From the NCBI GenBank assembly GCA_025360105.1, contig JANYCT010000081.1, positions 23,035-87,034 of the forward strand: DNA of 64,000 bases. Direction: 5' to 3'. Positions 1-64,000 of this stretch are shown here, piece after piece. Positions within the stretch are counted from its first letter, which is position 1. Each line of letters begins with the position of its first letter. The position numbers and the translations under genes were made by a program. The notes beneath the pieces were generated by a model that had not been told where the DNA came from, made no database searches, and saw nothing but the letters and a program-made list of their open reading frames with translations. Origin of the DNA: Actinomycetes bacterium (GTDB taxonomy: Bacteria; Actinomycetota; Acidimicrobiia; Acidimicrobiales; Ilumatobacteraceae).

Positions 1-312
1 CTGGAACAGCGTGCCGATCGATCCGTCACCGAGCCCGCGTATCCGCCACTTTCCAGGAATGGCACAAGCCGACCGCCTGCTCGAGATGCGGCATGCTGCA
101 TCCGAAGCCGCAGAGCTGCCGGTGCCCGCCGATCAGATGCGGCATTCCCGGATCGATGAAGAGATCGGGAAGTTTGGCCTGGCCCTTCTCGAGGATGTGT
201 CGGCCCGTCGTCACCGCCGGACCTAAGCTACGCGCATGGTGAAACGCGTTGGTTGTGGCTGCAGCGCGCATCGCTCACCTCGTGGCACTGGTTCGTGCGC
301 CGGTAGCTGTCG
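1..312. other. Left edge without a confident gene
   Basis: I cannot assign a gene here. The minus strand has an 81-codon open frame (271 to 26) with fairly good GC at third codon positions, and its last residues would join sensibly to a second minus-strand frame that stays open to base 1. That would need a frameshift near base 50, and neither frame has a clear start or a recognised motif. A plus-strand frame (11-226) is equally anonymous. This could be a decayed gene or simple intergenic DNA. Confidence 0.3.
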
Positions 313-1884
313 ATGACAGACGAGGCTCATCTCGGCAGGTTACGGATGACGATTCTGCTCTTTCCCGTCTCGGTGTTCGTGATGTTGTTTGCGCTCCTTT
401 GTACCTGGGCCGTGGCCACACCCCGCTTTGCAGTGCCTGATGAGCCGGCGCATCTTTTCAAGGCGTACGGCACAGCGCATGGAGAGGCGCTCGGCGCGAC
501 GGTCGAGGGTTTTGCCCCGACGATCCGCTTGTTCGACGTGCCGCGTTCGATGGGCACACCGCATCTTCCCGTGGGCCGGGGGCTGCTGTGCTACTTCGGT
601 TATCCCGACGTACCGGCCGACTGCGCGATGGGTTCCGATGGCGCAGCGATTTCTACCGCTGCCGCCACACCACCCTTTTGGTACGTGATCATCGGCGGAG
701 GCGCACGTGTCGTCGGTGGCGCCACCCGGATTGTTGCGTATCGGATGATGAATGCCGTTGTGTGTGGAGCACTCTTTGCGTTGGCCTTTGCCATCGGCCG
801 TAACTCACGTCGTCGTCGTCTCACCCCACTGCTGCTGGTGGCGCTGACGCCCATCACGTTGTTCCTCGCTGGAGGAGTACAGCCGAGCGGTTTCGAGATC
901 GCCGCCTTTGCGGTGTTCTGGTCGTTGAGTCTGCATGTCGACCATCCTCGGGCGGCCACGGCCACCGGGGGATTCGCAGTTGGTGCGCTCTTTGCGGCGG
1001 TTCTGCTGTCGCGATTCGGCGCGGTGCTGGCTGTTGGCACGGCGTCAGCAGTGCTGGTCATCTTGCTGGGTAGCGCTGGAGTGCGCCGCTTCCTCAATCG
1101 TCGATTCCTTGGCGCGCTCTTCGGCACCACCGCTGCCGCAGTGATCGCGCTCGCCGCGTGGTCGCGCTTCGCTGGCGCCAGTGTGAACGACAGTCGCACC
1201 GCATCCAACTGGACCCGGTGGCATGTGATCACCTACACCGTTGGAGCATTGCCCGAGATCGCTCGACAGATCGTGGGGGTGCTCGGGTGGCTCGACACGC
1301 GTCTGCCGTTCGGCGCCTACCTGTTGTATGGCGTCTTCACGCTGATGTTGATCACGGGTGTTGCCCTCAGCCGGAATCGACGCCTCATCGCGGCGGCGAT
1401 TGCATTGATTGCAGCGCTGGCTGTAGTTCCAGTGATCGTCAATCTGATCAGTGCGCCAACGGCCGGTTTGATCTGGCAGGGTCGCTATTCGGTGCCGCTG
1501 TTCCTGGGTCTCGGAGTGCTCGGGATGATGGGCTGGGGTCGCTACGTCGAGACCTCAGGCGACGAATGGGTGTCGACGATGGTGCGGATCGCGGCATGCG
1601 TGTGCTTCGCCGGCGCCGAGGTGCTGGGCTTCTGGCAGGCGTTACGCCGCTTCACCGTGGGGGCGCACGGCAAGATCTGGCTCACCGAGCCGCTGCCGTG
1701 GCAGCCGTCGATCGCCCCGATGGTCCTGATCGCCGCCAATCTCGTGTTCGTGACGGGTCTGTGCGCCGTGGTGTTGCTCGGCACCCGCGCGCAACCGTCG
1801 ATCGGCTTCGAGCCGGGTCAGGTGCAGCGCGTCAGCGATGGCATCGACGTGGGCTGCGACAACTCCGACACGAACACTGCGTAG
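313..1884 (+). CDS. DUF2142 family integral membrane protein
   Basis: This 523-residue protein is strongly hydrophobic with roughly ten or more membrane segments. Near the N-terminus, at about residues 41-50, it has VPDEPAHLFK, the hallmark of DUF2142 proteins. These are predicted polytopic proteins often found among cell-surface polysaccharide genes and possibly GT-C-like transferases. The start at 313 is the first in frame. An ATG at 346, just before the first hydrophobic segment, is a good alternative. Its 3' end overlaps the end of the convergent membrane-protein gene by 67 bases. The family assignment is firm; the biochemical role is unknown. Confidence 0.8.
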   Translation: MTDEAHLGRLRMTILLFPVSVFVMLFALLCTWAVATPRFAVPDEPAHLFKAYGTAHGEALGATVEGFAPTIRLFDVPRSMGTPHLPVGRGLLCYFGYPDVPADCAMGSDGAAISTAAATPPFWYVIIGGGARVVGGATRIVAYRMMNAVVCGALFALAFAIGRNSRRRRLTPLLLVALTPITLFLAGGVQPSGFEIAAFAVFWSLSLHVDHPRAATATGGFAVGALFAAVLLSRFGAVLAVGTASAVLVILLGSAGVRRFLNRRFLGALFGTTAAAVIALAAWSRFAGASVNDSRTASNWTRWHVITYTVGALPEIARQIVGVLGWLDTRLPFGAYLLYGVFTLMLITGVALSRNRRLIAAAIALIAALAVVPVIVNLISAPTAGLIWQGRYSVPLFLGLGVLGMMGWGRYVETSGDEWVSTMVRIAACVCFAGAEVLGFWQALRRFTVGAHGKIWLTEPLPWQPSIAPMVLIAANLVFVTGLCAVVLLGTRAQPSIGFEPGQVQRVSDGIDVGCDNSDTNTA

Positions 1885-3410
1885 TCGTCCTTGAACTGAT
1901 CCAGGACCTTGCTGCCAGTCCCACCGTCAGCGCCCATCTGGATCAGTCCACCGATGGTGAGTGAGTTCTCGCCGTACCCGAGCGAGTGCTCGTTGAGCAA
2001 CAACACGAGGGCGGCTTGATCGCGCGGACTTAGCGCGCGAGCGTCGATTCCGGCCGCGCCGAGTTCGTCGAGTCGACGTTCGAAGCACACCGTGCCGGCG
2101 GCGATGAAGTCGGCGCTGCCCGACCAGTCGAGCACTGCCTTGAGCCGATCGCGATACAGATCTGGTGCCCAATCGGGGTCGGGCACGAGCAGGTCGACTC
2201 CACGTTGAGCAGCAACGAAGCCCACGCCCAGACGGGCCCGTGACAACTGCATCTTCGACGTGTAGAACGAGCTTCCGTCGACCAAGCTGCCTGCGCTGTT
2301 GGCCAAGCTGACGACGACCAAGATGGTCATCACCACAGCCGCGCGGCCGTCGAGACGGCGGTCTCCCCACGTTGCGCCGAGCATCACGAACGTGAGGACG
2401 CCGCAGAAGAACAGGTATCGCGACGCGCCGGCCTGCTCGGCGCCGAACACCGATCGAGACAGCGAGGCCTGTCCGAAGAACGCGACGACCGAGCACGCCA
2501 GCGAGAGAGCGAACCATGTGTGCGGCCGCCCACGCCCGAGCCAGACGCAGATGGCTACGAGCGCCACGTACGACGTGAGACCCAGGCCCACGAGGCCGGT
2601 GATTCCCTCGCCGAGCTTGCCGAGTCCGAACTGCACATACGCGACGTAGAGCGGCAGCCGACCGAAGGCCACGGGTTGCTGCTGCGCATACGATCCGCCG
2701 GCGAGGGCGCGTACGAGAAGAAACGCAATCGGTGGCACGATCAGGGTGAGTGCTGCTGCAACACGTCGTGAAGTCAGCACGAGATAGAGCGTGACGTCGA
2801 CCACCACCGGGAAGCCATAGCTACTCGAGAAGATTGCGCCCACCAGATACGCCGCGCCAATGACACCGGTGCGCACTTGAGATGCGCACGGCTTGAGTGT
2901 CTCGCGAATCGCCAGCAGGCAAAAGAGCAGGGTAAACCCGGCGAAGATGATGCTCTGCCCGAACAGTGACTCGAAACCCTGACCGAAGAAGGCCACGCTG
3001 ACCATGATGAGCAGACGTGCCGCGCGGCGGGTGTTCAACCTACGCAGGATGTCGTCGACCAACCACAGCGTGGCGACGCGCACGAGCACGTTGGCCATGA
3101 TGAACGGCCAGTAGTTGTCGATGCCGGCGAGGCGGGTGAGCGCGATGAACACGGCGAGCGGCAGTGCGATGACGTGTTCGCCGTCGGGCACGAAGAGCTG
3201 TTTGAACAGCCCGTTCGGGCCGTGCCCGGTGGGAATGACACGTTCGACGACGAGGCGCCACTCATCGAAGAAGTACCACTGGTGGCGTCCGACCCGGACC
3301 AACATGATGGCTTCCGCGGCGAACACGATGGCCAGGGCAATCTTCCACGCCCGATCGCTCGATAGATAGCGATGCCAGACCTGCTCTGCGCGTTGCCGCG
3401 AAATGTCCAT
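1818..3410 (-). CDS. Polytopic membrane protein, possible GT-C glycosyltransferase
   Basis: A 530-residue protein with a short cytosolic N-terminus and about ten hydrophobic segments, followed by a soluble C-terminal domain from roughly residue 400. The early sequence RVGRHQWYFFDEW places acidic residues in the first predicted external loop, as in GT-C lipid-linked sugar transferases, but this is only a topological resemblance. Its ATG shares one base with the stop of the upstream oxidoreductase gene (TGATG), so the two are probably cotranscribed. The 3' end runs 67 bases into the convergent DUF2142 gene. A sugar-lipid transferase role is inferred from context. Confidence 0.75.
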   Translation of the reverse strand: MDISRQRAEQVWHRYLSSDRAWKIALAIVFAAEAIMLVRVGRHQWYFFDEWRLVVERVIPTGHGPNGLFKQLFVPDGEHVIALPLAVFIALTRLAGIDNYWPFIMANVLVRVATLWLVDDILRRLNTRRAARLLIMVSVAFFGQGFESLFGQSIIFAGFTLLFCLLAIRETLKPCASQVRTGVIGAAYLVGAIFSSSYGFPVVVDVTLYLVLTSRRVAAALTLIVPPIAFLLVRALAGGSYAQQQPVAFGRLPLYVAYVQFGLGKLGEGITGLVGLGLTSYVALVAICVWLGRGRPHTWFALSLACSVVAFFGQASLSRSVFGAEQAGASRYLFFCGVLTFVMLGATWGDRRLDGRAAVVMTILVVVSLANSAGSLVDGSSFYTSKMQLSRARLGVGFVAAQRGVDLLVPDPDWAPDLYRDRLKAVLDWSGSADFIAAGTVCFERRLDELGAAGIDARALSPRDQAALVLLLNEHSLGYGENSLTIGGLIQMGADGGTGSKVLDQFKDDYAVFVSELSQPTSMPSLTRCT

Positions 3411-4408
3411 CAGCGGCCGTCCTCGGCGACACCCGGTGCGGGTGGCCTGGCTCGGGCGAGGCGGGTGAGCTCTTCAATGGCAATGTGTGGGGCAAGAATT
3501 CCGGCGAGTTCGGCCTCGGCATCGACGGATCCATTCACCAGCCCGACGAAATGTTGCAATTGCAACTGAAGTGGTTCGCCGAGAAACCGCATGACCGGGA
3601 TATCGATGATGGTCTGCTGGCTGTAGCCGGCATCCTCGTCGAATTCGTTGGCCTGCACATGGCGGTAGACGGTGATCACCTGTCGGAGCAGGTCGACCTC
3701 AATGACCCGTTCGAGTTCGGAAATGGTGAGCGTGCGTACTTTGTGCTGTGCGATGCGCGAGGCCGAGAGCGAGGCGATCTGCCCCCCTGCAAACTGCAGG
3801 ATTGCGTCGGCGACGTCTTCACTGTCGGCTACGCTGCGCGGCTCGAAATGACCGAAGTGGCAGGACAACGCCGTTGGGGCCTGACCAATCAGACGCATGA
3901 CGAGATCGACATCGTGAATCAGCAGATCACCGGCGACGCCGGTGCGGATGCGTTCGGCGTAGGGCGAATGACGCACCGTGGACACGTGGAGCGGTGCCTT
4001 GGCTATTTCGCATGCTGTGCGCACGGCGGGACTGAAACGCTCGAGGAGGCCGCACATGAGGATTGCCCCACGCGTCCTAGCGAGCGTCACCAGGTCGTTC
4101 GATTGGGCGAGGTTGTCGGCCAGGGGCTTTTCGAGCAGCAGGGGAAGTCCGGCCTCAATGACGTCGGTGGCGATGCGATGGTGGTATTGGGTGGGTGCCG
4201 CGACGATCACTGCGTCGACCACGGCCAGGTCTGGTTCGGGCAACCACTGTGACGTGAATTTGGCGGCGAGCTGCTCGCCTCGCGTCTGATCGGGTTCCGC
4301 AACCCAGCTCAGCTTGGTGGCTTCGGACGTGGCAACGACGCGCGCATGGAGCGACCCCATAGATCCTGCACCGATGAGCCCGATCCGCAGCGGGGTATCA
4401 CGCGCCAT
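3410..4408 (-). CDS. Gfo/Idh/MocA-family oxidoreductase (WbpB-like)
   Basis: This 332-residue protein starts MARDTPLRIGLIGAGSMGSL, a Rossmann GxGxxG NAD-binding site within the first 20 residues. The family motif EKPLADN follows at roughly residue 95, and its Lys is the usual catalytic residue. The ATG at 4408 lies inside the end of the upstream aminotransferase gene (11-base overlap), which fixes the start better than the longer frame running to 4540. With the adjacent aminotransferase and the divergent sugar dehydrogenase it matches the WbpB step, oxidation at C3 of a UDP-HexNAcA before transamination. The substrate is inferred from the neighbours. Confidence 0.85.
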   Translation of the reverse strand: MARDTPLRIGLIGAGSMGSLHARVVATSEATKLSWVAEPDQTRGEQLAAKFTSQWLPEPDLAVVDAVIVAAPTQYHHRIATDVIEAGLPLLLEKPLADNLAQSNDLVTLARTRGAILMCGLLERFSPAVRTACEIAKAPLHVSTVRHSPYAERIRTGVAGDLLIHDVDLVMRLIGQAPTALSCHFGHFEPRSVADSEDVADAILQFAGGQIASLSASRIAQHKVRTLTISELERVIEVDLLRQVITVYRHVQANEFDEDAGYSQQTIIDIPVMRFLGEPLQLQLQHFVGLVNGSVDAEAELAGILAPHIAIEELTRLARARPPAPGVAEDGR

Positions 4409-5534
4409 GCGTATCGCTTTCGAACAGGCCGCGAATGGTGCCGATGATCCGATCAAGATCGGCGGTGGTGAGATACGGGTGCACCGGCAGCGAGACGCAC
4501 TGCTGCACCACGCTTGCGGCGACCGGCACATCGTCGACAATCACGTCCGGGTGGCTGCGATAGCAGTCGTAGTCGAACACCAGCCTGGGGTAGTAGATGC
4601 CGCACCCGATTCCCGCCGAGGTGAGGGCCTCGATCATGTTGTCGCGCGACAGCGGTGCGTCGGGTCCGACGAGCACGGTGTACTGATGCCACGCGTGCTC
4701 GCGACCAGGAAGCTGCGCGGGCGTGCGGAGACCGACGAGGCCGGACAGGCCCTCGTTCAGTCGAGCGGCGTTGGTTCGACGACGATCGAGTTGCGCTGGG
4801 TAGGTGGCCAGTTGGGGCACGCACAGCGCCGCGTGAATATCGGTGAGGCGGTAGTTGTTGCCTGCCATCTCGTACTGGTAGCGCTGGCGCATTCCCTGGT
4901 TGCGCAGCACGCGCAGCCGGTCGGCAATGGCGTCGTCGTTCGTGGAGATCAGCCCACCCTCGCTGGAGGTGAGGTTCTTCGTGGCGTACAGCGAAAAACA
5001 CCCCGTACCCCACGAGCCGGCGGCGCGTCCGGCATCGGTGGCACAATGCGCTTGCGCAGCGTCCTCGATGAGGTGGAGTCCGTGTGCGGTGGCCAACGCG
5101 TCGATGTCGGTCATGGCGGCGCTCTGCCCATACAGGTGCACGGGCATGAGCACCTTGGTGCGGTCGGTGAGGCGAGTTGCAAGGCTCTCGGCGGTGACAT
5201 TGAAGTCGTCTGCGGAGATGTCCGCGAATCGTGCCGTGGCCCCTGCCTCGAGGATTGCGTTCAGCGTTGCGACAAAGGTGAAAGGACTCGTGATCACCTC
5301 GGCGCCCGGTTGCAGATCGAGCACCTGCATCGCCGCGATGAGCGCAGTGGTTCCGTTGTTGACGGCGACCACGTGCTTCACGCCGATCATCTCTGCAAAG
5401 GTGTCCTCGAGCCGTTTCACGACCGGACCCTGCGCGATGATGCCAGAGCGAACGACGTCGAGGAGCAGTTTCTCAACATCGTCGCCGAGGCGAACGACAG
5501 ATATGGGAATGGGATGCTCTTCCGACATAGCCAT
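4398..5534 (-). CDS. DegT/DnrJ/EryC1/StrS sugar aminotransferase (WbpE-like)
   Basis: A 378-residue PLP-dependent aminotransferase of fold type I. It shows the family pattern NNGTTAL in the N-terminal third, the PLP-contacting EDAAQAH near residue 160, and the Schiff-base lysine in SLYATKNLTSSEGG at about Lys186. The start is taken as ATG 5534, with GAAGG about ten bases upstream; ATG 5528 is also possible. It faces away from the sugar dehydrogenase gene across a 60-base gap that must hold both promoters. It probably transfers an amino group from glutamate to a 3-keto nucleotide sugar made by the overlapping oxidoreductase. Confidence 0.9.
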   Translation of the reverse strand: MAMSEEHPIPISVVRLGDDVEKLLLDVVRSGIIAQGPVVKRLEDTFAEMIGVKHVVAVNNGTTALIAAMQVLDLQPGAEVITSPFTFVATLNAILEAGATARFADISADDFNVTAESLATRLTDRTKVLMPVHLYGQSAAMTDIDALATAHGLHLIEDAAQAHCATDAGRAAGSWGTGCFSLYATKNLTSSEGGLISTNDDAIADRLRVLRNQGMRQRYQYEMAGNNYRLTDIHAALCVPQLATYPAQLDRRRTNAARLNEGLSGLVGLRTPAQLPGREHAWHQYTVLVGPDAPLSRDNMIEALTSAGIGCGIYYPRLVFDYDCYRSHPDVIVDDVPVAASVVQQCVSLPVHPYLTTADLDRIIGTIRGLFESDTHGA

Positions 5535-5593
5535 CAGACGATAGCCTTCAACCCGATTCAGACCGGTATTTGGTCGCCGACGTAGGAAGATCC

Positions 5594-6883
5594 ATGAACG
5601 TCTGTGTTGTTGCACTTGGGAAGATTGGCCTGCCGTTGGCGGTGCAGTTCGCCAACAGCGGTATGTCGGTGACCGGAGCCGACATCAACCCCGTTGCGGT
5701 GCAGCAGATCAACGACGGCATCGCACCGTTCCCGGGCGAGGCCAACCTCGATAAATTCCTGCACCAGGCCCTGGCCTCGGGTCGACTGCGCGCCACCACC
5801 GACACGTCGCAGGCGGTCTCCGCGGCCGATGTGACCATCGTGGTGGTGCCTCTCATCGTCGACAACGACAAGCAACCCGACTTCCGCGCGCTCGACGCGG
5901 CAACGCAGGCGATCGCTGCCGGATTGCAGCCCGGAGCTCTGGTGATCTACGAGACCACGCTGCCCGTGGGCACCACTCGTACCCGTTTCGCACCCATGTT
6001 GGCCAATGGTTCGGGTCTCGCATTGAGCGAGCAACTCTTCGTGGCGTTCAGCCCCGAGCGCGTGTACTCGGGCCGCATCTTTGCCGACCTGCGCCGGTAC
6101 CCGAAGCTCGTGGGCGGCATCGATCCGGCCAGTACGAAACGGGCGATGCAGTTCTATGAGCAGGCGTTACAGTTCGACGAGCGCGATGACCTCGCCCAGC
6201 CGAACGGCGTGTGGGATATCGGCACGGCCGAGGCTGCGGAACTGGCCAAGCTCGCCGAGACCACGTATCGCGATCTCAACATCGCCTTCGCAAACGAACT
6301 CGCCAAGTTCTCCGATCAGCACGGTATCGACGTGATGCAGGTCATCGACGCGTGTAACAGCCAGCCGTTCAGCCACATCCATCAGCCCGGCATTGCGGTC
6401 GGTGGTCACTGCATTCCGGTGTATCCGCGGTTCTATCTGGCTGGTGATCCCGATGCTGCACTGCCGGCAGCGGCGCGCAACGTGAACGATTCGATGCCCG
6501 AGTACGCGATCGTCAAATTGGCCAACGCGATCGGCCCGCTGCACGGCCGGCGTATTGCCGTGCTCGGTGCCGCGTACCGCGGGGGAGTGATGGAGACGGC
6601 GTTCTCTGGGGTGTTCCCGCTGGTCGCGTCGCTTGCCCGTCGCGGGGCCATCCCGCTGGTGCACGATCCGCTATACACCGACGCCGAACTGGTGGCGTTC
6701 GGTTTCGAGGTGTTTCACTTCGGCGACCCGTGCGATGCAGCGATCGTGCAGGCAGAGCATGTGCAATACCGCTCGCTGACATCCGCCGACATCGGCGGTG
6801 CCACCGTCGTGATCGATGGCCGCCGTTGTGTGGCGCCCAACCCGGATCTTCATATCATCACCATCGGCGATGGCAGTCGCTGA
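5594..6883 (+). CDS. Nucleotide-sugar dehydrogenase (UDP-glucose/HexNAc type)
   Basis: A 429-residue enzyme of the UDP-glucose/GDP-mannose dehydrogenase family, which oxidises C6 of a nucleotide sugar to a uronic acid with two NAD. The N-terminal Rossmann segment is VVALGKIGLPLAVQ. The central dimerisation helix contains ELAKLAETTYRDLNIAFANE. The catalytic cysteine is Cys273 in VGGHCIPVYP. ATG 5594 is chosen because AGGAAG lies five bases upstream and the Rossmann strand starts at once. The VYP variant after the cysteine is typical of WecC/WbpA-like HexNAc dehydrogenases, and the neighbours support that reading. Confidence 0.9.
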   Translation: MNVCVVALGKIGLPLAVQFANSGMSVTGADINPVAVQQINDGIAPFPGEANLDKFLHQALASGRLRATTDTSQAVSAADVTIVVVPLIVDNDKQPDFRALDAATQAIAAGLQPGALVIYETTLPVGTTRTRFAPMLANGSGLALSEQLFVAFSPERVYSGRIFADLRRYPKLVGGIDPASTKRAMQFYEQALQFDERDDLAQPNGVWDIGTAEAAELAKLAETTYRDLNIAFANELAKFSDQHGIDVMQVIDACNSQPFSHIHQPGIAVGGHCIPVYPRFYLAGDPDAALPAAARNVNDSMPEYAIVKLANAIGPLHGRRIAVLGAAYRGGVMETAFSGVFPLVASLARRGAIPLVHDPLYTDAELVAFGFEVFHFGDPCDAAIVQAEHVQYRSLTSADIGGATVVIDGRRCVAPNPDLHIITIGDGSR

Positions 6884-6904
6884 TCATGACTTACAAGGAA
6901 ACCC

Positions 6905-7864
6905 GTGCTCTCTGACGCATCCGTGTTCATTACCGGAGGGGCCGGATTCATCGGCTCCACGCTCGCTGGCCAATTGGCCGACGCGAACACGCTCACCCTG
7001 TACGACAACTTCGCGCGCGATGCGATCTCGAACACCCCGCTTGCGAAGCACCCCAATGTGCGCATCGTCCGTGGCGACATTCTCGACCCGATGGCGCTCG
7101 GATCCTCGATGCGGGGCCACACGCACGTGGTGCACTGCGCAGCCATCGCGGGTATCGATACGGTCACCAAGAGCCCGGTCACGACCATGCGGGTGAACAT
7201 GATCGGCTCGGCCAACGTGCTCGAGGCGGCGAACCAGCTCGATGCCTGTCAGCGCGTGGTGTGTTTCTCCACGAGCGAAGTGTTCGGCCAGCGCGCATTT
7301 CGCGTCGGTGAGACCGACAACACCGTGATGGGTGCGGTCGGCGAGCCGCGTTGGACCTACGCCGTGAGCAAGCTCGCCGAGGAGCATCTGGCCATCGCCT
7401 ACCACAGCGAGTTCGGGCTGCCGACCACCGTGGTGCGTCCGTTCAATGTGTACGGTCCCGGGCAGGTCGGCGAGGGCGCGATGCGTATCTTCATCGAGCG
7501 TGCCCTTCGCAATGAGACCATCCAGATCCACGGAGACGGCTCGCAGATCCGTTCGTGGTGCTATGTCGACGACATGGTGCGCAGCGTGCTCATTGCGCTC
7601 GAACACCCCAACGCCGTTGGTGAGTCGTTCAACATCGGCAATCCGCGTGCTGTCGCCACGATGACAGGTCTCGCGCAGGCGGTCGTACGGGTCACCAACT
7701 CGTCGTCCGAGATCGTGTTTGTTCACCGCGGGGGAGTCGACGTAGAGCTGCGTGTCCCCAAGATCGACAAGGCGCAAGACCTCATAGGCTTTTCGGCCGA
7801 AGTGGATCTCGACGAGGGCATCGAGCGCACCGCGGTGTGGATCGACCAGAGGGCCAAGGATTGA
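6905..7864 (+). CDS. Extended SDR NAD-dependent sugar epimerase/dehydratase
   Basis: A 319-residue extended short-chain dehydrogenase. TGGAGFIGS at residues 10-18 is the NAD-binding glycine motif. STSEVFG carries the catalytic Ser/Thr region, and Tyr152-x-x-x-Lys156 in YAVSK is the catalytic pair. RPFNVYGPGQ and GDGSQIRSWCYVDD are standard sugar-epimerase segments. The start is GTG 6905, preceded by AAGGAA. It follows the dehydrogenase gene by 21 bases and its stop is one base before the next aminotransferase gene, so all three should form one transcript. Whether it is a 4-epimerase or a dehydratase cannot be told from sequence by eye. Confidence 0.88.
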   Translation: MLSDASVFITGGAGFIGSTLAGQLADANTLTLYDNFARDAISNTPLAKHPNVRIVRGDILDPMALGSSMRGHTHVVHCAAIAGIDTVTKSPVTTMRVNMIGSANVLEAANQLDACQRVVCFSTSEVFGQRAFRVGETDNTVMGAVGEPRWTYAVSKLAEEHLAIAYHSEFGLPTTVVRPFNVYGPGQVGEGAMRIFIERALRNETIQIHGDGSQIRSWCYVDDMVRSVLIALEHPNAVGESFNIGNPRAVATMTGLAQAVVRVTNSSSEIVFVHRGGVDVELRVPKIDKAQDLIGFSAEVDLDEGIERTAVWIDQRAKD

Positions 7865-7865
7865 G

Positions 7866-8978
7866 ATGGCAGTGATTCCGCTCACCCGACCAATCCTCGG
7901 TGACGACGAACAGGCCGCAGTGGCGGCCGTGTTGGCGTCGGGCTATCTCGTGCAGGGCCCGCAGGTAGCCGAGTTCGAACGGCTCGTGGCCGCGCATGTC
8001 GGTGTCGCACACGCCGTAGCAGTCACCAACTGCACCGCAGCGCTGCACCTTTCGTTGCTTGCGTTGGGCGTTGGCGAGGGCGACCTGGTCATCGTCACGC
8101 CGTATTCCTGGGTGGCTACCGCGAACGTGATCGAACTCTGCGGCGCCACGCCCGTCTTCATCGACATCGACCCCGCCACGTTCAACCTCAATGTGGCGCT
8201 GCTCGATCAATACCTCACCGAGTCGCCCGAGGCCGCACGAGTGAAGGCGATCATGCCGGTGCACACCTTTGGCAATCCGGCTGGCATCTGCGAGCTCATC
8301 GACGTCGCCCAGCACCATGGCATTGCGGTGGTCGAAGATGCCGCGTGTGCCATTGGTGCGGTCGAACGCGGACGCGCCGCCGGTTCGTTCGGAGCGATCG
8401 GGTGCTTCAGCTTCCATCCGCGCAAGATCATCACTACCGGCGAGGGCGGCATGCTGGTCACCGACGATCCTTGGATTGCTGGGTTTGCCCGCGGTTACCG
8501 CAACCATGGCCAAGAGTCGGTCGACGGCATGGTCGAGTTCGTGATGCCTGGAGGCAACCTGCGCATTACCGAAATGCAGGGTGCCATTGGCGTGATCCAG
8601 ATGCGTCGTCTCGCCGGTTTGGTCGAGAGCCGGGGCACGCTCAGCGCCCGCTACGACTCGCTCGTCACGCCGCTCGGTTACACCCCACAGCACCGTTCCC
8701 CCGGAGCAGCGGTGCAGTCGTACGTGGTGCTCAGCCCTGAGCATCTCAGCGCGGCCTCGGTGATCGCGCACCTTCGCGCCAACGATGTCGAGGCCACCAT
8801 CGGCACCAACGCCATTCCGTTTACGCGTTATTACCGCGAGCAGTATCAGCTCAGCGACCGCGATCTCCCTGCAACGGCAATGGTGCGCGACCGGGCCATC
8901 ACGCTGCCCCTGTTCCCCGGTATGGCCGAGGCCGAGCAGGACCGCGTCGTCGAGGTGCTCGCCACGGTGCTGCAATGA
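7866..8978 (+). CDS. DegT/DnrJ/EryC1/StrS sugar aminotransferase, second copy
   Basis: A 370-residue PLP aminotransferase with the family landmarks TNCTAALHLSL near residue 55, EDAACAIGA near residue 157, and the PLP lysine Lys187 in SFHPRKIITTGEGG. The ATG lies one base after the stop of the epimerase gene. It differs clearly from the aminotransferase at 4398-5534, so the locus probably makes two amino sugars or one diamino sugar. The hexapeptide acyltransferase just downstream is a natural partner that would acetylate the new amino group. Confidence 0.9.
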   Translation: MAVIPLTRPILGDDEQAAVAAVLASGYLVQGPQVAEFERLVAAHVGVAHAVAVTNCTAALHLSLLALGVGEGDLVIVTPYSWVATANVIELCGATPVFIDIDPATFNLNVALLDQYLTESPEAARVKAIMPVHTFGNPAGICELIDVAQHHGIAVVEDAACAIGAVERGRAAGSFGAIGCFSFHPRKIITTGEGGMLVTDDPWIAGFARGYRNHGQESVDGMVEFVMPGGNLRITEMQGAIGVIQMRRLAGLVESRGTLSARYDSLVTPLGYTPQHRSPGAAVQSYVVLSPEHLSAASVIAHLRANDVEATIGTNAIPFTRYYREQYQLSDRDLPATAMVRDRAITLPLFPGMAEAEQDRVVEVLATVLQ

Positions 8979-9008
8979 CCGGTTTGCATTCATGACGGGC
9001 GGAGCGCG

Positions 9009-9473
9009 GTGATCCCGGCTTCAGAGCCCCCGGTGCCCGAGTGGCACCACTTGCCACCCAACCCGTACAACCCGCACGCATGGTTCGTCGGTGATCCCGA
9101 TATCGGCGAGGGCTGCTGGATCGGTGCCTTCACCGTGATCGATGGCTCGGGCGGCCTCGGTATCGGCCGCGGATGCGACATCTCCGCCGGCGCACAGATC
9201 TACAGCCACTCGACGGTCCGGCGGGTGGTGTCCGAACGTCGTGAACCCATCGAGCGCGCAGCCACCACCATCGGCGATTTCGTGCATGTCGGCGCGGGTG
9301 CCATCGTGCTGATGGGCGCGAATGTCGGGGACCATTGCGTGATTGCCGCGGGCGCCGTGGTTCCGCAGTTCATGCAGGTGCCAGCGTGGAGCGTGGTTGC
9401 CGGGGTACCTGGCGTCATTCGGCCCGATGCGGCTCGGCGTTACGCAACGCCACCGAGGGATCGCGATGTCTGA
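9009..9473 (+). CDS. Hexapeptide-repeat (LbH) acyltransferase
   Basis: A 154-residue left-handed beta-helix transferase. The imperfect [LIV]-G-x4 repeats are visible from IGEGCWIGAFTVIDGSG through IGDFVHVGAGAIVLMGANVG to the usual ending GVPGVIRPD. The start is GTG 9009; there is no ATG in a suitable place. The gene overlaps the next glycosyltransferase gene by eight bases. It lies directly after the second aminotransferase and probably N-acetylates that enzyme's product or O-acetylates the glycan. The acceptor is inferred only from position. Confidence 0.85.
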   Translation: MIPASEPPVPEWHHLPPNPYNPHAWFVGDPDIGEGCWIGAFTVIDGSGGLGIGRGCDISAGAQIYSHSTVRRVVSERREPIERAATTIGDFVHVGAGAIVLMGANVGDHCVIAAGAVVPQFMQVPAWSVVAGVPGVIRPDAARRYATPPRDRDV

Positions 9474-10191
9474 CATGCCAGCCGTAGACGTGCCATCGAT
9501 CAGCGTCGTCATCCCGGCCTACAACGAGGCCGAATCGCTGGTCGACACCGTTGCTGCAGTGGTTGCTGCACTCCCCGAACCGCACACGGCTCAGCTTGTT
9601 CTGGTCAACGACGGAAGCAGTGACGACACGATCGCGGTCATGCAGTCCATTGCGGCTGATTGCGCGTCGATGGTGGCGATCGTGGATCGTCCCGTGAATG
9701 GCGGCATGGGTCAGGCGCTCGCCAGTGGGTTCGAGCGCGCCACCGGCAAGGTACTCACCTGGATCCCCGGCGACGGAGAATACGACCTCTCCGAGGTGTT
9801 GGCGGGACTGTCGTTACTGTCCGATGGTGCGTCGCCTGCCGATGTCGTTCTGGTGCGTCGTATTGCCCGCGGGCAACTTGGACGCAACATCGTGTCCACC
9901 ATCATGTACGGGCTGATCCGCCTCATGTTCGGCTTCGACGCCCGTGGCTACTGCGGCATCTTTGTCATCAGCCAGGAGCGCTGGCACGAGCTTGCCGTCG
10001 CATCACGTGACGTGTTCTTCACACTCGAGGTGGCACTGCGTTCTCGTCACGCTCGGTGGAACATTGCGTTCGTTGCGGCGGAGTGGCGACCGCGTCGCGC
10101 CGGCCGCTCGAAGGTGTTCAATGTGCGCACCATTCTGCGCAACGTGGGCGAGCTGTTCAGCTTCCGCTGGCGGCTCTGGCGCGGACACTGA
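9466..10191 (+). CDS. GT2 glycosyltransferase, dolichol-phosphate-mannose-synthase-like
   Basis: A 241-residue GT-A fold enzyme. ISVVIPAYNEAESL lies near residue 10 and LVNDGSSDDT near residue 45, the nucleotide-sugar site. A GDGEYD segment near residue 103 is in the place of the metal-binding DxD. No C-terminal membrane segments are evident. ATG 9466 is preceded by GAGGGA and sits inside the end of the acyltransferase gene, indicating translational coupling. Its stop abuts the stop of the convergent acyltransferase with no gap. It probably transfers a sugar to a polyprenyl-phosphate carrier or a growing glycan. Confidence 0.85.
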   Translation: MSDMPAVDVPSISVVIPAYNEAESLVDTVAAVVAALPEPHTAQLVLVNDGSSDDTIAVMQSIAADCASMVAIVDRPVNGGMGQALASGFERATGKVLTWIPGDGEYDLSEVLAGLSLLSDGASPADVVLVRRIARGQLGRNIVSTIMYGLIRLMFGFDARGYCGIFVISQERWHELAVASRDVFFTLEVALRSRHARWNIAFVAAEWRPRRAGRSKVFNVRTILRNVGELFSFRWRLWRGH

Positions 10192-10848
10192 TCACAGCGC
10201 AGCTCGACAGGATTCACACACCATCACCGTGGGCGGCGATTCCTCACGGTTGATCACATTGCCGCACCGACACACCCATCCGTGGTGTCGTGCCGGTGTG
10301 CCGGCCACGAGCTGATAAGGCGCCACGTCGCGCGTCACGGTGGCCCCCGCCGCGACCATGCAGAACTGCCCGAGCGTTGTGCCACACACGATGGTTGCAT
10401 GTGCACCGATCGATGCACCCCGCTGCACGAGGGTGGCGGTGATGGACCACTCGGGGTTGAAGGCCCGGGGAACCAGATCGTTGGTGAACGTGGCAGATGG
10501 GCCGACGAACACGTCGTCTTCGATGACGACACCGTGATACACGTTCACGTCGTTCTGGATCTTGCACCGGTTGCCGACTCGGGCTTTGGTGTCGATGTAC
10601 ACGTTCTTGCCGAGGACGCAATCCTCGCCAACGACTGCGCCTGAACGAACGTGCGCGTGGTGCCACACGCCCGTGCGAGCACCGATGGCCGCACCCTGTT
10701 CGACAATGGCCGTCTCGTGAATGCGCACCGACTCGTGAATCACCGTCTCAGCGTAGCGGCAGGCATCGGAGCGCCCGACTGCCAGCGTGTCGACCCACAA
10801 CTCGGAGATGCCGTCGACATCGTCGGTGTCGACGGTCGCGTTGAACAC
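10192..10848 (-). CDS. LbH N-acyltransferase with zinc-ribbon tail (WbpD/WlbB-like)
   Basis: The recognised core begins at VIHESVRIHETAIVEQG (GTG 10743) and continues through hexapeptide repeats such as GARTGVWHHAHV, GEDCVLGKNVYI and IEDDVFVGPSATF to AGTPARHHGWVC. It ends in a CxC...CxxC zinc-ribbon-like tail (CRCG...CESC). This is the layout of WbpD/WlbB enzymes that acetylate UDP-3-amino-uronic acids. The frame stays open with strong G/C third positions for about 35 codons before 10743, so I use GTG 10848. A different frame with an ATG near 10967 may be the true N-terminus (see findings). The acyltransferase is certain; the start is not. Confidence 0.8.
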   Translation of the reverse strand: MFNATVDTDDVDGISELWVDTLAVGRSDACRYAETVIHESVRIHETAIVEQGAAIGARTGVWHHAHVRSGAVVGEDCVLGKNVYIDTKARVGNRCKIQNDVNVYHGVVIEDDVFVGPSATFTNDLVPRAFNPEWSITATLVQRGASIGAHATIVCGTTLGQFCMVAAGATVTRDVAPYQLVAGTPARHHGWVCRCGNVINREESPPTVMVCESCRAAL

Positions 10849-11076
10849 GATGCGGCGAACTCCTGGCGGTTGTGCCGCCAGCGGCGCGTGCTCGTGCAGC
10901 CACCACGTGCCATCTCGCGTCGCGTCGTCTCGATGATCGAGACCACCTTTCGAATTTCCAGTGTCATTGTCGTTCGTCCGTTTCTCCGCGATCCAGGCAG
11001 GAACGTAGCCACGCCTGTCCTGGCGGCCCCATCCGGCACCCCAAACCGTCGGGGCCGCCGCAGTAGCATCTCTACG
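10849..11076. other. Divergent spacer with a possible frameshifted N-terminus
   Basis: These bases separate the minus-strand acyltransferase from the plus-strand GT2 gene. The minus strand from about 10967 to 10922 reads as MTLEIRKVVSIIETTRR with good codon use, and the acyltransferase frame shows good codon use from about 10918 onward. Joining them needs a one-base frame change near 10915-10925. Otherwise the spacer would hold the two divergent promoters, but no clear -35/-10 pair stands out. Confidence 0.35.
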
Positions 11077-11811
11077 ATGACGTCGACTTTGGTGGTGATC
11101 CCGGCGTTTCGGGAGGAAGCCTCGGTTGGCGACGTTGTGAAGCGTGTACTCGCGTTGGGGTTCGACTGCGTCGTGGTCGACGACGGGTCTCCCGATCACA
11201 CCGCGGCGCGGGCGCGCGAGGCCGGCGCAGTCGTGCTGCAACTGCCGATGAACATGGGCATTGGTGCCGCCCTTCGCTGTGGGTTCCGCTACGCGCTTGT
11301 CAACGGCTACACGGGCGTGGTGCAGTGCGATGGAGATGGCCAGCACTCGCCAGAGGAGATCCCCCGTCTTGTGCACGAAGCGCAAGTGCGCGGAGCGCAC
11401 CTCCTGATCGCTTCGCGTTTCGTCGACGGTTCCGGTGACTACGAACTACATCGTGCGCGCCGGCTTGCGATGAAGCTGCTGTCGCGGCTTGCATACCGCC
11501 AGGGCGGCGTGAAGGTGCACGACACGTCGTCCGGCTTTCGGGTCATCAACGAACCATTGCTCAGCGAGTTCGCGCGCGACTACCCGGCCCACTATCTGGG
11601 CGACACGTTCGAAGTGCTCGTTGCATCCGGTAAGGCCGGTTATCGGGTTGAGGAAGTGCCGGCCGACTTCATGCCGCGCTCGGCCGGGGAGTCGTCGAGC
11701 GGGCGGCTCGATTCGGTACTGAAGATCCTTCGAGTAGGGGTGAGCGCACTGGTTGGCCTCGGACCAAAATTCAGCCCGCTCGAGGGTGACGCAGATCAGC
11801 CCACAACATGA
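11077..11811 (+). CDS. GT2 glycosyltransferase, DPM-synthase-like
   Basis: A 244-residue GT2 enzyme. TLVVIPAFREEASV starts at residue 4, VVVDDGSPDHT follows near residue 30, and QCDGDGQHSPEEI near residue 85 is the DxD metal site typical of polyprenyl-phosphate sugar transferases. The start is ATG 11077; the frame is open far upstream, but there codon use is poor and it crosses the opposite gene. The last 41 bases overlap the end of the convergent glycosyltransferase gene. It probably charges a lipid carrier with a sugar for the same surface glycan. Confidence 0.87.
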   Translation: MTSTLVVIPAFREEASVGDVVKRVLALGFDCVVVDDGSPDHTAARAREAGAVVLQLPMNMGIGAALRCGFRYALVNGYTGVVQCDGDGQHSPEEIPRLVHEAQVRGAHLLIASRFVDGSGDYELHRARRLAMKLLSRLAYRQGGVKVHDTSSGFRVINEPLLSEFARDYPAHYLGDTFEVLVASGKAGYRVEEVPADFMPRSAGESSSGRLDSVLKILRVGVSALVGLGPKFSPLEGDADQPTT

Positions 11812-12682
11812 GTGCCTTGCCCTTGGCGGCTGCGAGCCGACCATGGACCAGATCGTTGAGTGATTGCGCTGCGAGGTGGGTGCGCACCATCCACCGATGC
11901 CGCGCCGTACGCGCGCTGCGCTGCCATCCGATTGCTGCGGCAGCGTCGGCGACCTCGCGATAGAGCGCTATCTCCTCGGTGAAGCGGATGGCGTTAGCGG
12001 TCAGCATTGATGTCTGATTCGATCCGTGACGGCGGTATTCGTACAGAGGTGTGCGGATGCCATACAGGGTCTGGCCGCTGAGCAGCAGCCGACGAATGTT
12101 GTCGAGATCAAGCACGAACGACCAGCGCGCATCGAAAGGTCGAGTGCCGACAAGCGCGGTCCGGTAGCACAGCGTCGGACAGAAGATGTAGTTGTTGGCC
12201 AGCACCACGGACAGCGCTGCGTCGCCCGCGACCACGTGGTCGCTGGCTGGCCGACGAGCGAACCGTTTGACGAAGTCGGGCAGTGATCGTGCAGGGTTGC
12301 CGTCTGCGCCGATGATGGTGGTGCCGGTGAAGAATGCGGCGACATCAGGGTGACGCGTCGCGTTGTCGATCACCGCGGCGCCGTATCCGGGAAGCAGGCG
12401 ATCGTCGCTATGGAGCAGGGTGACCAAAGGCGCGTTGCTCTGACGGATGCTCTCGTTCCAGTTGCCGGCCAGACCGAGGTTCGCTTCGTTGCGTGTGCAT
12501 CGGATTCGAGGATCGCCGAGCGATTCGACCAATTCGTTTGGTGGTTCCGGGCCGCAGTCGTCGACGATCAGCAGTTCCCAAAGGTCGATGGTCTGCGCCT
12601 GCACGCTCGTGATCGCTTCGCGGAGGTATTCGAGGTTGGCGAAGTAGGGGATGGCGAACGTAATCGCCGGCGAGGGAGCCAT
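11771..12682 (-). CDS. GT2 glycosyltransferase, rhamnosyl/chain-transferase type
   Basis: A 303-residue GT2 enzyme that begins MAPSPAITFAIPYFANLEYL. It has the nucleotide-binding LLIVDDCGPEPP near residue 45 and LLHSDDRLLPG near residue 90, where SDD replaces the usual DxD, as in many chain-extending transferases. The C-terminal part is rich in Arg and amphipathic helices. ATG 12682 is chosen because the hydrophobic first strand starts right after it; upstream codons in the same frame look non-coding. It overlaps the convergent GT2 gene by 41 bases. Sugar and acceptor are unknown. Confidence 0.85.
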   Translation of the reverse strand: MAPSPAITFAIPYFANLEYLREAITSVQAQTIDLWELLIVDDCGPEPPNELVESLGDPRIRCTRNEANLGLAGNWNESIRQSNAPLVTLLHSDDRLLPGYGAAVIDNATRHPDVAAFFTGTTIIGADGNPARSLPDFVKRFARRPASDHVVAGDAALSVVLANNYIFCPTLCYRTALVGTRPFDARWSFVLDLDNIRRLLLSGQTLYGIRTPLYEYRRHGSNQTSMLTANAIRFTEEIALYREVADAAAAIGWQRSARTARHRWMVRTHLAAQSLNDLVHGRLAAAKGKALMLWADLRHPRAG

Positions 12683-12734
12683 TGCCACGTGAGGATAACG
12701 CGGGCCTCGCGCTAGCCCCTCGTAGGATGGGGGC

Positions 12735-13355
12735 GTGCCGTCCCCATCTCCGAGCTCCACCAGGGACCCCGCCTATGCGCATCGCTTACAACAGCTGTCC
12801 GCACGCGACAGAGGACTGCGACGCTTCGTCGATCTGCAACGGCCCTACCGTTGGAACGTGCGCCACCTCCAGCCCGGTTTCGTGCTCGACATCGGTTGTG
12901 GCATTGGCCGAAACCTGAACCATCTTTACGGCCTCGGCGTGGGAGTCGACCACAATGCCGAGTGTGTAGCAGCTTGTCGGACCGCGGGTCTGAGGGCGTT
13001 CGAGCCCGCCGCCTTCGCTGCGAGCGAATTCGCGGTCGCCGATCGCTTCGACACGATGCTCCTCGCTCACGTCGTCGAGCACATGACCGAAGCTGAAGCC
13101 GACGACGTCATCACTGAATACCGGCCGTTCATTCGACCCGAGGGGCGGGTGATTCTGATCACCCCACAGGAACGGGGTCAGGCGAGCGACGCGACGCACG
13201 TGCGCTTCGTCGACCAAGACGCCGTGCGCCGTATGGCGCAGCGGTTGAACCTGCAGGTTGTCTCGATCAGCTCGTTCCCGTTTCCGCGGTCCGTGGGCAG
13301 GGTGTTCACCTACAACGAGACCGTTTCGATCCTGTCGGCTCGTCGGGAGGGTTGA
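12735..13355 (+). CDS. Class I SAM-dependent methyltransferase
   Basis: A 206-residue methyltransferase. The SAM site is VLDIGCGIGRNLNHL at about residues 49-63, the acidic ribose-binding residue is in GVGVDHN, and MLLAHVVEHMTEAEAD is the motif II region of Methyltransf_11/23-type enzymes. The start is GTG 12735, preceded by a G-rich Shine-Dalgarno. The next coding frame starts three bases after its stop. The target is probably a sugar or glycan end in this cluster, but nothing in the sequence identifies it. Confidence 0.85.
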   Translation: MPSPSPSSTRDPAYAHRLQQLSARDRGLRRFVDLQRPYRWNVRHLQPGFVLDIGCGIGRNLNHLYGLGVGVDHNAECVAACRTAGLRAFEPAAFAASEFAVADRFDTMLLAHVVEHMTEAEADDVITEYRPFIRPEGRVILITPQERGQASDATHVRFVDQDAVRRMAQRLNLQVVSISSFPFPRSVGRVFTYNETVSILSARREG

Positions 13356-13358
13356 TCA

Positions 13359-13646
13359 ATGTCCAACGATTCGGGTGAGCTGGATTCGCTGCGGGCCGAG
13401 AACGCGGCGCTCAAGACTCGCGTCGAGTCGGCCGAGGAGGCGATCGCCACGCTACGCGCCGAGGCGATAGAACGACGCGCCCAGGTTCGTGCCCTCGTGT
13501 CTGATCTCCCGGTGGCGATGAGTCGCAAGACATTGCTGCGTCAGGTCCTTCGCGACGCCGTGAAGCACCCTGACAAGCGTGGCGTCGTGACGCGGGTCGC
13601 GAACAAGGCGCGACGGGATACCAGCGACACCCTGCGCCGCGGATGA
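13359..13646 (+). CDS. Small coiled-coil protein of unknown function
   Basis: A 95-residue protein whose first half (about residues 5-45) is a heptad-rich, Glu/Ala/Leu/Arg coiled coil, LRAENAALKTRVESAEEAI and onward. Its second half is basic (RKTLLRQVLRDAVKHPDKRG). It lies three bases after the methyltransferase stop and overlaps the large glycosyltransferase start by the ATGA arrangement, so translation is probably coupled. Similar short coiled-coil genes accompany capsule and glycan glycosyltransferases, and it might act as an oligomerisation or chain-length partner. That role is speculation. Confidence 0.7.
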   Translation: MSNDSGELDSLRAENAALKTRVESAEEAIATLRAEAIERRAQVRALVSDLPVAMSRKTLLRQVLRDAVKHPDKRGVVTRVANKARRDTSDTLRRG

Positions 13647-15601
13647 CGCACGTGCCGGCTCGCGCCCCCGTTCCTGCCCCTGCCCTTGCTGCGGCTCCGG
13701 TGAAGGTGTTCGTCGCAGCGCTCGGTAATGAGTTCATGCGTGATATCGCGATGGCGTTGGTCGAGGCTGCGCAGATCCTTGGACGAGTGGCAACACTGGT
13801 CACCGACGATCTGCCCTGCGTCGACGGAAGCATCAACCTCGTCGTTGCGCCCCACGAGTTCTTCGTGTTGAGCGACGCGCCCACCGAGCATCTGCAGCGT
13901 GCGGCCGCCGCAAGTGTCTGTGTCTGCACCGAACAACCCGGTACGCCGTGGTTCCGTCTGTCCATCGAAGCGGCGCGGCGCGGTCTGCTCGCATTTGATA
14001 TCAACGAACACGGCGCCGTTGCAATGCGGCGCGCCGGGGTTAATGCGCACCGCCTGCCGTTTGGTGCCGTGGCGTCGATGAGCGCGGGCGAATGGCCAGA
14101 GCGCGACATCGACGTGTTGTTCATGGGCAGCCTCGATCCGCGGCGTGGGGCGGCCATTGCCTCACTCGCTCCGGCGCTGTGGAGCCGGCACAGTGAACTC
14201 CGGCTGTTCCCCTTCGACAGGCCCGTACATGCCAACTCCCCCGGAGTGGTGTTCGGCGCAGCGAAGCATCAATTGCTCCGTCGGGCGCGGGTACTCGTGA
14301 ACGTGCATCGCGACCGGACCAACGACGTCTCACCGGGAAGTGAGCCGGCCGCGTACTTCGAATGGGTTCGTATGGTTGAGGCGATGGCCAACGGCTGCGT
14401 CGTGGTGACCGAATCGTCCGAGGGTCATCAGCCGCTGGTTGCAGGAACGCATTTCATCAGCGCCACCATCGAATCCCTCTGCGGTGCGGTGGAAGATGCG
14501 CTGACCAACGAGCCGGCGCGCCGCGAGATCGCAATTGCGGCACAGCACGCCGTCACCGTCGACCTTGCGCTACCTCGCGCACTCGAGTCTGCGCTCTCGC
14601 AGATCGAGTCCACCGTGTTGCCTGCGTTGTCGGCGCATGTGCAGACCGGGGTATATCGAAAAGGTTCCTGGCGGTTGCAGGAGGCCCGACCCGGTGGGCC
14701 GAAGCGGCTCGATGTCTTCCGGCCGTACGCGTCGATTCTCAGTCGTGCAAAACAGATTGCTCTCGCCGAGGGTGACGCGCTGCGCAGGCTGGAGGCCGCG
14801 CAATCATTGCTTCACCACAACGCCCTCCAGTTCATCGAGAGAACCGAGACCGCTGCTTACGTTGCCGACGTCGCCGCTGGCACAGCGCCGGAGGTTTCGG
14901 TGCTCGTTACCTTGTACGACTACGAGTCGTTGGTGACCGAGACGCTCGACAGCATCCTCGCCAGCATCGATACAGCCTTCGAGGTTGTGATTGTGGAAGA
15001 CCACGCCACCGACGACAGTCGAGCTGTCGCACGCGGTTATCTGGCCCGACACCCTGACGTGGCGATGGTGCTCCTGGCCAAGGATGCGAACGAGGGACTT
15101 GCCGCGGCGCGTAACACCGGAATCGACTCGTGCCGTGGCGCGTTCGTGATGGTGATGGACGCTGACAATCTGGTGTACCCCACCTGCCTACGCCGCCTCG
15201 CCGACGCGCTGCACCTTGATCCGGGCGCAGCGTTCGCGTATTCCGTGCTGGAGGATTTCGGCGCGAGTCGCAACGTGCGCAGCGCCTATGCGTGGAGCCC
15301 GGAGTGGTTGTGTGCGGCCAATTACATCGATGCGCAGGCAATGATCCGCCGTGAGGTCCTCCACTCGGTGGGGGCCTACCGCACCGATGATCCGCTCGTG
15401 TTCGGTTGGGAAGACTGGGAGCTGTGGCTGCGCCTGGCGAGCCGAGGTGATCGTGGCCGTCTCGTACCCGAGATGCTCGGACGATACCGCGTGCAGTCCG
15501 GATCGATGATCGGGCTCACCAATCTGTGGATCGACGAGTCACTGGCGCAGCTTCGTGTGCTGTACCCATCGTTGCCGTGGCCCGTCGAACCGGCCCCGTA
15601 G
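13643..15601 (+). CDS. Two-domain glycosyltransferase (CgeB/GT4-like + GT2)
   Basis: A 652-residue protein. After a Pro/Ala-rich start, residues about 20-330 resemble the CgeB/GT-B fold, with DVLFMGSLDPRRG near residue 157, WVRMVEAMANGCVVVTES in the GT-B donor-site position, and a following helical part. From about residue 415 a complete GT2 domain begins (EVSVLVTLYDYESLV), with VVIVEDHATDDS and VMDADNLVYP, where DAD supplies metal ligands. It ends with a WEDWELWLRLA acceptor-side helix. The gene overlaps the coiled-coil gene by four bases. Two catalytic domains suggest a polymerase that adds two sugars in turn; the sugars are unknown. Confidence 0.82.
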   Translation: MTHVPARAPVPAPALAAAPVKVFVAALGNEFMRDIAMALVEAAQILGRVATLVTDDLPCVDGSINLVVAPHEFFVLSDAPTEHLQRAAAASVCVCTEQPGTPWFRLSIEAARRGLLAFDINEHGAVAMRRAGVNAHRLPFGAVASMSAGEWPERDIDVLFMGSLDPRRGAAIASLAPALWSRHSELRLFPFDRPVHANSPGVVFGAAKHQLLRRARVLVNVHRDRTNDVSPGSEPAAYFEWVRMVEAMANGCVVVTESSEGHQPLVAGTHFISATIESLCGAVEDALTNEPARREIAIAAQHAVTVDLALPRALESALSQIESTVLPALSAHVQTGVYRKGSWRLQEARPGGPKRLDVFRPYASILSRAKQIALAEGDALRRLEAAQSLLHHNALQFIERTETAAYVADVAAGTAPEVSVLVTLYDYESLVTETLDSILASIDTAFEVVIVEDHATDDSRAVARGYLARHPDVAMVLLAKDANEGLAAARNTGIDSCRGAFVMVMDADNLVYPTCLRRLADALHLDPGAAFAYSVLEDFGASRNVRSAYAWSPEWLCAANYIDAQAMIRREVLHSVGAYRTDDPLVFGWEDWELWLRLASRGDRGRLVPEMLGRYRVQSGSMIGLTNLWIDESLAQLRVLYPSLPWPVEPAP

Positions 15602-15629
15602 CGCAACACGAGTCTTCAAGCAGCACTAG

Positions 15630-16235
15630 TCAGGCGGGGCGGCCCTGTTTGTCGAGCTTCGCGGCCCTCTGTGAGCGCTTCCAGTCGCGCACGACGGCGA
15701 GCGATTCGGGCGACGAGACGTCGGCAACGGATCGCGCTACCTCATCGCCGAAGGCTCCGGCCGCCTCGCGCCAACCATGTGGTTGTACGCCCTGGCGCTT
15801 GCCGAGCAGGGCAATGAAGATCTTCGCCTTTTCGTCGCCATAGCCCGGCAGAGCGCGCAGTCGCGCATACAGCGTCGCCCCATCGGGTACGTCGCTCCAG
15901 ACGCGGTCGGCACGCCCGCCGTAGTCGCGGGTGAGCACGCAGCACAGTTCGTGGACACGACGTCCCATCGACGCAGGAAATCGATGGATGGCCGGCGTTT
16001 CGCAACAGACGCTGACGAAGTCGTCGACATCCATCGACGCGATCCGGCGCGGATTGAGGTGGCCGAGGCGCGCCTTCAGTGTGCTCGGCCCGGCGAATGC
16101 CCATTCCATCGGCACCTGCTGATCGAGCAGCATGCCAATGAGCAATGCGCTCCCATCGGTGTTGAGCAACCTGTCGGCCGCCGTATTGCCGGTGATGTAG
16201 AGCGTCCCGCGAGCCCGAGCGTGTGATGATGCCAT
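15630..16235 (-). CDS. HhH-GPD-type base-excision repair protein
   Basis: A 201-residue protein. LIGMLLDQQVPMEWAF near residue 30 corresponds to the first helix of the HhH-GPD glycosylase fold, and LRALPGYGDEKAKIFIALL around residues 130-150 is the helix-hairpin-helix. The expected catalytic Asp region is less clear than in Nth or AlkA. The short length and absence of a 4Fe-4S cysteine cluster match the actinobacterial HhH-GPD protein family rather than Nth. ATG 16235 is chosen over a longer open frame. It is convergent with the polysaccharide genes and seems unrelated to them. Confidence 0.75.
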   Translation of the reverse strand: MASSHARARGTLYITGNTAADRLLNTDGSALLIGMLLDQQVPMEWAFAGPSTLKARLGHLNPRRIASMDVDDFVSVCCETPAIHRFPASMGRRVHELCCVLTRDYGGRADRVWSDVPDGATLYARLRALPGYGDEKAKIFIALLGKRQGVQPHGWREAAGAFGDEVARSVADVSSPESLAVVRDWKRSQRAAKLDKQGRPA

Positions 16236-16327
16236 GCACGCCGATCGTAGCGGGAGGGTCTGCTGGTCCGGATGGCCCGCCTTCGTCAAGCGAGTCTCAA
16301 GATGCGCACAAACCGTAGAAAAGAACC

Positions 16328-16355
16328 TCAAGTCACCGCCGGTTTCGGTCGAAAA
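16328..16355 (+). promoter_or_regulatory. Possible sigma-28-type promoter
   Basis: TCAA at 16328-16331 and GTCGAAAA at 16348-16355 are separated by 16 bases, close to the FliA/WhiG/SigD consensus TAAA-N15/16-GCCGATAA. It lies 36 bases upstream of the secreted CAP-domain protein start in a 155-base gap. The match is by eye and two -10 positions deviate. Confidence 0.35.
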
Positions 16356-16390
16356 CCCAACAGGTTGCGAATCGGGATTGAGGATGGGCC

Positions 16391-18421
16391 ATGAGGCGGA
16401 TATCTCAGAAGTGGGTGCAGTATCTCGCGCTGGTCATTGTCGCGGCCCTATGTGGTGCAGCCACGACCACGGTTGCGAGCGCCAGCGCCGCCTACCCGCC
16501 GTTCATTCCTCCCGACGCCGATTGGCTCACCACGGTCAACTATTACCGCGCGATGTCGAACCTGCCCCCTGTAGCCGAGGATCCCAACCTCTCTGTCGGC
16601 TCGTACAACCATTCGTGCTACATGCTGCAGAACGGCATCGCTCACGACGAAATCCCAGGTTTGCCCGGTTACACGCCCGAAGGTGACCTCGCCGGCAACA
16701 ACGGCAACGTCGCCGTGTCAAGCGTCTATGGCATCGAGGCCCGCCAGCACATCGAACTCTGGATGACTGGACCCTTTCACGCGATCGGCATTCTTCGACC
16801 GAACCTGACCACCGTTGGCTTCGGCAAGTGCGACAGCACCGCAACTGCGCCGTGGCGTTCGGGCGCGACGCTCGACATCCTTCGTGGTCTTGGCGGCACC
16901 GGCGTGCAAACCGAACCGATTCTGTTTCCTGGCAACGGCACTACCACCAACCTCGACAAGTTCATCACTGAGAGCCCCAATCCAATGACCTACTGCGGGT
17001 GGACGGGAACCGCTGGCCTTCCGATTCTGGCGCTCATGCCCGAAGCCCTCGGCGGCCCAGCGGCGGCGACCGTGACCGGCTCGTCGGGATCGCTCAACGT
17101 GTGCGTGCTCACCCAGTACAACACGAGTGGCGTCGCCTCGCAGATCCTCGCCGGCAACAACGCCGTGGTTGTCATTCCCCGCAATCAGCTGGCCTCTGAT
17201 ACGTACTCAGTGAGCGTTGGAACCCCGTTCCGCAACGTGAACTGGAGCTTCACGGTCGATCCCGCCGCCGCGACGGGCGTGCAGCCCGTGCCCACCACTA
17301 CGGCGCTCGGCAGTGGCGGTGCTCTGCAACCCATCACACCGACCCGCCTCGTGGACACCCGCGTGAACCTGGGTGCCTCCCGGCTCTATTCGGGCTATCT
17401 GCGCCGCATTCAGATTTCCGGACGCGGTGGTGTGCCGATCGGTGCACAGGCGATCAGCGCGAACTTCACGGTTGCGGGCAGCGACACGGCGGGGTTCCTG
17501 AGCGTGTGGAACTGCTCGGCGGATCGCCCGACTGTATCGACGCTGAACTACGGAGCCGGTGAAGTCGTGCCAAACGGTGCGAGCGTACCGCTCGATGCGA
17601 GCGGCGGGATGTGCGTGTTCTCGTCGGCATCGGCCGAGCTGATCGTCGATGTCAACGGCTACTACGACGCCAGCGCGTCGGGTCGGCTCGCCTCAGTCAC
17701 GCCCACCAGGCTCATGGATACGCGGATCCCGTTCGGTGCACGCGGCCGACTATCCGCGGGGTCAACCACGGCGCTGCAGGTCACCGGCGTTGCCGGAATC
17801 CCCACCGGTGCAAGCGCTGTCATGCTCAACGTCACGAGTATCTGGCCGGCTGATCCGGGCTATGTGACGGTGTACCCGTGTGACGCCCAGCGTCCGTTCG
17901 TCTCGAGCCTGAACCCGGTTCCTTACTCCGTGAAGCCGAACAACGTGGTGGCACCGGTGGCCAAGGACGGAACGGTGTGCATCTTCGTGTCTACCGATGT
18001 TGACCTGCTCGTCGATGTCACCGGCTACGTGAAGTCCACGGCGTCGCTGCAATACACCCCGAGTGCTCCGTTCCGGCTCATCGATACCCGTGACCGGTTC
18101 CGTACGGAGATGAACAACCGCCTGGGTGGCCAGCCACTCGTGGGCGGTCAGACCATGGTGATTCAGGTTGCCGGAACCCGAGGCATTGCCGCCAACGCGA
18201 AAGCCGTATCGGCGAACTTCACCGTCGTTGGTGGCGTTGTCCCAGGGTTCTTGACTGTGTGGCAGTGCGGTGCCCGTCCAACAACATCAAACGTGAACTT
18301 CGATGTCGGGATGGCGATCGCCAACGGCGCACAGATGCCGCTCTCTGCGTCGGGTCAGTTGTGTGTGTTCGCTTCGGCTTCGGCGCATGTGATCATTGAT
18401 GTGAACGGTTGGTGGAGTTAG
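16391..18421 (+). CDS. Secreted CAP-domain protein with three tandem C-terminal repeats
   Basis: A 676-residue exported protein. Residues 1-33 are a Sec signal peptide (basic start, hydrophobic core, ASA ending). Residues about 40-200 resemble a CAP/SCP-PR1 domain, with VNYYRAMSNLPPV, SCYMLQNGIAHD and HIELWMTGPFHAIGIL. From about residue 314 come three homologous units of about 121 residues. Each starts with P-x-R-L-x-D-T-R (Arg at about 319, 440 and 562) and ends with V-D-V-x-G-Y/W. These repeats are widespread in secreted actinobacterial proteins and probably mediate surface attachment or export. GAGGATGG precedes the ATG. Its end overlaps the convergent DUF2304 gene by 29 bases. Confidence 0.85.
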   Translation: MRRISQKWVQYLALVIVAALCGAATTTVASASAAYPPFIPPDADWLTTVNYYRAMSNLPPVAEDPNLSVGSYNHSCYMLQNGIAHDEIPGLPGYTPEGDLAGNNGNVAVSSVYGIEARQHIELWMTGPFHAIGILRPNLTTVGFGKCDSTATAPWRSGATLDILRGLGGTGVQTEPILFPGNGTTTNLDKFITESPNPMTYCGWTGTAGLPILALMPEALGGPAAATVTGSSGSLNVCVLTQYNTSGVASQILAGNNAVVVIPRNQLASDTYSVSVGTPFRNVNWSFTVDPAAATGVQPVPTTTALGSGGALQPITPTRLVDTRVNLGASRLYSGYLRRIQISGRGGVPIGAQAISANFTVAGSDTAGFLSVWNCSADRPTVSTLNYGAGEVVPNGASVPLDASGGMCVFSSASAELIVDVNGYYDASASGRLASVTPTRLMDTRIPFGARGRLSAGSTTALQVTGVAGIPTGASAVMLNVTSIWPADPGYVTVYPCDAQRPFVSSLNPVPYSVKPNNVVAPVAKDGTVCIFVSTDVDLLVDVTGYVKSTASLQYTPSAPFRLIDTRDRFRTEMNNRLGGQPLVGGQTMVIQVAGTRGIAANAKAVSANFTVVGGVVPGFLTVWQCGARPTTSNVNFDVGMAIANGAQMPLSASGQLCVFASASAHVIIDVNGWWS

Positions 18422-18779
18422 CGCCACCGTCGGCGTTGCCTTGCTCTAGCTCAGCCCGCAGCAGCGCGTTTGCCTCGGCGAGATCCTGCAGACCCTTTTG
18501 CAGACCCGAAACGCTGATCGACAGTTGAACGCAGATCGCCACCAGTAACACGACGGCAACCAGCAGAAACACCGCCGTGCCGGTCATCGAGAATTGCTGC
18601 GCGATTGGGTTGACGATGGGCGTCAGGAGCGACGATGCGATCACCGCCATGGAAATCGCGATCCAGCCCGTGCCGAAGCCGAACGAGAGTCGCCGCCGGT
18701 GCACCAGGGCAATCACTGCGCCGAGCATGCCGACCCCAAAGATCGCGATGACGATGCCTTGCTTCAGTGTTGCGCTCAT
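18393..18779 (-). CDS. DUF2304 family membrane protein
   Basis: A 128-residue protein with three hydrophobic segments (about residues 8-26, 36-58 and 66-88), followed by a short coiled-coil tail with SGLQKGLQDLAEANALLRAE. This layout is that of DUF2304, small membrane proteins that usually sit beside GT2 glycosyltransferases and may help position them at the membrane. The gene is convergent with the secreted repeat protein (29-base overlap). Start ATG 18779 is immediately followed by the first hydrophobic helix. Confidence 0.78.
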   Translation of the reverse strand: MSATLKQGIVIAIFGVGMLGAVIALVHRRRLSFGFGTGWIAISMAVIASSLLTPIVNPIAQQFSMTGTAVFLLVAVVLLVAICVQLSISVSGLQKGLQDLAEANALLRAELEQGNADGGANSTNRSHQ

Positions 18780-18854
18780 GTGGCTGATGGTAGTGCCGCA
18801 CTGAACCGCGCCAGAGGCAAACCCCCTGCTGCGTCATGCGGGTAACCTCCAACG

Positions 18855-19670
18855 ATGCCCACGTCGTTGTTCATTCCTCCTCCCCGCCAGGTCTATGACC
18901 GACTGGGCCGGGATCACTTCGGCGCCACGTCCTATGCGACCTACAACTATCTCGGTGGTGGGGTGATCGGCAAGGTCAAGACGCAGCACTTCGAGACGGC
19001 GCTCGGCTTGGCGCGCACGATGGGAGTGCGGGGCGACGTGGTTGATTTCGGCTGTGCGGACGGCGTGTTGCTCGCCTCACTCGACAATCTCTACGACAGC
19101 GTCGTCGCGGTCGACATCCGCCCCGACTTCATTGAGATCTGCGCGCAGGTCGTTGCCGATCTCGCGTTGTCGCGCACCACCACGCTGTGTACCGAGGGCC
19201 TCGACTGGGATCAAACGGTCGAGCGCATTGGCGCCGGCTCGAAGTCGGCGGTGTTCTTGCTCGAAACCCTCGAGCACATCGGCACGCGCGACGAGTTCTA
19301 CGAATCGAAGATCGCGTTTCTTCAGCAGGTGGCGCGGTTACTCGCGGCCGATGGTGTGATCATCGTGTCGGTGCCGAACATGGTCGGTCTGTCGTTGCTC
19401 GCGCAGCGGATGGTACTTGCCGCTACTCGCAAGTATCGCGAGCCACTGTCGATGGGTGAGCTTGCGCGCGGAGTCGTGCTGCGTGACGTTTCTACACTCG
19501 AGGCGAGATGGTCGAACGACGATCATCTCGGCTTCAACCATCGAGCGCTCGAAGTGGCGCTGCAGACATCGTTCGATGTGGTCCATCGCCGAAACATCGG
19601 GGTCAATGTCGTCTACGCGCTCCGGCCGCAGGTAGCTACAGCACCGAAGGGTCCGGCGCTTCAGGGTTGA
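18855..19670 (+). CDS. Class I SAM-dependent methyltransferase
   Basis: A 271-residue protein with a SAM-binding motif VVDFGCADGVLLASL near residue 61, the acidic VVAVDIRPDF that follows, and FLLETLEHIG at the motif II position. LLAADGVIIVSVPNMVGLSLL is motif III. This is the Methyltransf_23/ubiquinone-methylase-like group, often a sugar or lipid methylase in glycan loci. The gene closes the polysaccharide region, and its last 35 bases overlap the end of aceE on the other strand. The substrate is unknown. Confidence 0.85.
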   Translation: MPTSLFIPPPRQVYDRLGRDHFGATSYATYNYLGGGVIGKVKTQHFETALGLARTMGVRGDVVDFGCADGVLLASLDNLYDSVVAVDIRPDFIEICAQVVADLALSRTTTLCTEGLDWDQTVERIGAGSKSAVFLLETLEHIGTRDEFYESKIAFLQQVARLLAADGVIIVSVPNMVGLSLLAQRMVLAATRKYREPLSMGELARGVVLRDVSTLEARWSNDDHLGFNHRALEVALQTSFDVVHRRNIGVNVVYALRPQVATAPKGPALQG

Positions 19671-22347
19671 TGTCGTATCGATGGATCGCGCCCGCCACCA
19701 CGTCGGCTGACACGGCACCGGTCGCTGCCAATGCGGCGAGCGTTGCGACCACGACGTGGCCGGCGTCGACCTCGAAGTGATGACGCAGGGCTTCGCGGGT
19801 ATCGGAGCGACCCATGCCGTCGGTTCCGAGCGACACGAACTGACGGTCGGGCACGAACCGAGCAACCTGCTCGGGCACGATCTTCATGAAGTCGGTCGTG
19901 GCCACGATGGGACCGTTGGATTGGGCGAGCAGTGATGTCACGAGTGGAACGCGGGCAGCATCGTCCGGGTGCAGACGATTCCATCGCTCGGTTGCTAGTG
20001 CCTCTTCACGCAGCGACTTGTATGACGTGGCCGACCACAGTTCCGCTGCCACGCCGTAGTACGTGAGCAGGTCGGATGCTGCTTGGCGAACCGCTCCCTG
20101 GGCAGACCCTGAGAACAGCAACGTGGCGCGCAGCGCTGCCGGCGGCGCCTCCGCGAAGCGGTAGAGGCCTCGAACGATTTCCTCGTCGACGCCCTCGCGA
20201 GCAGGTGTTGCCGGCATGGGGTAGTTCTCGTTGTAGAGCGTGAGGTAATAGAACACGTCGTCGGGTTCGGTGCCGTACATGCGGTGGATACCAGCGCGCA
20301 CAATGGCGGCCACCTCGTACGCAAACGCTGGGTCGAATGCCTGACAGGCGGGCACGGTGCTGGCCAAGACGAGACTGTGTCCGTCCTGGTGCTGCAGCCC
20401 CTCGCCCATCAGCGTGGTGCGCCCGGCGGTGGCACCGAGCAGGAAACCCTTTGTGCGGGCATCGGCGGCCTGCCAGATCAGGTCGCCCACGCGCTGGAAG
20501 CCAAACATCGAATAGAAGGTGTCGAACGGCACCATCGGTACACCACGCGTGGCGTAGGCCGTGCCTGCAGCGATGAAGCTGGCGAGGGACCCTGCTTCGG
20601 TGATGCCCTCTTCCAAGATCTGACCGTCGCTGGACTCGGCATACGACATGAGCAAGTCGTGATCGACCGGCTGGTACTTCTGGCCCTGCGACGCGTAGAT
20701 CTTGAATTCGCGGAACAGTCCATCCATGCCAAACGTGCGAGCCTCGTCGGGCACGATGGGTACGATGCGCTCGCCGATTTTGGGGTCGCGTGCCAACGTG
20801 CGCAGCAGCCTCGTGAATCCCATTGTGGTGCTTACCGCCTGATCGCCCGACCCGGCACGAAGCTCGTCAAAGACCTCGTCGTCGGGCATCTCGATAGGGC
20901 GGCGGCTCCTGGTGACCCGCTTGGGAATGCTGCCACCGAGCGCACGGCGGCGCTCCATCATGTACTGGTATTCGATGCTGTCCTCTGCAGGGCGGTAGTA
21001 CGGCAATCCATCGTCGTCGAAGGCGCTGTCGGGGATCTCGTCGTGCAGGAACAGCCGGTCGCGCAGGTCGATCAGCTGTGCCTTGGTGAGCTTTTTGATC
21101 TGATGAGTGGCGTTGCGGCCCTCGACGCCCGGCCCGAGCGTCCAACCCTTGATGGTCTTGCACAGAATGACCGTGGGTGCTCCCGAACCGAGGTTGTCGA
21201 CGGCTGCCTTGTAGGCGGCATACAGCTTGCGGTAATCGTGGCCGCCACGCGGAAGATTGAGCAGCTCGTCATCGGAGAGATGCGAGACCATCTGGCGCAG
21301 GCGTGGGTCGGGACCGAAGAAGTTCTCGCGGATGTAGTTGCCATCCTCGACCGAGTAGCGCTGAAACTCGCCGTCGACGGTGGTGTTCATCTGTTCGAGG
21401 AGAACGCCGTCGGTGTCACGCGCAAGCAGGTCGTCCCACTTCGAGCCCCAGATGACCTTGATCACGTTCCAGCCGGCGCCACGGAACGTTGCTTCGAGTT
21501 CCTGGATGACCTTGCCGTTGCCGCGCACCGGCCCATCGAGGCGCTGCAGGTTGCAGTTGACCACGAAGATGAGGTTGTCGAGCTTCTCGCGGCTGGCCAA
21601 CGAGATCGAACCGAGGGTCTCGGGTTCGTCACATTCACCATCGCCGAGGAAGGCCCAGATGCGGCTCTGGCTGGTGTCGTCGAGACGACGGTTGTGGAGA
21701 TAGCGGTTGAACCGCGCTTGGTACAGCGCGGTGAGGGGGCCGAGTCCCATACTGACGGTGGGGTACTCCCAGAACTCGGGCATGAGACGGGGATGCGGAT
21801 AGCTGCTGAGGCCGCGTCCGTCGCGGCCGATCTCGCGACGGAAGTGGTCGAGGTCGTCCTCGGTGAAGCGACCCTCGAGGAAACCGCGCGCGTACACGCC
21901 CGGCGCAGCATGACCCTGGAAGTACACGTGGTCACCGGCAGTGCCGTCGTCTTTACCGCGAAAGAAGTGGTTGAAGCCGATCTCGTACAGGCTCGCGCTG
22001 CTCGCAAAGGTTGACAAATGTCCACCCACGCCCTCGGCAAAGGTGTTCGCGCGCACCACCATCATTGCTGCGTTCCAGCGGATGAAGGCCCGGACCCGCT
22101 GTTCGAGGTAGCTGTCGCCGGGGAACCAAGGTTCATTCTCGCGAGGAATGGTGTTCACGTAGGGAGTGCTCACCGTTGCCGGGAAACTCACTTGCGTGGC
22201 ACGGGCACGCTCGAGCAGTTTGCTGAGCAGGAAACGGGCCCGGGTCTTGCCGTGGATGTCGATGACAGCATCGAGGCTGTCAAGCCATTCCTGGGTTTCT
22301 CCGGGGTCGGTGTCGGGCAATTGGTTGACGAATCCGTCAAAGATCAT
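19636..22347 (-). CDS. aceE: Pyruvate dehydrogenase E1, homodimeric type
   Basis: A 903-residue thiamine-diphosphate enzyme of the homodimeric AceE family, which decarboxylates pyruvate and acetylates the lipoyl group of E2. Early landmarks are [22 protein letters not shown] and [19 protein letters not shown]. The ThDP/Mg motif is [10 protein letters not shown], continued by [20 protein letters not shown]. The second half has [18 protein letters not shown] and the phosphate-binding [11 protein letters not shown]. Length fits the family (about 890-930). ATG 22347 ([12 protein letters not shown]) is chosen over an upstream in-frame ATG. No E2 or E3 gene is adjacent; those lie about 14 kb away. 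Confidence 0.97.
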
Positions 22348-22405
22348 GGGACACAGTGTGGCAGGGTTACCAGCCGGTAGGCGTTGGTGATGGCAAACTC
22401 CATCC

Positions 22406-22533
22406 GTGATTGAAGTCAAGCGTGATTGGGGTCAAGCGTGATTGGGGTCAAGCGTGATTGGGGTAGTGCGTGATTGGGGTAGTGCGTGATTGGGCTAGTG
22501 CGTGATTGGCGTAGAGCGTGATTGAGGTGTACA
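22406..22533 (+). repeat. 16-bp tandem repeat, eight units, last one is the rnhA start
   Basis: Eight consecutive 16-base units start at 22406, 22422, 22438, 22454, 22470, 22486, 22502 and 22518. Each begins GTGATTG; the commonest form is GTGATTGGGGTCAAGC or GTGATTGGGGTAGTGC. The eighth unit is GTGATTGAGGTGTACA, the first codons of rnhA. The repeats fill most of the 170 bases between the divergent aceE and rnhA starts and therefore multiply a GTG start codon seven times upstream of the real one. Confidence 0.95.
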
Positions 22534-22991
22534 CCGACGGCGCGTGCGCGGGAAATCCCGGTCCGGGTGGATGGGCGTGGGCCGTTGCGCCCGACGGGTC
22601 GCCGTGTGGTTCGGGTGGCGCTGCGCACACCACGAACCAACGCATGGAGGTGCAGGCCGTGCTTGAGGCGCTGCGCGCGCTCAATGGCGAGATCACGGTC
22701 GTGTCGGACTCGACCTATGTCGTGAACTGCTTCCGTGATCGTTGGTGGGCGAAGTGGGAGCGCAACGGCTGGCGCAATTCGCAAAAGCAGCCCGTGGCGA
22801 ACACCGACTTGTGGATCCCGTTGATCGAACAGGTGAAGTTGCGCCAACCCGTCTTTCGTTGGGTGAAGGGTCACAGCGGCAATCGAATGAACGACCTCGT
22901 CGATCAGCTCGCCGTCGCCGCAAGCAAAGGTCCATTCGGTGTCGCTTCGGTCGACGCCCCCGCAGCCGGTGACCCGCTCACGCTGTTCTAG
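22518..22991 (+). CDS. rnhA: Ribonuclease HI
   Basis: A 157-residue RNase HI that cleaves RNA in RNA-DNA hybrids. It begins MIEVYTDGACAGNPGPGGWA. The four metal-binding acidic residues are Asp7, Glu44 (NQRMEVQAV), Asp64 (VVSDSTYV) and Asp129 (DLVDQLA); His119 lies in WVKGHSGN. Length matches E. coli RNase HI (155). The start is GTG 22518, inside the last unit of a 16-bp tandem repeat array, so the usual upstream Shine-Dalgarno is replaced by repeat sequence with GGCGTAG. It converges with the hydrolase gene 15 bases beyond its stop. Confidence 0.96.
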   Translation: MIEVYTDGACAGNPGPGGWAWAVAPDGSPCGSGGAAHTTNQRMEVQAVLEALRALNGEITVVSDSTYVVNCFRDRWWAKWERNGWRNSQKQPVANTDLWIPLIEQVKLRQPVFRWVKGHSGNRMNDLVDQLAVAASKGPFGVASVDAPAAGDPLTLF

Positions 22992-23006
22992 GTTTGGCCG
23001 CTGCGC

Positions 23007-23954
23007 TCAGCCCTTGTCGATCCGTTGCAGCTGGGCCACAGTGGCGGCGACGATTTGTGTGTGAGCCTCGTCGCGGGTGATGGTGGCGGTGCCGTCGCCG
23101 TCTTGGCTGCCGTAGTCGCCGAAGTCGGCATGGTTCGCTCCATCGATCACCACGAAGCGCGTGTCGGGCGGGAGGTCGGTGCGCGACCGTTCGATCTTGG
23201 CCGGAGTGGCCAAGCCATCCTTGGCGCCCGATACGGACACCACATCGAGCCCGCCGACCGCCGAGATGTTGCTCGCCGGGAACGATGCCCACAACAGCAG
23301 TCCCGCGGTTTCGGAGCGGTTGTTGCGCGAGGCGAACCTGGCGGCCACGGTGCCACCCAGGGAGTGCCCGGCGATGACCCATTTGTCGATGCCGTCCTTC
23401 GCGCCGACCACGTCGCCCGCTGCTCCCGCTGCGAAGAAGGCAATGCCATACGGCAGCTTGATGATGACCACGGTGTAGCCGTCTTCGGCGATGGGCCGCA
23501 AAATGCGCGCATACGCACGCGGGTCCACTTTGGCGCCCGGATAGAAGACCAGTCCCACGCGATGTTGGTTCTTGGTCGGCTCCATGCGGATCTCGGTGGC
23601 CGACACGGACACGTTCACGGCGCTGCTGTCGGCGAGTGCATCGATCGCGCGTTGTTCAGCGGTGAGCGGTCGCGGGTACACGATCAGTCCGATGAGAATC
23701 GCCGTGCCGACCGCCAACCCGGAGCGCGAGATCCATGTCCGGCGAGGACTTCGTTCGGGTGGTGTGGAGAACACGGCCCATGCAGCCCAGCCCACCGACG
23801 CCAAGCCGACCACCACGAGCGTGATCAGATACGCCGGGTGCGAACCACGAATGCCGCTCCACGTGAAGAGCAACAGCCACAACACCACCAAGAATGTGGC
23901 GGTAGCGGCACCGAGGGGCCACCACCGTGGAGGGGTTCGTTCAGCGACGTCCAT
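23007..23954 (-). CDS. Membrane-anchored alpha/beta hydrolase
   Basis: A 315-residue protein. Three hydrophobic segments occupy the N-terminal third (about residues 15-33, 40-62 and 78-93). After about residue 130 follows an alpha/beta-hydrolase domain with the nucleophile elbow AGHSLGG (Ser198), an Asp candidate in SGAKDGLATP and a His candidate in DGANHADFGDYG. The order and spacing fit dienelactone-hydrolase-like carboxylesterases, with the active domain probably outside the membrane. It ends just before the convergent rnhA. The substrate is unknown. Confidence 0.8.
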   Translation of the reverse strand: MDVAERTPPRWWPLGAATATFLVVLWLLLFTWSGIRGSHPAYLITLVVVGLASVGWAAWAVFSTPPERSPRRTWISRSGLAVGTAILIGLIVYPRPLTAEQRAIDALADSSAVNVSVSATEIRMEPTKNQHRVGLVFYPGAKVDPRAYARILRPIAEDGYTVVIIKLPYGIAFFAAGAAGDVVGAKDGIDKWVIAGHSLGGTVAARFASRNNRSETAGLLLWASFPASNISAVGGLDVVSVSGAKDGLATPAKIERSRTDLPPDTRFVVIDGANHADFGDYGSQDGDGTATITRDEAHTQIVAATVAQLQRIDKG

Positions 23955-24041
23955 GGCGGCGATCTTGGCAGCTCTGCGAGCGACCGTAAACTCCTGCTAC
24001 GAGGTCGCCGTTTCCTCGGGAGCTGTTCAAAGGATCGCCAC

Positions 24042-25313
24042 ATGTTCGAAGACATTCCAGCCCTGCTCCCCGAACTGAGCGAGTTCTACGAAGACCTGCA
24101 CCAGCACCCCGAACTGTCTTTCGCTGAGGTGCGGACCTCGGCGATCATGGCGCAACGACTGAGCGATCTCGGCTACGAGGTCACCACTGGCGTCGGTCGT
24201 ACGGGCGTTGTGGCAACACTCCACAATGGTGAGGGGCACACGGTGCTGTTGCGTGCCGACATCGATGCGCTACCCGTGAAGGAGGTCACCGGGTTGCCCT
24301 ATGCCAGCACGGCAACGGGCCTCGATGCCGATGGCATGGAAGTCCCCGTGGCCCACGCGTGTGGGCATGACATGCACGCGACCTGGATGATCGGAGTTGC
24401 AACGCAACTCGCCAAACATCGTGATGCCTGGCAGGGCAAGGTCATCCTCGCGGTACAACCGGCCGAGGAGATCGGCGGCGGAGCGACGGCGATGATCGAC
24501 GACGGTTTGTTCGAACGCTTCGGCACCCCCGATGTGGCGTTGGGCCAACACGTGACGCCGGCCCCGGCGGGCTGGGTGTTGTTCAGGCCGGGTCCTGTCA
24601 TGACAGCCAGCGACGCGCTGAAGATCGTGCTGCACGGTCGTGGGGCGCACGGCTCCGCGCCGGAACAGTCGGTCGATCCTGTGGTCATGGCCGCGTCGAC
24701 GATCATGAAGTTGCAGACCGTCGTGTCGCGCAGCATCGCCGCGACCGACTCAGCAGTGGTCACCGTCGGAACCGTGCGGGTCGGCACAAAAGAAAACATC
24801 ATCTCCGATCGTGCCGAACTGACGCTTAGCGTGCGCACCTTCGATCCGTCGGTACGCGACAAGGTGCTCAGCGCGATCAGCCGGATCGCACACGGCGAGG
24901 CCCACTCGTGCGGAGCCGAGCAGCCCCCCGACATCACCACGCTCTACAGCTTTCCTGCGGTGACCAACGACGCTGCCACCACCAGCACGGTCGGCGCAGC
25001 CTTCGTGGAGCACTTCGGTGCCGATCGGGCCATGGAAGGTCCCGTTGCCACGGCCAGCGAGGATTTCGGTCTGTTCGGTTCGCGTGGCGGCTTCCCGTCG
25101 ATGTTCTGGTTCGTCGGTGGAGCCGATCCCGTTGCGTGGCAGCAGGCGTTCCTCGCCAACCGCATCAACGAAGACGTGCCGTTCAACCATTCGCCGAAGT
25201 ACGCGCCCATTCAAGATCCCACCATCTCCACGGGCATCGAGGCGATGCTCGTCGCGGCGATGTGCTGGCTGGGTCGCGAGCCGGAATCGTCATCTGCAGG
25301 AGCCGTTGCCTAG
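24042..25313 (+). CDS. M20-family amidohydrolase (N-acyl-amino-acid/hippurate type)
   Basis: A 423-residue metallo-amidohydrolase. LHQHPELSFAE is near residue 19, RADIDALPVKE near residue 71, and AHACGHDMHA (Cys107, His109) is the metal-binding signature of the M20D subgroup that hydrolyses N-acyl amino acids, hippurate or indole-amino acid conjugates. QPAEEIGGGATAMIDDGLF carries the catalytic Glu pair, and the dimerisation insert with GRGAHGSAPE follows. ATG 24042 is chosen from similarity to the family start and an AAGGA-type site upstream. It lies ten bases before the SDR gene, probably the same transcript. Confidence 0.9.
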   Translation: MFEDIPALLPELSEFYEDLHQHPELSFAEVRTSAIMAQRLSDLGYEVTTGVGRTGVVATLHNGEGHTVLLRADIDALPVKEVTGLPYASTATGLDADGMEVPVAHACGHDMHATWMIGVATQLAKHRDAWQGKVILAVQPAEEIGGGATAMIDDGLFERFGTPDVALGQHVTPAPAGWVLFRPGPVMTASDALKIVLHGRGAHGSAPEQSVDPVVMAASTIMKLQTVVSRSIAATDSAVVTVGTVRVGTKENIISDRAELTLSVRTFDPSVRDKVLSAISRIAHGEAHSCGAEQPPDITTLYSFPAVTNDAATTSTVGAAFVEHFGADRAMEGPVATASEDFGLFGSRGGFPSMFWFVGGADPVAWQQAFLANRINEDVPFNHSPKYAPIQDPTISTGIEAMLVAAMCWLGREPESSSAGAVA

Positions 25314-25323
25314 CCTGACGTCC

Positions 25324-26100
25324 ATGGATCTCAATGGTGTGAGCGCAATTGTCACGGGTGGAGCCTCCGGTATCGGGGCCGCCACCGCACGTCTTCTGGC
25401 CGCGAAAGGCGCAAAGGTGCTCGTTGCCGACCTGCAGGAAGATCGCGGGTCCGAACTTGCCACCGAGATCGGTGGTGCGTTCTGCAAGGTCGATGTCACC
25501 AAGACCGACGACATCATCAACGCCATCGAGATGGCCAAGAGCATGGGCCCGCTGCGCGTGCTCGTGAACTCGGCCGGTATCGGTTGGGCGCAGCGCACCA
25601 TCGGCAAAGACGGCAGCTACGACTCGGCCGCCAACCTCGATGCCTTCAAGAAGGTCATTGCGATCAACCTCATCGGCAGCTTCGACTGCATCCGCCTTGC
25701 CGCTACGGCGATGAGTCAGACCGAGCCGCTCGAGTACGGCGAGCGCGGTGCCATCGTGAACATCGCTTCCGTAGCGGCGTTCGATGGTCAGATCGGTCAG
25801 GCCAGTTACTCGGCCTCCAAGGGCGGTGTCGTCGGGATGACCCTGCCGATCGCTCGCGACCTGTCGGCATCCGGCATTCGCGTCAACACCGTTGCTCCCG
25901 GCCTGATCGACACACCCATCTACGGCCAGGGCGAGGGCAGTGAGGCATTCAAGGCGAACCTGGAAAAAGGCGTGCTGTTCCCGCATCGTCTCGGCGAGGG
26001 CACCGAGCTCGCCAGCATGGTGGTCGAGTGCATCACGAACAGCTATATGAACGCCGAGACCATTCGCGTCGATGGCGGCATCCGGATGCCACCGAAGTGA
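25324..26100 (+). CDS. SDR dehydrogenase, 3-hydroxyacyl-CoA dehydrogenase-like
   Basis: A 258-residue classical SDR. TGGASGIG at residues 11-18 binds the cofactor, NSAG at 82-85 is the structural motif, and the catalytic residues are Ser149, Tyr162 and Lys166. The N-terminal DLNGVSAIVTGGASG, the long insert before the catalytic region and the ending VDGGIRMPPK resemble 3-hydroxy-2-methylbutyryl-CoA/17beta-HSD10-type dehydrogenases, suggesting fatty or branched acyl-CoA beta-oxidation. The Asp of VADLQED favours NAD over NADP. Its stop overlaps the DUF427 start (GTGA). Confidence 0.9.
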   Translation: MDLNGVSAIVTGGASGIGAATARLLAAKGAKVLVADLQEDRGSELATEIGGAFCKVDVTKTDDIINAIEMAKSMGPLRVLVNSAGIGWAQRTIGKDGSYDSAANLDAFKKVIAINLIGSFDCIRLAATAMSQTEPLEYGERGAIVNIASVAAFDGQIGQASYSASKGGVVGMTLPIARDLSASGIRVNTVAPGLIDTPIYGQGEGSEAFKANLEKGVLFPHRLGEGTELASMVVECITNSYMNAETIRVDGGIRMPPK

Positions 26101-26378
26101 AAGCCGTGTGGAACGGTGTCGTTCTCGCCGAGAGCGACGCCACCATCGTGGTCGAGGGCAATCACTATTTCCCGGCTTCGTCGGTGTGTGCCGAACACGT
26201 CGCGCCGTCCGCCAAGACCACGGTGTGTTCGTGGAAGGGCACGGCGAGCTACTACAACGTGAACGCCGATGGCCAGACCAACGCTGATGCTGCGTGGTAC
26301 TACCCGGCGCCCAAAGATGCAGCCAAGGAGATCACCGGCTACGTCGCGTTCTGGAAGGGCGTGACGGTCCAGCCGTAG
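26097..26378 (+). CDS. DUF427 domain protein
   Basis: A 93-residue single-domain protein: MKAVWNGVVLAESDATIVVEGNHYFP, then CSWKGTASYYNV and WYYPAPKDAAKEITGYVAFW. This is the complete DUF427 (NTP_transf_9) pattern. Family members are small beta-rich proteins of uncertain biochemical role and common in actinobacteria. The start is GTG 26097, overlapping the SDR stop by three bases, so translation is coupled. It converges on argJ with a nine-base gap. Confidence 0.88.
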   Translation: MKAVWNGVVLAESDATIVVEGNHYFPASSVCAEHVAPSAKTTVCSWKGTASYYNVNADGQTNADAAWYYPAPKDAAKEITGYVAFWKGVTVQP

Positions 26379-26387
26379 CTTGGTCCT

Positions 26388-27548
26388 TCACGTGGTGTAG
26401 TCGGCGTTGATGTGCACGTAGGCATCGGTGAGGTCGCAGCCCCACACCGTTGCCGTGCCGTTGGCGATACCAAGGCTCACATGGATGAGCACTTCGTCGC
26501 TCGTGAGGTAGGCACTGAGCGCGACGAGACCAGCGTTGTCGACCTGCGTGGGAAAACACTCCTGGGTGCCGAAGCGGATGACCACGTTGGACTCGTGCAC
26601 GTCGGTCTCGTCGCTGCATTTGCCCACGGCCATTGCGACGCGACCCCAGTTCGGGTCGGCGCCGTGCACCGCTGTCTTCACGAGTGGTGAGTTGACGATG
26701 GCCTTCGCGACGCGCTTGGCCTGTGCGTCGTCACGCGCTCCATCGACGAGAACCTCGATCAGTTTCTCGGCGCCCTCGCCATCGCGGGCGACTTGCTTGG
26801 TGAGCGACAACGCGACCTTGTGCAAGGCGACCTCGAAAGCGCCCAGATCTACCTCGCCGGCCGCACCACTGCACATCACGATGGCGGTATCGCTGGTGGA
26901 CGTGTCGGTATCAATCGACACGCAGTTGAAGGTACGGTCGATCACGCGACGGAAGGTCGCATCGAGAACGTGCGCATCGACAAGAGCATCGGTGAACATG
27001 AGCGTGATCAGCGTGGCCATGTTCGGCTCGATCATGCCGACGCCCTTGGCGACGCCGATCACCGTTGCGCTGGATCCGGCGACGGTGGCGGAGGCCACTT
27101 TGGCAACGGTGTCGGTGGTCATGATGCCGATGGCAACTTCCGTTGCGTCACGCCCGTTCAACGGCGTTGGGATCGCGGCGAGACCGTCGCGAACGCTGTC
27201 CATCGGGTACTGACGACCGATCACGCCGGTGGAAGCGATCAGTACGTCGTCGGGTGCGCACCCGAGGGAATGTGCGACGCCGCCGACCACCTCGTTCGCG
27301 TTGCGGAGTCCCTCTGCACCGGTTGCAACGTTTGCGTTCTTGGAGATGACCACCACGGCGCGGGCAGCGTGGTTGGCGATGTTGCGGCGGCTCACTACCA
27401 CGCTCGGGCCGGCGAAGCGGCTCTGGGTGAACACGCCCGCTGCGGCGCAGATCGAGTCAGCGGCGACCACGACAAAGTCGGTGGTGTTGTCCTTGATGCC
27501 GATGTTGGCGACGTGGGAACTGAACCCTTGGGGGAGTGAGAGTGCCAT
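26388..27548 (-). CDS. argJ: Bifunctional ornithine acetyltransferase / N-acetylglutamate synthase
   Basis: A 386-residue ArgJ. The self-cleavage/nucleophile site is KGVGMIEPNMATLI with Thr179 as the new N-terminus of the beta chain, and IASTGVIGRQYPMD supplies the oxyanion region. SIDTDTSTSDTAIVM is a conserved beta-chain segment, and the C-terminus NADYTT matches the usual ending. It transfers acetyl from N-acetylornithine to glutamate in the cyclic arginine pathway. Unusually, no other arg gene is adjacent. The alpha chain starts MALSLPQGFSSHVANIGIK, somewhat shorter than in many homologues. Confidence 0.95.
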   Translation of the reverse strand: MALSLPQGFSSHVANIGIKDNTTDFVVVAADSICAAAGVFTQSRFAGPSVVVSRRNIANHAARAVVVISKNANVATGAEGLRNANEVVGGVAHSLGCAPDDVLIASTGVIGRQYPMDSVRDGLAAIPTPLNGRDATEVAIGIMTTDTVAKVASATVAGSSATVIGVAKGVGMIEPNMATLITLMFTDALVDAHVLDATFRRVIDRTFNCVSIDTDTSTSDTAIVMCSGAAGEVDLGAFEVALHKVALSLTKQVARDGEGAEKLIEVLVDGARDDAQAKRVAKAIVNSPLVKTAVHGADPNWGRVAMAVGKCSDETDVHESNVVIRFGTQECFPTQVDNAGLVALSAYLTSDEVLIHVSLGIANGTATVWGCDLTDAYVHINADYTT

Positions 27549-27608
27549 GGTGCGTCCATGTTAGGGGCAGCGCTTGGCCGGGGGCGGTGCAGTTTCAGCG
27601 GCGCTGTT

Positions 27609-28076
27609 TCAGGGGGCGGTACCGGGCGGGCGGCCGAGAGCGGTGCCCACCGAGATGAAGATGTCACCCAGGGACACGATCTGCTCGGGTGTCAGTTGGC
27701 CGATGAGGTGGCGACGCACGCTGAGCACGTGGTCGGTGACAGCGGACTCGAGCGCCTCGAGGCCAGTGGGGGTGATGGACGCGAACATCACGCGGCGATC
27801 GCTCGAGCACTGCGATCGCAGCACGTAACCGAGCTTCACCAGGCCATCGAGGCGCCGGGTCAGGCCGCTGGGGGACAGGCCGAGCTTTTCAGACAGGTCG
27901 CACATCCGCAGCGCACCATCGGTGGCTTCGCTGAGAATCACCAGCACTTCGTAGTCGCCGAGCGAGAATCCGTGTGGCGTGAGGTCGGCCTCGAGCGCGG
28001 CGTGCAGATGACCGGTGGTCTCGGCGTACGCGCGCCATGCGCGCATCTCGCTTGCCGTGAGCCGTTTGGAAGCCAT
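27609..28076 (-). CDS. MarR-family transcriptional regulator
   Basis: A 155-residue winged-helix regulator. The core runs from FSLGDYEVLVILSEATDGALRMCDLSEKLGLSPSGLTRRLDGL (helix-turn-helix), then LGYVLRSQCSSDRRVMFASIT with the wing-tip Asp-Arg-Arg. The flanking helices form the dimer. It faces away from the yceI gene, and the 115-base spacer holds two perfect ACAA-N3-TTGT palindromes, so it probably represses both itself and yceI. ATG 28076 is chosen over a longer frame running into the operator region. The ligand is unknown. Confidence 0.88.
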   Translation of the reverse strand: MASKRLTASEMRAWRAYAETTGHLHAALEADLTPHGFSLGDYEVLVILSEATDGALRMCDLSEKLGLSPSGLTRRLDGLVKLGYVLRSQCSSDRRVMFASITPTGLEALESAVTDHVLSVRRHLIGQLTPEQIVSLGDIFISVGTALGRPPGTAP

Positions 28077-28105
28077 GCAGTCAGGGTACAGCGAGATTGC
28101 AGGCA

Positions 28106-28147
28106 ACAATAGTTGTGAATAAGAATAGTTGTGCCTACAATCATTGT
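28106..28147. promoter_or_regulatory. Predicted MarR operator: two ACAA-N3-TTGT palindromes
   Basis: ACAATAGTTGT at 28106-28116 and ACAATCATTGT at 28137-28147 are 11-base palindromes with centres 31 bases apart, about three helical turns. A third partial copy, AATAGTTGT, lies between them. The stretch is AT-rich compared with its surroundings and lies between the divergent marR-type and yceI-type genes. Binding by the neighbouring regulator is inferred. Confidence 0.6.
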
Positions 28148-28191
28148 TATCTCAACAAACGAGCCACGCTCGAAACTTCAAGGAGCCCCAC

Positions 28192-28746
28192 ATGTCTTCA
28201 GTAGCAACACCCAGTCCCACCCTGACCGCCGGCACTTGGGCCGTCGATCCGTCGCATTCCAGCGTCAGCTTCTCGGTCCGTCATCTCATGGTGTCGAAGG
28301 TGCGCGGTCGCTTCGGTGCCTTCTCCGGCACCATTGTCGTCGGTGACGACCAGCTCGCGTCTAGCCTCCAGGCGAGTGTGGAGATGACGTCGGTGAACAC
28401 CGACGACGAGGGCCGCGACGCACACCTGCGTGGCGCTGATTTCTTTGATGTCGAACGATTCCCCACGATGTCGTTCGTGAGCAATGCGTTGACTGCCAAG
28501 GGTGATAGCTACGACCTCAGTGGTGACCTCACTATCAAGGGTGTCTCCCGCCCGGTCACCTTCGCCCTCGAGTTCGAAGGGGTCAGCACTGATCCGTGGG
28601 GCAATACCAAGGCCGGCTTCTCCGCAGAAACCGAGATCAACCGCAAGGACTGGGGTCTCGAATGGAATGTGGCCCTCGAGACCGGTGGCCTGCTCGTCGG
28701 TGAAAAGGTCAAGATCCAGCTCGACATCGAAGCTGCCCGGACCTGA
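28192..28746 (+). CDS. YceI-family lipocalin-like protein
   Basis: A 184-residue protein of the YceI family, beta-barrels that bind isoprenoid or other lipid ligands. The pattern WAVDPSHSSVSFSVRHLMVSKVRGRF, DAHLRGADFFDVERFP and GFSAETEINRKDWGL is complete. No signal peptide is present, so it is cytosolic, unlike E. coli YceI. The ATG at 28192 follows AAGGAG. It lies divergent to the MarR regulator and probably under its control; this regulator/YceI pairing is common in actinobacteria. Confidence 0.92.
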   Translation: MSSVATPSPTLTAGTWAVDPSHSSVSFSVRHLMVSKVRGRFGAFSGTIVVGDDQLASSLQASVEMTSVNTDDEGRDAHLRGADFFDVERFPTMSFVSNALTAKGDSYDLSGDLTIKGVSRPVTFALEFEGVSTDPWGNTKAGFSAETEINRKDWGLEWNVALETGGLLVGEKVKIQLDIEAART

Positions 28747-28852
28747 GTACGGTGTGCGGATGGGTTCCCTCGAGCCCATCCGCACCACCTTGGTCCGAAC
28801 TCACCTCCAAACAGATCAACATCTACACACCGATCAACAAGGACGTCTCGCC

Positions 28853-29350
28853 ATGGCCACTGTGCAACGCCTCAATCACGCAGTTCTCTGGGTGCGCGAC
28901 GCCACCGGCGCAGCGCAGTTCTATTGTGATGTGTTGGGTTTTGAGATCGAGGACAATCTCGGCGGCGGCCAAGCGATCTTTCTGCACGCCCCGGGCTCGG
29001 GCAATCACCACGACCTCGGCTTGTTCAGCCGCGGCGCTGATGCCCTAGCACCACAACGTGGTTCGCTGGGTCTGTACCACCTAGCTTGGCAAGTAGACAC
29101 CATTGACGAACTCGTCGTGATTCAGGAGCGCCTGCGAGAGCGCAACGCCCTGGTCGGTGCCTCGGATCATGGCATGTCGAAGAGTCTCTACGCTCACGAT
29201 CCGGATGGCATCGAGTTCGAAGTCGTGTGGATGGTCCCGCGTGCCAGTTGGGAAGCGAACAAGACCGCGCCACTCGATCTCGCTGCAGAGGTGCGTCGGT
29301 GGTCCGGCACGGAAACCGCTGCGGAATCCTCGCAGCGCATCACCGCGTAG
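28853..29350 (+). CDS. VOC (glyoxalase/bleomycin resistance/dioxygenase) protein
   Basis: A 165-residue VOC-superfamily protein: VQRLNHAVLWVRDATGAAQFYCDVLGF is the first beta-alpha-beta module with a metal His, and LYAHDPDGIEFEVVWM gives the C-terminal metal Glu. Middle residues LGLYHLAWQVDTIDEL give another metal-site His. This resembles one-domain extradiol-dioxygenase-like or glyoxalase-like enzymes. It lies 106 bases after yceI, so cotranscription is possible. The reaction is not determined by sequence. Confidence 0.85.
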   Translation: MATVQRLNHAVLWVRDATGAAQFYCDVLGFEIEDNLGGGQAIFLHAPGSGNHHDLGLFSRGADALAPQRGSLGLYHLAWQVDTIDELVVIQERLRERNALVGASDHGMSKSLYAHDPDGIEFEVVWMVPRASWEANKTAPLDLAAEVRRWSGTETAAESSQRITA

Positions 29351-29453
29351 CCCCTCCCCGCCTTGTTGCGCCGACCGATTGAATCCGCCGACCTGTTCGC
29401 TCAGTCAGAGTCGCGAGGCGGGCGGCGACGCGGGTGATCGCGCTCCGCACGCT

Positions 29454-30710
29454 CTACGGCTGCTCGATGAGGTGGTCGAGTACGGCCTCGGCAGTTCGTC
29501 GGCCCGAAAACAGCGCGCCCTGGATCGAGCCGGTGTCGCGGTGGTCGCCGCACACGAACATGCCGTTGCCGAGCGAGACACGCTGCTTGGGAGCGAATGG
29601 TGGCGCCTGATCGGGCTGACCGTGCGCAATGCGGTAGGTGCGTAGGTGCGTCCACGAGTTCACCTGGTCGCCCCACCACGCGCGCAGTTGAGCGCGCACC
29701 ATCGATTCGAGATCGCCCTCGATCACGCCCGGCAGTGCCGCGGCAATGAGGTGTTTGCCAGCGGGAGCGTAGGTGGGTGCGACGTTGCTCATCACGGCGA
29801 CGTTGAGCGCCGGTCCCGAGTTCGCGCCGTCGAGCACGATCAACCGTTTGTCGGTGGGTGCCGAATCAGCAGCGAAGTACACGCAACCGGCCGATCGTGA
29901 ACCAACGTGGGGGAGTCCCAACAATGCACTTGCGGTGGGCCCCTCGGTGGCGACAACCACCGTTCTCGCGCGAGCGATGGTGCCATCGAACAGGGTGACA
30001 CAACCGGGGGCCACGGCGCACACGGGCGAGTTCAACCGAATCACGTCGCCCGGTAGAGCGGCGGCGAGTTGTTCGGGAATCGCGCCCATTCCGAGTGCGG
30101 GCACTGCGGAGTCTCCCTCGGAGAGCGAGCGGAAGATGATCTCGAACATTCGGTTCGAGGTACTCAACGATGGGTCGAGTTGGATGCCACCCACGAGGGG
30201 TCGGAAGAACCGGCCGATGATCTTCGCAGAGAACCCGCTGGCGCGCAGTGAGTCGCTGGTTGCGACATCGGGTCCGCGCAGCAGGTGTGCAGCTGCGCCC
30301 TTGCGCACGCGGCGACGAAGCCCGACGATGCGAACTCTGTCGGCCAGAGAGCCAATGGGTGCAAAGGCGGTGCTGAGAAGTTGTGTGGGCCGCCGGAATG
30401 GATCGCTGACCACGTGGCCGCGGGTACCGAGCCAGACGAGCGCACCCGGCTCGAAGGCGCGCAGGTCGAGTGCATCGACATCGAGCTGATGTTGCAGCTC
30501 GGGGTAGGCAGTGAGCAACACCTGAAAGCCACGGTCGAGTCGGAAGCCATCGACGATGTCGGTGCGCACGCGCCCGCCGACTCCGTCGGATGCCTCGTAC
30601 ATCACCACTGATTTGCCGGCGCGAGTGAGCGTGCGTGCGGCCGCAAGTCCGGCAAGGCCGGCGCCGACGATGATCACGTCGATCGACGCGTTGGCCGCGG
30701 GCTCGGTCAT
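29454..30710 (-). CDS. FAD-dependent amine-oxidase-fold oxidoreductase
   Basis: A 418-residue flavoprotein. VIIVGAGLAGLAAARTL near residue 12 is the FAD dinucleotide fold, YEASDGVGGRVRTD is the second flavin contact, and FVCGDHRDTGSIQGALFSG near the C-terminus is the third FAD-binding segment. This is the NAD(P)/FAD amine-oxidase group (protoporphyrinogen oxidase, carotenoid desaturase and relatives). The start ATG overlaps the stop of the epimerase gene by four bases. Many cluster relatives act on isoprenoids, but the substrate here is unknown. Confidence 0.85.
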   Translation of the reverse strand: MTEPAANASIDVIIVGAGLAGLAAARTLTRAGKSVVMYEASDGVGGRVRTDIVDGFRLDRGFQVLLTAYPELQHQLDVDALDLRAFEPGALVWLGTRGHVVSDPFRRPTQLLSTAFAPIGSLADRVRIVGLRRRVRKGAAAHLLRGPDVATSDSLRASGFSAKIIGRFFRPLVGGIQLDPSLSTSNRMFEIIFRSLSEGDSAVPALGMGAIPEQLAAALPGDVIRLNSPVCAVAPGCVTLFDGTIARARTVVVATEGPTASALLGLPHVGSRSAGCVYFAADSAPTDKRLIVLDGANSGPALNVAVMSNVAPTYAPAGKHLIAAALPGVIEGDLESMVRAQLRAWWGDQVNSWTHLRTYRIAHGQPDQAPPFAPKQRVSLGNGMFVCGDHRDTGSIQGALFSGRRTAEAVLDHLIEQP

Positions 30711-31609
30711 GCTGCCGGTCGACCGAGCAGACTGCGTAGCGCGTGCTCGAGGGTTTCGTGGTGGAACGTGTAGCCGGAGGCGAGAAGCACGTTGGGGTGC
30801 ACCTTCTGCCCGGTGAACAGCAAGGCGTCGGCGAGTTCGCCGCCGAGGAGCAACTTGGGGCCGAAGCTCGGGATGGGCATGAACGTGGGCCGGTGGAGCA
30901 CGCTTCCGAGTGTCTTGGTGAATTCAGCCTGGGTCACCGGATGTGGCGCTGTCAGATTCACCGGGCCGTGCACATCGGCCGTGAGCAGATGGATGATTGC
31001 TGCGACCTGATCATCGAGTCCGATCCAGCTCTGCCATTGCCGGCCATTGCCGAATTTACCGCCAAGGCCGAAGCGGAACAGCGGGAGTTGCTTGGCCAGC
31101 GCGCCGCCTGTTGGTGTGAGCACGATGCCGGTGCGGAGGAACGCGACGCGAACAGCTGCGGCGCTCGCTGCTGCGGCTGCGGCCTCCCACTCGACGCAAA
31201 GATCGGCGAGGAATCCGGTGCCGTGGGCACTTGTCTCGTCGAGGTCTTCATCGTCGCGGGCACCGTAGAAGCCGATGGCCGAGCCGGAGAGCAGCACGGC
31301 GGGTTTACGCTCGAGCGAAGCGAGGGTAGTGGCCAGTAATTCGGTGCTGCGCACCCGACTTTCGGTGAGTTGGCGCTTGTATTCCGGGGTCCAGCGGTGA
31401 TCACCGATGCCGGCACCGGCGAGGTGCACGACGGCATGAGCGCCTTCGAGCGCGGCGGTCTCGATGGTGCCATCGTCGGGATTCCAACGTGCCTCGCCGG
31501 GTCGGGGAGTTCGCCGCACCAGGCGCGTGACCTGATGCCCGTCGGCGCTCAACTTCTTGACGAGCGCAGTTCCGATGAGTCCACTCGAACCGGTCACCAC
31601 TACATGCAT
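30707..31609 (-). CDS. TIGR01777-family epimerase (YfcH/SULA-like)
   Basis: A 300-residue extended SDR with VVVTGSSGLIGTALVKKL at residues 3-20, HLAGAGIGDHRWTPEYK near residue 70, SGSAIGFYG near residue 115 and a DUF1731-type C-terminus (PSFGPKLLLGGELADALLFTGQKVHP). The family is TIGR01777, sugar-nucleotide epimerase-like proteins with unknown substrates. ATG 31609 is fixed by the motif. Its end overlaps the FAD oxidoreductase start (ATGA), so the two are cotranscribed; a joint pathway is likely but unnamed. Confidence 0.88.
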   Translation of the reverse strand: MHVVVTGSSGLIGTALVKKLSADGHQVTRLVRRTPRPGEARWNPDDGTIETAALEGAHAVVHLAGAGIGDHRWTPEYKRQLTESRVRSTELLATTLASLERKPAVLLSGSAIGFYGARDDEDLDETSAHGTGFLADLCVEWEAAAAAASAAAVRVAFLRTGIVLTPTGGALAKQLPLFRFGLGGKFGNGRQWQSWIGLDDQVAAIIHLLTADVHGPVNLTAPHPVTQAEFTKTLGSVLHRPTFMPIPSFGPKLLLGGELADALLFTGQKVHPNVLLASGYTFHHETLEHALRSLLGRPAA

Positions 31610-31683
31610 GGCACTGACACTACGCCCGCTCGGCGGTGCGCGCACCGTTGAGTTCGGCGTCATCGGCTCCCGCGCCGACGACC

Positions 31684-33519
31684 TCAATCGACGATGATGG
31701 GAACCGAGGTGACCACGGTGTTCGGCCGATACAACAGCTTGGCCTTGATGGCCAGCGCCGACTGGTTGTGCAACCACTGGCTGCTGAACTTGGTGACGAA
31801 TTCAGGGATGACCACGGTGATGATCTCGTCGGCGGACTCACGGTCGAGCTCGTCGATGTAGGTCAGAATCGGCCCAGTAAGGTCGCGATAGGGCGACGAG
31901 ATCGTGTGTAATTCGATGGGGATGTCGAACAGGTCCCACTGCTCGCGGAAGTGACGTTCTTCGTCGGGATCCGAGACGACCGACACGGCGATGAGCCGGT
32001 CGGGCGAGAGGCTCTTCGCGTACTGCAGCGCGTGCAGTACACCTTTGTTGATGTTGCCGACCAACACCACCACGAGATGCTGCTGGCGCTGCACCTTGTA
32101 GCCAGGCTCCACCTCAACTGCCTTCTTGACGCCCGCGTAGTGGCGGCTGATCGACTTGAAGGTCACCGACAGCACGACGATCACGAGCACGCTGATCCAT
32201 GCCCCAGACACGAACTTGGTGATGATCACGATGGCGGCCACAAGCCCGGTAGTCAGCGCGCCGACCGCGTTGATGGCAAGGTTCCGTTTCCAGCCGGGCT
32301 CTTTGATCTTCACGTGGTGCACGCACATGCCGGTCTGGCTGAGTGTGAACCCTGTGAACACGCCTACTGCGTACAGCGGGATAAGGGCGTCGATCTTGCC
32401 TTTGAATCCAACCACGAGCGCAATGGCGGTGATTGCCAGGAACAAGATGCCGTTCGAGAACACTAGGCGATCGCCGCGGTTGGCGAACTGACGGGGCAGG
32501 TAGCCGTCTTTGGCGATGATCGACGACAAACGTGGGTAGTCGGCGTATGAGGTGTTGGCTGCCAGGATCAACACCGCAAAGGTGGCGAACTGGGTGATGA
32601 AGAACAGTGCATTGCGTCCGCCGTAGATGTGCTGCGCGAGTTGGGCGAGCACAGTGCCTCCATCGCCCGGAACGGGCTGCAGGTGCTTAGCCACGAGCGA
32701 CAGGCCAAAGAAACAACTGCCCAGGATGACGCCCATCCAGATGAGCGTGGTCGACGCGTTCTTCGACTCCGGCTTCTTGAACGCTGGCACGCCATTGGAG
32801 ACCGCCTCGACCCCGCTGAGTGCCACCGCACCCGATGCGAATGCCTTGAGGAACAAGAAGATGCCGATGCTCTTCAGTCCGGCCAGTTCTTCGGCAGGTT
32901 TGCCACTGTGGGCGATGGGGCCGAGGTGCTGCACATAGACCCGATACAGGCCGACGATGATGAGCGTGACGAGCGACAGCACGTAGATGTATGTGGGGGG
33001 TGCGAACAGCGCTCCCGATTCCTTGAGGCCGCGTAGGTTGGCGATCGTCATCAACACGATAAAGCCCACGCAGAGTTCGACTCGATACGGAATGAGGCTC
33101 GGGAAGGCCGCAACGATGGCGGCAACACCGCCGGCGACCGAGACGGCAACGGTGAGGATGTAGTCCGTCAGGAGCGAACTGCCAGCCACCAGCGATGGGA
33201 CTTCTCCAAGGTTCTCTCGACTCACCACGTACGAGCCGCCGCCGCTGGGGTAGGCGAAAATGGTCTGGCGGTAGCTGATGACCACCACCGCCAGCAGCAC
33301 GACCACCATGATCGAGATGGGCACGAGTTTGGTGTAGGCCGCGGCGCCCACGCCGGCGATCAGAAAGACGTGGAGGATTTCCTCGGTGGCATATGCGGTG
33401 GAGGAAATCGCATCGCTCGAGAAGACCGGCAGAGCGATCTTCTTCGACAGTCGTTGATGCTGCTCATCGGCTGACGCGAGCGGTTTGCCAATGAGGAGTC
33501 GCTTGAGAGAAGTTGCCAT
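31684..33519 (-). CDS. KimA-like APC-superfamily potassium permease
   Basis: A 611-residue transporter with about twelve membrane segments and a cytosolic C-terminal domain of about 150 residues. MATSLKRLLIGKPLASADEQ, FSSDAISSTAYATEEIL, YRQTIFAYPSGGGSYVVSREN and LIPLYAVGVFTGFTLSQTGMC match, to my memory, the B. subtilis KimA (YdaO) potassium-proton symporter along its whole length. The gene is divergent from the two RCK-type genes ceoB and ceoC, the same arrangement as Rv2690c/ceoB/ceoC in M. tuberculosis. K+ import is therefore the best guess. ATG 33519 is chosen from the KimA start. Confidence 0.88.
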   Translation of the reverse strand: MATSLKRLLIGKPLASADEQHQRLSKKIALPVFSSDAISSTAYATEEILHVFLIAGVGAAAYTKLVPISIMVVVLLAVVVISYRQTIFAYPSGGGSYVVSRENLGEVPSLVAGSSLLTDYILTVAVSVAGGVAAIVAAFPSLIPYRVELCVGFIVLMTIANLRGLKESGALFAPPTYIYVLSLVTLIIVGLYRVYVQHLGPIAHSGKPAEELAGLKSIGIFLFLKAFASGAVALSGVEAVSNGVPAFKKPESKNASTTLIWMGVILGSCFFGLSLVAKHLQPVPGDGGTVLAQLAQHIYGGRNALFFITQFATFAVLILAANTSYADYPRLSSIIAKDGYLPRQFANRGDRLVFSNGILFLAITAIALVVGFKGKIDALIPLYAVGVFTGFTLSQTGMCVHHVKIKEPGWKRNLAINAVGALTTGLVAAIVIITKFVSGAWISVLVIVVLSVTFKSISRHYAGVKKAVEVEPGYKVQRQQHLVVVLVGNINKGVLHALQYAKSLSPDRLIAVSVVSDPDEERHFREQWDLFDIPIELHTISSPYRDLTGPILTYIDELDRESADEIITVVIPEFVTKFSSQWLHNQSALAIKAKLLYRPNTVVTSVPIIVD

Positions 33520-33554
33520 GCAGTCGTGAAGCTTCGTCGGTTTCACGCCCGATT

Positions 33555-33580
33555 GACAACACCTTGGACGAAATGTTGTC
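33555..33580. promoter_or_regulatory. Inverted repeat in the divergent K+ transport promoter region
   Basis: GACAACA (33555-33561) and TGTTGTC (33574-33580) are perfect 7-base arms around a 12-base centre. The left arm overlaps a TTGACA hexamer (33553-33558) that could be a -35 element. The site lies between the divergent permease and ceoB starts. It could be an operator or an RNA hairpin; which one is unknown. Confidence 0.45.
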
Positions 33581-33642
33581 GGTAGTGGAGAAATGCGACG
33601 CGGATTGCCTACCATTCGGTCGACATCTTTGGAGGAAATGCC

Positions 33643-34308
33643 ATGCACGTGGTGATTGTTGGTTGTGGCCGTGTCGGATCGGCGTTGGCTCGTGACCTCT
33701 TGGAAGGCGGGCATTCTGTGGCGATCATCGATCGCAAGGCCGAGGCATTTGCCCGGCTGGGGACAGATTTCTCTGGACAGACGATCACCGGCATCGGCTT
33801 CGATCGTGATGTGCTCATCGCCGCGGGCATCGAGCGGGCTGCAGCGGTTGCTGCAGTCACGAGTGGCGACAACTCCAACATTCTCGTGGCCCGCGTAGCT
33901 CGCGAGAACTTCGGGGTTGAGCGCGTCGTCGCACGCATCTACGACCCGCAACGCGCTGCCGTGTATCAGCGTCTCGGTATCTCCACCGTCGCCACCGTGT
34001 CATGGACCACCGAGCGTGTGTTGCGTCGTGTCCTGCCGGCCGAGACCGCCGTCGAATGGGTTGATGCAAGCGCCAAGATCTCGCTCGTTGAGCGGCCCGT
34101 CGTTGGGGCGCTGGCCGGGCGCAAATACGTCGATATCGAAACGAGCGCCAACGTGCGCGTCGTGGCCGTCAGTCGTCTGGGTGCGGCCATGTTGATGACC
34201 CCGGCTTTGGTCGCTCAAGAGGGCGACCTTGTGTACTTTGCCATCGCCTCGCACGAGGTCGATGGTCTGCATGATCTGCTCACCAACCCAGCCACCCACG
34301 CTCACTAG
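33643..34308 (+). CDS. ceoB: TrkA-family RCK/KTN potassium-uptake regulator
   Basis: A 221-residue protein with the RCK N-domain Rossmann core HVVIVGCGRVGSALARDLLEGGH, the acidic AIIDRKAEAF and VTSGDNSNILVA, then a TrkA-C domain from about residue 135. Such proteins bind NAD(H) or nucleotides and gate K+ channels or symporters. Order and strand match ceoB of M. tuberculosis. A GGAGGAA-like site precedes ATG 33643. The ceoC gene follows 15 bases later and the KimA-like permease is divergent, so these regulators may control that permease. Confidence 0.92.
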   Translation: MHVVIVGCGRVGSALARDLLEGGHSVAIIDRKAEAFARLGTDFSGQTITGIGFDRDVLIAAGIERAAAVAAVTSGDNSNILVARVARENFGVERVVARIYDPQRAAVYQRLGISTVATVSWTTERVLRRVLPAETAVEWVDASAKISLVERPVVGALAGRKYVDIETSANVRVVAVSRLGAAMLMTPALVAQEGDLVYFAIASHEVDGLHDLLTNPATHAH

Positions 34309-34323
34309 GAACAGGAACTCGAC

Positions 34324-34995
34324 ATGAAAGCAGTGATCGTCGGCGGCGGCAGCGTTGGCCGGTTCATCGCCGAACAACTCGGCAGCACTGGCCACACCGT
34401 GGTCATCCTCGACAACGACGCCTCGGTCTTCAAGCAGTATCAGAAGTCTGCCCAGGTGCACGGGGTGACATGGGTGCAGGGCGACGGTTGCGACCTCGGC
34501 GCGCTGAAGTCCGTTGGCCTGTCGGACTGCGACGTCGTCGCAGCAGTCACCGGCGACGACGAGGACAACCTCGTGGTGTCGTTGCTCTCCAAGCAGGAGT
34601 TCGGTGTGCCGCGAGTTGTTGCCCGCGTGAACAACCCCAACAACGAGTGGATGTTCAACGAGATGTGGGGCGTCGACGTGTCAGTGTCGACCCCACACCT
34701 GATCACCGGTCTCGTGCAGGAAGCTGTTGCCGTTGGGTCGTTCGTGCGGCTGCTCTCGTTCGAGGGCGGCAAAGCAAAATTGGCCGAGGTCACCTTGGCC
34801 GAGGGTTCACCGGCGGCCGACAAGGAGATCGTCGAGTTGGGCTTCCCGCGCGAGGCCACCGTGGTGGCCGTGCTCCGCAACGATCACATGGTGGTGCCAC
34901 GTGGCGACACAGTGCTGCGCACGGGTGACGAGGTCATCGTGTTGGTCACCGGCGACAGCGAAGCCGATGTCCGTCGCATCCTGATCGCCGGGTAG
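34324..34995 (+). CDS. ceoC: TrkA-family RCK/KTN protein, second subunit
   Basis: A 223-residue RCK protein starting KAVIVGGGSVGRFIAEQLGSTGH with the acidic ILDNDAS, VTGDDEDNLVVSLLSK in the N-domain and a TrkA-C domain after about residue 140. Pairing two single-RCK proteins is typical of actinobacteria, where they may form hetero-oligomers. It ends 41 bases before the convergent OB-fold gene, and a perfect hairpin lies in that gap. Confidence 0.92.
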   Translation: MKAVIVGGGSVGRFIAEQLGSTGHTVVILDNDASVFKQYQKSAQVHGVTWVQGDGCDLGALKSVGLSDCDVVAAVTGDDEDNLVVSLLSKQEFGVPRVVARVNNPNNEWMFNEMWGVDVSVSTPHLITGLVQEAVAVGSFVRLLSFEGGKAKLAEVTLAEGSPAADKEIVELGFPREATVVAVLRNDHMVVPRGDTVLRTGDEVIVLVTGDSEADVRRILIAG

Positions 34996-35003
34996 TAACG
35001 ACT

Positions 35004-35017
35004 CACCCGAACGGGTG
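35004..35017. terminator. Hairpin between convergent ceoC and OB-fold genes
   Basis: CACCCG (35004-35009) and CGGGTG (35012-35017) are perfect 6-base arms around AA. It sits in the 41-base gap where ceoC and the OB-fold gene converge, so it could serve both directions. No T-tract follows, so it is not a classic intrinsic terminator. Confidence 0.4.
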
Positions 35018-35036
35018 CCCGCCCGGCTGGCGATGG

Positions 35037-35393
35037 CTAGCTCGCGACAAGGGTGTATGCGGGGTTGAGCATGATGCGCCGGCCGCGTTCTTCACGGGCA
35101 ATGCCTTCGATGACCACGGCGCGGCCATGTTCGATGCCCTCGATGTGGCGTCGTCCGGTGAACACCGCAACGGCGTCTCCGGTGCCATCGGACAGCACTA
35201 TCTCGAGCGCCGGGGTGCCCTGCCGGGGTGCGACCCGCATGCGCTTCACTTCTCCGCCGATGCGAGACGAGATACGGCACTGCAACGCCACGATTGGCGT
35301 GAGGTCGAACGTTTCGAAGCGGGCCTTCAAACGTTCGGCGTCGAGTTCTTCGGGCTTGGTCTTCAAGCGGCTGGCGATGTCGCGCAGGCCCAT
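35037..35393 (-). CDS. OB-fold nucleic-acid-binding protein
   Basis: A 118-residue protein with an N-terminal helix (MGLRDIASRLKTKPEELDAERL) and an OB-fold resembling the tRNA-anticodon/RecG wedge type: LQCRISSRIGGEVKRMRV, LEIVLSDGTGDAVAVFTGRRHIEGIEHG and GRRIMLNPAYTLV. It resembles Rv2694c, which lies in the same neighbourhood of ceoC in M. tuberculosis. Its ATG shares one base with the stop of the upstream thioredoxin-like gene (TGATG), so the two are coupled. Nucleic-acid binding is predicted from the fold. Confidence 0.85.
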   Translation of the reverse strand: MGLRDIASRLKTKPEELDAERLKARFETFDLTPIVALQCRISSRIGGEVKRMRVAPRQGTPALEIVLSDGTGDAVAVFTGRRHIEGIEHGRAVVIEGIAREERGRRIMLNPAYTLVAS

Positions 35394-36016
35394 CAGTTGT
35401 TCCCCAGTGTTTCGGTCAGTGCCTTGTCGAGCACCGCAGGTTCCATCGCGCCAAGATAGGTCTTGGCGGTGCCCTGCGGCGAGACAAACACCCACGCGGG
35501 CTGAGCCGGCACACCGAAATGGGCGAAGAGGCTTCCGGTGCTGTCGTTCATGGTTGCGAAGGTGATGCCGTGACGATTGATGAAGTCCTGCATCGATGCC
35601 TCACTGCCGTTCCATGCCACACCCACGATGGTGACCTTGCCAGCCCATTTCTTGTTGGTCGCCTCGACCGAGGGAGCCTCACGGTTACAGATACTTCAAG
35701 TGGGTGCCCAGAACCAGAATGCCACGGGCTTCCCGGCGAACGACGCCGCATCGAGTTCGGAGCCACCTACGAGCGGAGATGAGATCTGCAGGATGGCCGG
35801 AATGGCGGCGGGCTGGCCTGATGTGGCGGGAGCGGTACCGAGTGCCGATGAGGGTGTGGTCGCCGGAGGTGCCGCGTTCGCTGGCACAACTGTTGTCGAT
35901 GTTGGCGACGGAACCGGTTTTGTTTCGGCGGCCGGTGACCCGACTGTGGCGGATGACCCGCACGATGCCACGGCCAGAGCGGTGACGATCACGAGACCGA
36001 GGCGCACGCGAAGCAT
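35393..36016 (-). CDS. Predicted selenoprotein: DsbE/MPT53-like thioredoxin lipoprotein
   Basis: One continuous frame of 207 residues if TGA at 35698-35696 is read as selenocysteine (U107). Residues 1-19 form a lipoprotein signal ending in the lipobox VASC (Cys19), and a Ser/Thr/Pro/Ala-rich linker runs to about residue 70. The thioredoxin fold follows: WFWAPTUSICNREAPS, GVAWNGSE, and VPAQPAWVFV with the cis-Pro. M. tuberculosis MPT53 has, from memory, WFWAPTCPFCNAEAPS, so U replaces the nucleophilic Cys and Cys110 is the resolving residue. Both sides of the TGA keep the family sequence, and a hairpin with a GGUC loop follows. It would be an exported thiol-disulfide oxidoreductase. The alternative is a pseudogene. 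Confidence 0.8.
35657..35678 (-). promoter_or_regulatory. SECIS-like hairpin downstream of the in-frame TGA
   Basis: On the minus strand, counting from the base after TGA, positions 18-39 can fold into a stem: G18-C39, G19-C38, bulged C20, U21-A37, C22-G36, bulged C35, then C23-G34, C24-G33, U25-A32 and C26-G31, around the loop GGUC (27-30, plus coordinates 35669-35666). Bacterial SECIS elements lie within the coding region just after UGA with a GU-containing apical loop, and E. coli fdhF also has GGUC. Pairing was found by eye. Confidence 0.55.
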
Positions 36017-36100
36017 TGTGGGGGAGGACAGCTTCACGAGTTCTGACGCTAGCGGGGATTGCAGGTGGGTGTGTGGTCGGCGCCTTCGTAGCCTGTCGGC

Positions 36101-36532
36101 GTGAAGACGCGCACCCTGCTCCTGCTCGCAGTCGCGTGCGGGCTGGTGATTCTCGTTGCAGGGAGTATCAAGCTGTTCCTTCTCAGCGACACGAAATCGC
36201 CGGTGCACCTGTCGATCGGCGTGGGCGCCACCATCGGCGACATGCGGGTGAAAGTAGTATCCGCTGAGCGACGCGCCGGCACGACGCTCATCGTCGTCGA
36301 ACTCGTGGGTGCCGATGATGTCGATGGAGCTACCACGTGGACCTATGCGGCCGGCGGCAACGCCCAGCTGCGTCCCCTCGCTCCACCCGCCGACGTGGGC
36401 CAGAAGTGCGGGGCTACGTCGGCGACCACCCCTACGCGTTGTGCGCTCGCCTTTGCCACCAATGAGCCACGCGGTGTTCTGGTGTATGGCCGCGCCGGCG
36501 AGAAGCGGCTCTGGGACATCGTCGGCACGTAG
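36101..36532 (+). CDS. Small membrane-anchored protein of unknown function
   Basis: A 143-residue protein with one N-terminal hydrophobic helix (LLLLAVACGLVILVAGSIKLFLL), then a beta-rich extracellular domain: IGVGATIGDMRVKVVSAERRAGTTLIVVELVGADDVDG and a pair of Cys (Cys about 106 and 117) in KCGATSATTPTRC that may form a disulfide. No family is recognised. The start is GTG 36101. It is divergent from the thioredoxin-like lipoprotein gene across 84 bases, so the two may share regulation, and an exported oxidoreductase could act on this disulfide, but that is conjecture. Confidence 0.6.
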   Translation: MKTRTLLLLAVACGLVILVAGSIKLFLLSDTKSPVHLSIGVGATIGDMRVKVVSAERRAGTTLIVVELVGADDVDGATTWTYAAGGNAQLRPLAPPADVGQKCGATSATTPTRCALAFATNEPRGVLVYGRAGEKRLWDIVGT

Positions 36533-36650
36533 TGCCGGCTTCGAGGGGTTACTCGAACCACCACCTAGGGCCGGGCGTCGTAGTGGCGGCTGGTGACACG
36601 GCCGCTACGGTAAAGGCGGAAATCTCGCCCGTGGCGAGCAAGCGTTGGAG

Positions 36651-38072
36651 GTGGTCAGTCTGGCCGAGCAGTTCGATCTCGTGATCATTGGTGGTGGTCC
36701 CGGAGGCTACGGGGCAGCGCTGTACGCCGCATCTGCCGGCCTCACGGTGGCTCTCGTCGAGAAAGACATCGTCGGTGGCACGTGCCTCAATCGTGGGTGT
36801 ATTCCAGCGAAGGCGTTCCTCGAGACCGCAGCCGTGCACCGCCATGTGGCCCATGCCGCTGAGTTCGGCATCGACTCCAGCGCGCCAACGGTGAACTTCG
36901 GTGTCACCCAGGCCCGTAAGCAGAAGATTGTCGATGGGCTCGTCAAGGGCATCAGCGGGCTCATCAAGGCGCGTAAGGTCACCTACTACGTGGGTGTTGG
37001 CTCGCTCGGCCCTGATCGCACCGTGACGGTGGCCCTCACCGACGGTGGCACGGTGCAGGCACAGGGTCGCGGTGTGGTGTTGGCCGCCGGTTCGGTACCG
37101 CGCACGATCCCCGGCTTTGACCGCGGCGGCCCGATCATGACCAGCGACGAAGTGCTCATGCTCGACTACGTGCCCGCCCGCATCGCAGTGATCGGTGGCG
37201 GCGCCATCGGCTGCGAGTTCGCCTCCACGTTCGCCGATCTCGGCGCGACGGTCACCATTCTCGAGGGTCTGCCCAAGGTGCTGCCGGGTCTCGACGCCGA
37301 TCTTGCCAACGTAGTGGTGCGCAGCTTCAAGAAAAAGAACATCGACATTCGCACCGGCGTGACCGTGAACGGTCACACTCCGCAGCCCACGGCCGATGGT
37401 CGCGGGAGCACGATCGTGCATTTCGGCGAGGGTGAGAATCTCGAAGTCGATGCCGTCATCGTGTCGGTGGGTCGCCGTCCCTTCGCCGACCAACTCGGCC
37501 TCGACGGAACCGCTGTGAGCGTGAGCGAGCGGGGCTTCGTCCATGTCGATGAGTTCTGCCGTACCGGCGAGGCCGGCGTCTACGCGATCGGCGACCTCAT
37601 CAACACGCCCCAACTCGCGCACGTGGGCTACGCCGAAGCGATCTTGGTGGTCAAGCAGGTCCTCGGCGAGGCGCCGATGCCCATTCGCTACGACCGGGTG
37701 CCATGGGCGATTTACTGCCATCCCGAAGTCGCTTGGGCCGGACTCAGCGAGGAAGCTGCGCGTGCAGCCGGCTTTGATGTCGTGGTGGGCAAGCATCAAT
37801 TCCGGGCCAACAGTCGTGCACAGATCATCGGCGACCTCGATGGCCTGGTGAAAGTTGTCGCGAAGAAGAACACCGATGGAACCGCCGGTCAAGTGCTCGG
37901 CGTCCACATGGTGGGTCCGTGGGTCACCGAGCAGCTCAGCGGTGGCTACCTTGCAGTTAACTGGGAAGCAACCGTGGCCGAAGTTGCCGAGTTCATCCAA
38001 CCCCATCCGAGCCTGAGCGAACTGTTCGGTGAGACGATGTTGTCGCTCACCGGGCGTAGCCTCAATAGCTGA
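36651..38072 (+). CDS. lpd: Dihydrolipoyl dehydrogenase (E3)
   Basis: A flavoprotein of about 473 residues. LVIIGGGPGGYGAALYAA is the FAD site, GGTCLNRGCIPAKAFLE contains the redox disulfide CxxxxC, IAVIGGGAIGCEFAS binds NAD, VYAIGDL is the second FAD contact, and the C-terminal FIQPHPSLSELFGE contains the His-x-x-x-x-Glu active site. It reoxidises lipoyl groups of 2-oxoacid dehydrogenase complexes. The start is unclear: TTG 36645, GTG 36651, or CTG 36660, which has GGAGG eight bases upstream and would give the typical MAEQFDLVIIGGG. It leads the E2 and LipBA genes. Confidence 0.96.
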   Translation: MVSLAEQFDLVIIGGGPGGYGAALYAASAGLTVALVEKDIVGGTCLNRGCIPAKAFLETAAVHRHVAHAAEFGIDSSAPTVNFGVTQARKQKIVDGLVKGISGLIKARKVTYYVGVGSLGPDRTVTVALTDGGTVQAQGRGVVLAAGSVPRTIPGFDRGGPIMTSDEVLMLDYVPARIAVIGGGAIGCEFASTFADLGATVTILEGLPKVLPGLDADLANVVVRSFKKKNIDIRTGVTVNGHTPQPTADGRGSTIVHFGEGENLEVDAVIVSVGRRPFADQLGLDGTAVSVSERGFVHVDEFCRTGEAGVYAIGDLINTPQLAHVGYAEAILVVKQVLGEAPMPIRYDRVPWAIYCHPEVAWAGLSEEAARAAGFDVVVGKHQFRANSRAQIIGDLDGLVKVVAKKNTDGTAGQVLGVHMVGPWVTEQLSGGYLAVNWEATVAEVAEFIQPHPSLSELFGETMLSLTGRSLNS

Positions 38073-38120
38073 GTCGACCGCCCCTGCACGTTCTGATCTG
38101 CACGATCTGGAGAGAGAATC

Positions 38121-39572
38121 ATGGCTGATATCACATTGCCGCAACTCGGTGAAACGGTCACCGAGGGAACCATCACGCGTTGGTTCAAACAGGTCGGCGA
38201 CGCCGTCGCGGCCGACGAGCCGTTGTTCGAGGTGTCCACCGACAAAGTCGACACCGAAGTGCCAGCCCCAGTTGCGGGCGTGTTGCTCGAGATTCGGGCT
38301 CAAGAGGGCGACACCGTTCCGGTGGGCGCTGTCATCGCTGTTGTGGGCTCGGCCGACGCCGTGCCGGCACCTGCACCGGTTGACGCCCCCGCACCTGAGC
38401 CAGCATCAGTCGCCGCCCCAGCTCCGGCGCCCGAGCCTGTGCCCGCGCCGCCGCCCGCACCAGTGGCAACGGCTCCGGTTGCTGCCCCGCCCGCACCCGT
38501 GGCGGTTGCTCCCGTGGCGGTTGCTCCCGTGGCTGCGCCCCCGCCGTCGCCCACAACGACCGAGGGCGACAATCGTCTGCTGTCGCCTGTGGTGCGCCGT
38601 CTCGTGAGCGAGCACGGCATCGACCCTGCCACGCTCCCCGGTACTGGGCCTGGTGGCCGGATCACGCGTGAAGACGTGCTCGATCACATCGACGCCCTTG
38701 CATCGAAGGCTCCGCCTGCACCGGAGGCCGAGCGCGTTGTGGCCGAGTTAGTGGCTGCCGCGGCGCCCGTGATGCCAGCGCCAGTTGCGGCGGTGGCATC
38801 GGCACCAGCACCACCCGCACCCGCACCTGCCACACCCGCCCCTGCCGCCATCGTCGGCGAGCGCGATGCTGTGGTGAAGCTCAGCAAGATCCGCAAGCTC
38901 ACCGGTGCACACATGGTGATGAGCAAAGGCGTGAGCCCGCATGCGTTCAGCGTTGTCGAGGTCGATTTCGCCAATGTCGACGCCACCCGCAACCGTGTTA
39001 AGGCCGAATGGAAGACTGATGAGGGTTTTGGTCTCACCTACCTCAGCTTCATCAGCCGCGCGGTGGTCGATGCGCTGCGCGAGTTCCCGCACCTCAACGC
39101 AACCCTCGATGGCGACAACCTCGTCGTGCACAACTTTGTCGATCTCGGCATCGCCGTTGACCTCGACTACACCGGTCTACTCGTTCCTCTCATCCGCAGT
39201 GCAGAGAGCAAGCGCCTGCGTGCCATCGCCCGTGAGATCAACGATCTCGGCACGCGCGCACGGGCGCGCAAGCTCGGTCCCGACGAAATCTCCGGAGGCA
39301 CCTTCACGATCAGCAACAACGGTTCTGCCGGCAGCGTGCTCACGATGGCCATCATCAATCAGCCGCAGGTCGCGATTCTCTCCACCGACGCGATCGTGCG
39401 CAAGCCTGTGGTGGTTCGCGGTGCCGACGGTGGCGAAAGCATCGGTATCCACCCCGTTGGCAATCTCGCAATGAGCTGGGATCACCGTGCGTTCGATGGT
39501 GCATACGCCGCGGGGTTCCTGGTGATGGTCAAAGAACTGCTCGAGACCCGCGATTGGGGTGCCGAGCTCTGA
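38121..39572 (+). CDS. 2-oxoacid dehydrogenase E2 (dihydrolipoyl acyltransferase)
   Basis: A 483-residue E2. One lipoyl domain occupies residues 1-80 with the lipoylated Lys42 in STDKVDTEVPAP. A long Ala/Pro-rich linker follows, then the peripheral-subunit-binding domain (LLSPVVRRLVSEHGID...GPGGRITREDVLDHI) near residues 155-190, a second Ala/Pro linker, and the catalytic domain ending SWDHRAFDG with His455 and Asp459. The single lipoyl domain favours a SucB/BkdB-like or actinobacterial shared E2. It follows lpd by 48 bases and overlaps lipBA by one base. The acyl specificity cannot be told by eye. Confidence 0.94.
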   Translation: MADITLPQLGETVTEGTITRWFKQVGDAVAADEPLFEVSTDKVDTEVPAPVAGVLLEIRAQEGDTVPVGAVIAVVGSADAVPAPAPVDAPAPEPASVAAPAPAPEPVPAPPPAPVATAPVAAPPAPVAVAPVAVAPVAAPPPSPTTTEGDNRLLSPVVRRLVSEHGIDPATLPGTGPGGRITREDVLDHIDALASKAPPAPEAERVVAELVAAAAPVMPAPVAAVASAPAPPAPAPATPAPAAIVGERDAVVKLSKIRKLTGAHMVMSKGVSPHAFSVVEVDFANVDATRNRVKAEWKTDEGFGLTYLSFISRAVVDALREFPHLNATLDGDNLVVHNFVDLGIAVDLDYTGLLVPLIRSAESKRLRAIAREINDLGTRARARKLGPDEISGGTFTISNNGSAGSVLTMAIINQPQVAILSTDAIVRKPVVVRGADGGESIGIHPVGNLAMSWDHRAFDGAYAAGFLVMVKELLETRDWGAEL

Positions 39573-41308
39573 TGAGCTCTGCCGCCGAACCGCTGCACGT
39601 GCGCTGGCTCGGTCGCGTGCCGTACGGCGAAGCGTTGGCGGTGCAGGAGGCGCTGTTCAGTCACGGCGCGCGGAATCACCTACTGCTGCTCGAGCATCGT
39701 CACGTGTTCACCTACGGCTCGCGGGCCGACATTGCATCGAATGTGCTGGTCGATCCGATCAGCGTGGGCGCCGAACTCATCCCGGTGAACCGTGGCGGTG
39801 ACGTCACGTATCATGGTCCCGGACAACTTGTCGGATATCCAATTCTCTCGCTCGGTGCGAAGCATGGTGGTCAGTCGGGCCCGGCCGACACCGTGGCGCA
39901 CGTTCGCAATGTCGAACAACTCGTGATCGACTCGCTCGGTGAGCTCGGCCTTGCGAATGCGGGACGCTTGCCCGACTATCCAGGAGTGTGGATCGATCCG
40001 ACGGGCGCGAACCCGCGCAAGATCTGTGCGATCGGAATCCGCGTGTCGCGCGGGCGCAGCATGCACGGGTTCGGTCTCAACGTGAACACCGATATGCGCT
40101 ACCTGCGCGAGTACATCGTTCCGTGCGGCATAGCCAACCGACCCGTCACCTCGCTCGCTGAAGAAGGCGTCGACGCAACCATGGCCGAGGTCGTCGATGT
40201 CGTCGCCCGCCTCGCCGCAGCGCGTTGGGGCACCGGCGCGATCGAACGCCAAGACGTCGCATGGCGCGAACGCGCCGACGATCTCTCTGCGTTCTCGCGG
40301 GGCGAAGGGCCCGGCGCGCCAGTTCGTTCAGCGGCCGATCACGGTGTGCTCGCGCCGCCTCCGTCGTCGAGCACCTCCGCTCGGCCCGAGCCGGTGCGGC
40401 TACTCGGTCGTCTGGCCCAGGCCGGGGTCACCGACGCAGTGGCGCTCTCGGCACGTAAGCCTGAGTGGTTGCGCCCGAAGGTGCACCATGGACCCGAGGT
40501 GCTGTCGTTGAAGCGCACCGTACGCGACCTGAACCTGATTACCGTGTGCGAGGAAGCCGGGTGCCCCAACCTCAGCGATTGTTGGGCCGACGGCACAGCG
40601 ACGTTCATGGTGTTGGGCGAACGGTGCACGCGTGCATGCGGGTTCTGTCTGGTCGATACCCACAAGCCGTTGCCGCCTTCGGCCGACGAGCCGCAACGTG
40701 TGGCCGAAGCGGTGGTGCGAATGGGACTTGCCCACGCAGTGCTCACGATGGTGGCGCGCGACGACCTCGACGATGGCGGCATGGCCCATGTAGCCGCGTG
40801 TGTCGAGGCAATCCGTCTCGCGCGACCCGAGACGCGCATCGAGACACTCATCTCCGACGCCAAAGGCGATGCCGCGTCGCTGTCGTTGCTCTTCGAGTCG
40901 CGCCCCGACGTGATGAATCACAACATGGAGACCGTGCCGCGGCTGCAACGCGCTGTTCGACCGTCAGCCGGCTATGCGCGCAGCCTCAGCGTGCTCGCCC
41001 GGGCCACGGCCATCGGGCTTACCGTGAAATCCGGCCTCGTGGTCGGCATGGGTGAGACTCCGGATGAGGTAGATGGCGTGTTGGCCGACCTCGCTTCGAT
41101 CGGCGTCGACATCGTCACCATCGGCCAGTACCTGCGGCCGACCTCGCATCATCTCCCCGTCGAACGCTGGGTCGAGCCGCATGAGTTCGATCGTTGGAAG
41201 GTGATCGGCGAGTCGTTGGGTATCGGCCATATCGAGGCCAGCCCGCTCACTCGCAGCAGTTACCACGCACGGCAATCTGCAGAGGCGGTCAACATCCGCG
41301 TCGGCTGA
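39572..41308 (+). CDS. lipBA: LipB-LipA fusion: octanoyltransferase + lipoyl synthase
   Basis: A single 578-residue frame. Residues 1-220 are a full LipB: EHRHVFTYGSRAD, GGDVTYHGPGQLVGYPIL, the catalytic Lys150 (RKICAIG) and Cys185 (VPCGIANRPVTSL). A Pro/Ser-rich linker spans about 240-275. From about 290 it is LipA: the auxiliary cluster Cys326, Cys331 and Cys337 (VCEEAGCPNLSDCW), the radical-SAM Cys352, Cys356 and Cys359 (CTRACGFC), and the closing RSSYHA with the cluster-ligand serine. No stop or frameshift separates them. It would attach octanoate and insert both sulfurs. The ATG shares one base with the E2 stop. Confidence 0.93.
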   Translation: MSSAAEPLHVRWLGRVPYGEALAVQEALFSHGARNHLLLLEHRHVFTYGSRADIASNVLVDPISVGAELIPVNRGGDVTYHGPGQLVGYPILSLGAKHGGQSGPADTVAHVRNVEQLVIDSLGELGLANAGRLPDYPGVWIDPTGANPRKICAIGIRVSRGRSMHGFGLNVNTDMRYLREYIVPCGIANRPVTSLAEEGVDATMAEVVDVVARLAAARWGTGAIERQDVAWRERADDLSAFSRGEGPGAPVRSAADHGVLAPPPSSSTSARPEPVRLLGRLAQAGVTDAVALSARKPEWLRPKVHHGPEVLSLKRTVRDLNLITVCEEAGCPNLSDCWADGTATFMVLGERCTRACGFCLVDTHKPLPPSADEPQRVAEAVVRMGLAHAVLTMVARDDLDDGGMAHVAACVEAIRLARPETRIETLISDAKGDAASLSLLFESRPDVMNHNMETVPRLQRAVRPSAGYARSLSVLARATAIGLTVKSGLVVGMGETPDEVDGVLADLASIGVDIVTIGQYLRPTSHHLPVERWVEPHEFDRWKVIGESLGIGHIEASPLTRSSYHARQSAEAVNIRVG

Positions 41309-41330
41309 TTTCTCGGGCAGAATAGCGCCT

Positions 41331-42467
41331 ATGCAGAACCCCGGTGCCAGTGAACCTCTTGCCACATCCGTGTACGTAGATCGTCTGGCACGGGCCCGGG
41401 CACAGATGCGCGACGAGAACATCGATGTGTTGCTGTTGTCGCTCGGCCTCGACCTGCCCTACATCACTGGTTATCACGCGATGCCGCTCGAGCGGCTCAC
41501 CATGCTGGTGGTGCCGCGCGACGGCGAGGCGCGCATGGTGATTCCGCGCATGGAGGCCGCACGGGTCACGGCACAGCCTGGCGTGTTCGAAGTGCTGCCG
41601 TGGGGCGAGACCGAGAATCCGGTCGACATCGTCGCTCGGCTGGCACGCGAGGCCGGCGCTGCGCACACCATCGCGGTCGGCGATCAGATGTGGGCGCGAT
41701 TCCTGGTAGAGCTGTTACCGCTTCTGCCGGGTGCCACGTATCAGCGCGCCAGCATGGTCAGCTCGATGCGGATGGCCAAAGATGCTGCCGAGATCGCTGC
41801 GCTCGTTGCGGCTGGCGCAGCCGTTGATCGCATTGCTGCCGACTTGCAGGCCGGCAACATCGAACTCGTTGGTCGTACTGAAGCCGCGGTCTCGGCCGAT
41901 CTCGGCGAGCGCATCTTGGCCGAGGGCCATCAGGTCGTGAACTTCGCCATCGTGGCCGCTGGCGAGAACGCAGCCTCGCCGCATCACAGCCCGGGCGATC
42001 GGGTGATCCGCCGCGACGAGATCCTGCTCTGCGATTTCGGTGGCACGATGAACGGCTACTGCAGCGACATCACTCGCTGTGTCTATCTGGGCACGCCCCC
42101 CGCCGAGATCGCCGAGGCGTACGTCGTGCTGCATGAAGCCCAACAGGCTGCGGTCGCCGCTGGCACGGTGGGCACCCCGTGCGAAGAGGTCGACCGGGTT
42201 GCACGGCGCATCATCACCGACGCCGGCTTCGGCGAGTTCTTCTTCCATCGCACCGGCCATGGCATCGGCATGGAAGCACACGAGGATCCATACATGGTGG
42301 AGGGCAACTCGCTGCCGCTCGCCGCGGGGCATGCCTTCAGCGTCGAGCCGGGCATCTACATGGAGGGGCGCTGGGGCATGCGCCTCGAGGACATCGTGAT
42401 CGCTACGGCCGATGGTCCGCTGTCGGTGAACAAGGTGCGCCACGACTTGGTCTGCATCGACGTCTGA
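41331..42467 (+). CDS. M24-family Xaa-Pro peptidase
   Basis: A 378-residue pita-bread metallopeptidase. An N-terminal creatinase-like domain (residues about 10-140) precedes the catalytic domain with metal ligands in LCDFGGTMNGYCSDITR (Asp pair), HRTGHGIGMEAHEDP (His), SVEPGIYMEGRWGMRLEDIV (two Glu). The layout is that of proline dipeptidases/aminopeptidases P. It starts at ATG 41331, 22 bases after lipBA. It could be transcribed with that operon but no functional link is evident. Confidence 0.92.
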   Translation: MQNPGASEPLATSVYVDRLARARAQMRDENIDVLLLSLGLDLPYITGYHAMPLERLTMLVVPRDGEARMVIPRMEAARVTAQPGVFEVLPWGETENPVDIVARLAREAGAAHTIAVGDQMWARFLVELLPLLPGATYQRASMVSSMRMAKDAAEIAALVAAGAAVDRIAADLQAGNIELVGRTEAAVSADLGERILAEGHQVVNFAIVAAGENAASPHHSPGDRVIRRDEILLCDFGGTMNGYCSDITRCVYLGTPPAEIAEAYVVLHEAQQAAVAAGTVGTPCEEVDRVARRIITDAGFGEFFFHRTGHGIGMEAHEDPYMVEGNSLPLAAGHAFSVEPGIYMEGRWGMRLEDIVIATADGPLSVNKVRHDLVCIDV

Positions 42468-42532
42468 CTTCGGCTCACGCCGCGCGTCGGCATGACACGC
42501 TGTCGTCCACGGAGAGATGTAAGAATTCTCCC

Positions 42533-43900
42533 ATGACTGCGCTCGACGAACCCTCTGCCCGTGAATCCCGCCTGCCCTGGCACATGCGTGGCAACTATGC
42601 CCCGGTGATGGACGAGGTCGAGGCCGTCGATCTGGCGGTCGTCGGCGCGTTGCCCGCCGAGCTGAACGGTCGCTATTTCCGCAATGGCGCGAATCCGATG
42701 AACGGGCCGACGATGCACTGGTTCGCCGGCGACGGGATGATCCACGGCATCCGCCTGCGCGAGGGCAAAGCCGAGTGGTATCGCAACCGGATGGTGCGCA
42801 CCAAGGCGCTTGCTGGGGCAGATCGCATGGACATGTCCACCGGCACAATGGACCTCACAGTTGGTCTGGCCAACACTCACATCGTGCGCCACGCCAACCG
42901 CATCCTCGCGCTCGAAGAAGGCAGCCTACCCAACGAGCTCACGCCAGAGCTCGAGACCGTCGGCCCCTACGACTTCGATGGCCGGCTCAATACGCCGATG
43001 ACCGCCCATCCGCACACGTGTGCCGATACGGGCGAGATGCATTTCTTCGGGTATGGCTTCATGCCGCCCTACGTCACCTATCACGTGGCCGATGCCGCGG
43101 GTCAGCTTGTGCACACCCAAGAAATCGTGGTTCCCGGACCCACAATGATTCACGACTTCGCGATCAGCAGAAACTACGCGATCTTCCTCGACTTACCCGT
43201 GGTGTTCAACATCGAGGATGCGATGAAGGGTGGCATGCCCTTCGGGTGGGATGCCGGCTATGGCGCTCGTATCGGTCTGCTGAACCGCGACGCGGCCCGT
43301 CGCGGCGAGCAGCCACGCTGGTTCGAGATCGACCTGTGCTACATCTTCCACATCATGAACGCGTGGGACGACGGCCCCGACGGCAACACGGTGTGGCTTG
43401 ACGCCGGTCGCCACGCCAGCATGTGGCAGGGCAGCGCCGACAGCATCGATCCGTGCTACCTGTGGCGCTGGCGCTTCGATCTGACCACCGGAGCTGTGCA
43501 CGAGGAGCAACTCGACGACCGCGAGCACGGCTTCCCGCGCATCGACGATCGCCGTTGCGGCCTGACAAACACCACTGGTTGGGCCGTCACCGGGCGCGAT
43601 CCGGGAGCGCGTGACATGGACGCAGCGAGCGGCATCATCAAGTACAACCTGACCAATGGCTCGAGCACGTTCCACGACTTCGGTGCCACGGTGTCATCGG
43701 GCGAGCCCGTGTTCGTGCCAGCAGCCGGAGCCACCGCCGAGGACGAGGGCTATGTGATGACGTACCTGTACGACCGGGCCACTGCCGGGTCATCATTCGT
43801 GGTGCTGAACGCGCAGGACATGAGCGCCGCGCCGATCGCGCTGGTACCGCTGCCGCAGCGCGTGCCGAACGGTTTCCATGGCAGCTGGATCGCCGACTGA
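42533..43900 (+). CDS. Carotenoid cleavage oxygenase
   Basis: A 455-residue seven-bladed beta-propeller dioxygenase. All four iron-binding histidines are visible: His159 (TAHPHT), His207 (MIHDFA), His273 (YIFHIMNAWDD) and His449 (NGFHGSWIAD). The N-terminal GRYFRNGANP and HWFAGDGMIHGI are family hallmarks. It cleaves carotenoids, stilbenes or lignin-derived stilbenoids; length and the N-terminal sequence are like bacterial lignostilbene/apocarotenoid oxygenases. ATG 42533 sits 65 bases after the peptidase gene. The substrate cannot be decided. Confidence 0.93.
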   Translation: MTALDEPSARESRLPWHMRGNYAPVMDEVEAVDLAVVGALPAELNGRYFRNGANPMNGPTMHWFAGDGMIHGIRLREGKAEWYRNRMVRTKALAGADRMDMSTGTMDLTVGLANTHIVRHANRILALEEGSLPNELTPELETVGPYDFDGRLNTPMTAHPHTCADTGEMHFFGYGFMPPYVTYHVADAAGQLVHTQEIVVPGPTMIHDFAISRNYAIFLDLPVVFNIEDAMKGGMPFGWDAGYGARIGLLNRDAARRGEQPRWFEIDLCYIFHIMNAWDDGPDGNTVWLDAGRHASMWQGSADSIDPCYLWRWRFDLTTGAVHEEQLDDREHGFPRIDDRRCGLTNTTGWAVTGRDPGARDMDAASGIIKYNLTNGSSTFHDFGATVSSGEPVFVPAAGATAEDEGYVMTYLYDRATAGSSFVVLNAQDMSAAPIALVPLPQRVPNGFHGSWIAD

Positions 43901-43932
43901 GCCGCGTCTATCTGAACGACGCAACAGTTGCG

Positions 43933-43971
43933 GGCGTCGCGAGACGCCGGGGGACTGCGGTCTACAGACCG
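43933..43971. terminator. Two hairpins between convergent carotenoid oxygenase and thiolase genes
   Basis: GGCGTC-GCGA-GACGCC (43933-43948) is a perfect 6-bp stem with a stable GNRA tetraloop, and CGGTCT-AC-AGACCG (43958-43971) is a second 6-bp inverted repeat that includes the thiolase stop codon. They fill the 61-base convergent gap. A T-tract is absent. Confidence 0.45.
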
Positions 43972-45164
43972 GACTTCTCGAGGATGTGGATGCCGCAGGC
44001 CGAGCCGAGGCCGATGACGTGCGCCAAGCCCACCTTCGCACCCTGAATCTGGCGATCGCCGGCTTCGTTGCGCAGGTGATGACACACCTCCCACACGTTG
44101 GCGATGCCGGTGGCGGCGATGGGGTGACCCTTCGATTCGAGGCCACCTGACACGTTCACGGGCATCGAGCCATCGCGCCAGGTGGCGCCGCTCTTGAAGA
44201 AGTCGGCCGCCCCGCCGGGCTCGCAGAGCATGAGGTTGTCGTAGTGCACCAGTTCGGCGGTGGCGAAGCAGTCGTGCAGTTCGACCAGGTCGAGGTCTTC
44301 CGGACCGATGCCCGCCTTTGCGTAGGCCTGCTCTGCCGCACGACGGGTGAGCGTGTTGACGTCGGGAAGCACTTGACATGCCTCCTGATAGGGATCGGAG
44401 GTGAGGATCGAGGCCGAGATCTTGACGGCACGGCGCTGCTGCTCGAGCGAGAGCGTCTTGAGCTTGGCGTCGCTGACCAACACTGCAGCGGCGCCGCCGT
44501 CGCAGTTGGCCGAGCACATCGCGCGGGTGTTGGGGTACGCGATCATCATGTCGTTCATGATCTCGTCGAGCGTGAAGCGCTTCTGGTACGCCGCCAACGG
44601 ATTGAGCGTGGAGTGGGCGTGGTTCTTCTCGCTGATGCCGGCGAACAGCGCGAAGTCGGCCCCGCCGTACTTGTGGGCGTACTCCATGCCGACCTGTGCG
44701 AACACGCCGGGCATGGTGTCGGTGCCGATGCGGCCGTCGGTGGCGGCAACGGCGCCGTAACGCCCGGCACGGTTCCAGGTCTTGCCGTCGTCCTTGCGGC
44801 TGCCGCCGGACAACAGGCCGACGCCGCTGAGCTTCTCGACGCCCACGGCGAGACCGAAGTCGCATTCGCCGGACTTGATCGACATGTACGCCACGCGCAA
44901 CGCGGTGGCGCCGGTGGCGCAAGCATTCGACACGTTGTAGGCCGGGATGCCGGTCTGGCCGATCTGCTTTTGGATCATCTGGGCGATGCCACCCTGACCC
45001 ATCAAACAGCCGGCGGCAATGACGCCCATATCGGCCATCGTGACGCCGCCATCGGCGAGCGCAGCCATTGCTGCTTGCGACGCGAGGTCGACGGTGTCTT
45101 TGTCGGTGTGCTTACCGAACTTGGTCATGTTGATCCCGAGGATCCAAACGTCATCGCTGGCCAT
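43962..45164 (-). CDS. Thiolase / SCP-x-type lipid-transfer thiolase
   Basis: A 400-residue thiolase. VSNACATGATALRVAYMSI has the nucleophile Cys82; LVELHDCFATAEL is the SCP-x-like substitution of the NEAFA motif; LESKGHPIAATGIA supplies the catalytic His; HVIGLGSACGIHIL is the C-terminal Cys region. These features fit the sterol-carrier-protein X/lipid-transfer thiolases found with DUF35 proteins, as here. It would release acetyl- or propionyl-CoA from 3-ketoacyl-CoA, for example of sterol or fatty chains. AAAGGA precedes ATG 45164. A 9-bp tandem repeat lies just upstream. Confidence 0.92.
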   Translation of the reverse strand: MASDDVWILGINMTKFGKHTDKDTVDLASQAAMAALADGGVTMADMGVIAAGCLMGQGGIAQMIQKQIGQTGIPAYNVSNACATGATALRVAYMSIKSGECDFGLAVGVEKLSGVGLLSGGSRKDDGKTWNRAGRYGAVAATDGRIGTDTMPGVFAQVGMEYAHKYGGADFALFAGISEKNHAHSTLNPLAAYQKRFTLDEIMNDMMIAYPNTRAMCSANCDGGAAAVLVSDAKLKTLSLEQQRRAVKISASILTSDPYQEACQVLPDVNTLTRRAAEQAYAKAGIGPEDLDLVELHDCFATAELVHYDNLMLCEPGGAADFFKSGATWRDGSMPVNVSGGLESKGHPIAATGIANVWEVCHHLRNEAGDRQIQGAKVGLAHVIGLGSACGIHILEKSGL

Positions 45165-45180
45165 GGCAGGTCCTTTTCTG

Positions 45181-45234
45181 TGAGTTCTGTGAGTTCTGGG
45201 AGTTCTGGGAGTTCTGTGAGTTCTGGGAGTGCGG
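45181..45234. repeat. 9-bp tandem repeat, about six units
   Basis: Six consecutive 9-base units TGAGTTCTG or GGAGTTCTG (the last degenerate, GGAGTGCGG) fill the spacer between the stop of the DUF35 gene and the thiolase start. The array ends 16 bases before the thiolase ATG. A multiple of three bases keeps any readthrough in frame. Confidence 0.9.
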
Positions 45235-45247
45235 TGTAAGGGGGCTA

Positions 45248-45691
45248 TCAGGCAGCGGGCTCGAAGGCAAAACCAACGGCTTCGGTGCCGGCTTCGTCGG
45301 CGCCGACGGTGTAGGTGGTGAGACGCACCTTCATACCGAGTGACACATGCTCGGGATCGGCCGACACGTTGGTGAGGTTGCCGCGCACGCTGGTGCCATC
45401 GCAATCGATGATGGCTGACACGAACGGTACCGGGATGCCCGGCGCGGCGAACGACACGATGGTGAACGAACGCACGGTGCCCTCGGTGGCGATGCTGGCG
45501 TCTTCGAACGAGGTGCCAAAGCACGAGGCACAGGCATTGCGCCGATCGAAGAAGCGGGCGCCGCACGAGGTGCACTGATGCGCAACGAGGTGGGGTGTGG
45601 GAGCGAGTTGGAGATACTCGACGAAGGGGATCTGTTCAGGCACGGGAGCAGTCTTCAAGATCAGGCACCCGCGAGGCAAAGCGAACGACAC
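45248..45691 (-). CDS. DUF35/OB-fold zinc-ribbon protein, thiolase partner
   Basis: A 147-residue protein with a rubredoxin-like zinc ribbon (CTSCGARFFDRRNACASC, four Cys) near residues 40-57 and an OB-fold: GTVRSFTIVSFAAPGIPVPFVSAIIDCDG, GMKVRLTTYTV. This is the ChsH2/DUF35 family, which binds acyl-CoA and usually works with an adjacent thiolase or hydratase; the thiolase follows on the same strand. The start is doubtful: GTG 45691 opens the longest frame, while TTG 45658 or a nearby site would give LKTAPVPEQIP. Confidence 0.88.
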   Translation of the reverse strand: MSFALPRGCLILKTAPVPEQIPFVEYLQLAPTPHLVAHQCTSCGARFFDRRNACASCFGTSFEDASIATEGTVRSFTIVSFAAPGIPVPFVSAIIDCDGTSVRGNLTNVSADPEHVSLGMKVRLTTYTVGADEAGTEAVGFAFEPAA

Positions 45692-45748
45692 GCCACATCG
45701 TCCGGCGATGCAATAACGTCACGTGGAGATTCGCTGAGAGGGGTCCTC

Positions 45749-47461
45749 ATGTTGGATGTAGTGGTCACCGGGGCAACGGTCATCGATGGCACGGGCGCGG
45801 CCGGGGTGGCGGCCGACATCGGCATTCGCGACGGCGTCATCGTGGAGATCGGGCAGATCACCGAATCGGCGCGTCAGACCATCGATGCCACGGATCAGGT
45901 GGTGACGCCCGGTTTCATCGACATCCACACGCATTACGACGCGCAGGCGTTCTGGGACACCACGCTCAGCCCGTCGCCACTGCACGGCGTGACCACGGTG
46001 ATGGGTGGCAACTGCGGTTTCACCATCGCGCCGCTGGCACCCGAGGACGGCGACTACCTGATGCGGATGTTGGCCCGTGTGGAGGGCATGCCGCTGGAAT
46101 CGTTACAGCAGGGCGTGCCGTGGGACTGGCGCACCACGGGCGAGTACCTCGACCGGCTCGACGGAACCCTCATGCCCAATGCCGGCTTCCTGGTCGGCCA
46201 CTCTGCGATCCGTCGCAGCGTGTTGAAGGATCAGGCCACCGAACGTGCCGCGACGCCCGAAGAAATCGTGCAAATGCAACAACTTCTGCGCGACGGACTT
46301 GCAGCCGGCGGCATGGGCTTTTCGTCCACGTGGTCCACCTCGCACAACGATCACACCGGCACGCCGGTGCCGTCGCGCCACGGCACGCGCGAAGAGATGG
46401 TCGCCCTCTGCAGCGTGGTGCGTGAGTTCCCCGGCACGACGCTCGAGTTCATTCCGCAGGTGGGCGCGTTCACCCCCGAGTCGTTCGATCTGATGGCCGC
46501 GATGAGCGTGGCTGCCAACCGCCCGCTGAACTGGAACCTGCTGCAGGTACAGGCGCAGAACTGGGAGCAGGTGCAGCATCAGCTCACGGGTGGCGACATT
46601 GCCGCGGCCCAGGGCGGTCGCGTGCTGGCGCTGACACTGCCCGACACGTTCCGTTTGCGCTTGAACCTGCGCAGTGGTTTCGTGCTCGACATCCTGCCCG
46701 GCTGGGACAAGCTGATGGCGCTCGAGCCGTCGGTGAAGCTCGCGATGTTGCGTGATCCCGCGGGCCGGGCGGAGATGAACCGCCTCGCCCAATCGGCCCC
46801 GGGCACGCTGCGCACGCTCGCGAACTGGGGCAATTACACCTTGCTCGAAACCTTCAGCCCGGCGTGGAAGCGCTTCGAGGGTCGAACCATCGGAGCCATC
46901 GCCACCGAGCTGGGCAAGAACCCGTGGGACGCCCTCGTCGACATCGTCATCGACGACGACCTGAACACCGTGATCGCCAGCATGGACACCGGGCAGACCG
47001 ATGCCAGCTGGGAGAAGCGGGTGGAGGTATGGCGCGACCCGCGCGCCATCGTGGGCGCATCAGATGCCGGCGCGCATCTCGACATGATCGACAGCTTCAG
47101 CTATGCCACCACGCTCATTGCACGAACCACTGTCGATCGCTCGCTCCTAGCGCTCGAAGAGGCGGTGCACTATCTCACTGGCGCGCCCGCTGCGCTCTAC
47201 GGACTCAATGGTCGGGGACGCTTGGCCGTTGGCAATGCGGCAGACATCGTGGTCTTCGATCGCAACAGCATCGGGCCGGGCGAGGTGTACACCAAGTTCG
47301 ATCTCCCCGGTGGCGCCGGCCGTGTCTACGGTGAGGCCAACGGCATCAGCCACGTACTCGTCAACGGCGTGCCGTGCGTACAACACGGCGAGCTGCTCGA
47401 TGCCCGCCCCGGCACCCTGCTGCGTAGCGGCCGCGACACGCACACCGTCACGGCGCAGTGA
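45749..47461 (+). CDS. N-acyl-D-amino-acid deacylase-like amidohydrolase
   Basis: A 570-residue amidohydrolase (Amidohydro_3). It begins LDVVVTGATVIDGTGAAG; metal-binding TPGFIDIHTHYDAQAFWD comes near residue 60, VMGGNCGFTIAP near residue 95 holds the D-aminoacylase Cys, GMGFSSTWSTSHNDHTG follows, and SDAGAHLDMIDSFSY gives the last Asp. Length is somewhat longer than D-aminoacylases (about 480-530). The gene is divergent from the DUF35 gene, with GAGAGGGG before ATG 45749. Its end overlaps the convergent lipoprotein gene by 14 bases. The actual substrate is unknown. Confidence 0.88.
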   Translation: MLDVVVTGATVIDGTGAAGVAADIGIRDGVIVEIGQITESARQTIDATDQVVTPGFIDIHTHYDAQAFWDTTLSPSPLHGVTTVMGGNCGFTIAPLAPEDGDYLMRMLARVEGMPLESLQQGVPWDWRTTGEYLDRLDGTLMPNAGFLVGHSAIRRSVLKDQATERAATPEEIVQMQQLLRDGLAAGGMGFSSTWSTSHNDHTGTPVPSRHGTREEMVALCSVVREFPGTTLEFIPQVGAFTPESFDLMAAMSVAANRPLNWNLLQVQAQNWEQVQHQLTGGDIAAAQGGRVLALTLPDTFRLRLNLRSGFVLDILPGWDKLMALEPSVKLAMLRDPAGRAEMNRLAQSAPGTLRTLANWGNYTLLETFSPAWKRFEGRTIGAIATELGKNPWDALVDIVIDDDLNTVIASMDTGQTDASWEKRVEVWRDPRAIVGASDAGAHLDMIDSFSYATTLIARTTVDRSLLALEEAVHYLTGAPAALYGLNGRGRLAVGNAADIVVFDRNSIGPGEVYTKFDLPGGAGRVYGEANGISHVLVNGVPCVQHGELLDARPGTLLRSGRDTHTVTAQ

Positions 47462-48092
47462 CCGCAAAGTACGTCTCATCGGGAGCGCCGGTTATCGTCA
47501 GCATGGTGATCGCGAGATCTGGGGTGTCCTGAAAGGCCAGCAACCCGGTGTCGAGTGCGCAGTAGATCTTGCTGTTCCCACCCGTGAACGGGACCTCGAC
47601 ACACGTGGCGGTCTGTCCCGCGATCTCGCGGGTGGAGGCTAGACCTGCGCCTACCATCGCGGCGGCGTCTTGGCGAAGACGCGCCGCGGGCGAGATCTGG
47701 TAAAAGTCGTGCGTGAGCGACTTGTCGCTGACCTGAGCATCGTCGATGGTGTTGGTGCAGCGGCCACTCGAAAGTTGGCAGGTCTGCGACCCTGACGACT
47801 TCTGGATGAAGCGTACGTTGCCGATGGTCACCGAGCGCTTCGTCGGGGTGGCGATGGCCACTGTGGCCGGCGTGGTGGTGTTCCCGAACTTGGTGAGCAG
47901 CGAGTAGGTGGCGGTAACGGGATCGACCGATGTTGATTCGAGCTTGTCGAGCACCGCCATGACGGCCGGGTCTGCCACCGTGGCGGCGACCGTGCCGAGG
48001 CTGGGTCGCTGACCCGTCTGACATGCACCCAACAGCGCCGAGCACATCAGCATCGCTACGAGCAGGCAGGGAATCGACCGGATGGGGAGCAT
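47448..48092 (-). CDS. Putative lipoprotein of unknown function
   Basis: A 214-residue protein with a short signal (LPIRSIPCLLVAMLMCSALL) ending in the lipobox LGAC, Cys24. The mature part is soluble with four Cys (SQTCQLSSGRCTN..., TATCVEV, IYCAL) that could form two disulfides, and hydrophilic beta-rich segments. I recognise no family; the pattern recalls actinobacterial LppX/LprG-like secreted lipoproteins only in outline. It converges with the amidohydrolase (14-base overlap) and is divergent from the membrane protein at 48165. Confidence 0.7.
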   Translation of the reverse strand: MLPIRSIPCLLVAMLMCSALLGACQTGQRPSLGTVAATVADPAVMAVLDKLESTSVDPVTATYSLLTKFGNTTTPATVAIATPTKRSVTIGNVRFIQKSSGSQTCQLSSGRCTNTIDDAQVSDKSLTHDFYQISPAARLRQDAAAMVGAGLASTREIAGQTATCVEVPFTGGNSKIYCALDTGLLAFQDTPDLAITMLTITGAPDETYFAVTAP

Positions 48093-48164
48093 ATGAATGC
48101 GAGCGTACGTGCTGCTACAGCGAAACGGTGGCGAGCGAGGGTTGTGTGCGTATCGTCGTGGTTT

Positions 48165-49019
48165 GTGATCCGTCTCGATGCCGCCACCGTGTTGTTGCAG
48201 TGGGCCACGGGTGGATTGCTCTTCTGCTGGTTCACGACGCGGCGGCGCTTGGTGGGTATCGGCTACGGCTGGCTGCTCCGCGGCACATACGGGCTGATGG
48301 CCCTGGGCGCGTTCGCGTGCGGGTTGGCATTCGGTGTCAAGCCGGTGCGCGAGGCGGCGGCACTCGGTGTCGCTGCGGCGGCGCTGTTTGCACTGGTCGT
48401 GTCGGTGATCCGCCGCAAGGCCGGCGTCAGCGGACAACAGGACGAGCACGATCGCCGCACCGAGCGCGTTGCCGAGATGACCGGCATCGATCGCGAGGCG
48501 CCCGTGCGTGTGGCCGGAGGCCCGGAGTTTCCCCCGGTGCTCGATCTCGTTGCCCCCATCATCGGATTGGTGGGACTCATCGCGGCAGGTATTGATTCTG
48601 GTGGCAACGATCTCGTCGCGATCATCCGCACAGTGGTGGGTGCGCTGTTCCTCGGAGCGATCACCGACGCCATGCTCCTCGGCCACTGGTATCTCGTGCA
48701 GCCGGGCCTGCCCCGAGGCCTGCTGAATGAATTGGTGCAGGTCACGATGTATGTGCTCCCGCTTGAAGTGATTGCGCTGCTGCTCCCCGTTGGCATGCTC
48801 AGCGTGCTCAGTGGGCGTGTCTCCGACGGCTGGAACGGCACGCTCGGCTACTTCTGGGTGGCCTGTGTGGTAACCACGGGCGTGCTGTGTTGGGTGACCC
48901 GGCGCGCACTTCGCGAGAAGTATTACTCGGCGGTGATGGCGGCCACGGGCCTGCTCTACCTCGCGATTCTCACCGCGTTCGGCACCGACCTGGTGGCCCG
49001 AGCGGTGCTTGCTGGCTGA
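48165..49019 (+). CDS. Polytopic membrane protein of unknown function
   Basis: A 284-residue protein with about eight hydrophobic segments and one hydrophilic loop (ERVAEMTGIDREAPVRVAG) in the middle. HWYLVQPGLPRGLLNELVQVTMYVLP resembles heme-protein or quinone-site sequences, but I find no definite motif. The start is taken as GTG 48165 (MIRLDAATVLLQWATGG); an ATG at 48093 directly abuts the opposite gene's start codon and gives a poor, Arg-rich N-terminus. It precedes the acyl-CoA dehydrogenase by 21 bases. Confidence 0.65.
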   Translation: MIRLDAATVLLQWATGGLLFCWFTTRRRLVGIGYGWLLRGTYGLMALGAFACGLAFGVKPVREAAALGVAAAALFALVVSVIRRKAGVSGQQDEHDRRTERVAEMTGIDREAPVRVAGGPEFPPVLDLVAPIIGLVGLIAAGIDSGGNDLVAIIRTVVGALFLGAITDAMLLGHWYLVQPGLPRGLLNELVQVTMYVLPLEVIALLLPVGMLSVLSGRVSDGWNGTLGYFWVACVVTTGVLCWVTRRALREKYYSAVMAATGLLYLAILTAFGTDLVARAVLAG

Positions 49020-49040
49020 GCCGCTTTAGCATCAGCGGTC

Positions 49041-50201
49041 ATGCAGCACATTCCGCGCACCCTCTTCGCCGACGAGCACGATCAGTTCCGCTCGACCTTC
49101 CGTCAGTGGCTCGACAACGAGGTAGTCCCGAACCACGAGCAGTGGGAGCGCGACGGCATCGTGCCGCGCGACATCTGGCTGCAGGCCGGTAAACACGGCT
49201 TCTTGGGGCTTACCGTGCCCGAACAGTTCGGCGGAGGTGCGACCGATGACTACCGCTTTGCCGCGGTCATGGCCGAGGAAATCGGTCTCACCGGTGTCAT
49301 CGGAAGCGCGAACGGAATGACCTTACACAACGACATCGTGTTGCCGTACTTCATCGACCTGTGCAACGACGAGCAGCAGGCACGCTGGCTGCCCGGCATG
49401 GTCACCGGCGAGACCATCGGTGCCATTGCGATGACTGAGCCGAATACGGGCAGCGATCTGGTGGGAATCAAGACCACAGCGGTTCGCCATGGCGACTCGT
49501 TCGTGGTGAATGGAGCGAAGACCTTCATCTCCAACGGCATCCACAGCGACGTGGTGATCACGGTGTGCAAGACCGATCCAGACAAGGCGCACCGCGGCAT
49601 GAGCCTGCTCATCCTCGAGCGGGGCATGCCGGGCTTCGAGCGTGGTCGCAACCTCGACAAGATGGGCATGCACGCGCAGGACACCGCCGAACTGTTCTTC
49701 ACCGATGTCGAAGTGCCGGCGGCGAACCTGTTGGGGCAGGAGGGCATGGGCTTCATCTACCTGATGACCAACCTCGCCCAGGAGCGTCTCGGCATCGCGG
49801 TGGGTGCGGTTGCCGTCGCGCAGGCAGCCGTTGACTGGACCGTGGAGTACACCGTCGAGCGCAAAGCATTCGGGCAATCGATCGCGCACTTCCAGCACAG
49901 CAAGTTCCTGCTCGCCGAGCTCGCCACCGAGGTGCAGATCGCGCAGGTCTACATCGATCGCTGCGTCGAGTTGCACCTCAACCGCGAACTCACTCCCGAG
50001 CAGGCCGCCGCCGCGAAGTTCTGGTGCACCGAACTGCAGAACAAGGTGGTGGATCGCTGCGTGCAACTGCACGGTGGCTACGGCTACATGCGGGAGTACC
50101 CCATCGCCCGGGCGTGGGCCGACAGCCGTATCCAGACCATCTACGGCGGCACGAGCGAGATCATGAAGGAAATCGTCGGCCGTAGCGTGGTCGGCGGCTG
50201 A
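49041..50201 (+). CDS. Acyl-CoA dehydrogenase
   Basis: A 386-residue FAD enzyme. IAMTEPNTGSDLVGIKT (residues about 130-146) is the FAD/substrate signature, TFISNGIHSDVVI the middle domain, ERLGIAVGAVAVAQAAVDWT and AFGQSIAHFQHSKFLLAE the C-terminal helices, QLHGGYGYMREYP the second signature, and YGGTSEIMKEIVGR contains Glu373, the catalytic base position of medium-chain-type enzymes. It oxidises acyl-CoA to 2-enoyl-CoA with electrons to ETF. It belongs with the neighbouring thiolase and CoA transferase in acid catabolism. Confidence 0.95.
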   Translation: MQHIPRTLFADEHDQFRSTFRQWLDNEVVPNHEQWERDGIVPRDIWLQAGKHGFLGLTVPEQFGGGATDDYRFAAVMAEEIGLTGVIGSANGMTLHNDIVLPYFIDLCNDEQQARWLPGMVTGETIGAIAMTEPNTGSDLVGIKTTAVRHGDSFVVNGAKTFISNGIHSDVVITVCKTDPDKAHRGMSLLILERGMPGFERGRNLDKMGMHAQDTAELFFTDVEVPAANLLGQEGMGFIYLMTNLAQERLGIAVGAVAVAQAAVDWTVEYTVERKAFGQSIAHFQHSKFLLAELATEVQIAQVYIDRCVELHLNRELTPEQAAAAKFWCTELQNKVVDRCVQLHGGYGYMREYPIARAWADSRIQTIYGGTSEIMKEIVGRSVVGG

Positions 50202-50223
50202 GCCGAGGTCGCTTCGATTCGCG

Positions 50224-51399
50224 TCAGGCGATGATGCCAGCGGCGCGCAGTGCAACGGGGTCAAGGCCCAACTCGGTGACGATCTCGTCGCTGTGTTGGC
50301 CGTAGCGCGGCGCGTGATCGCCCATTGCGGCGGGCGTCTCGCTGAAACGCGCCGCTGGCCGGGGCTCGCGCACCGTTCCGGCGGTCGGATGCTGACGAAC
50401 CGCGAACACGTCGTTGTGCACGACCTGTGCGTCGTTGGGGAGTTCGGCGAGTGAGGTGATGGCCGCCGCTGGAACGTCGAACTCGGCAGCGCCAGCCAGA
50501 AAGTCAGCGAGTGATGTGGTGCGTGCGTTCTCGCGCAGTACCGGAAGCAGCGTGTCGAGGTTGCTCATGCGCGCACCCATCGTGGCGTAGCGCTCGTCGT
50601 CGCAGAGGTGGCCGAGACCGACAGAGCGGAAGTACCCGTGAAATTCGCTGTCGGTGACCGCAGTGACGGCGGCGTAGCCGTCGGCGAAATCGGCCACGGC
50701 GTAGTTCGCCCCGATGGTGGTGGTACGCACGGCGTCGTCGTCGAGCAACATCGCGTCCATTGCCGAATCGGGCCACACGAATGAGATGGCTGCGTCGAGC
50801 ATTGCCAACTCGATGTGTTGTCCGTTCGTCATGCCGCGTTCACGGGCGAACAGCGCGGCGCTGATGGCCTGTGCCGCGGTGAGCGAGGTGACCTTGTCGC
50901 AGACGAGTGTGCGGAAGAGTTCGGGTTTTCCGGTGGCGGGATCGGTCTGCACTGAGGCCAGCCCGGACGATGCCTGGATCACGTTGTCGTAGACACGCTG
51001 GTTGCTCTTCGGGCCGGTTGGTCCGAAGCCGCTGATGGACACATAGATCAAGCGAGGGTTGATGGCTGCGACGTCGGCGTAGCCCAAGCCGAGGCGATCC
51101 ATCGCACCGGGGCGGAAGTTCTGGATGAGCACATCAGCATCCCCGATGAGCCGCTTCACGATGTCGAGGCCCTCGGGCTTCTTCACATCAGCCACAAGGC
51201 TGCGCTTACCGCGATTGTTCGTGGCGAAGATGCCGGTCATGCCACCCTTGCTACTGCCGAGATAGCGCATCATGTCGCCGAGCCCGGGTGACTCGACCTT
51301 GATCACCTCGGCACCCTGATCGGCGAGCATCATCGCGGCCAGCGGCCCCGAGATCATCACCGACATGTCCACGACCTTCACCCCATGCATTGGCCCCAT
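50224..51399 (-). CDS. CaiB/BaiF family III CoA transferase
   Basis: A 391-residue family III CoA transferase. VKVVDMSVMISGPLAAMMLADQGAEVIKVESPG is the typical N-terminus, RGKRSLVADVKKPEGLDIVKRL and VLIQNFRPGAMDRLGLGY follow, and IYVSISGFGPTGP is a family motif; the catalytic Asp should be in the CDKVTSL region near residue 168. It moves CoA between carboxylic acids or racemises 2-methylacyl-CoA. Context (acyl-CoA dehydrogenase on one side) supports catabolism of acids. The gene follows an MFS transporter gene on the same strand by 17 bases. Confidence 0.92.
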   Translation of the reverse strand: MGPMHGVKVVDMSVMISGPLAAMMLADQGAEVIKVESPGLGDMMRYLGSSKGGMTGIFATNNRGKRSLVADVKKPEGLDIVKRLIGDADVLIQNFRPGAMDRLGLGYADVAAINPRLIYVSISGFGPTGPKSNQRVYDNVIQASSGLASVQTDPATGKPELFRTLVCDKVTSLTAAQAISAALFARERGMTNGQHIELAMLDAAISFVWPDSAMDAMLLDDDAVRTTTIGANYAVADFADGYAAVTAVTDSEFHGYFRSVGLGHLCDDERYATMGARMSNLDTLLPVLRENARTTSLADFLAGAAEFDVPAAAITSLAELPNDAQVVHNDVFAVRQHPTAGTVREPRPAARFSETPAAMGDHAPRYGQHSDEIVTELGLDPVALRAAGIIA

Positions 51400-51416
51400 G
51401 CGGGCATCGTTGCATG

Positions 51417-52763
51417 TCAGGTCCGTGATCTCACACCCCTGCTGGCAACCATGCCCAACAACGCGCAGCCGGCGGCGATGGCGAAGTTGATCGCAATCGC
51501 GCCCTGCAGGGTAAGTGACGTTCGGCCGGCAAAGGCCACCGTTGCTCCACCCACGACACCCATCATCCCAAAGCCCAGTGAGTCGGCCAGATGAATTTGG
51601 CTGCTGATCTCGCCTTCACGCCCGTCGTCGGCGTAGGTCATGGAGGCAACCGTCGTGGGATTGAACAAGATGCCCATCCCGAATCCGCCAATGCACCAGG
51701 CCACGAATACAAGTGGGAGCGGCCAGTTGGGCCGCAGTACGGGTGCCACGGTGGCGATGCCAAGGAGTAGGAACCCGAAGCCGAGCATCGCCGATGGACC
51801 GGGTTGAATGCGGTCCGATCGTCGCGCCGTGACGGCTTGACCCACGGTCCACGTGACCGCGGCCCCCGAGATCACCAGACCCTGCACGATGGGTCTCGCC
51901 CCGTGGAGGCGATCGGCAGCGAGAGGCACGAAACTGTCGACACCCAGGAACGTGGCAGTGGCGAGGAAGCGAACTGCCACGATGGCGGCCAGGCCGCGAC
52001 GCGCACGAAAGACACCGGGCGGGAGCATGAACCGCAGTGCGGGAACAGCGATCGCGATACCGGCGACAGCGACTGCGATGGCCACCGGGAGGAGATGATT
52101 CTGTAGGCCGACGGCGAGCACGCCGACGCCGATGGCGGCTTGGAACGCCTTGGGCAGGCGACTCGGCCCGCGATCAATTACATCCTCTGATGGTGCAAGG
52201 TGGGCCATCGCCCGACCGGTGAGGAGCGCGACGAAGATTGCGATCGGGATGATGCCGATGAACACCCATCGCCATCCGGCGCGATCCACAACGACACCGG
52301 CGATCACCGGCGCAAGCAGACTCGGGATCACCCAGCCCGCGCTGAGGTACGCGTACATCGTGGCTTGGCGATCCACCGGGAACGCGCGGCGCACGGCAAC
52401 GAACGACAGTGGCGCAAAGCCGCCACTTCCGGCCCCCTGCAGCAGCCGGCCGATCAGTACGAGCGCCATCGTCTGCGCCGTGGCGGCGACGATGAGTCCC
52501 ACCACGAAGATGGTGATGCACGCAAGGAATGGCCGCCGTACGCCGTGCAGGTCGGCTTGTTCGCCGGCCCACACGAGGGCCACGAGGTCGGCAAGCATGT
52601 AGGCGGCGAGCGTGGCACCGTAGAGCGAGTCGCCGTGCAGCGCATCGGTGATCGTCGGCAGCGCCGTGATGACTGCTGTGGTCTCGAAGGCCACCAACGT
52701 GACGCTCAGCACGAGACCCACGGCGAGGGCGCGCTGGCTCGCATCGAGCGGGGTGCGCGTCAT
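51417..52763 (-). CDS. MFS transporter (DHA2-like)
   Basis: A 448-residue protein with 12-14 membrane segments. VAFETTAVITALPTITDALHG resembles motif D1 of DHA2 drug exporters, and ADLVALVWAGEQADLHGVRRPFLAC is motif A with Gly, Arg-Arg between helices 2 and 3. GRLLQGAGSGGFAPLSFVAVRRAFP and AGWVIPSLLAPVIAGVV contain motifs B and C, consistent with an antiporter. It probably exports organic compounds or drugs. Start ATG 52763. Confidence 0.88.
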   Translation of the reverse strand: MTRTPLDASQRALAVGLVLSVTLVAFETTAVITALPTITDALHGDSLYGATLAAYMLADLVALVWAGEQADLHGVRRPFLACITIFVVGLIVAATAQTMALVLIGRLLQGAGSGGFAPLSFVAVRRAFPVDRQATMYAYLSAGWVIPSLLAPVIAGVVVDRAGWRWVFIGIIPIAIFVALLTGRAMAHLAPSEDVIDRGPSRLPKAFQAAIGVGVLAVGLQNHLLPVAIAVAVAGIAIAVPALRFMLPPGVFRARRGLAAIVAVRFLATATFLGVDSFVPLAADRLHGARPIVQGLVISGAAVTWTVGQAVTARRSDRIQPGPSAMLGFGFLLLGIATVAPVLRPNWPLPLVFVAWCIGGFGMGILFNPTTVASMTYADDGREGEISSQIHLADSLGFGMMGVVGGATVAFAGRTSLTLQGAIAINFAIAAGCALLGMVASRGVRSRT

Positions 52764-52805
52764 GACGCCGACTGCATGTTGAACGGTCCGTGTGAGTCGT
52801 TGGTG

Positions 52806-54209
52806 CTATCTGGCCCCGACGCCTGGTGCCACGAGCGGCCAGGGCTGGGTGCGCTCCATCACGAGTGAGGCATCGAACAGCAGTTGCTCGCTGTAATGGC
52901 GGCCCACCACCTGCAGGCCCACGGGAAAGCCATCAACGGTGCCTGCGGGAATGCTGACAGCGGGGTTGCCGTGCAGGTTCGCGGGAAACGTAAGCCGGCC
53001 GTTGTTGCCGGCACCGGCAACGAGGCCGCCGAACGTGTCGGGCAATGGCCCTTCGGCCGCAAACGCGATGTCGGGATTGCTGGCCGTCATGACGAGATCG
53101 ACCTCACCGAAGATCGCCGCCATGCGCTCGTTGAGTTCCATGCGCCGTTCCTCGATCTTGGCCCGTGCCTCTGCGTCATAGCGACCGAGCGTGTGTTGGA
53201 CACCGAGGCGAATCTCGGGCGTGAGCACATCGGCACACTCGGGCCAGTGGTCACCGAGCTGCGCGTGGATCTCGATCATGCCGCTGATCGACCACGCCGC
53301 GCCCATACTCGGCAGTGAGGTGTCGATGCCGTTGACACGCACCATGCCGGTGGCAGCGATGAGATCGTCGGCCGCGTTTTCGAGCAGGGCCCACATCACA
53401 GGTGACACCACGGCGCCGCCCCAGTCGGGAACCACCGCGACGCGCAGCCCGCGCAGCGAGTCGGTGTGGGTACCGAGTTCGTTCTCCCAACCGTGGGTGC
53501 GCGGCAGGCTGAACTGATCGCGCGCGTCGTAGCCGTTGCACACGTCGAACCAACGTGCCGTGTCGCGTACCGACCGGCTGAGGCAACCGATGGTGACGGT
53601 CATGTTGCCAATGGTGGTGCGTGGCGCGCGTGGGATGCGGCCGAACGTGGCCTTGAGCCCGAACAACCCGGTGAAGCCCGCGGGAATGCGAATCGACCCG
53701 CCGCCGTCACCTCCGGTTGCGATGGTGACGAGACCACCAGACACCGCCGATGCCGTGCCGCCGCTGGATCCGCCGGGCGTATGCGCGGTGTTCCATGGAT
53801 TGAGCGTGGCCCCGTGCAGCAGGGTGCGGGTGAGGTTCACGCCACCGAACTCGCTGCTCGTGGTCTGCCCAGCGAGCACCGCTCCGCCGATGCGGCTGAT
53901 GCGATCGACCATCACCGAGGTGTGCGTGGAGACCTCGTCAGCGAACACGACACAGGCTTCGGTGGCGGGCCAGCCGTTGACGGCGTCGAGTTCTTTTACG
54001 CCGATCGGTACGCCGCCGAAGGGCAACGAGACATCGGCCTTGAGAGCGGCCTCCATCGCCTGCTCGCGAGGCGTATAACAAAAAGCATTGAGGTCGCTCG
54101 CATCGATGGCGTCATAGGTGGCCTGCAGTTCCTCGGCGGGCGAACGCTCACCGGCACGAAAGGCGTCGACCAATGAACAACTGTCACCCAACCACGGTGT
54201 GTTTCCCAT
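52806..54209 (-). CDS. Amidase-signature family hydrolase
   Basis: A 467-residue amidase. The Ser-cisSer-Lys triad is visible: Lys72 (GVPIGVKELDAV), the cis-Ser in PGGSSGGTASAV (Ser148/149) and the nucleophile Ser172 in GGDGGGSIRIPAGFTG. The C-terminus TVDGFPVGLQVVGRHYSE is standard. It hydrolyses an amide or glutamine-like substrate; no gatCAB partner is present, so a catabolic amidase is more likely than GatA. ATG 54209 is chosen from the motif spacing. It is the first gene of a minus-strand run with the MFS and CoA transferase genes. Confidence 0.92.
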   Translation of the reverse strand: MGNTPWLGDSCSLVDAFRAGERSPAEELQATYDAIDASDLNAFCYTPREQAMEAALKADVSLPFGGVPIGVKELDAVNGWPATEACVVFADEVSTHTSVMVDRISRIGGAVLAGQTTSSEFGGVNLTRTLLHGATLNPWNTAHTPGGSSGGTASAVSGGLVTIATGGDGGGSIRIPAGFTGLFGLKATFGRIPRAPRTTIGNMTVTIGCLSRSVRDTARWFDVCNGYDARDQFSLPRTHGWENELGTHTDSLRGLRVAVVPDWGGAVVSPVMWALLENAADDLIAATGMVRVNGIDTSLPSMGAAWSISGMIEIHAQLGDHWPECADVLTPEIRLGVQHTLGRYDAEARAKIEERRMELNERMAAIFGEVDLVMTASNPDIAFAAEGPLPDTFGGLVAGAGNNGRLTFPANLHGNPAVSIPAGTVDGFPVGLQVVGRHYSEQLLFDASLVMERTQPWPLVAPGVGAR

Positions 54210-54261
54210 GTCGGCGACGTTAGCCCGTGCGGCCTCGGTGGTTGTCGCCCGGTGAGCCCAG

Positions 54262-54654
54262 TCAGGTCGTCGGCTGGTTCGTCGGCGCCGAAGGCGACAC
54301 CAGCGTGATGAAGGCATCGGGGCCGATCAAGCTGATCGAGAGTTCGCGTAGCGACACACCGATGCCGAGCACGCGACCCTTCGCCGGCGGGTCGATGGTG
54401 ATCGTGACGATGCCCTGCGACGACCCGTTGACCAGCCAGCGTCCACGCCACCCGTGAGCTCCCCATCCGGTGACGGTTCCCGACCATGGCACCACGGATC
54501 GCACGTCGCTTCGCGGAATAGTTGCGGCGAACCCCACCCCGAGGCGTACGTCGATAGCGGTGTCGGTGACCTCGACGTAGCTGCGCTTGGGACCCATGCG
54601 CAGCAGTGCGAAGAAAGTGGCGTTGACGGAATTGAACGAGATGTCGAATCTCAT
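54262..54654 (-). CDS. Conserved actinobacterial small protein, unknown function
   Basis: A 130-residue, soluble, beta-rich protein starting MRFDISFNSVNATFFALLRM. It has no membrane segment and no familiar motif; RSDVRSVVPWSGTVTGWGAHGWRGRWLVNGSS is the most distinctive stretch. It resembles in outline short hypothetical proteins with a PH-like or DUF3093-type fold. It sits 52 bases upstream of the amidase gene on the same strand and is divergent to the thioesterase gene. Function not assigned. Confidence 0.6.
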   Translation of the reverse strand: MRFDISFNSVNATFFALLRMGPKRSYVEVTDTAIDVRLGVGFAATIPRSDVRSVVPWSGTVTGWGAHGWRGRWLVNGSSQGIVTITIDPPAKGRVLGIGVSLRELSISLIGPDAFITLVSPSAPTNQPTT

Positions 54655-54744
54655 GCGCTCAGTCTGTCACCGGCAGTCGCGCTTCGATACGGCGTTTCGA
54701 CCAGTCTTTCGGATCGGCCATGCGGCCCGTAGAGTCGGTGCGTC

Positions 54745-55590
54745 ATGGACAGCCGCGCTTTTTTGGATCTTCGTTCCAGCCACAACCCCTATCGATGGAG
54801 CCTGCCCGTCACCACCGGGCTGTCCACGTGGGGTGGATTCCTGTTCGGCGGGTGTGGCCTGGGTGCGGCCATCTCGGCACTCGAGCTCACGTCGGGTCGT
54901 GAGTGCGTGTGGGCGACAGGGCAATACCTGTCGTATGCCAAACCCGGTGAGGTGATGGACATCGACGTGACCATCGCGGTCGACGGTCATCAGATCACCC
55001 AGGCGCGGGCCGTGTGCCACGTGGGCAATCGCGAAATCCTCACGGTGAACGCGGCGCTTGGTCATCGCGAGATGGAGTTGGCGGGGCAGTGGGAACAGAT
55101 GCCCGACGTGCCCCCGCCATCTCAGTGCGCAGAGCGCGACTACCGCATGCCCGCCGACGGCACCATCAATGAGCGGCTTGAGCAGCGCATCGTGAAGGGC
55201 CGAGATCTGGCTTCGCTCGACGGCACCGCCGGTGATGGGAGGGTTCAGCTCTGGGCGCGCATCCCCGATGTGATCGATGGCGTGGATGCCACCACGCTGG
55301 CGATCCTGGGTGACTTCGTCCCGATGGGTGTGGGCCAGGCACTCGGCGTTCGCGGTGGCGGCAACAGCCTCGACAACACCCTGCGCGTGGCGCGTCTGGT
55401 GCCCACCGAATGGGTGCTGCTCGACATCCGCGTGCACGCCGTGAGCCGTGGGTTCGGTCACGGGTTGGTGCACATGTTCGCGGAGGACGGCACGCTGATG
55501 GCCACGGCCAGTCAGAGCTGCATCGTTCGTTTCTGGAAAGGTGAGATCGAGGAGCCGCAGCGCCGGCCGGTCGAGGGGGAGAGCACATGA
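54745..55590 (+). CDS. Acyl-CoA thioesterase-like double hot-dog protein
   Basis: A 281-residue protein built of two hot-dog units, as in TesB-type thioesterases: ATGQYLSYAKPGEVMDIDVTIAVDGHQITQARAVCHVGNREILTVNAALG in the first, and SLDNTLRVARLVPTEWVLLDIRVHAVSRGFGHGLVHMFAEDGTLMATASQSCIVR in the second. The ending TASQSCIVR is typical of the second half. It would hydrolyse or bind acyl-CoAs. Its stop overlaps the LLM oxidoreductase start (ATGA), so the two are coupled. Confidence 0.82.
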   Translation: MDSRAFLDLRSSHNPYRWSLPVTTGLSTWGGFLFGGCGLGAAISALELTSGRECVWATGQYLSYAKPGEVMDIDVTIAVDGHQITQARAVCHVGNREILTVNAALGHREMELAGQWEQMPDVPPPSQCAERDYRMPADGTINERLEQRIVKGRDLASLDGTAGDGRVQLWARIPDVIDGVDATTLAILGDFVPMGVGQALGVRGGGNSLDNTLRVARLVPTEWVLLDIRVHAVSRGFGHGLVHMFAEDGTLMATASQSCIVRFWKGEIEEPQRRPVEGEST

Positions 55591-56594
55591 GCGAGGCAAC
55601 GACTACACCGCCGACAGTGGCGAAGCGTCCGGGGATGACGGTGCCGCTGCCGGGCCCGCTGCACAGTCATCGCGAGAAGCTGATGGAGCTGGCCGATCTG
55701 GGTTACACCGACATCTGGTCGGCCGAGAGCGATGGTGCCGATGCCTTCACGCCGCTGGCCATGGCCGCTGCATGGGAACCCCGCCTTCGCCTGGGCACTG
55801 CCATTGTGCCCGCCTACACGCGTTCGCCGGCGTGCTTCGCGCAGAGTGTTGCGAGCATGGCCGATGCTGCACCCGGACGCTTTGCGATCGGCATTGGTTC
55901 GAGCAGCAACGTGATCGTCGAGCGTTGGAATGGCGTGCCGTTCGTGGAGCCCTACAAGAAGGTGCGCGATGTGGTGCGTTTCTTGAAAGACGCGTTGAGC
56001 GGCGAGAAGGTGAGCAAGCAGTACGACACGTTCACGGTGGATGGCTTCCGTCTGGGCGTACGGCCCGAGGTGCAACCGCAGATCTTGGTGGCCGCGCTGC
56101 GCGAGGGCATGCTGCGGCTTGCTGCGCGGGAGGCCGATGGTGCCATCATCAATTGGTTGTCGGCCAGTGACGTGACCAAGGTTGCGGCCGTGGTGAACGA
56201 GGCATCCGGTGGCATCCCCAAGGAGATCGTGTGTCGCATCTTCGTGTGCCCCAGCGAGAATGCCGACGTCGTGCGCGCCGCCGGCAAGTTCGCGATTGCC
56301 GCCTATCTGAATGTGCCGGTCTACGCAGCGTTTCACGCGTGGCTCGGGCGCGGTGAGATACTGCAGCCGATGTGGGACGCCTGGAAGGCCGGCGACCGCA
56401 AGGCCGCCCTGGCCGCCATTCCCGATGAGCTGGTCGACGACATCATCGTGCATGGTTCGCCGGCCCAATGCCGGGCCAAGATCCAGTCGTATTTCGACAA
56501 CGGCGTGACCACCACGTCGCTGGCGATCCTGGGCCTCGATCCCGAACTGAAGCACTGGCAGGCCGTGAAGGACTTGGCCCCCAGGGCAGGCTGA
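55587..56594 (+). CDS. LLM-class F420-dependent oxidoreductase
   Basis: A 335-residue luciferase-like TIM-barrel enzyme. ELADLGYTDIWSAESDGADAFTPLAMAAAW, LRLGTAIVPAYTRSPACFAQSVASMADAAPGRFAIGIGSSS and YDTFTVDGFRLG...PEVQPQILVAALREGMLRLAAREADGAI are hallmarks of F420-dependent (not FMN) actinobacterial LLM proteins. It reduces or oxidises an unknown substrate using F420H2. ATG 55587 overlaps the thioesterase stop. Confidence 0.92.
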   Translation: MSEATTTPPTVAKRPGMTVPLPGPLHSHREKLMELADLGYTDIWSAESDGADAFTPLAMAAAWEPRLRLGTAIVPAYTRSPACFAQSVASMADAAPGRFAIGIGSSSNVIVERWNGVPFVEPYKKVRDVVRFLKDALSGEKVSKQYDTFTVDGFRLGVRPEVQPQILVAALREGMLRLAAREADGAIINWLSASDVTKVAAVVNEASGGIPKEIVCRIFVCPSENADVVRAAGKFAIAAYLNVPVYAAFHAWLGRGEILQPMWDAWKAGDRKAALAAIPDELVDDIIVHGSPAQCRAKIQSYFDNGVTTTSLAILGLDPELKHWQAVKDLAPRAG

Positions 56595-56610
56595 GCGGCT
56601 CCAGAAGAGA

Positions 56611-56838
56611 TCAGGCAGCGGCCTGGCGGCTGCCGCGTTGATGCGCCGGAGCGCCACGCTTCGCGGCTTGCGCCGCCAGCTGGGCCCGGAGTGCGGCGAC
56701 GTGGGCGAGGCCGGACAGCCGTGTGCGTTCGTTGAGGCGGAACTGCAACGGCACCGCGGCCGAGACGTTGAGAAGGGACAGTTGCTCGGGAGCGCCGGTT
56801 GCGCTGATCTGTTCTGCTGGGGTGCCGATCTGACTCAT
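56611..56838 (-). CDS. Small conserved protein of unknown function
   Basis: A 75-residue protein: MSQIGTPAEQISATGAPEQLSLLNVS, then VPLQFRLNERTRLSGLAHVAALRAQLAAQAAKRG. The core F/Y-R-L-x-x-R-T-R-x-x-G-L-x-x-V-A-x-x-R-A-x-L occurs in short hypothetical proteins of actinobacteria. ATG 56838 is supported by the conserved core. It lies between the LLM gene and the lipoprotein gene, 47 bases downstream of the latter on the same strand. Confidence 0.6.
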   Translation of the reverse strand: MSQIGTPAEQISATGAPEQLSLLNVSAAVPLQFRLNERTRLSGLAHVAALRAQLAAQAAKRGAPAHQRGSRQAAA

Positions 56839-56885
56839 GCCACGAGTATGACGAAGGGGTGTTACAGCCGATCCCCAGCGCCCGC

Positions 56886-58223
56886 TCAGCCTGGGGTCAG
56901 GGTGACGACCTCGGTGGTGTCGCGGCAACCGCCGCCGTTCACGCAACCATGGCTGTGTCCGGTGAGGGTGAGCGTCCCGCCCTCTTCACCGCTGATCGTG
57001 TAGTCGCCGTTACCCGAGAGCGTCATGCCGCTGCCAGAGCCCATGTAGGTGTGTGCTCCGCCATGTTCGTCGGTGGGGAAGTACGCAAACTGAACGGTGG
57101 CGCCGGGAAACGAGCCGTTGAGCGTGAACGGCTTCGTGAGGTCCTCCACGATGCCGCTGAGCGTCAGACCATCGCCACCTCCGCTCGCCGTCCAGACGGG
57201 CTTACAGATCTTCTTGGCCTTCTCTTCGTCGAGCGGAGCAAAGTCGGCGCCGCCGAGTAACTGCCCCTGCCGGTTGAAGCCTGCCCACAGCGCCATCAAG
57301 ATGCTGGGGTCCTTGGCTGCCTTGCACTTGGTGATTGCTTCTTCTTCGCAGACGGGAAATGCCTGCGCGAGCAGGTTGTAGATGTCGGCGGCCGTGAAGC
57401 TCGTTGCCGCGCCGATCAACTGCCGCTGCCGCTCGTAGCTGAGCACGGTTGCGATGGCCAATTGGCCGGCAGCACACGATGACTTGGCGGCGTCGAGACG
57501 CGGCTTGATGACCTGCTCCTCCCACTGCTTGGAGTACTTCTCGAAGGTGTCGAGCAGCGCCGAGTTCTCGTGTTCGTTGAGCAGCTGGCTTTGCCGTTCC
57601 TCGAGAAAGATCTTGCCGACTTCGCCCGTGATGCGGTCCGCCGCCGCTGACGCCTGCCGCTGGAGGAATTGGGCCTTGCTCGGCAAAGAGACATCACCGA
57701 ACGCATAGCCCGAGAAGTGCGGCACCATGATCACGATCTTTTTGGTATCGAGCTGCGGCTCGGCGGCGCCGAACTGGGTGCCGTCGTCGCTGAAGAAGAA
57801 CATCAGCTGACGATCGACCGGCACGTCCTTCTTCGGCGTGATGGTGAGCTTGGCGGTGTGCAGGAAGTTGAGACCCAATGGACCGAACACGACGCCGTGT
57901 GCATCGAAGCCGAGATTGCCGAACGTGGCCACCGGCGTTGTCGTGACCTCGGTGTCGCCGAGCAGTGCGTCGGCCGGGATGTCAAGGGTGAAACGGGTGC
58001 CGTCCTTGCTCGTGACATCGATCGAGCCGCCCTTGCTGCCCACCGTCGCTTTGGATCCCGCAGCCTCCAAGCCGATCACGAGCGGACCCGAGACCGCAGG
58101 CCCTGCCGCAGCGCTGGACCCTCCTGCGGCGGAATCCGAGGGCAAACCGGTAGACCCTGACGAGCTGCACGAGGCCATCACGAGGGCGAATGTTGCGACC
58201 ACGATTGCGCGATGGGCTGACAT
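56886..58223 (-). CDS. Large putative lipoprotein of unknown function
   Basis: A 445-residue exported protein. Signal MSAHRAIVVATFALVMASC has the lipobox VMASC (Cys19), then a Ser/Gly/Ala linker. Residues about 60-190 form a beta-rich ZU5-like segment (GGSIDVTSKDGTRFTLDIPADALLGDTEVTTTPV is the ZU5 style), then a helical middle (QASAAADRITGEVGKIFLEERQSQLLNEHENSALL), and a C-terminal Gly-rich beta part ending CVNGGGCRDTTEVVTLTPG. ZU5-type modules can be self-cleaving in other proteins, but no HFS motif is clear here (VPHFSGYAFG is present near residue 188). Function unknown. Confidence 0.72.
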   Translation of the reverse strand: MSAHRAIVVATFALVMASCSSSGSTGLPSDSAAGGSSAAAGPAVSGPLVIGLEAAGSKATVGSKGGSIDVTSKDGTRFTLDIPADALLGDTEVTTTPVATFGNLGFDAHGVVFGPLGLNFLHTAKLTITPKKDVPVDRQLMFFFSDDGTQFGAAEPQLDTKKIVIMVPHFSGYAFGDVSLPSKAQFLQRQASAAADRITGEVGKIFLEERQSQLLNEHENSALLDTFEKYSKQWEEQVIKPRLDAAKSSCAAGQLAIATVLSYERQRQLIGAATSFTAADIYNLLAQAFPVCEEEAITKCKAAKDPSILMALWAGFNRQGQLLGGADFAPLDEEKAKKICKPVWTASGGGDGLTLSGIVEDLTKPFTLNGSFPGATVQFAYFPTDEHGGAHTYMGSGSGMTLSGNGDYTISGEEGGTLTLTGHSHGCVNGGGCRDTTEVVTLTPG

Positions 58224-58301
58224 ACGCGGACGATAGCAGCGCGGGTGGCTGCGGGCCGCCTCGCCGCGCCTGCAGCCGACATGAGGCGTAGTGTGCAGTG
58301 C

Positions 58302-59393
58302 ATGGTAAGTCCCGTGCGGCGAATTCAGGCGGCGCATTACGACACCGAGGTTCGTGATGCGTGGGGCAGCTACGGCGACCCGCGGGCGATCACGTCGATC
58401 ATCGAGGTGAGCGCGAAGGTGTCCACCAACCACGTCTACCGACTCCATCTCGACGACGGTGGAAGCGCCATTGCCAAGGTGTCGTCATATGGGTCGTACT
58501 TCCTGTTCCGCGAGGACCACGATCGCATCCATCGCACGCGCACGCTGCTACAGCCCACGCGTTGGGCCGACCTGCTCGCCGACGTGTTCGTGGAACAGGG
58601 TGAACCCCCGCACGGCCAGACACCGCGGGTATTCACCCATTACAACGGCCAACTCTGGACCGCCTTCTATCAAGACGTGGAAGTGGCTCACAGCCTGCCG
58701 CGCGTGCTGACCGAACGGCAGGTGGGCGAACTCGGCGAGGAGATGGCGCTTTTGCACCGCGACTGCGCCGACGTCGCGCGGCGCATCCCGTTGTCATCGA
58801 AGTCGATCAAGTCCGATGCGATCCACTTGCTCGATCTGCTCTCGGATCGGCACTCGTCGCTCAAGTTCCAATACGACGCTACGCAGAAGCAGTACCTGCG
58901 CTCGCAATGCCATGAGTTCCTCGAGCAACTCGACCGGTTTGGTTACGACGACTGGACCAAGGTGCCCGTACTCATCGACTGGAACCTTGGCAACTTCTCC
59001 GTATCGATGGCCAAACACCAGATTCGACTGTTCAGTCGCTGGGATTACGACTGGTTCCGCATCGAGCCGCGCCTGCTCGACTTCTATTTCCTGTCGCGCG
59101 TGTCGAGCGCTACGGGCGATCGAACCGTGTTCTCGTACTCGCCGCATACGTTGCTCGAGCCACGGTTCAAGACGTTCCTCACCGCCTATCACCGCATCTA
59201 TCCACTGAACGAGAACGAGTTGTTGTTTCTGCGCGAGGTGTACCGGTTCTTCATCCTCAACTACGTGGTGCGCGAGGGTGACAACTTCTTCCAGCCCGAA
59301 TACTGGCGGCGCCTCCAGCAAGAGGCCGTCTCGCTGTGTCTGCCCGCTGCCGAACGACTCGATTTACGCCCATTGCTCGACATCCTCGAATGA
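58302..59393 (+). CDS. Kinase-fold protein, APH/choline-kinase-like
   Basis: A 363-residue phosphotransferase-like protein. VYRLHLDDGGSAIAKVSSYGSYF at residues 46-67 contains the ATP-binding Lys59. LGEEMALLHRDC precedes the catalytic loop VLIDWNLGNFSV (Asp226, Asn231), where the usual HxD is replaced by IDW. RWDYDWFRIEPRLLDFYFL carries the metal-binding Asp (248/250). Domain length and the ATP-grasp order are those of the aminoglycoside phosphotransferase family. The DUF4032 gene begins ten bases after the stop, so the two kinase-fold proteins are probably made together. The substrate is unknown. Confidence 0.75.
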   Translation: MVSPVRRIQAAHYDTEVRDAWGSYGDPRAITSIIEVSAKVSTNHVYRLHLDDGGSAIAKVSSYGSYFLFREDHDRIHRTRTLLQPTRWADLLADVFVEQGEPPHGQTPRVFTHYNGQLWTAFYQDVEVAHSLPRVLTERQVGELGEEMALLHRDCADVARRIPLSSKSIKSDAIHLLDLLSDRHSSLKFQYDATQKQYLRSQCHEFLEQLDRFGYDDWTKVPVLIDWNLGNFSVSMAKHQIRLFSRWDYDWFRIEPRLLDFYFLSRVSSATGDRTVFSYSPHTLLEPRFKTFLTAYHRIYPLNENELLFLREVYRFFILNYVVREGDNFFQPEYWRRLQQEAVSLCLPAAERLDLRPLLDILE

Positions 59394-59403
59394 CGGGGTC
59401 GAC

Positions 59404-60678
59404 GTGTTGCGTCTGACCACCCGCCTCGGCCATCCGACATTCGTGGACCTGCCGTGGGAGACGCCGTTGAGCGAGTGGAGCGACGTTCGAATCGTGACGC
59501 CCGTGCAGGGCATCCACCGCCACGTCGTGAGCTTCATTGCGTATGGCGGCGCGCTGTATGCCATGAAGGAACTCCCCGGCGATCTGGCGACGCGCGAATA
59601 CGGTCTGCTGCGCGAACTCGATGCGCGCGGCGTGTCGGTGGTGGAGGCCGTGGGCACTGTCAGCGGTCGAACAGACGTCGACGACGAACCGCTCGACGCA
59701 GTGCTGATCACCCGCCACCTCGACTACTCGCTGCCGTATCGCGCCCTGTTTCAGAACGGCAAGCGACAGGAACTGTGGCTGCCCCTGCTCGATTCGCTCG
59801 CGCTGTTGCTGGTGCGTATCCACCTCGCAGGGTTCTACTGGGGCGATTGTTCGTTGTCGAACGCGCTCTTCCGCCGTGACGCCGGTTCGTTGGCTGCGAC
59901 GCTGGTCGATGCGGAGACGGGCGAGGTACATCCGTCATTGTCCGATGGTCAGCGGTTGCAGGATCTGATGATCGCCGAGGTCAACGTGGCGGGCGAGTTG
60001 CTCGACATCGCGATGGGCGGCGGCTGGGCCGATGATATCGACCCCGCGCAGATCGGCGAAGACCTCGTGCGTCGTTACGAGGGACTCTGGGCGGAATTGA
60101 CACGCGAGCAGATCATCTCCGCCGACAGCAGTCACGAGATCGACGCGCGGGTGCGCCGCCTGAACCAACTCGGGTTCGACGTCAGCGAGGTCGTGATCGA
60201 AGGCATCGACGGTGTGAACGGCGGCGCCAAACTGCGGTTCCGCACTGCTGTGGTCGAGGCGGGTCACCATCAACGCGAACTACTCGCGCTCACCGGGCTC
60301 GATGCGCACGAGAACCAAGCGCGTCGCTTGCTCAATGACATCCGCAGCTACCGCGCTGCGCTCGAACGTCGATCCGTTGATGAGACCGGCAGGGCGGTGG
60401 TGCTGACCGATCAATTGGCGGCGATGCGTTGGCTGGCCGAGGTATTCACGCCGACGATCGAGTCGATTCCATCGCAGGCGCGCGGCAAGTTGGAGCCGGC
60501 TGAGTTGTTCCATCAGATCCTCGAACACCGCTGGTTCATGTCCGAAGACGCCGGGCGTGACATCGGCACGGCTGCTGCATGTGCGGACTACATGGCCACG
60601 GTTCTGACTGAACTCCCCGACGAACGGCACGTGGTCCTCGACCCTGAGCCGGTTGACCGGGCGTCTGTCGATCCATGA
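59404..60678 (+). CDS. DUF4032 protein with kinase-like N-terminal domain
   Basis: A 424-residue protein typical of actinobacteria. The start is GTG 59404 (MLRLTTRLGHPTFVDLPWE). The N-terminal half is Kdo-kinase/APH-like: ALYAMKELPGD with the ATP Lys, LVRIHLAGFYWGDCSLSNALF as the catalytic Asp-x4-Asn loop and TLVDAETGEVHP as the metal-binding Asp. From about residue 230 the DUF4032 part contains ADSSHEIDARVRRLNQLGFDVSEV and LEHRWFMSEDAGRDIGTAAA. Possible protein or glycerolipid kinase; no substrate is assigned. It precedes gpsA by 30 bases. Confidence 0.82.
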   Translation: MLRLTTRLGHPTFVDLPWETPLSEWSDVRIVTPVQGIHRHVVSFIAYGGALYAMKELPGDLATREYGLLRELDARGVSVVEAVGTVSGRTDVDDEPLDAVLITRHLDYSLPYRALFQNGKRQELWLPLLDSLALLLVRIHLAGFYWGDCSLSNALFRRDAGSLAATLVDAETGEVHPSLSDGQRLQDLMIAEVNVAGELLDIAMGGGWADDIDPAQIGEDLVRRYEGLWAELTREQIISADSSHEIDARVRRLNQLGFDVSEVVIEGIDGVNGGAKLRFRTAVVEAGHHQRELLALTGLDAHENQARRLLNDIRSYRAALERRSVDETGRAVVLTDQLAAMRWLAEVFTPTIESIPSQARGKLEPAELFHQILEHRWFMSEDAGRDIGTAAACADYMATVLTELPDERHVVLDPEPVDRASVDP

Positions 60679-60708
60679 AGACGAGCGTTGTGTGCCTACG
60701 CTGACGCG

Positions 60709-61704
60709 ATGGGGATCAATGTAGCTGTCATCGGCGCCGGCTCGTGGGGTACAACAGTTGCCGCGCTCGCGGCCGAGAACACCGACACCGTTCTGTGGGC
60801 GCGGCGGCGTGATCTGGCAGCGGCGATCAACGACCGTCACGTAAATCCCGACTACCTTCCGGGCTTCACCCTGCCCGAGGAACTGCGGTCCACGAACAAC
60901 CTGAAGGACGCAGTCAGCTCGGCCGATGTCTTGGTGATGGCGGTGCCCTCGCACGGCTACCGCGATGTCGCCGCCGAGGCGGCCCAATACCTGCGGCCCT
61001 GGGTGCCGATCGTGAGCCTCGCCAAAGGCATCGAGCGCAGTTCGTTGAAGCGCATGAGCGAAGTGACGGCCGAGGAGATGCCGGGCCATCCGGTTGCGGT
61101 GCTCACCGGTCCGAACTTGGCCAAAGAAATCCTCGCCGGGCAACCAGCGGCCAGCGTGGTGGCCATCGACGACGACACGATCGCACGCGAACTGCAACGC
61201 ATCTTCAGCCGTCCGAGCCTGCGGATCTACACCAACCCTGATGTGGTTGGTTGCGAGGTGAGCGGGGTCGTGAAGAACATCATCGCGATCGCCGCGGGCA
61301 TGGCCGAGGGCATGGGCTTTGGCGAGAACACGCGGGCCACCATCATCACCCGTGGTTTGGCCGAGATGACTCGACTCGGTCTTGCATTGGGTGGCAACGC
61401 GAGCACCTTCGCAGGGCTTGCCGGCATCGGTGATCTCATCGCGACGTGTTCATCGAAGCAGAGTCGCAACAACACCGTTGGACTGCAGCTGGGCGAGGGT
61501 CGCAAGATCAAAGAGATCCTCGCGAGCATGAACATGGTTGCCGAAGGCGTGAAGAGTTCGCCCCCCGTGTTGGACCTCGCTCGCCGCTACGGTGTGGAGA
61601 TGCCCATCACCGAACAGGTCGTTGCCGTGTGCCACAAGGGCCGCCCGGCGCGTGAAGTGCTGTCGGTGCTGATGCAGCGCAGTACGAAGTCCGAACTCGG
61701 TTAG
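60709..61704 (+). CDS. gpsA: Glycerol-3-phosphate dehydrogenase [NAD(P)+]
   Basis: A 331-residue GpsA that makes sn-glycerol-3-phosphate for phospholipids. VAVIGAGSWGTTVAALAAEN binds NAD(P), LAKGIER and VLTGPNLAKEILAGQPAASVVA are family motifs, Lys189 in VSGVVKNIIAIAAGMAEGM is the catalytic base, and GLAGIGDLIATCSSKQSRNNTVG forms the substrate loop. Length matches the family (330-340). ATG 60709 is chosen from the motif; an earlier frame adds only short residues. Confidence 0.97.
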   Translation: MGINVAVIGAGSWGTTVAALAAENTDTVLWARRRDLAAAINDRHVNPDYLPGFTLPEELRSTNNLKDAVSSADVLVMAVPSHGYRDVAAEAAQYLRPWVPIVSLAKGIERSSLKRMSEVTAEEMPGHPVAVLTGPNLAKEILAGQPAASVVAIDDDTIARELQRIFSRPSLRIYTNPDVVGCEVSGVVKNIIAIAAGMAEGMGFGENTRATIITRGLAEMTRLGLALGGNASTFAGLAGIGDLIATCSSKQSRNNTVGLQLGEGRKIKEILASMNMVAEGVKSSPPVLDLARRYGVEMPITEQVVAVCHKGRPAREVLSVLMQRSTKSELG

Positions 61705-61711
61705 GGAAATA

Positions 61712-62929
61712 ATGAACACAATTGGTGTCCTGGGTGGGCGTTGGCGCGCCACGGTGAGCGAAGCCGGAACCATCGAGCCGTGGGGCAGTGGCGACGAGAC
61801 GTCGCTCGAGTGGTTCATCGCGGCCGACGATCGTTGGCACGTTCCGTCGCAAGAAGCCGCGGTTCGCCAGCGCCGACTCGACGGGGCGCCCGTGTTCGAA
61901 ACCCGCCTGCGCGTGCCGTCCGGCGATGCCGTGCACCGTGTCTGGTGCGTGGCCGATGGTGGCGGGTTCACCGTGATCGAGGTCGAGAACGAGTCGACAT
62001 TGCCGTTTGCCGTGGCCTTCAGCCGCAGCGACGTGTTGTCGGTTCGCCCGGCCACCGACGTACCGATCGAGGGCATCACCCTGCCACCCGGTTCGGTGGT
62101 CTTCCCGGTGGGCCATCAGTCCACCATTCGGATCGCGCTCGCGCACACGCCGGGCAGTAGTCGGCTTCCCGATGTCCTTGCGTCTGCAGCGCAGGTGGCT
62201 CGCGGCTGGGCGGGCATCTTCGATCGTGCCGGTCGCATCGAGATCCCCGAGGACGCCGTGCTTGCCGATATCGCCCGGCTGCGTGGCGAATTGGCGCTCA
62301 ACGGTCCGGTCGATCCGGGTGAGGACCCCGTCGCGTTCCTGCTCGATGTGGGCCAGCTGGTGCGCCTCGGTGAACGAGCCGACCCGTGGGTACCCGACGT
62401 CGCCGACGCGATTGCCGCGGTGGCGCGACGCGGTCAGGCGTGGGATGTTGCTGCGGCGCTCGATGCAGCGGCCACTCTTCTGGCCGCCGCCGACGAAACC
62501 CGCGCCGTGCGCGATGTTGCGCGCATGCGGTCGTCGGCGGCCGCTGTTCTCCCTGCGTCTGCACCCACGGCACTAGGTGACGCCCGCACACTCGCCTGGT
62601 ACGAGCAGCGCCTCGCTCGGGCTACCGGTGCCGGTGAGACTGATCTGATGAGCGGCGGCATCCCGGCTGCGTGGTTGGGTGCGAACTTCGAGGCCCACGG
62701 TCTTCCCGTCGGGCCGTCGTCGACGGTGTCCTTCGCGGTGCGCTGGCACGGCGAACGCCCGGCGATCCTGTGGGAGGTCGAGGGTGCGCCTGTGCGCTTG
62801 TCTGCCGCCGCCATCGCCCCCGATTGGTCGAGCACCGAGCCCAGGGGCGAGGCGTTGTGGCCAGCGCCGCCCGGAGCCGCGCCCCCGTATCGCGACCCCT
62901 GCAGTGGCGCCGACGTGTCGTTCAACTGA
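61712..62929 (+). CDS. Conserved hypothetical protein
   Basis: A 405-residue soluble protein, no signal or membrane segment. The first half is beta-rich (GGRWRATVSEAGTIEPWGSGDETSLEWFIAADDRWHVPS; VWCVADGGGFTVIEVENESTLPFAVAFSRSD), the second an alpha-helical region (DVAAALDAAATLLAAADETRAVRDVARMRS) followed by a Trp-rich end (VRWHGERPAILWEVEGAP). The layout recalls glycoside-hydrolase-like or trehalase-like hypothetical proteins from Acidimicrobiia, but no catalytic motif is certain. It begins eight bases after gpsA, in the same transcript. Confidence 0.6.
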   Translation: MNTIGVLGGRWRATVSEAGTIEPWGSGDETSLEWFIAADDRWHVPSQEAAVRQRRLDGAPVFETRLRVPSGDAVHRVWCVADGGGFTVIEVENESTLPFAVAFSRSDVLSVRPATDVPIEGITLPPGSVVFPVGHQSTIRIALAHTPGSSRLPDVLASAAQVARGWAGIFDRAGRIEIPEDAVLADIARLRGELALNGPVDPGEDPVAFLLDVGQLVRLGERADPWVPDVADAIAAVARRGQAWDVAAALDAAATLLAAADETRAVRDVARMRSSAAAVLPASAPTALGDARTLAWYEQRLARATGAGETDLMSGGIPAAWLGANFEAHGLPVGPSSTVSFAVRWHGERPAILWEVEGAPVRLSAAAIAPDWSSTEPRGEALWPAPPGAAPPYRDPCSGADVSFN

Positions 62930-62931
62930 TC

Positions 62932-63795
62932 ATGTGCGATTCGCTGGTTGCCATCGGTGAGGCTGCCGAATTCGGAGTCACGCTCTTCGCCAAGAACAGC
63001 GATCGCCCGCCGCAGGAGTCTCAGGTCATCGAATGGTCGATGCCGCGCAACGAGGCAAGCACAACGGCCACTCATATCACTGTCGGCGGTCTGCACGGCC
63101 CCACGCTGCGGTGCTTGCTGTCACGTCCGAGTTGGTGCTGGGGTGCAGAGCACGGCGTCAACGAAGCGGGCGTGGCAATCGGCAACGAGAGCATCTTCAC
63201 CCGGCTCGATCCGCGCGGCCTACCCCCGGCGTTGATTGGCATGGATCTGGTTCGTCTCGGTCTGGAACGCGCGGCAACTGCACGCGGCGCAGCGGAGGTG
63301 ATGACCGATCTGCTCGAGCTCTACGGTCAAGGCGGCACGGGACACGACGTGGCGCTGATCGGTCACGAGCGGCCGTATTGGTCAAGCTTCTTGATCGCCG
63401 ACCCCACCGATGCGTGGATCCTCGAGACCAGTGGGCGTGAGTGGGAGGCACTCCAGGTGACCGATGTGGCCGCCATCTCGAATCGCACGTGCATTCCTTC
63501 GTTCGATGCGGCACACCGACACCCCGCCCAGCCGGTCGAGCGGCTCATCGACCCGCGTCTCGCTGCGTCTCGGGCGGTGCTGGCCCATCGACCCGTGGCA
63601 CGCGCCGCGATCGAAGCGCATCTACGCTCTCACGACTCGTGCGCCGAACCGGGTTGGAGTGTGTGCATGCACGTACCCGATGTGGAGGAGACAACCGCGT
63701 CGATGATCGCCGCGCTCGCTGTGGGCGCCACTCCCACAGTGTGGATGCTGCTCGGTTCGCCGTGTCGGAATAGCTACAACGAGTACACCTTCTGA
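62932..63795 (+). CDS. Secernin-like peptidase C69 family hydrolase
   Basis: A 287-residue Ntn-hydrolase-like protein. It begins MCDSLVAIGEAAEFGVTLFAKNSDRP, with Cys2 at the nucleophile position used by secernins and C69 dipeptidases after Met removal; GAEHGVNEAGVAIGNESIFT and FLIADPTDAWILETSGREW are conserved in the family. Members cleave dipeptides or amide bonds. The start ATG 62932 is two bases after the stop of the hypothetical gene. No partner is adjacent. Confidence 0.85.
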   Translation: MCDSLVAIGEAAEFGVTLFAKNSDRPPQESQVIEWSMPRNEASTTATHITVGGLHGPTLRCLLSRPSWCWGAEHGVNEAGVAIGNESIFTRLDPRGLPPALIGMDLVRLGLERAATARGAAEVMTDLLELYGQGGTGHDVALIGHERPYWSSFLIADPTDAWILETSGREWEALQVTDVAAISNRTCIPSFDAAHRHPAQPVERLIDPRLAASRAVLAHRPVARAAIEAHLRSHDSCAEPGWSVCMHVPDVEETTASMIAALAVGATPTVWMLLGSPCRNSYNEYTF

Positions 63796-63808
63796 ACCGT
63801 GTGTCGCA

Positions 63809-64000
63809 TCAGGGCTCGAGCGTGATCACGTCGCCGGTGACGATACGGCCCGGCTCGCGCACGGTTGCGTAGACCCGGCTCACGGGTCCACGGTCGATGC
63901 TCATCCGGTTGAAGTCGCCATCGCTGAACCACTGCGCGTTGTGCCGACATGGCGTGGCGTAAGCCTGCACGTCGGCGACAACGGTTCCGATGCGCAGCCG
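63809..64000 (-). CDS. MOSC-domain protein, C-terminal part (cut at window edge)
   Basis: The visible 63 residues are the end of a MOSC (molybdenum cofactor sulfurase C-terminal) domain: ATPCRHNAQWFSDGDFNRMS contains the conserved Cys of the fold (TPCR/HN), then VYATVREPGRIVTGDVITLEP. The stop is TCA/TGA at 63809-63811 and the frame remains open at base 64000, so the 5' part is missing. MOSC proteins bind or deliver sulfur or Moco ligands to target enzymes; partners lie outside the window. Confidence 0.85.
   Translation of the reverse strand, partial: RLRIGTVVADVQAYATPCRHNAQWFSDGDFNRMSIDRGPVSRVYATVREPGRIVTGDVITLEP

Follow-up and report, generated by a model that had tools for sequence, protein, structure and literature searches.

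The window, the whole 64-kb stretch of DNA analysed here, carries on its reverse strand a gene whose frame, when TGA is translated as U, contains a single internal TGA in the context WFWAPT-U-SIC-NREAPS and is closed by a normal TGA (Table 1). The predicted protein comprises a lipoprotein signal, a linker, and a DsbF/MPT53-type thioredoxin-fold domain (residues about 71-205). Pfam matches to AhpC-TSA (residues 84-183, 48.5 bits) and Redoxin (residues 80-176, 46.5 bits) both run across the TGA at codon 107, confirming an original prediction, made from this DNA alone, that one frame passes through it; the frame gives 207 residues. Our phmmer comparison with PDB sequences aligned the protein with DsbF (3ios, 6e-25) and MPT53 (1lu4, 2e-23), its closest solved structures by fold and sequence, and in both alignments the first Cys of CxxC is matched by the TGA and the second by the intact Cys110, precisely as had been proposed. 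Cys110 is invariant in a 43-row protein alignment, which holds 17 invariant columns and displays strong protein conservation on both sides of the TGA. The expected lipoprotein signal is likewise present, its lipobox reading VASC, and a crude rule detects a lipobox in 85 of 97 sequences, the window protein among them. An OB-fold gene (window 35037-35393, reverse strand) shares one base with the stop codon that closes the selenoprotein gene, and the two are perhaps translationally coupled; because a search with a single query detected an OB-fold neighbour at only 10 of the 66 named TGA loci, it was not counted in the system. Elsewhere in the window (39554-41308, forward strand), one ORF appears, by eye only, to fuse LipB-like and LipA-like parts (octanoyltransferase and lipoyl synthase). 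Neither a tRNA gene nor an Rfam match at gathering scores was found within the 64-kb window.

Table 1. Predicted features of the selenoprotein gene, in window positions.
Feature	Position	Strand	Remarks
Selenoprotein gene	35393..36016	-	Predicted 207 residues, U at 107
Signal peptide with lipobox V-A-S-C	35960..36016	-	Cys19, predicted lipid attachment
In-frame TGA, predicted selenocysteine codon	35696..35698	-	Residue 107, at the first (nucleophilic) Cys of CxxC
TGT codon, Cys110	35687..35689	-	Predicted resolving cysteine of UxxC
Predicted SECIS hairpin	35658..35677	-	Alignment columns 22-41; 3 bp + 1x1 mismatch + 4 bp (CCUC/GAGG)
GGUC apical loop	35666..35669	-	26 nt after TGA

Some homologue was detected in 147 of the 150 family genomes, including that of the window, and the DNA of 105 TGA-bearing matches, counting the window copy, was examined (30 loci plus 75 of 100 further regions). 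The codon expected from the original prediction recurs: TGA occupies the first Cys of CxxC in 102 of the 105. The three exceptions, left out of the site counts, comprise two matches with Cys at the site and TGA elsewhere (L122, L123) and one without such a site (L118). The main clade, defined by the motif TCGGTCGA, accounts for 97 of the 102 TGA loci, the remaining five being separate lineages, and comes from at least 96 of the 150 family genomes, a lower bound given that some of the other 54 may have an unlisted copy. Three main-clade genomes are single-contig (G012, G019, G038). A scan of named genomes with the peptides WFWAPxCxxC or [NM]xEA[PAT]SVE, in which the residues SVE, and not codons, selected the TGA loci, gave 519 confirmed places; the best 80 of these comprise 66 TGA and 14 Cys loci, with TCGGTCGA in 66/66 of the former and 0/14 of the latter. 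These TGA loci were titled mostly Ilumatobacter, Ilumatobacteraceae, Acidimicrobiaceae, or unclassified Actinomycetota, and the Cys loci Streptomyces, Nocardiopsis, Lentzea, Cellulosimicrobium, and the like, with a Mycolicibacter locus (L228) among the 14 lacking TCGGTCGA. Several contigs titled Bifidobacterium breve (L178, L184, L187, L197, L199) hold an Acidimicrobiia-type gene, and their titles look wrong. At the class level, a homologue was present in 277 of 296 genomes; among the matches listed outside the family, many have a TGA somewhere inside, and the three examined (L247-L249) are all UxxC.

Selenocysteine insertion at UGA by SelB and a downstream hairpin is an established bacterial mechanism. 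The GGUC loop of the window hairpin resembles that of E. coli fdhF, and the original prediction of a SECIS-like GGUC hairpin held for its location and loop. The ungapped alignment revealed that the loop is identical in 97/97 main-clade sequences and that the two innermost pairs are also unvarying, although the sameness of the TCGGTCGA columns stems partly from selection, because the clade was defined by that motif. Across 94 distinct rows, 96.7% of the cells of the 7-bp hairpin pair. Pair 24-39, both columns of which are third codon positions, takes the forms CG, AU, UA, and GC, with 23 double changes; pair 27-36 takes the forms CG and UA, with 4. The resulting covariation score of 0.173 was reached by 0/500 shuffles, and slid versions attained at most 0.080. 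Two of the five measures applied were not decisive: the hairpin's two pairs with a double change were matched by 117/500 shuffles, and a +3 slide gave three such pairs and equalled the hairpin in its number of further pair types, nine. RNAalifold alone recovered only a 4-bp core, with a covariation term of -0.1. The third positions of codons +9 and +10 are identical in 97/97 sequences, the mean entropy at 19 other conserved sites being 1.54 bits; these codons vary across the 40 Cys rows, a set that includes many distant paralogues, and the 17 Cys rows with Val as the second residue use GTG (8), GTC (6), and GTT (3). A model of the TGA-plus-hairpin region (51 sources) scored the window at 61.8 bits, L117 at 40.2, and L247 and L248 at about 27, with Cys rows at or below 21.9 bits. 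Searching the window's genome with this model, which is sequence-heavy so that unrelated SECIS elements are expected beyond its reach, returned this gene at 61.8 bits and a next best match of 16.4 bits, and therefore no further selenoprotein.

The window copy of the hairpin is weak by itself, and in this respect the original prediction was only partly upheld. Its lower stem is imperfect, and in isolation the hairpin loses to competing ones (pair probability 0.07); folding that starts at nt 24 raises the pair probability to 0.33. Bacterial insertion via SelB and a downstream hairpin is set out in a passage of PMC13188914, whose bSECIS model specifies a minimum free energy of -7.5 kcal/mol or lower and a UGA distance of 16-37 nt. 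Like that model, the window hairpin has a small loop, GGUC, that starts with G and lies 26 nt from the UGA, but it differs in that its 20-nt stretch reaches only -5.8 kcal/mol and thus falls short of the -7.5 threshold. That threshold is a search setting, and according to the same passage some selenoprotein genes miss the model. Across the family, the 20-nt hairpin lies at -7.5 kcal/mol or lower in 81/97 sequences, and the core hairpin belongs to the best fold of the 48-nt stretch in 81/97. A hairpin 16-37 nt after the UGA with G in the first two loop places is supported by the alignment, less clearly by the window copy taken singly.

The window's genome (3.89 Mb, 105 contigs, 96.9% complete) was searched for the selenocysteine machinery that such a reading needs. 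The search recovered tRNA-Sec (64.3 bits, cut-off 47; ARAGORN: tRNA-SeC, anticodon tca), a second tRNA-Sec model match of 71 nt just above the cut-off of 47 (47.7 bits), and selA (389.3 bits, cut-off 267.9) adjoining selB (282.8 bits, cut-off 242.25). The check thus succeeded for these three components and was incomplete for selD, seen only as a C-terminal piece severed by a contig start and scoring below the cut-off (82.9 vs 125 bits). The same genome encodes a formate dehydrogenase alpha subunit (L250, contig C54; 635.7 bits, under the cut-off of 666.25, with profile positions 1-50 unmatched), whose match has a single TGA in CNRTUHAPSV, which we take to be the usual Sec site of this enzyme. 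A GGUC-containing stretch lies 3' of that TGA. Across the family, credible selA was detected in 91/96 genomes with the gene vs 26/54 without it (two matches below 21 bits were excluded; including them gives 93/96), with a Fisher p of 7e-11 that overstates the link because related genomes are not independent. Restricting the comparison to the 77 genomes at least 90% complete gave 50/52 vs 12/25. Among the five gene-bearing genomes without credible selA, G047 has selB above the cut-off at a contig end, and G095 has a probable selB (140.3 bits plus a C-terminal piece, below the cut-off); no selB was found in G006, G114, or G137. In nine tested genomes with neither the gene nor selA, selB exceeded the cut-off in 0/9.

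Automatic annotation splits this gene in many records, including that of Ilumatobacter coccineus. The gene is also present in records of I. nonamiensis, which like I. coccineus is a cultured species. A profile search returned 296 proteins, and among the 120 listed, 100 begin right after the TGA (by a motif rule; 7 tails inspected), whereas the other 20 are full length with 17 Cys, 2 Trp, and 1 Leu at the site. N-terminal halves that stop at the TGA also stand in the databases (P0024, P0025, P0026, P0028, P0030). Two proteins with Trp at the TGA site (P0002, P0003) were apparently translated under another genetic code.

Taken together, these data argue strongly that the in-frame TGA is read as selenocysteine in an exported DsbF/MPT53-type thioredoxin, a reading we regard as very probable. 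The single internal stop might be taken for a pseudogene or a sequencing error that left a readable frame by chance, yet this explanation is close to negligible: 102 of the 105 TGA-bearing matches share the codon, three single-contig genomes included, and strong conservation flanks it (17 invariant columns in 43 rows) together with frozen synonymous sites. A base-call error was ruled out because the TGA is common to at least 96 of the 150 family genomes, and so was a decayed gene, since relatives retain both the TGA and the hairpin in a well-conserved protein; both tests had been named in the original prediction. It is very improbable that a suppressor tRNA or a changed code places an ordinary amino acid (Trp or Cys) at the TGA, a reading for which the two database proteins with Trp at the site speak, as this would leave the conserved GGUC hairpin without a role in a genome that has tRNA-Sec, selA, and selB. 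A changed genetic code was rejected on the ground that, by a crude ORF call, TGA ends 25 of the window's 40 long ORFs, as it ends this gene too. No more credible is an arrangement of two separate genes, or a regulated truncation, in which UGA mostly terminates translation and the tail has a start codon of its own. UGA recoding does compete with termination, with recoding of 30-40% in vivo in a passage of PMC4513850, and tails of 90-100 aa stand as genes in databases. One of these, P0064 (named Ilumatobacter coccineus), is identical to the tail of L035, which comes from a single-contig genome, but P0064 begins with Met where the L035 DNA reads ATC and is therefore apparently an artefact of annotation. 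Without its N-terminal strands, moreover, a thioredoxin fold is unlikely, and the hairpin is conserved.

Under the selenocysteine reading, SelB, bound to the GGUC hairpin a short way in front of the decoding site, would deliver Sec-tRNA to the UGA. The lipobox suggests that the protein would then be exported and anchored by lipid, so that, judging from its sequence, it is likely lipid-anchored with selenium at the catalytic nucleophile; U107 in place of Cys may raise its redox reactivity, as originally suggested. By analogy with the fold, Sec107 would attack a client disulfide or oxidised sulfur outside the cell, Cys110 would resolve the selenenyl-sulfide, and a CcdA/DsbD-type membrane protein would restore the protein to its reduced state. 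Two CcdA/DsbD-type transmembrane proteins in the window's genome are candidate reductants. We lean towards such a reductase or repair role over an oxidase role; a reductase fed by CcdA is favoured because no VKOR domain was found in this genome (about 97% complete) and the two DsbD/CcdA-type proteins were. The selenenyl-sulfide is reducing, which counts against an oxidase, as does the fast attack that selenol chemistry favours, described in a passage of PMC13188914. A selenoprotein that instead acts as an oxidase, driving disulfide formation in exported proteins, is possible though doubtful: the nearest solved structures are DsbF and MPT53/DsbE, and M. tuberculosis DsbE and DsbF are reported in a passage of PMC3853704 to aid oxidative folding in vitro, which points away from a reductase.

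Our midpoint-rooted tree, built from 71 domain sequences with 137 columns, a small number for that many rows, recovered the main clade with support of 98/97; the clade comprises 32 Sec rows and five Cys rows that are nested in two positions. One nested Cys copy, L125, adjoins its Sec sister, L031, within a single genome and no longer has the hairpin, a loss read in this one row of the five. Five HU-type Sec rows form a separate clade (100/100); in this HUxxC-type TGA lineage (L119, L120, L121, L124, and the L229 match at 447), the hairpin CGAGC-AGUUY-GCUCG is present in 5/5, its loop 34 nt after the UGA. L117 (464-523, reverse strand), a TGA lineage near Cys paralogues, has the same GGUC loop at the same distance of 26 nt, but on another stem (CUGC/GCAG), and groups with a Cys row (84/90, not firm). 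L247 and L248 group with another Cys row (98/86), and L249 is unplaced. We infer the direction of each Sec/Cys change. One extracytoplasmic thioredoxin family in Acidimicrobiia is probably a hot spot of Sec/Cys exchange, in which an old clade of lipid-anchored Sec-DsbF proteins, its GGUC SECIS almost frozen, has given rise to at least two nested Cys reversions, further Sec lineages (L117, HU-type) exist, and Sec was both gained and lost several times among proteins that act outside the cell and whose gene databases miss by cutting it at the UGA. If true, a whole environmental actinobacterial family would use selenium for redox work outside the cytoplasm, while Cys copies of the same protein suffice in other actinobacteria. 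Because nested Cys copies and parallel Sec lineages coexist, the long-standing question of why Sec is retained or lost can be tested with matched natural pairs, such as L031 and L125, which lie side by side in one genome.

Exported formate dehydrogenases are exported bacterial selenoproteins. The original view that such proteins are rare in bacteria accordingly needs correcting; they are less rare than claimed. NCBIfam NF041057, the Rcas_1661 family thioredoxin-like (seleno)lipoprotein, is, judging by its name, a thioredoxin-like selenoprotein with a lipid anchor, so such proteins exist, and it appears as DsbG-like in a passage of PMC13188914. The window protein differs from it, scoring 14.4 bits over residues 9-99 only against a cut-off of 190. 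It also remains below the cut-offs of two thiol-disulfide oxidoreductases of the same fold, ResA (NF002854; 50.1 vs 170 bits) and StoA (NF041202; 32.9 vs 210 bits), and for every NCBIfam model its score lies under the cut-off. MPT53/DsbE (1lu4) and DsbF (3ios) of Mycobacterium tuberculosis carry Cys where the window family has TGA. We found no paper joining selenoproteins with Ilumatobacter or selenocysteine with MPT53 in a search outside which most subscription papers lie, so an earlier mention is possible; among papers joining selenocysteine with Acidimicrobiia, none was on the window family by title. The text of the 2026 catalogue PMC13188914 does not mention DsbE, DsbF, MPT53, actinobacter-, or actinomycet-, and that of the marine (GOS) study PMC2398784 does not mention actinobacter-. 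A passage of PMC5029168 describes Sec-trait transfers involving Microlunatus, Nakamurella, and Arthrobacter, thus naming Actinobacteria that use Sec but, in that passage, neither the window protein nor Acidimicrobiia. UxxC selenoproteins of a Trx-like 1 group (COG0526) appear in part of PMC2398784 for marine metagenomes, and the UxxC headings of PMC13188914 include 'Thiol-disulfide isomerase-like' (cd02966), 'Redoxin family protein' (PF08534), and 'Prx-like thiol:disulfide oxidoreductase' (PF00578). Compared by headings alone, these thioredoxin-fold groups would hold the window family. With UxxC headings, a named selenolipoprotein family, and Sec use by Actinobacteria already reported, the window family is an overlooked, family-wide selenoprotein whose broad kind is already known.
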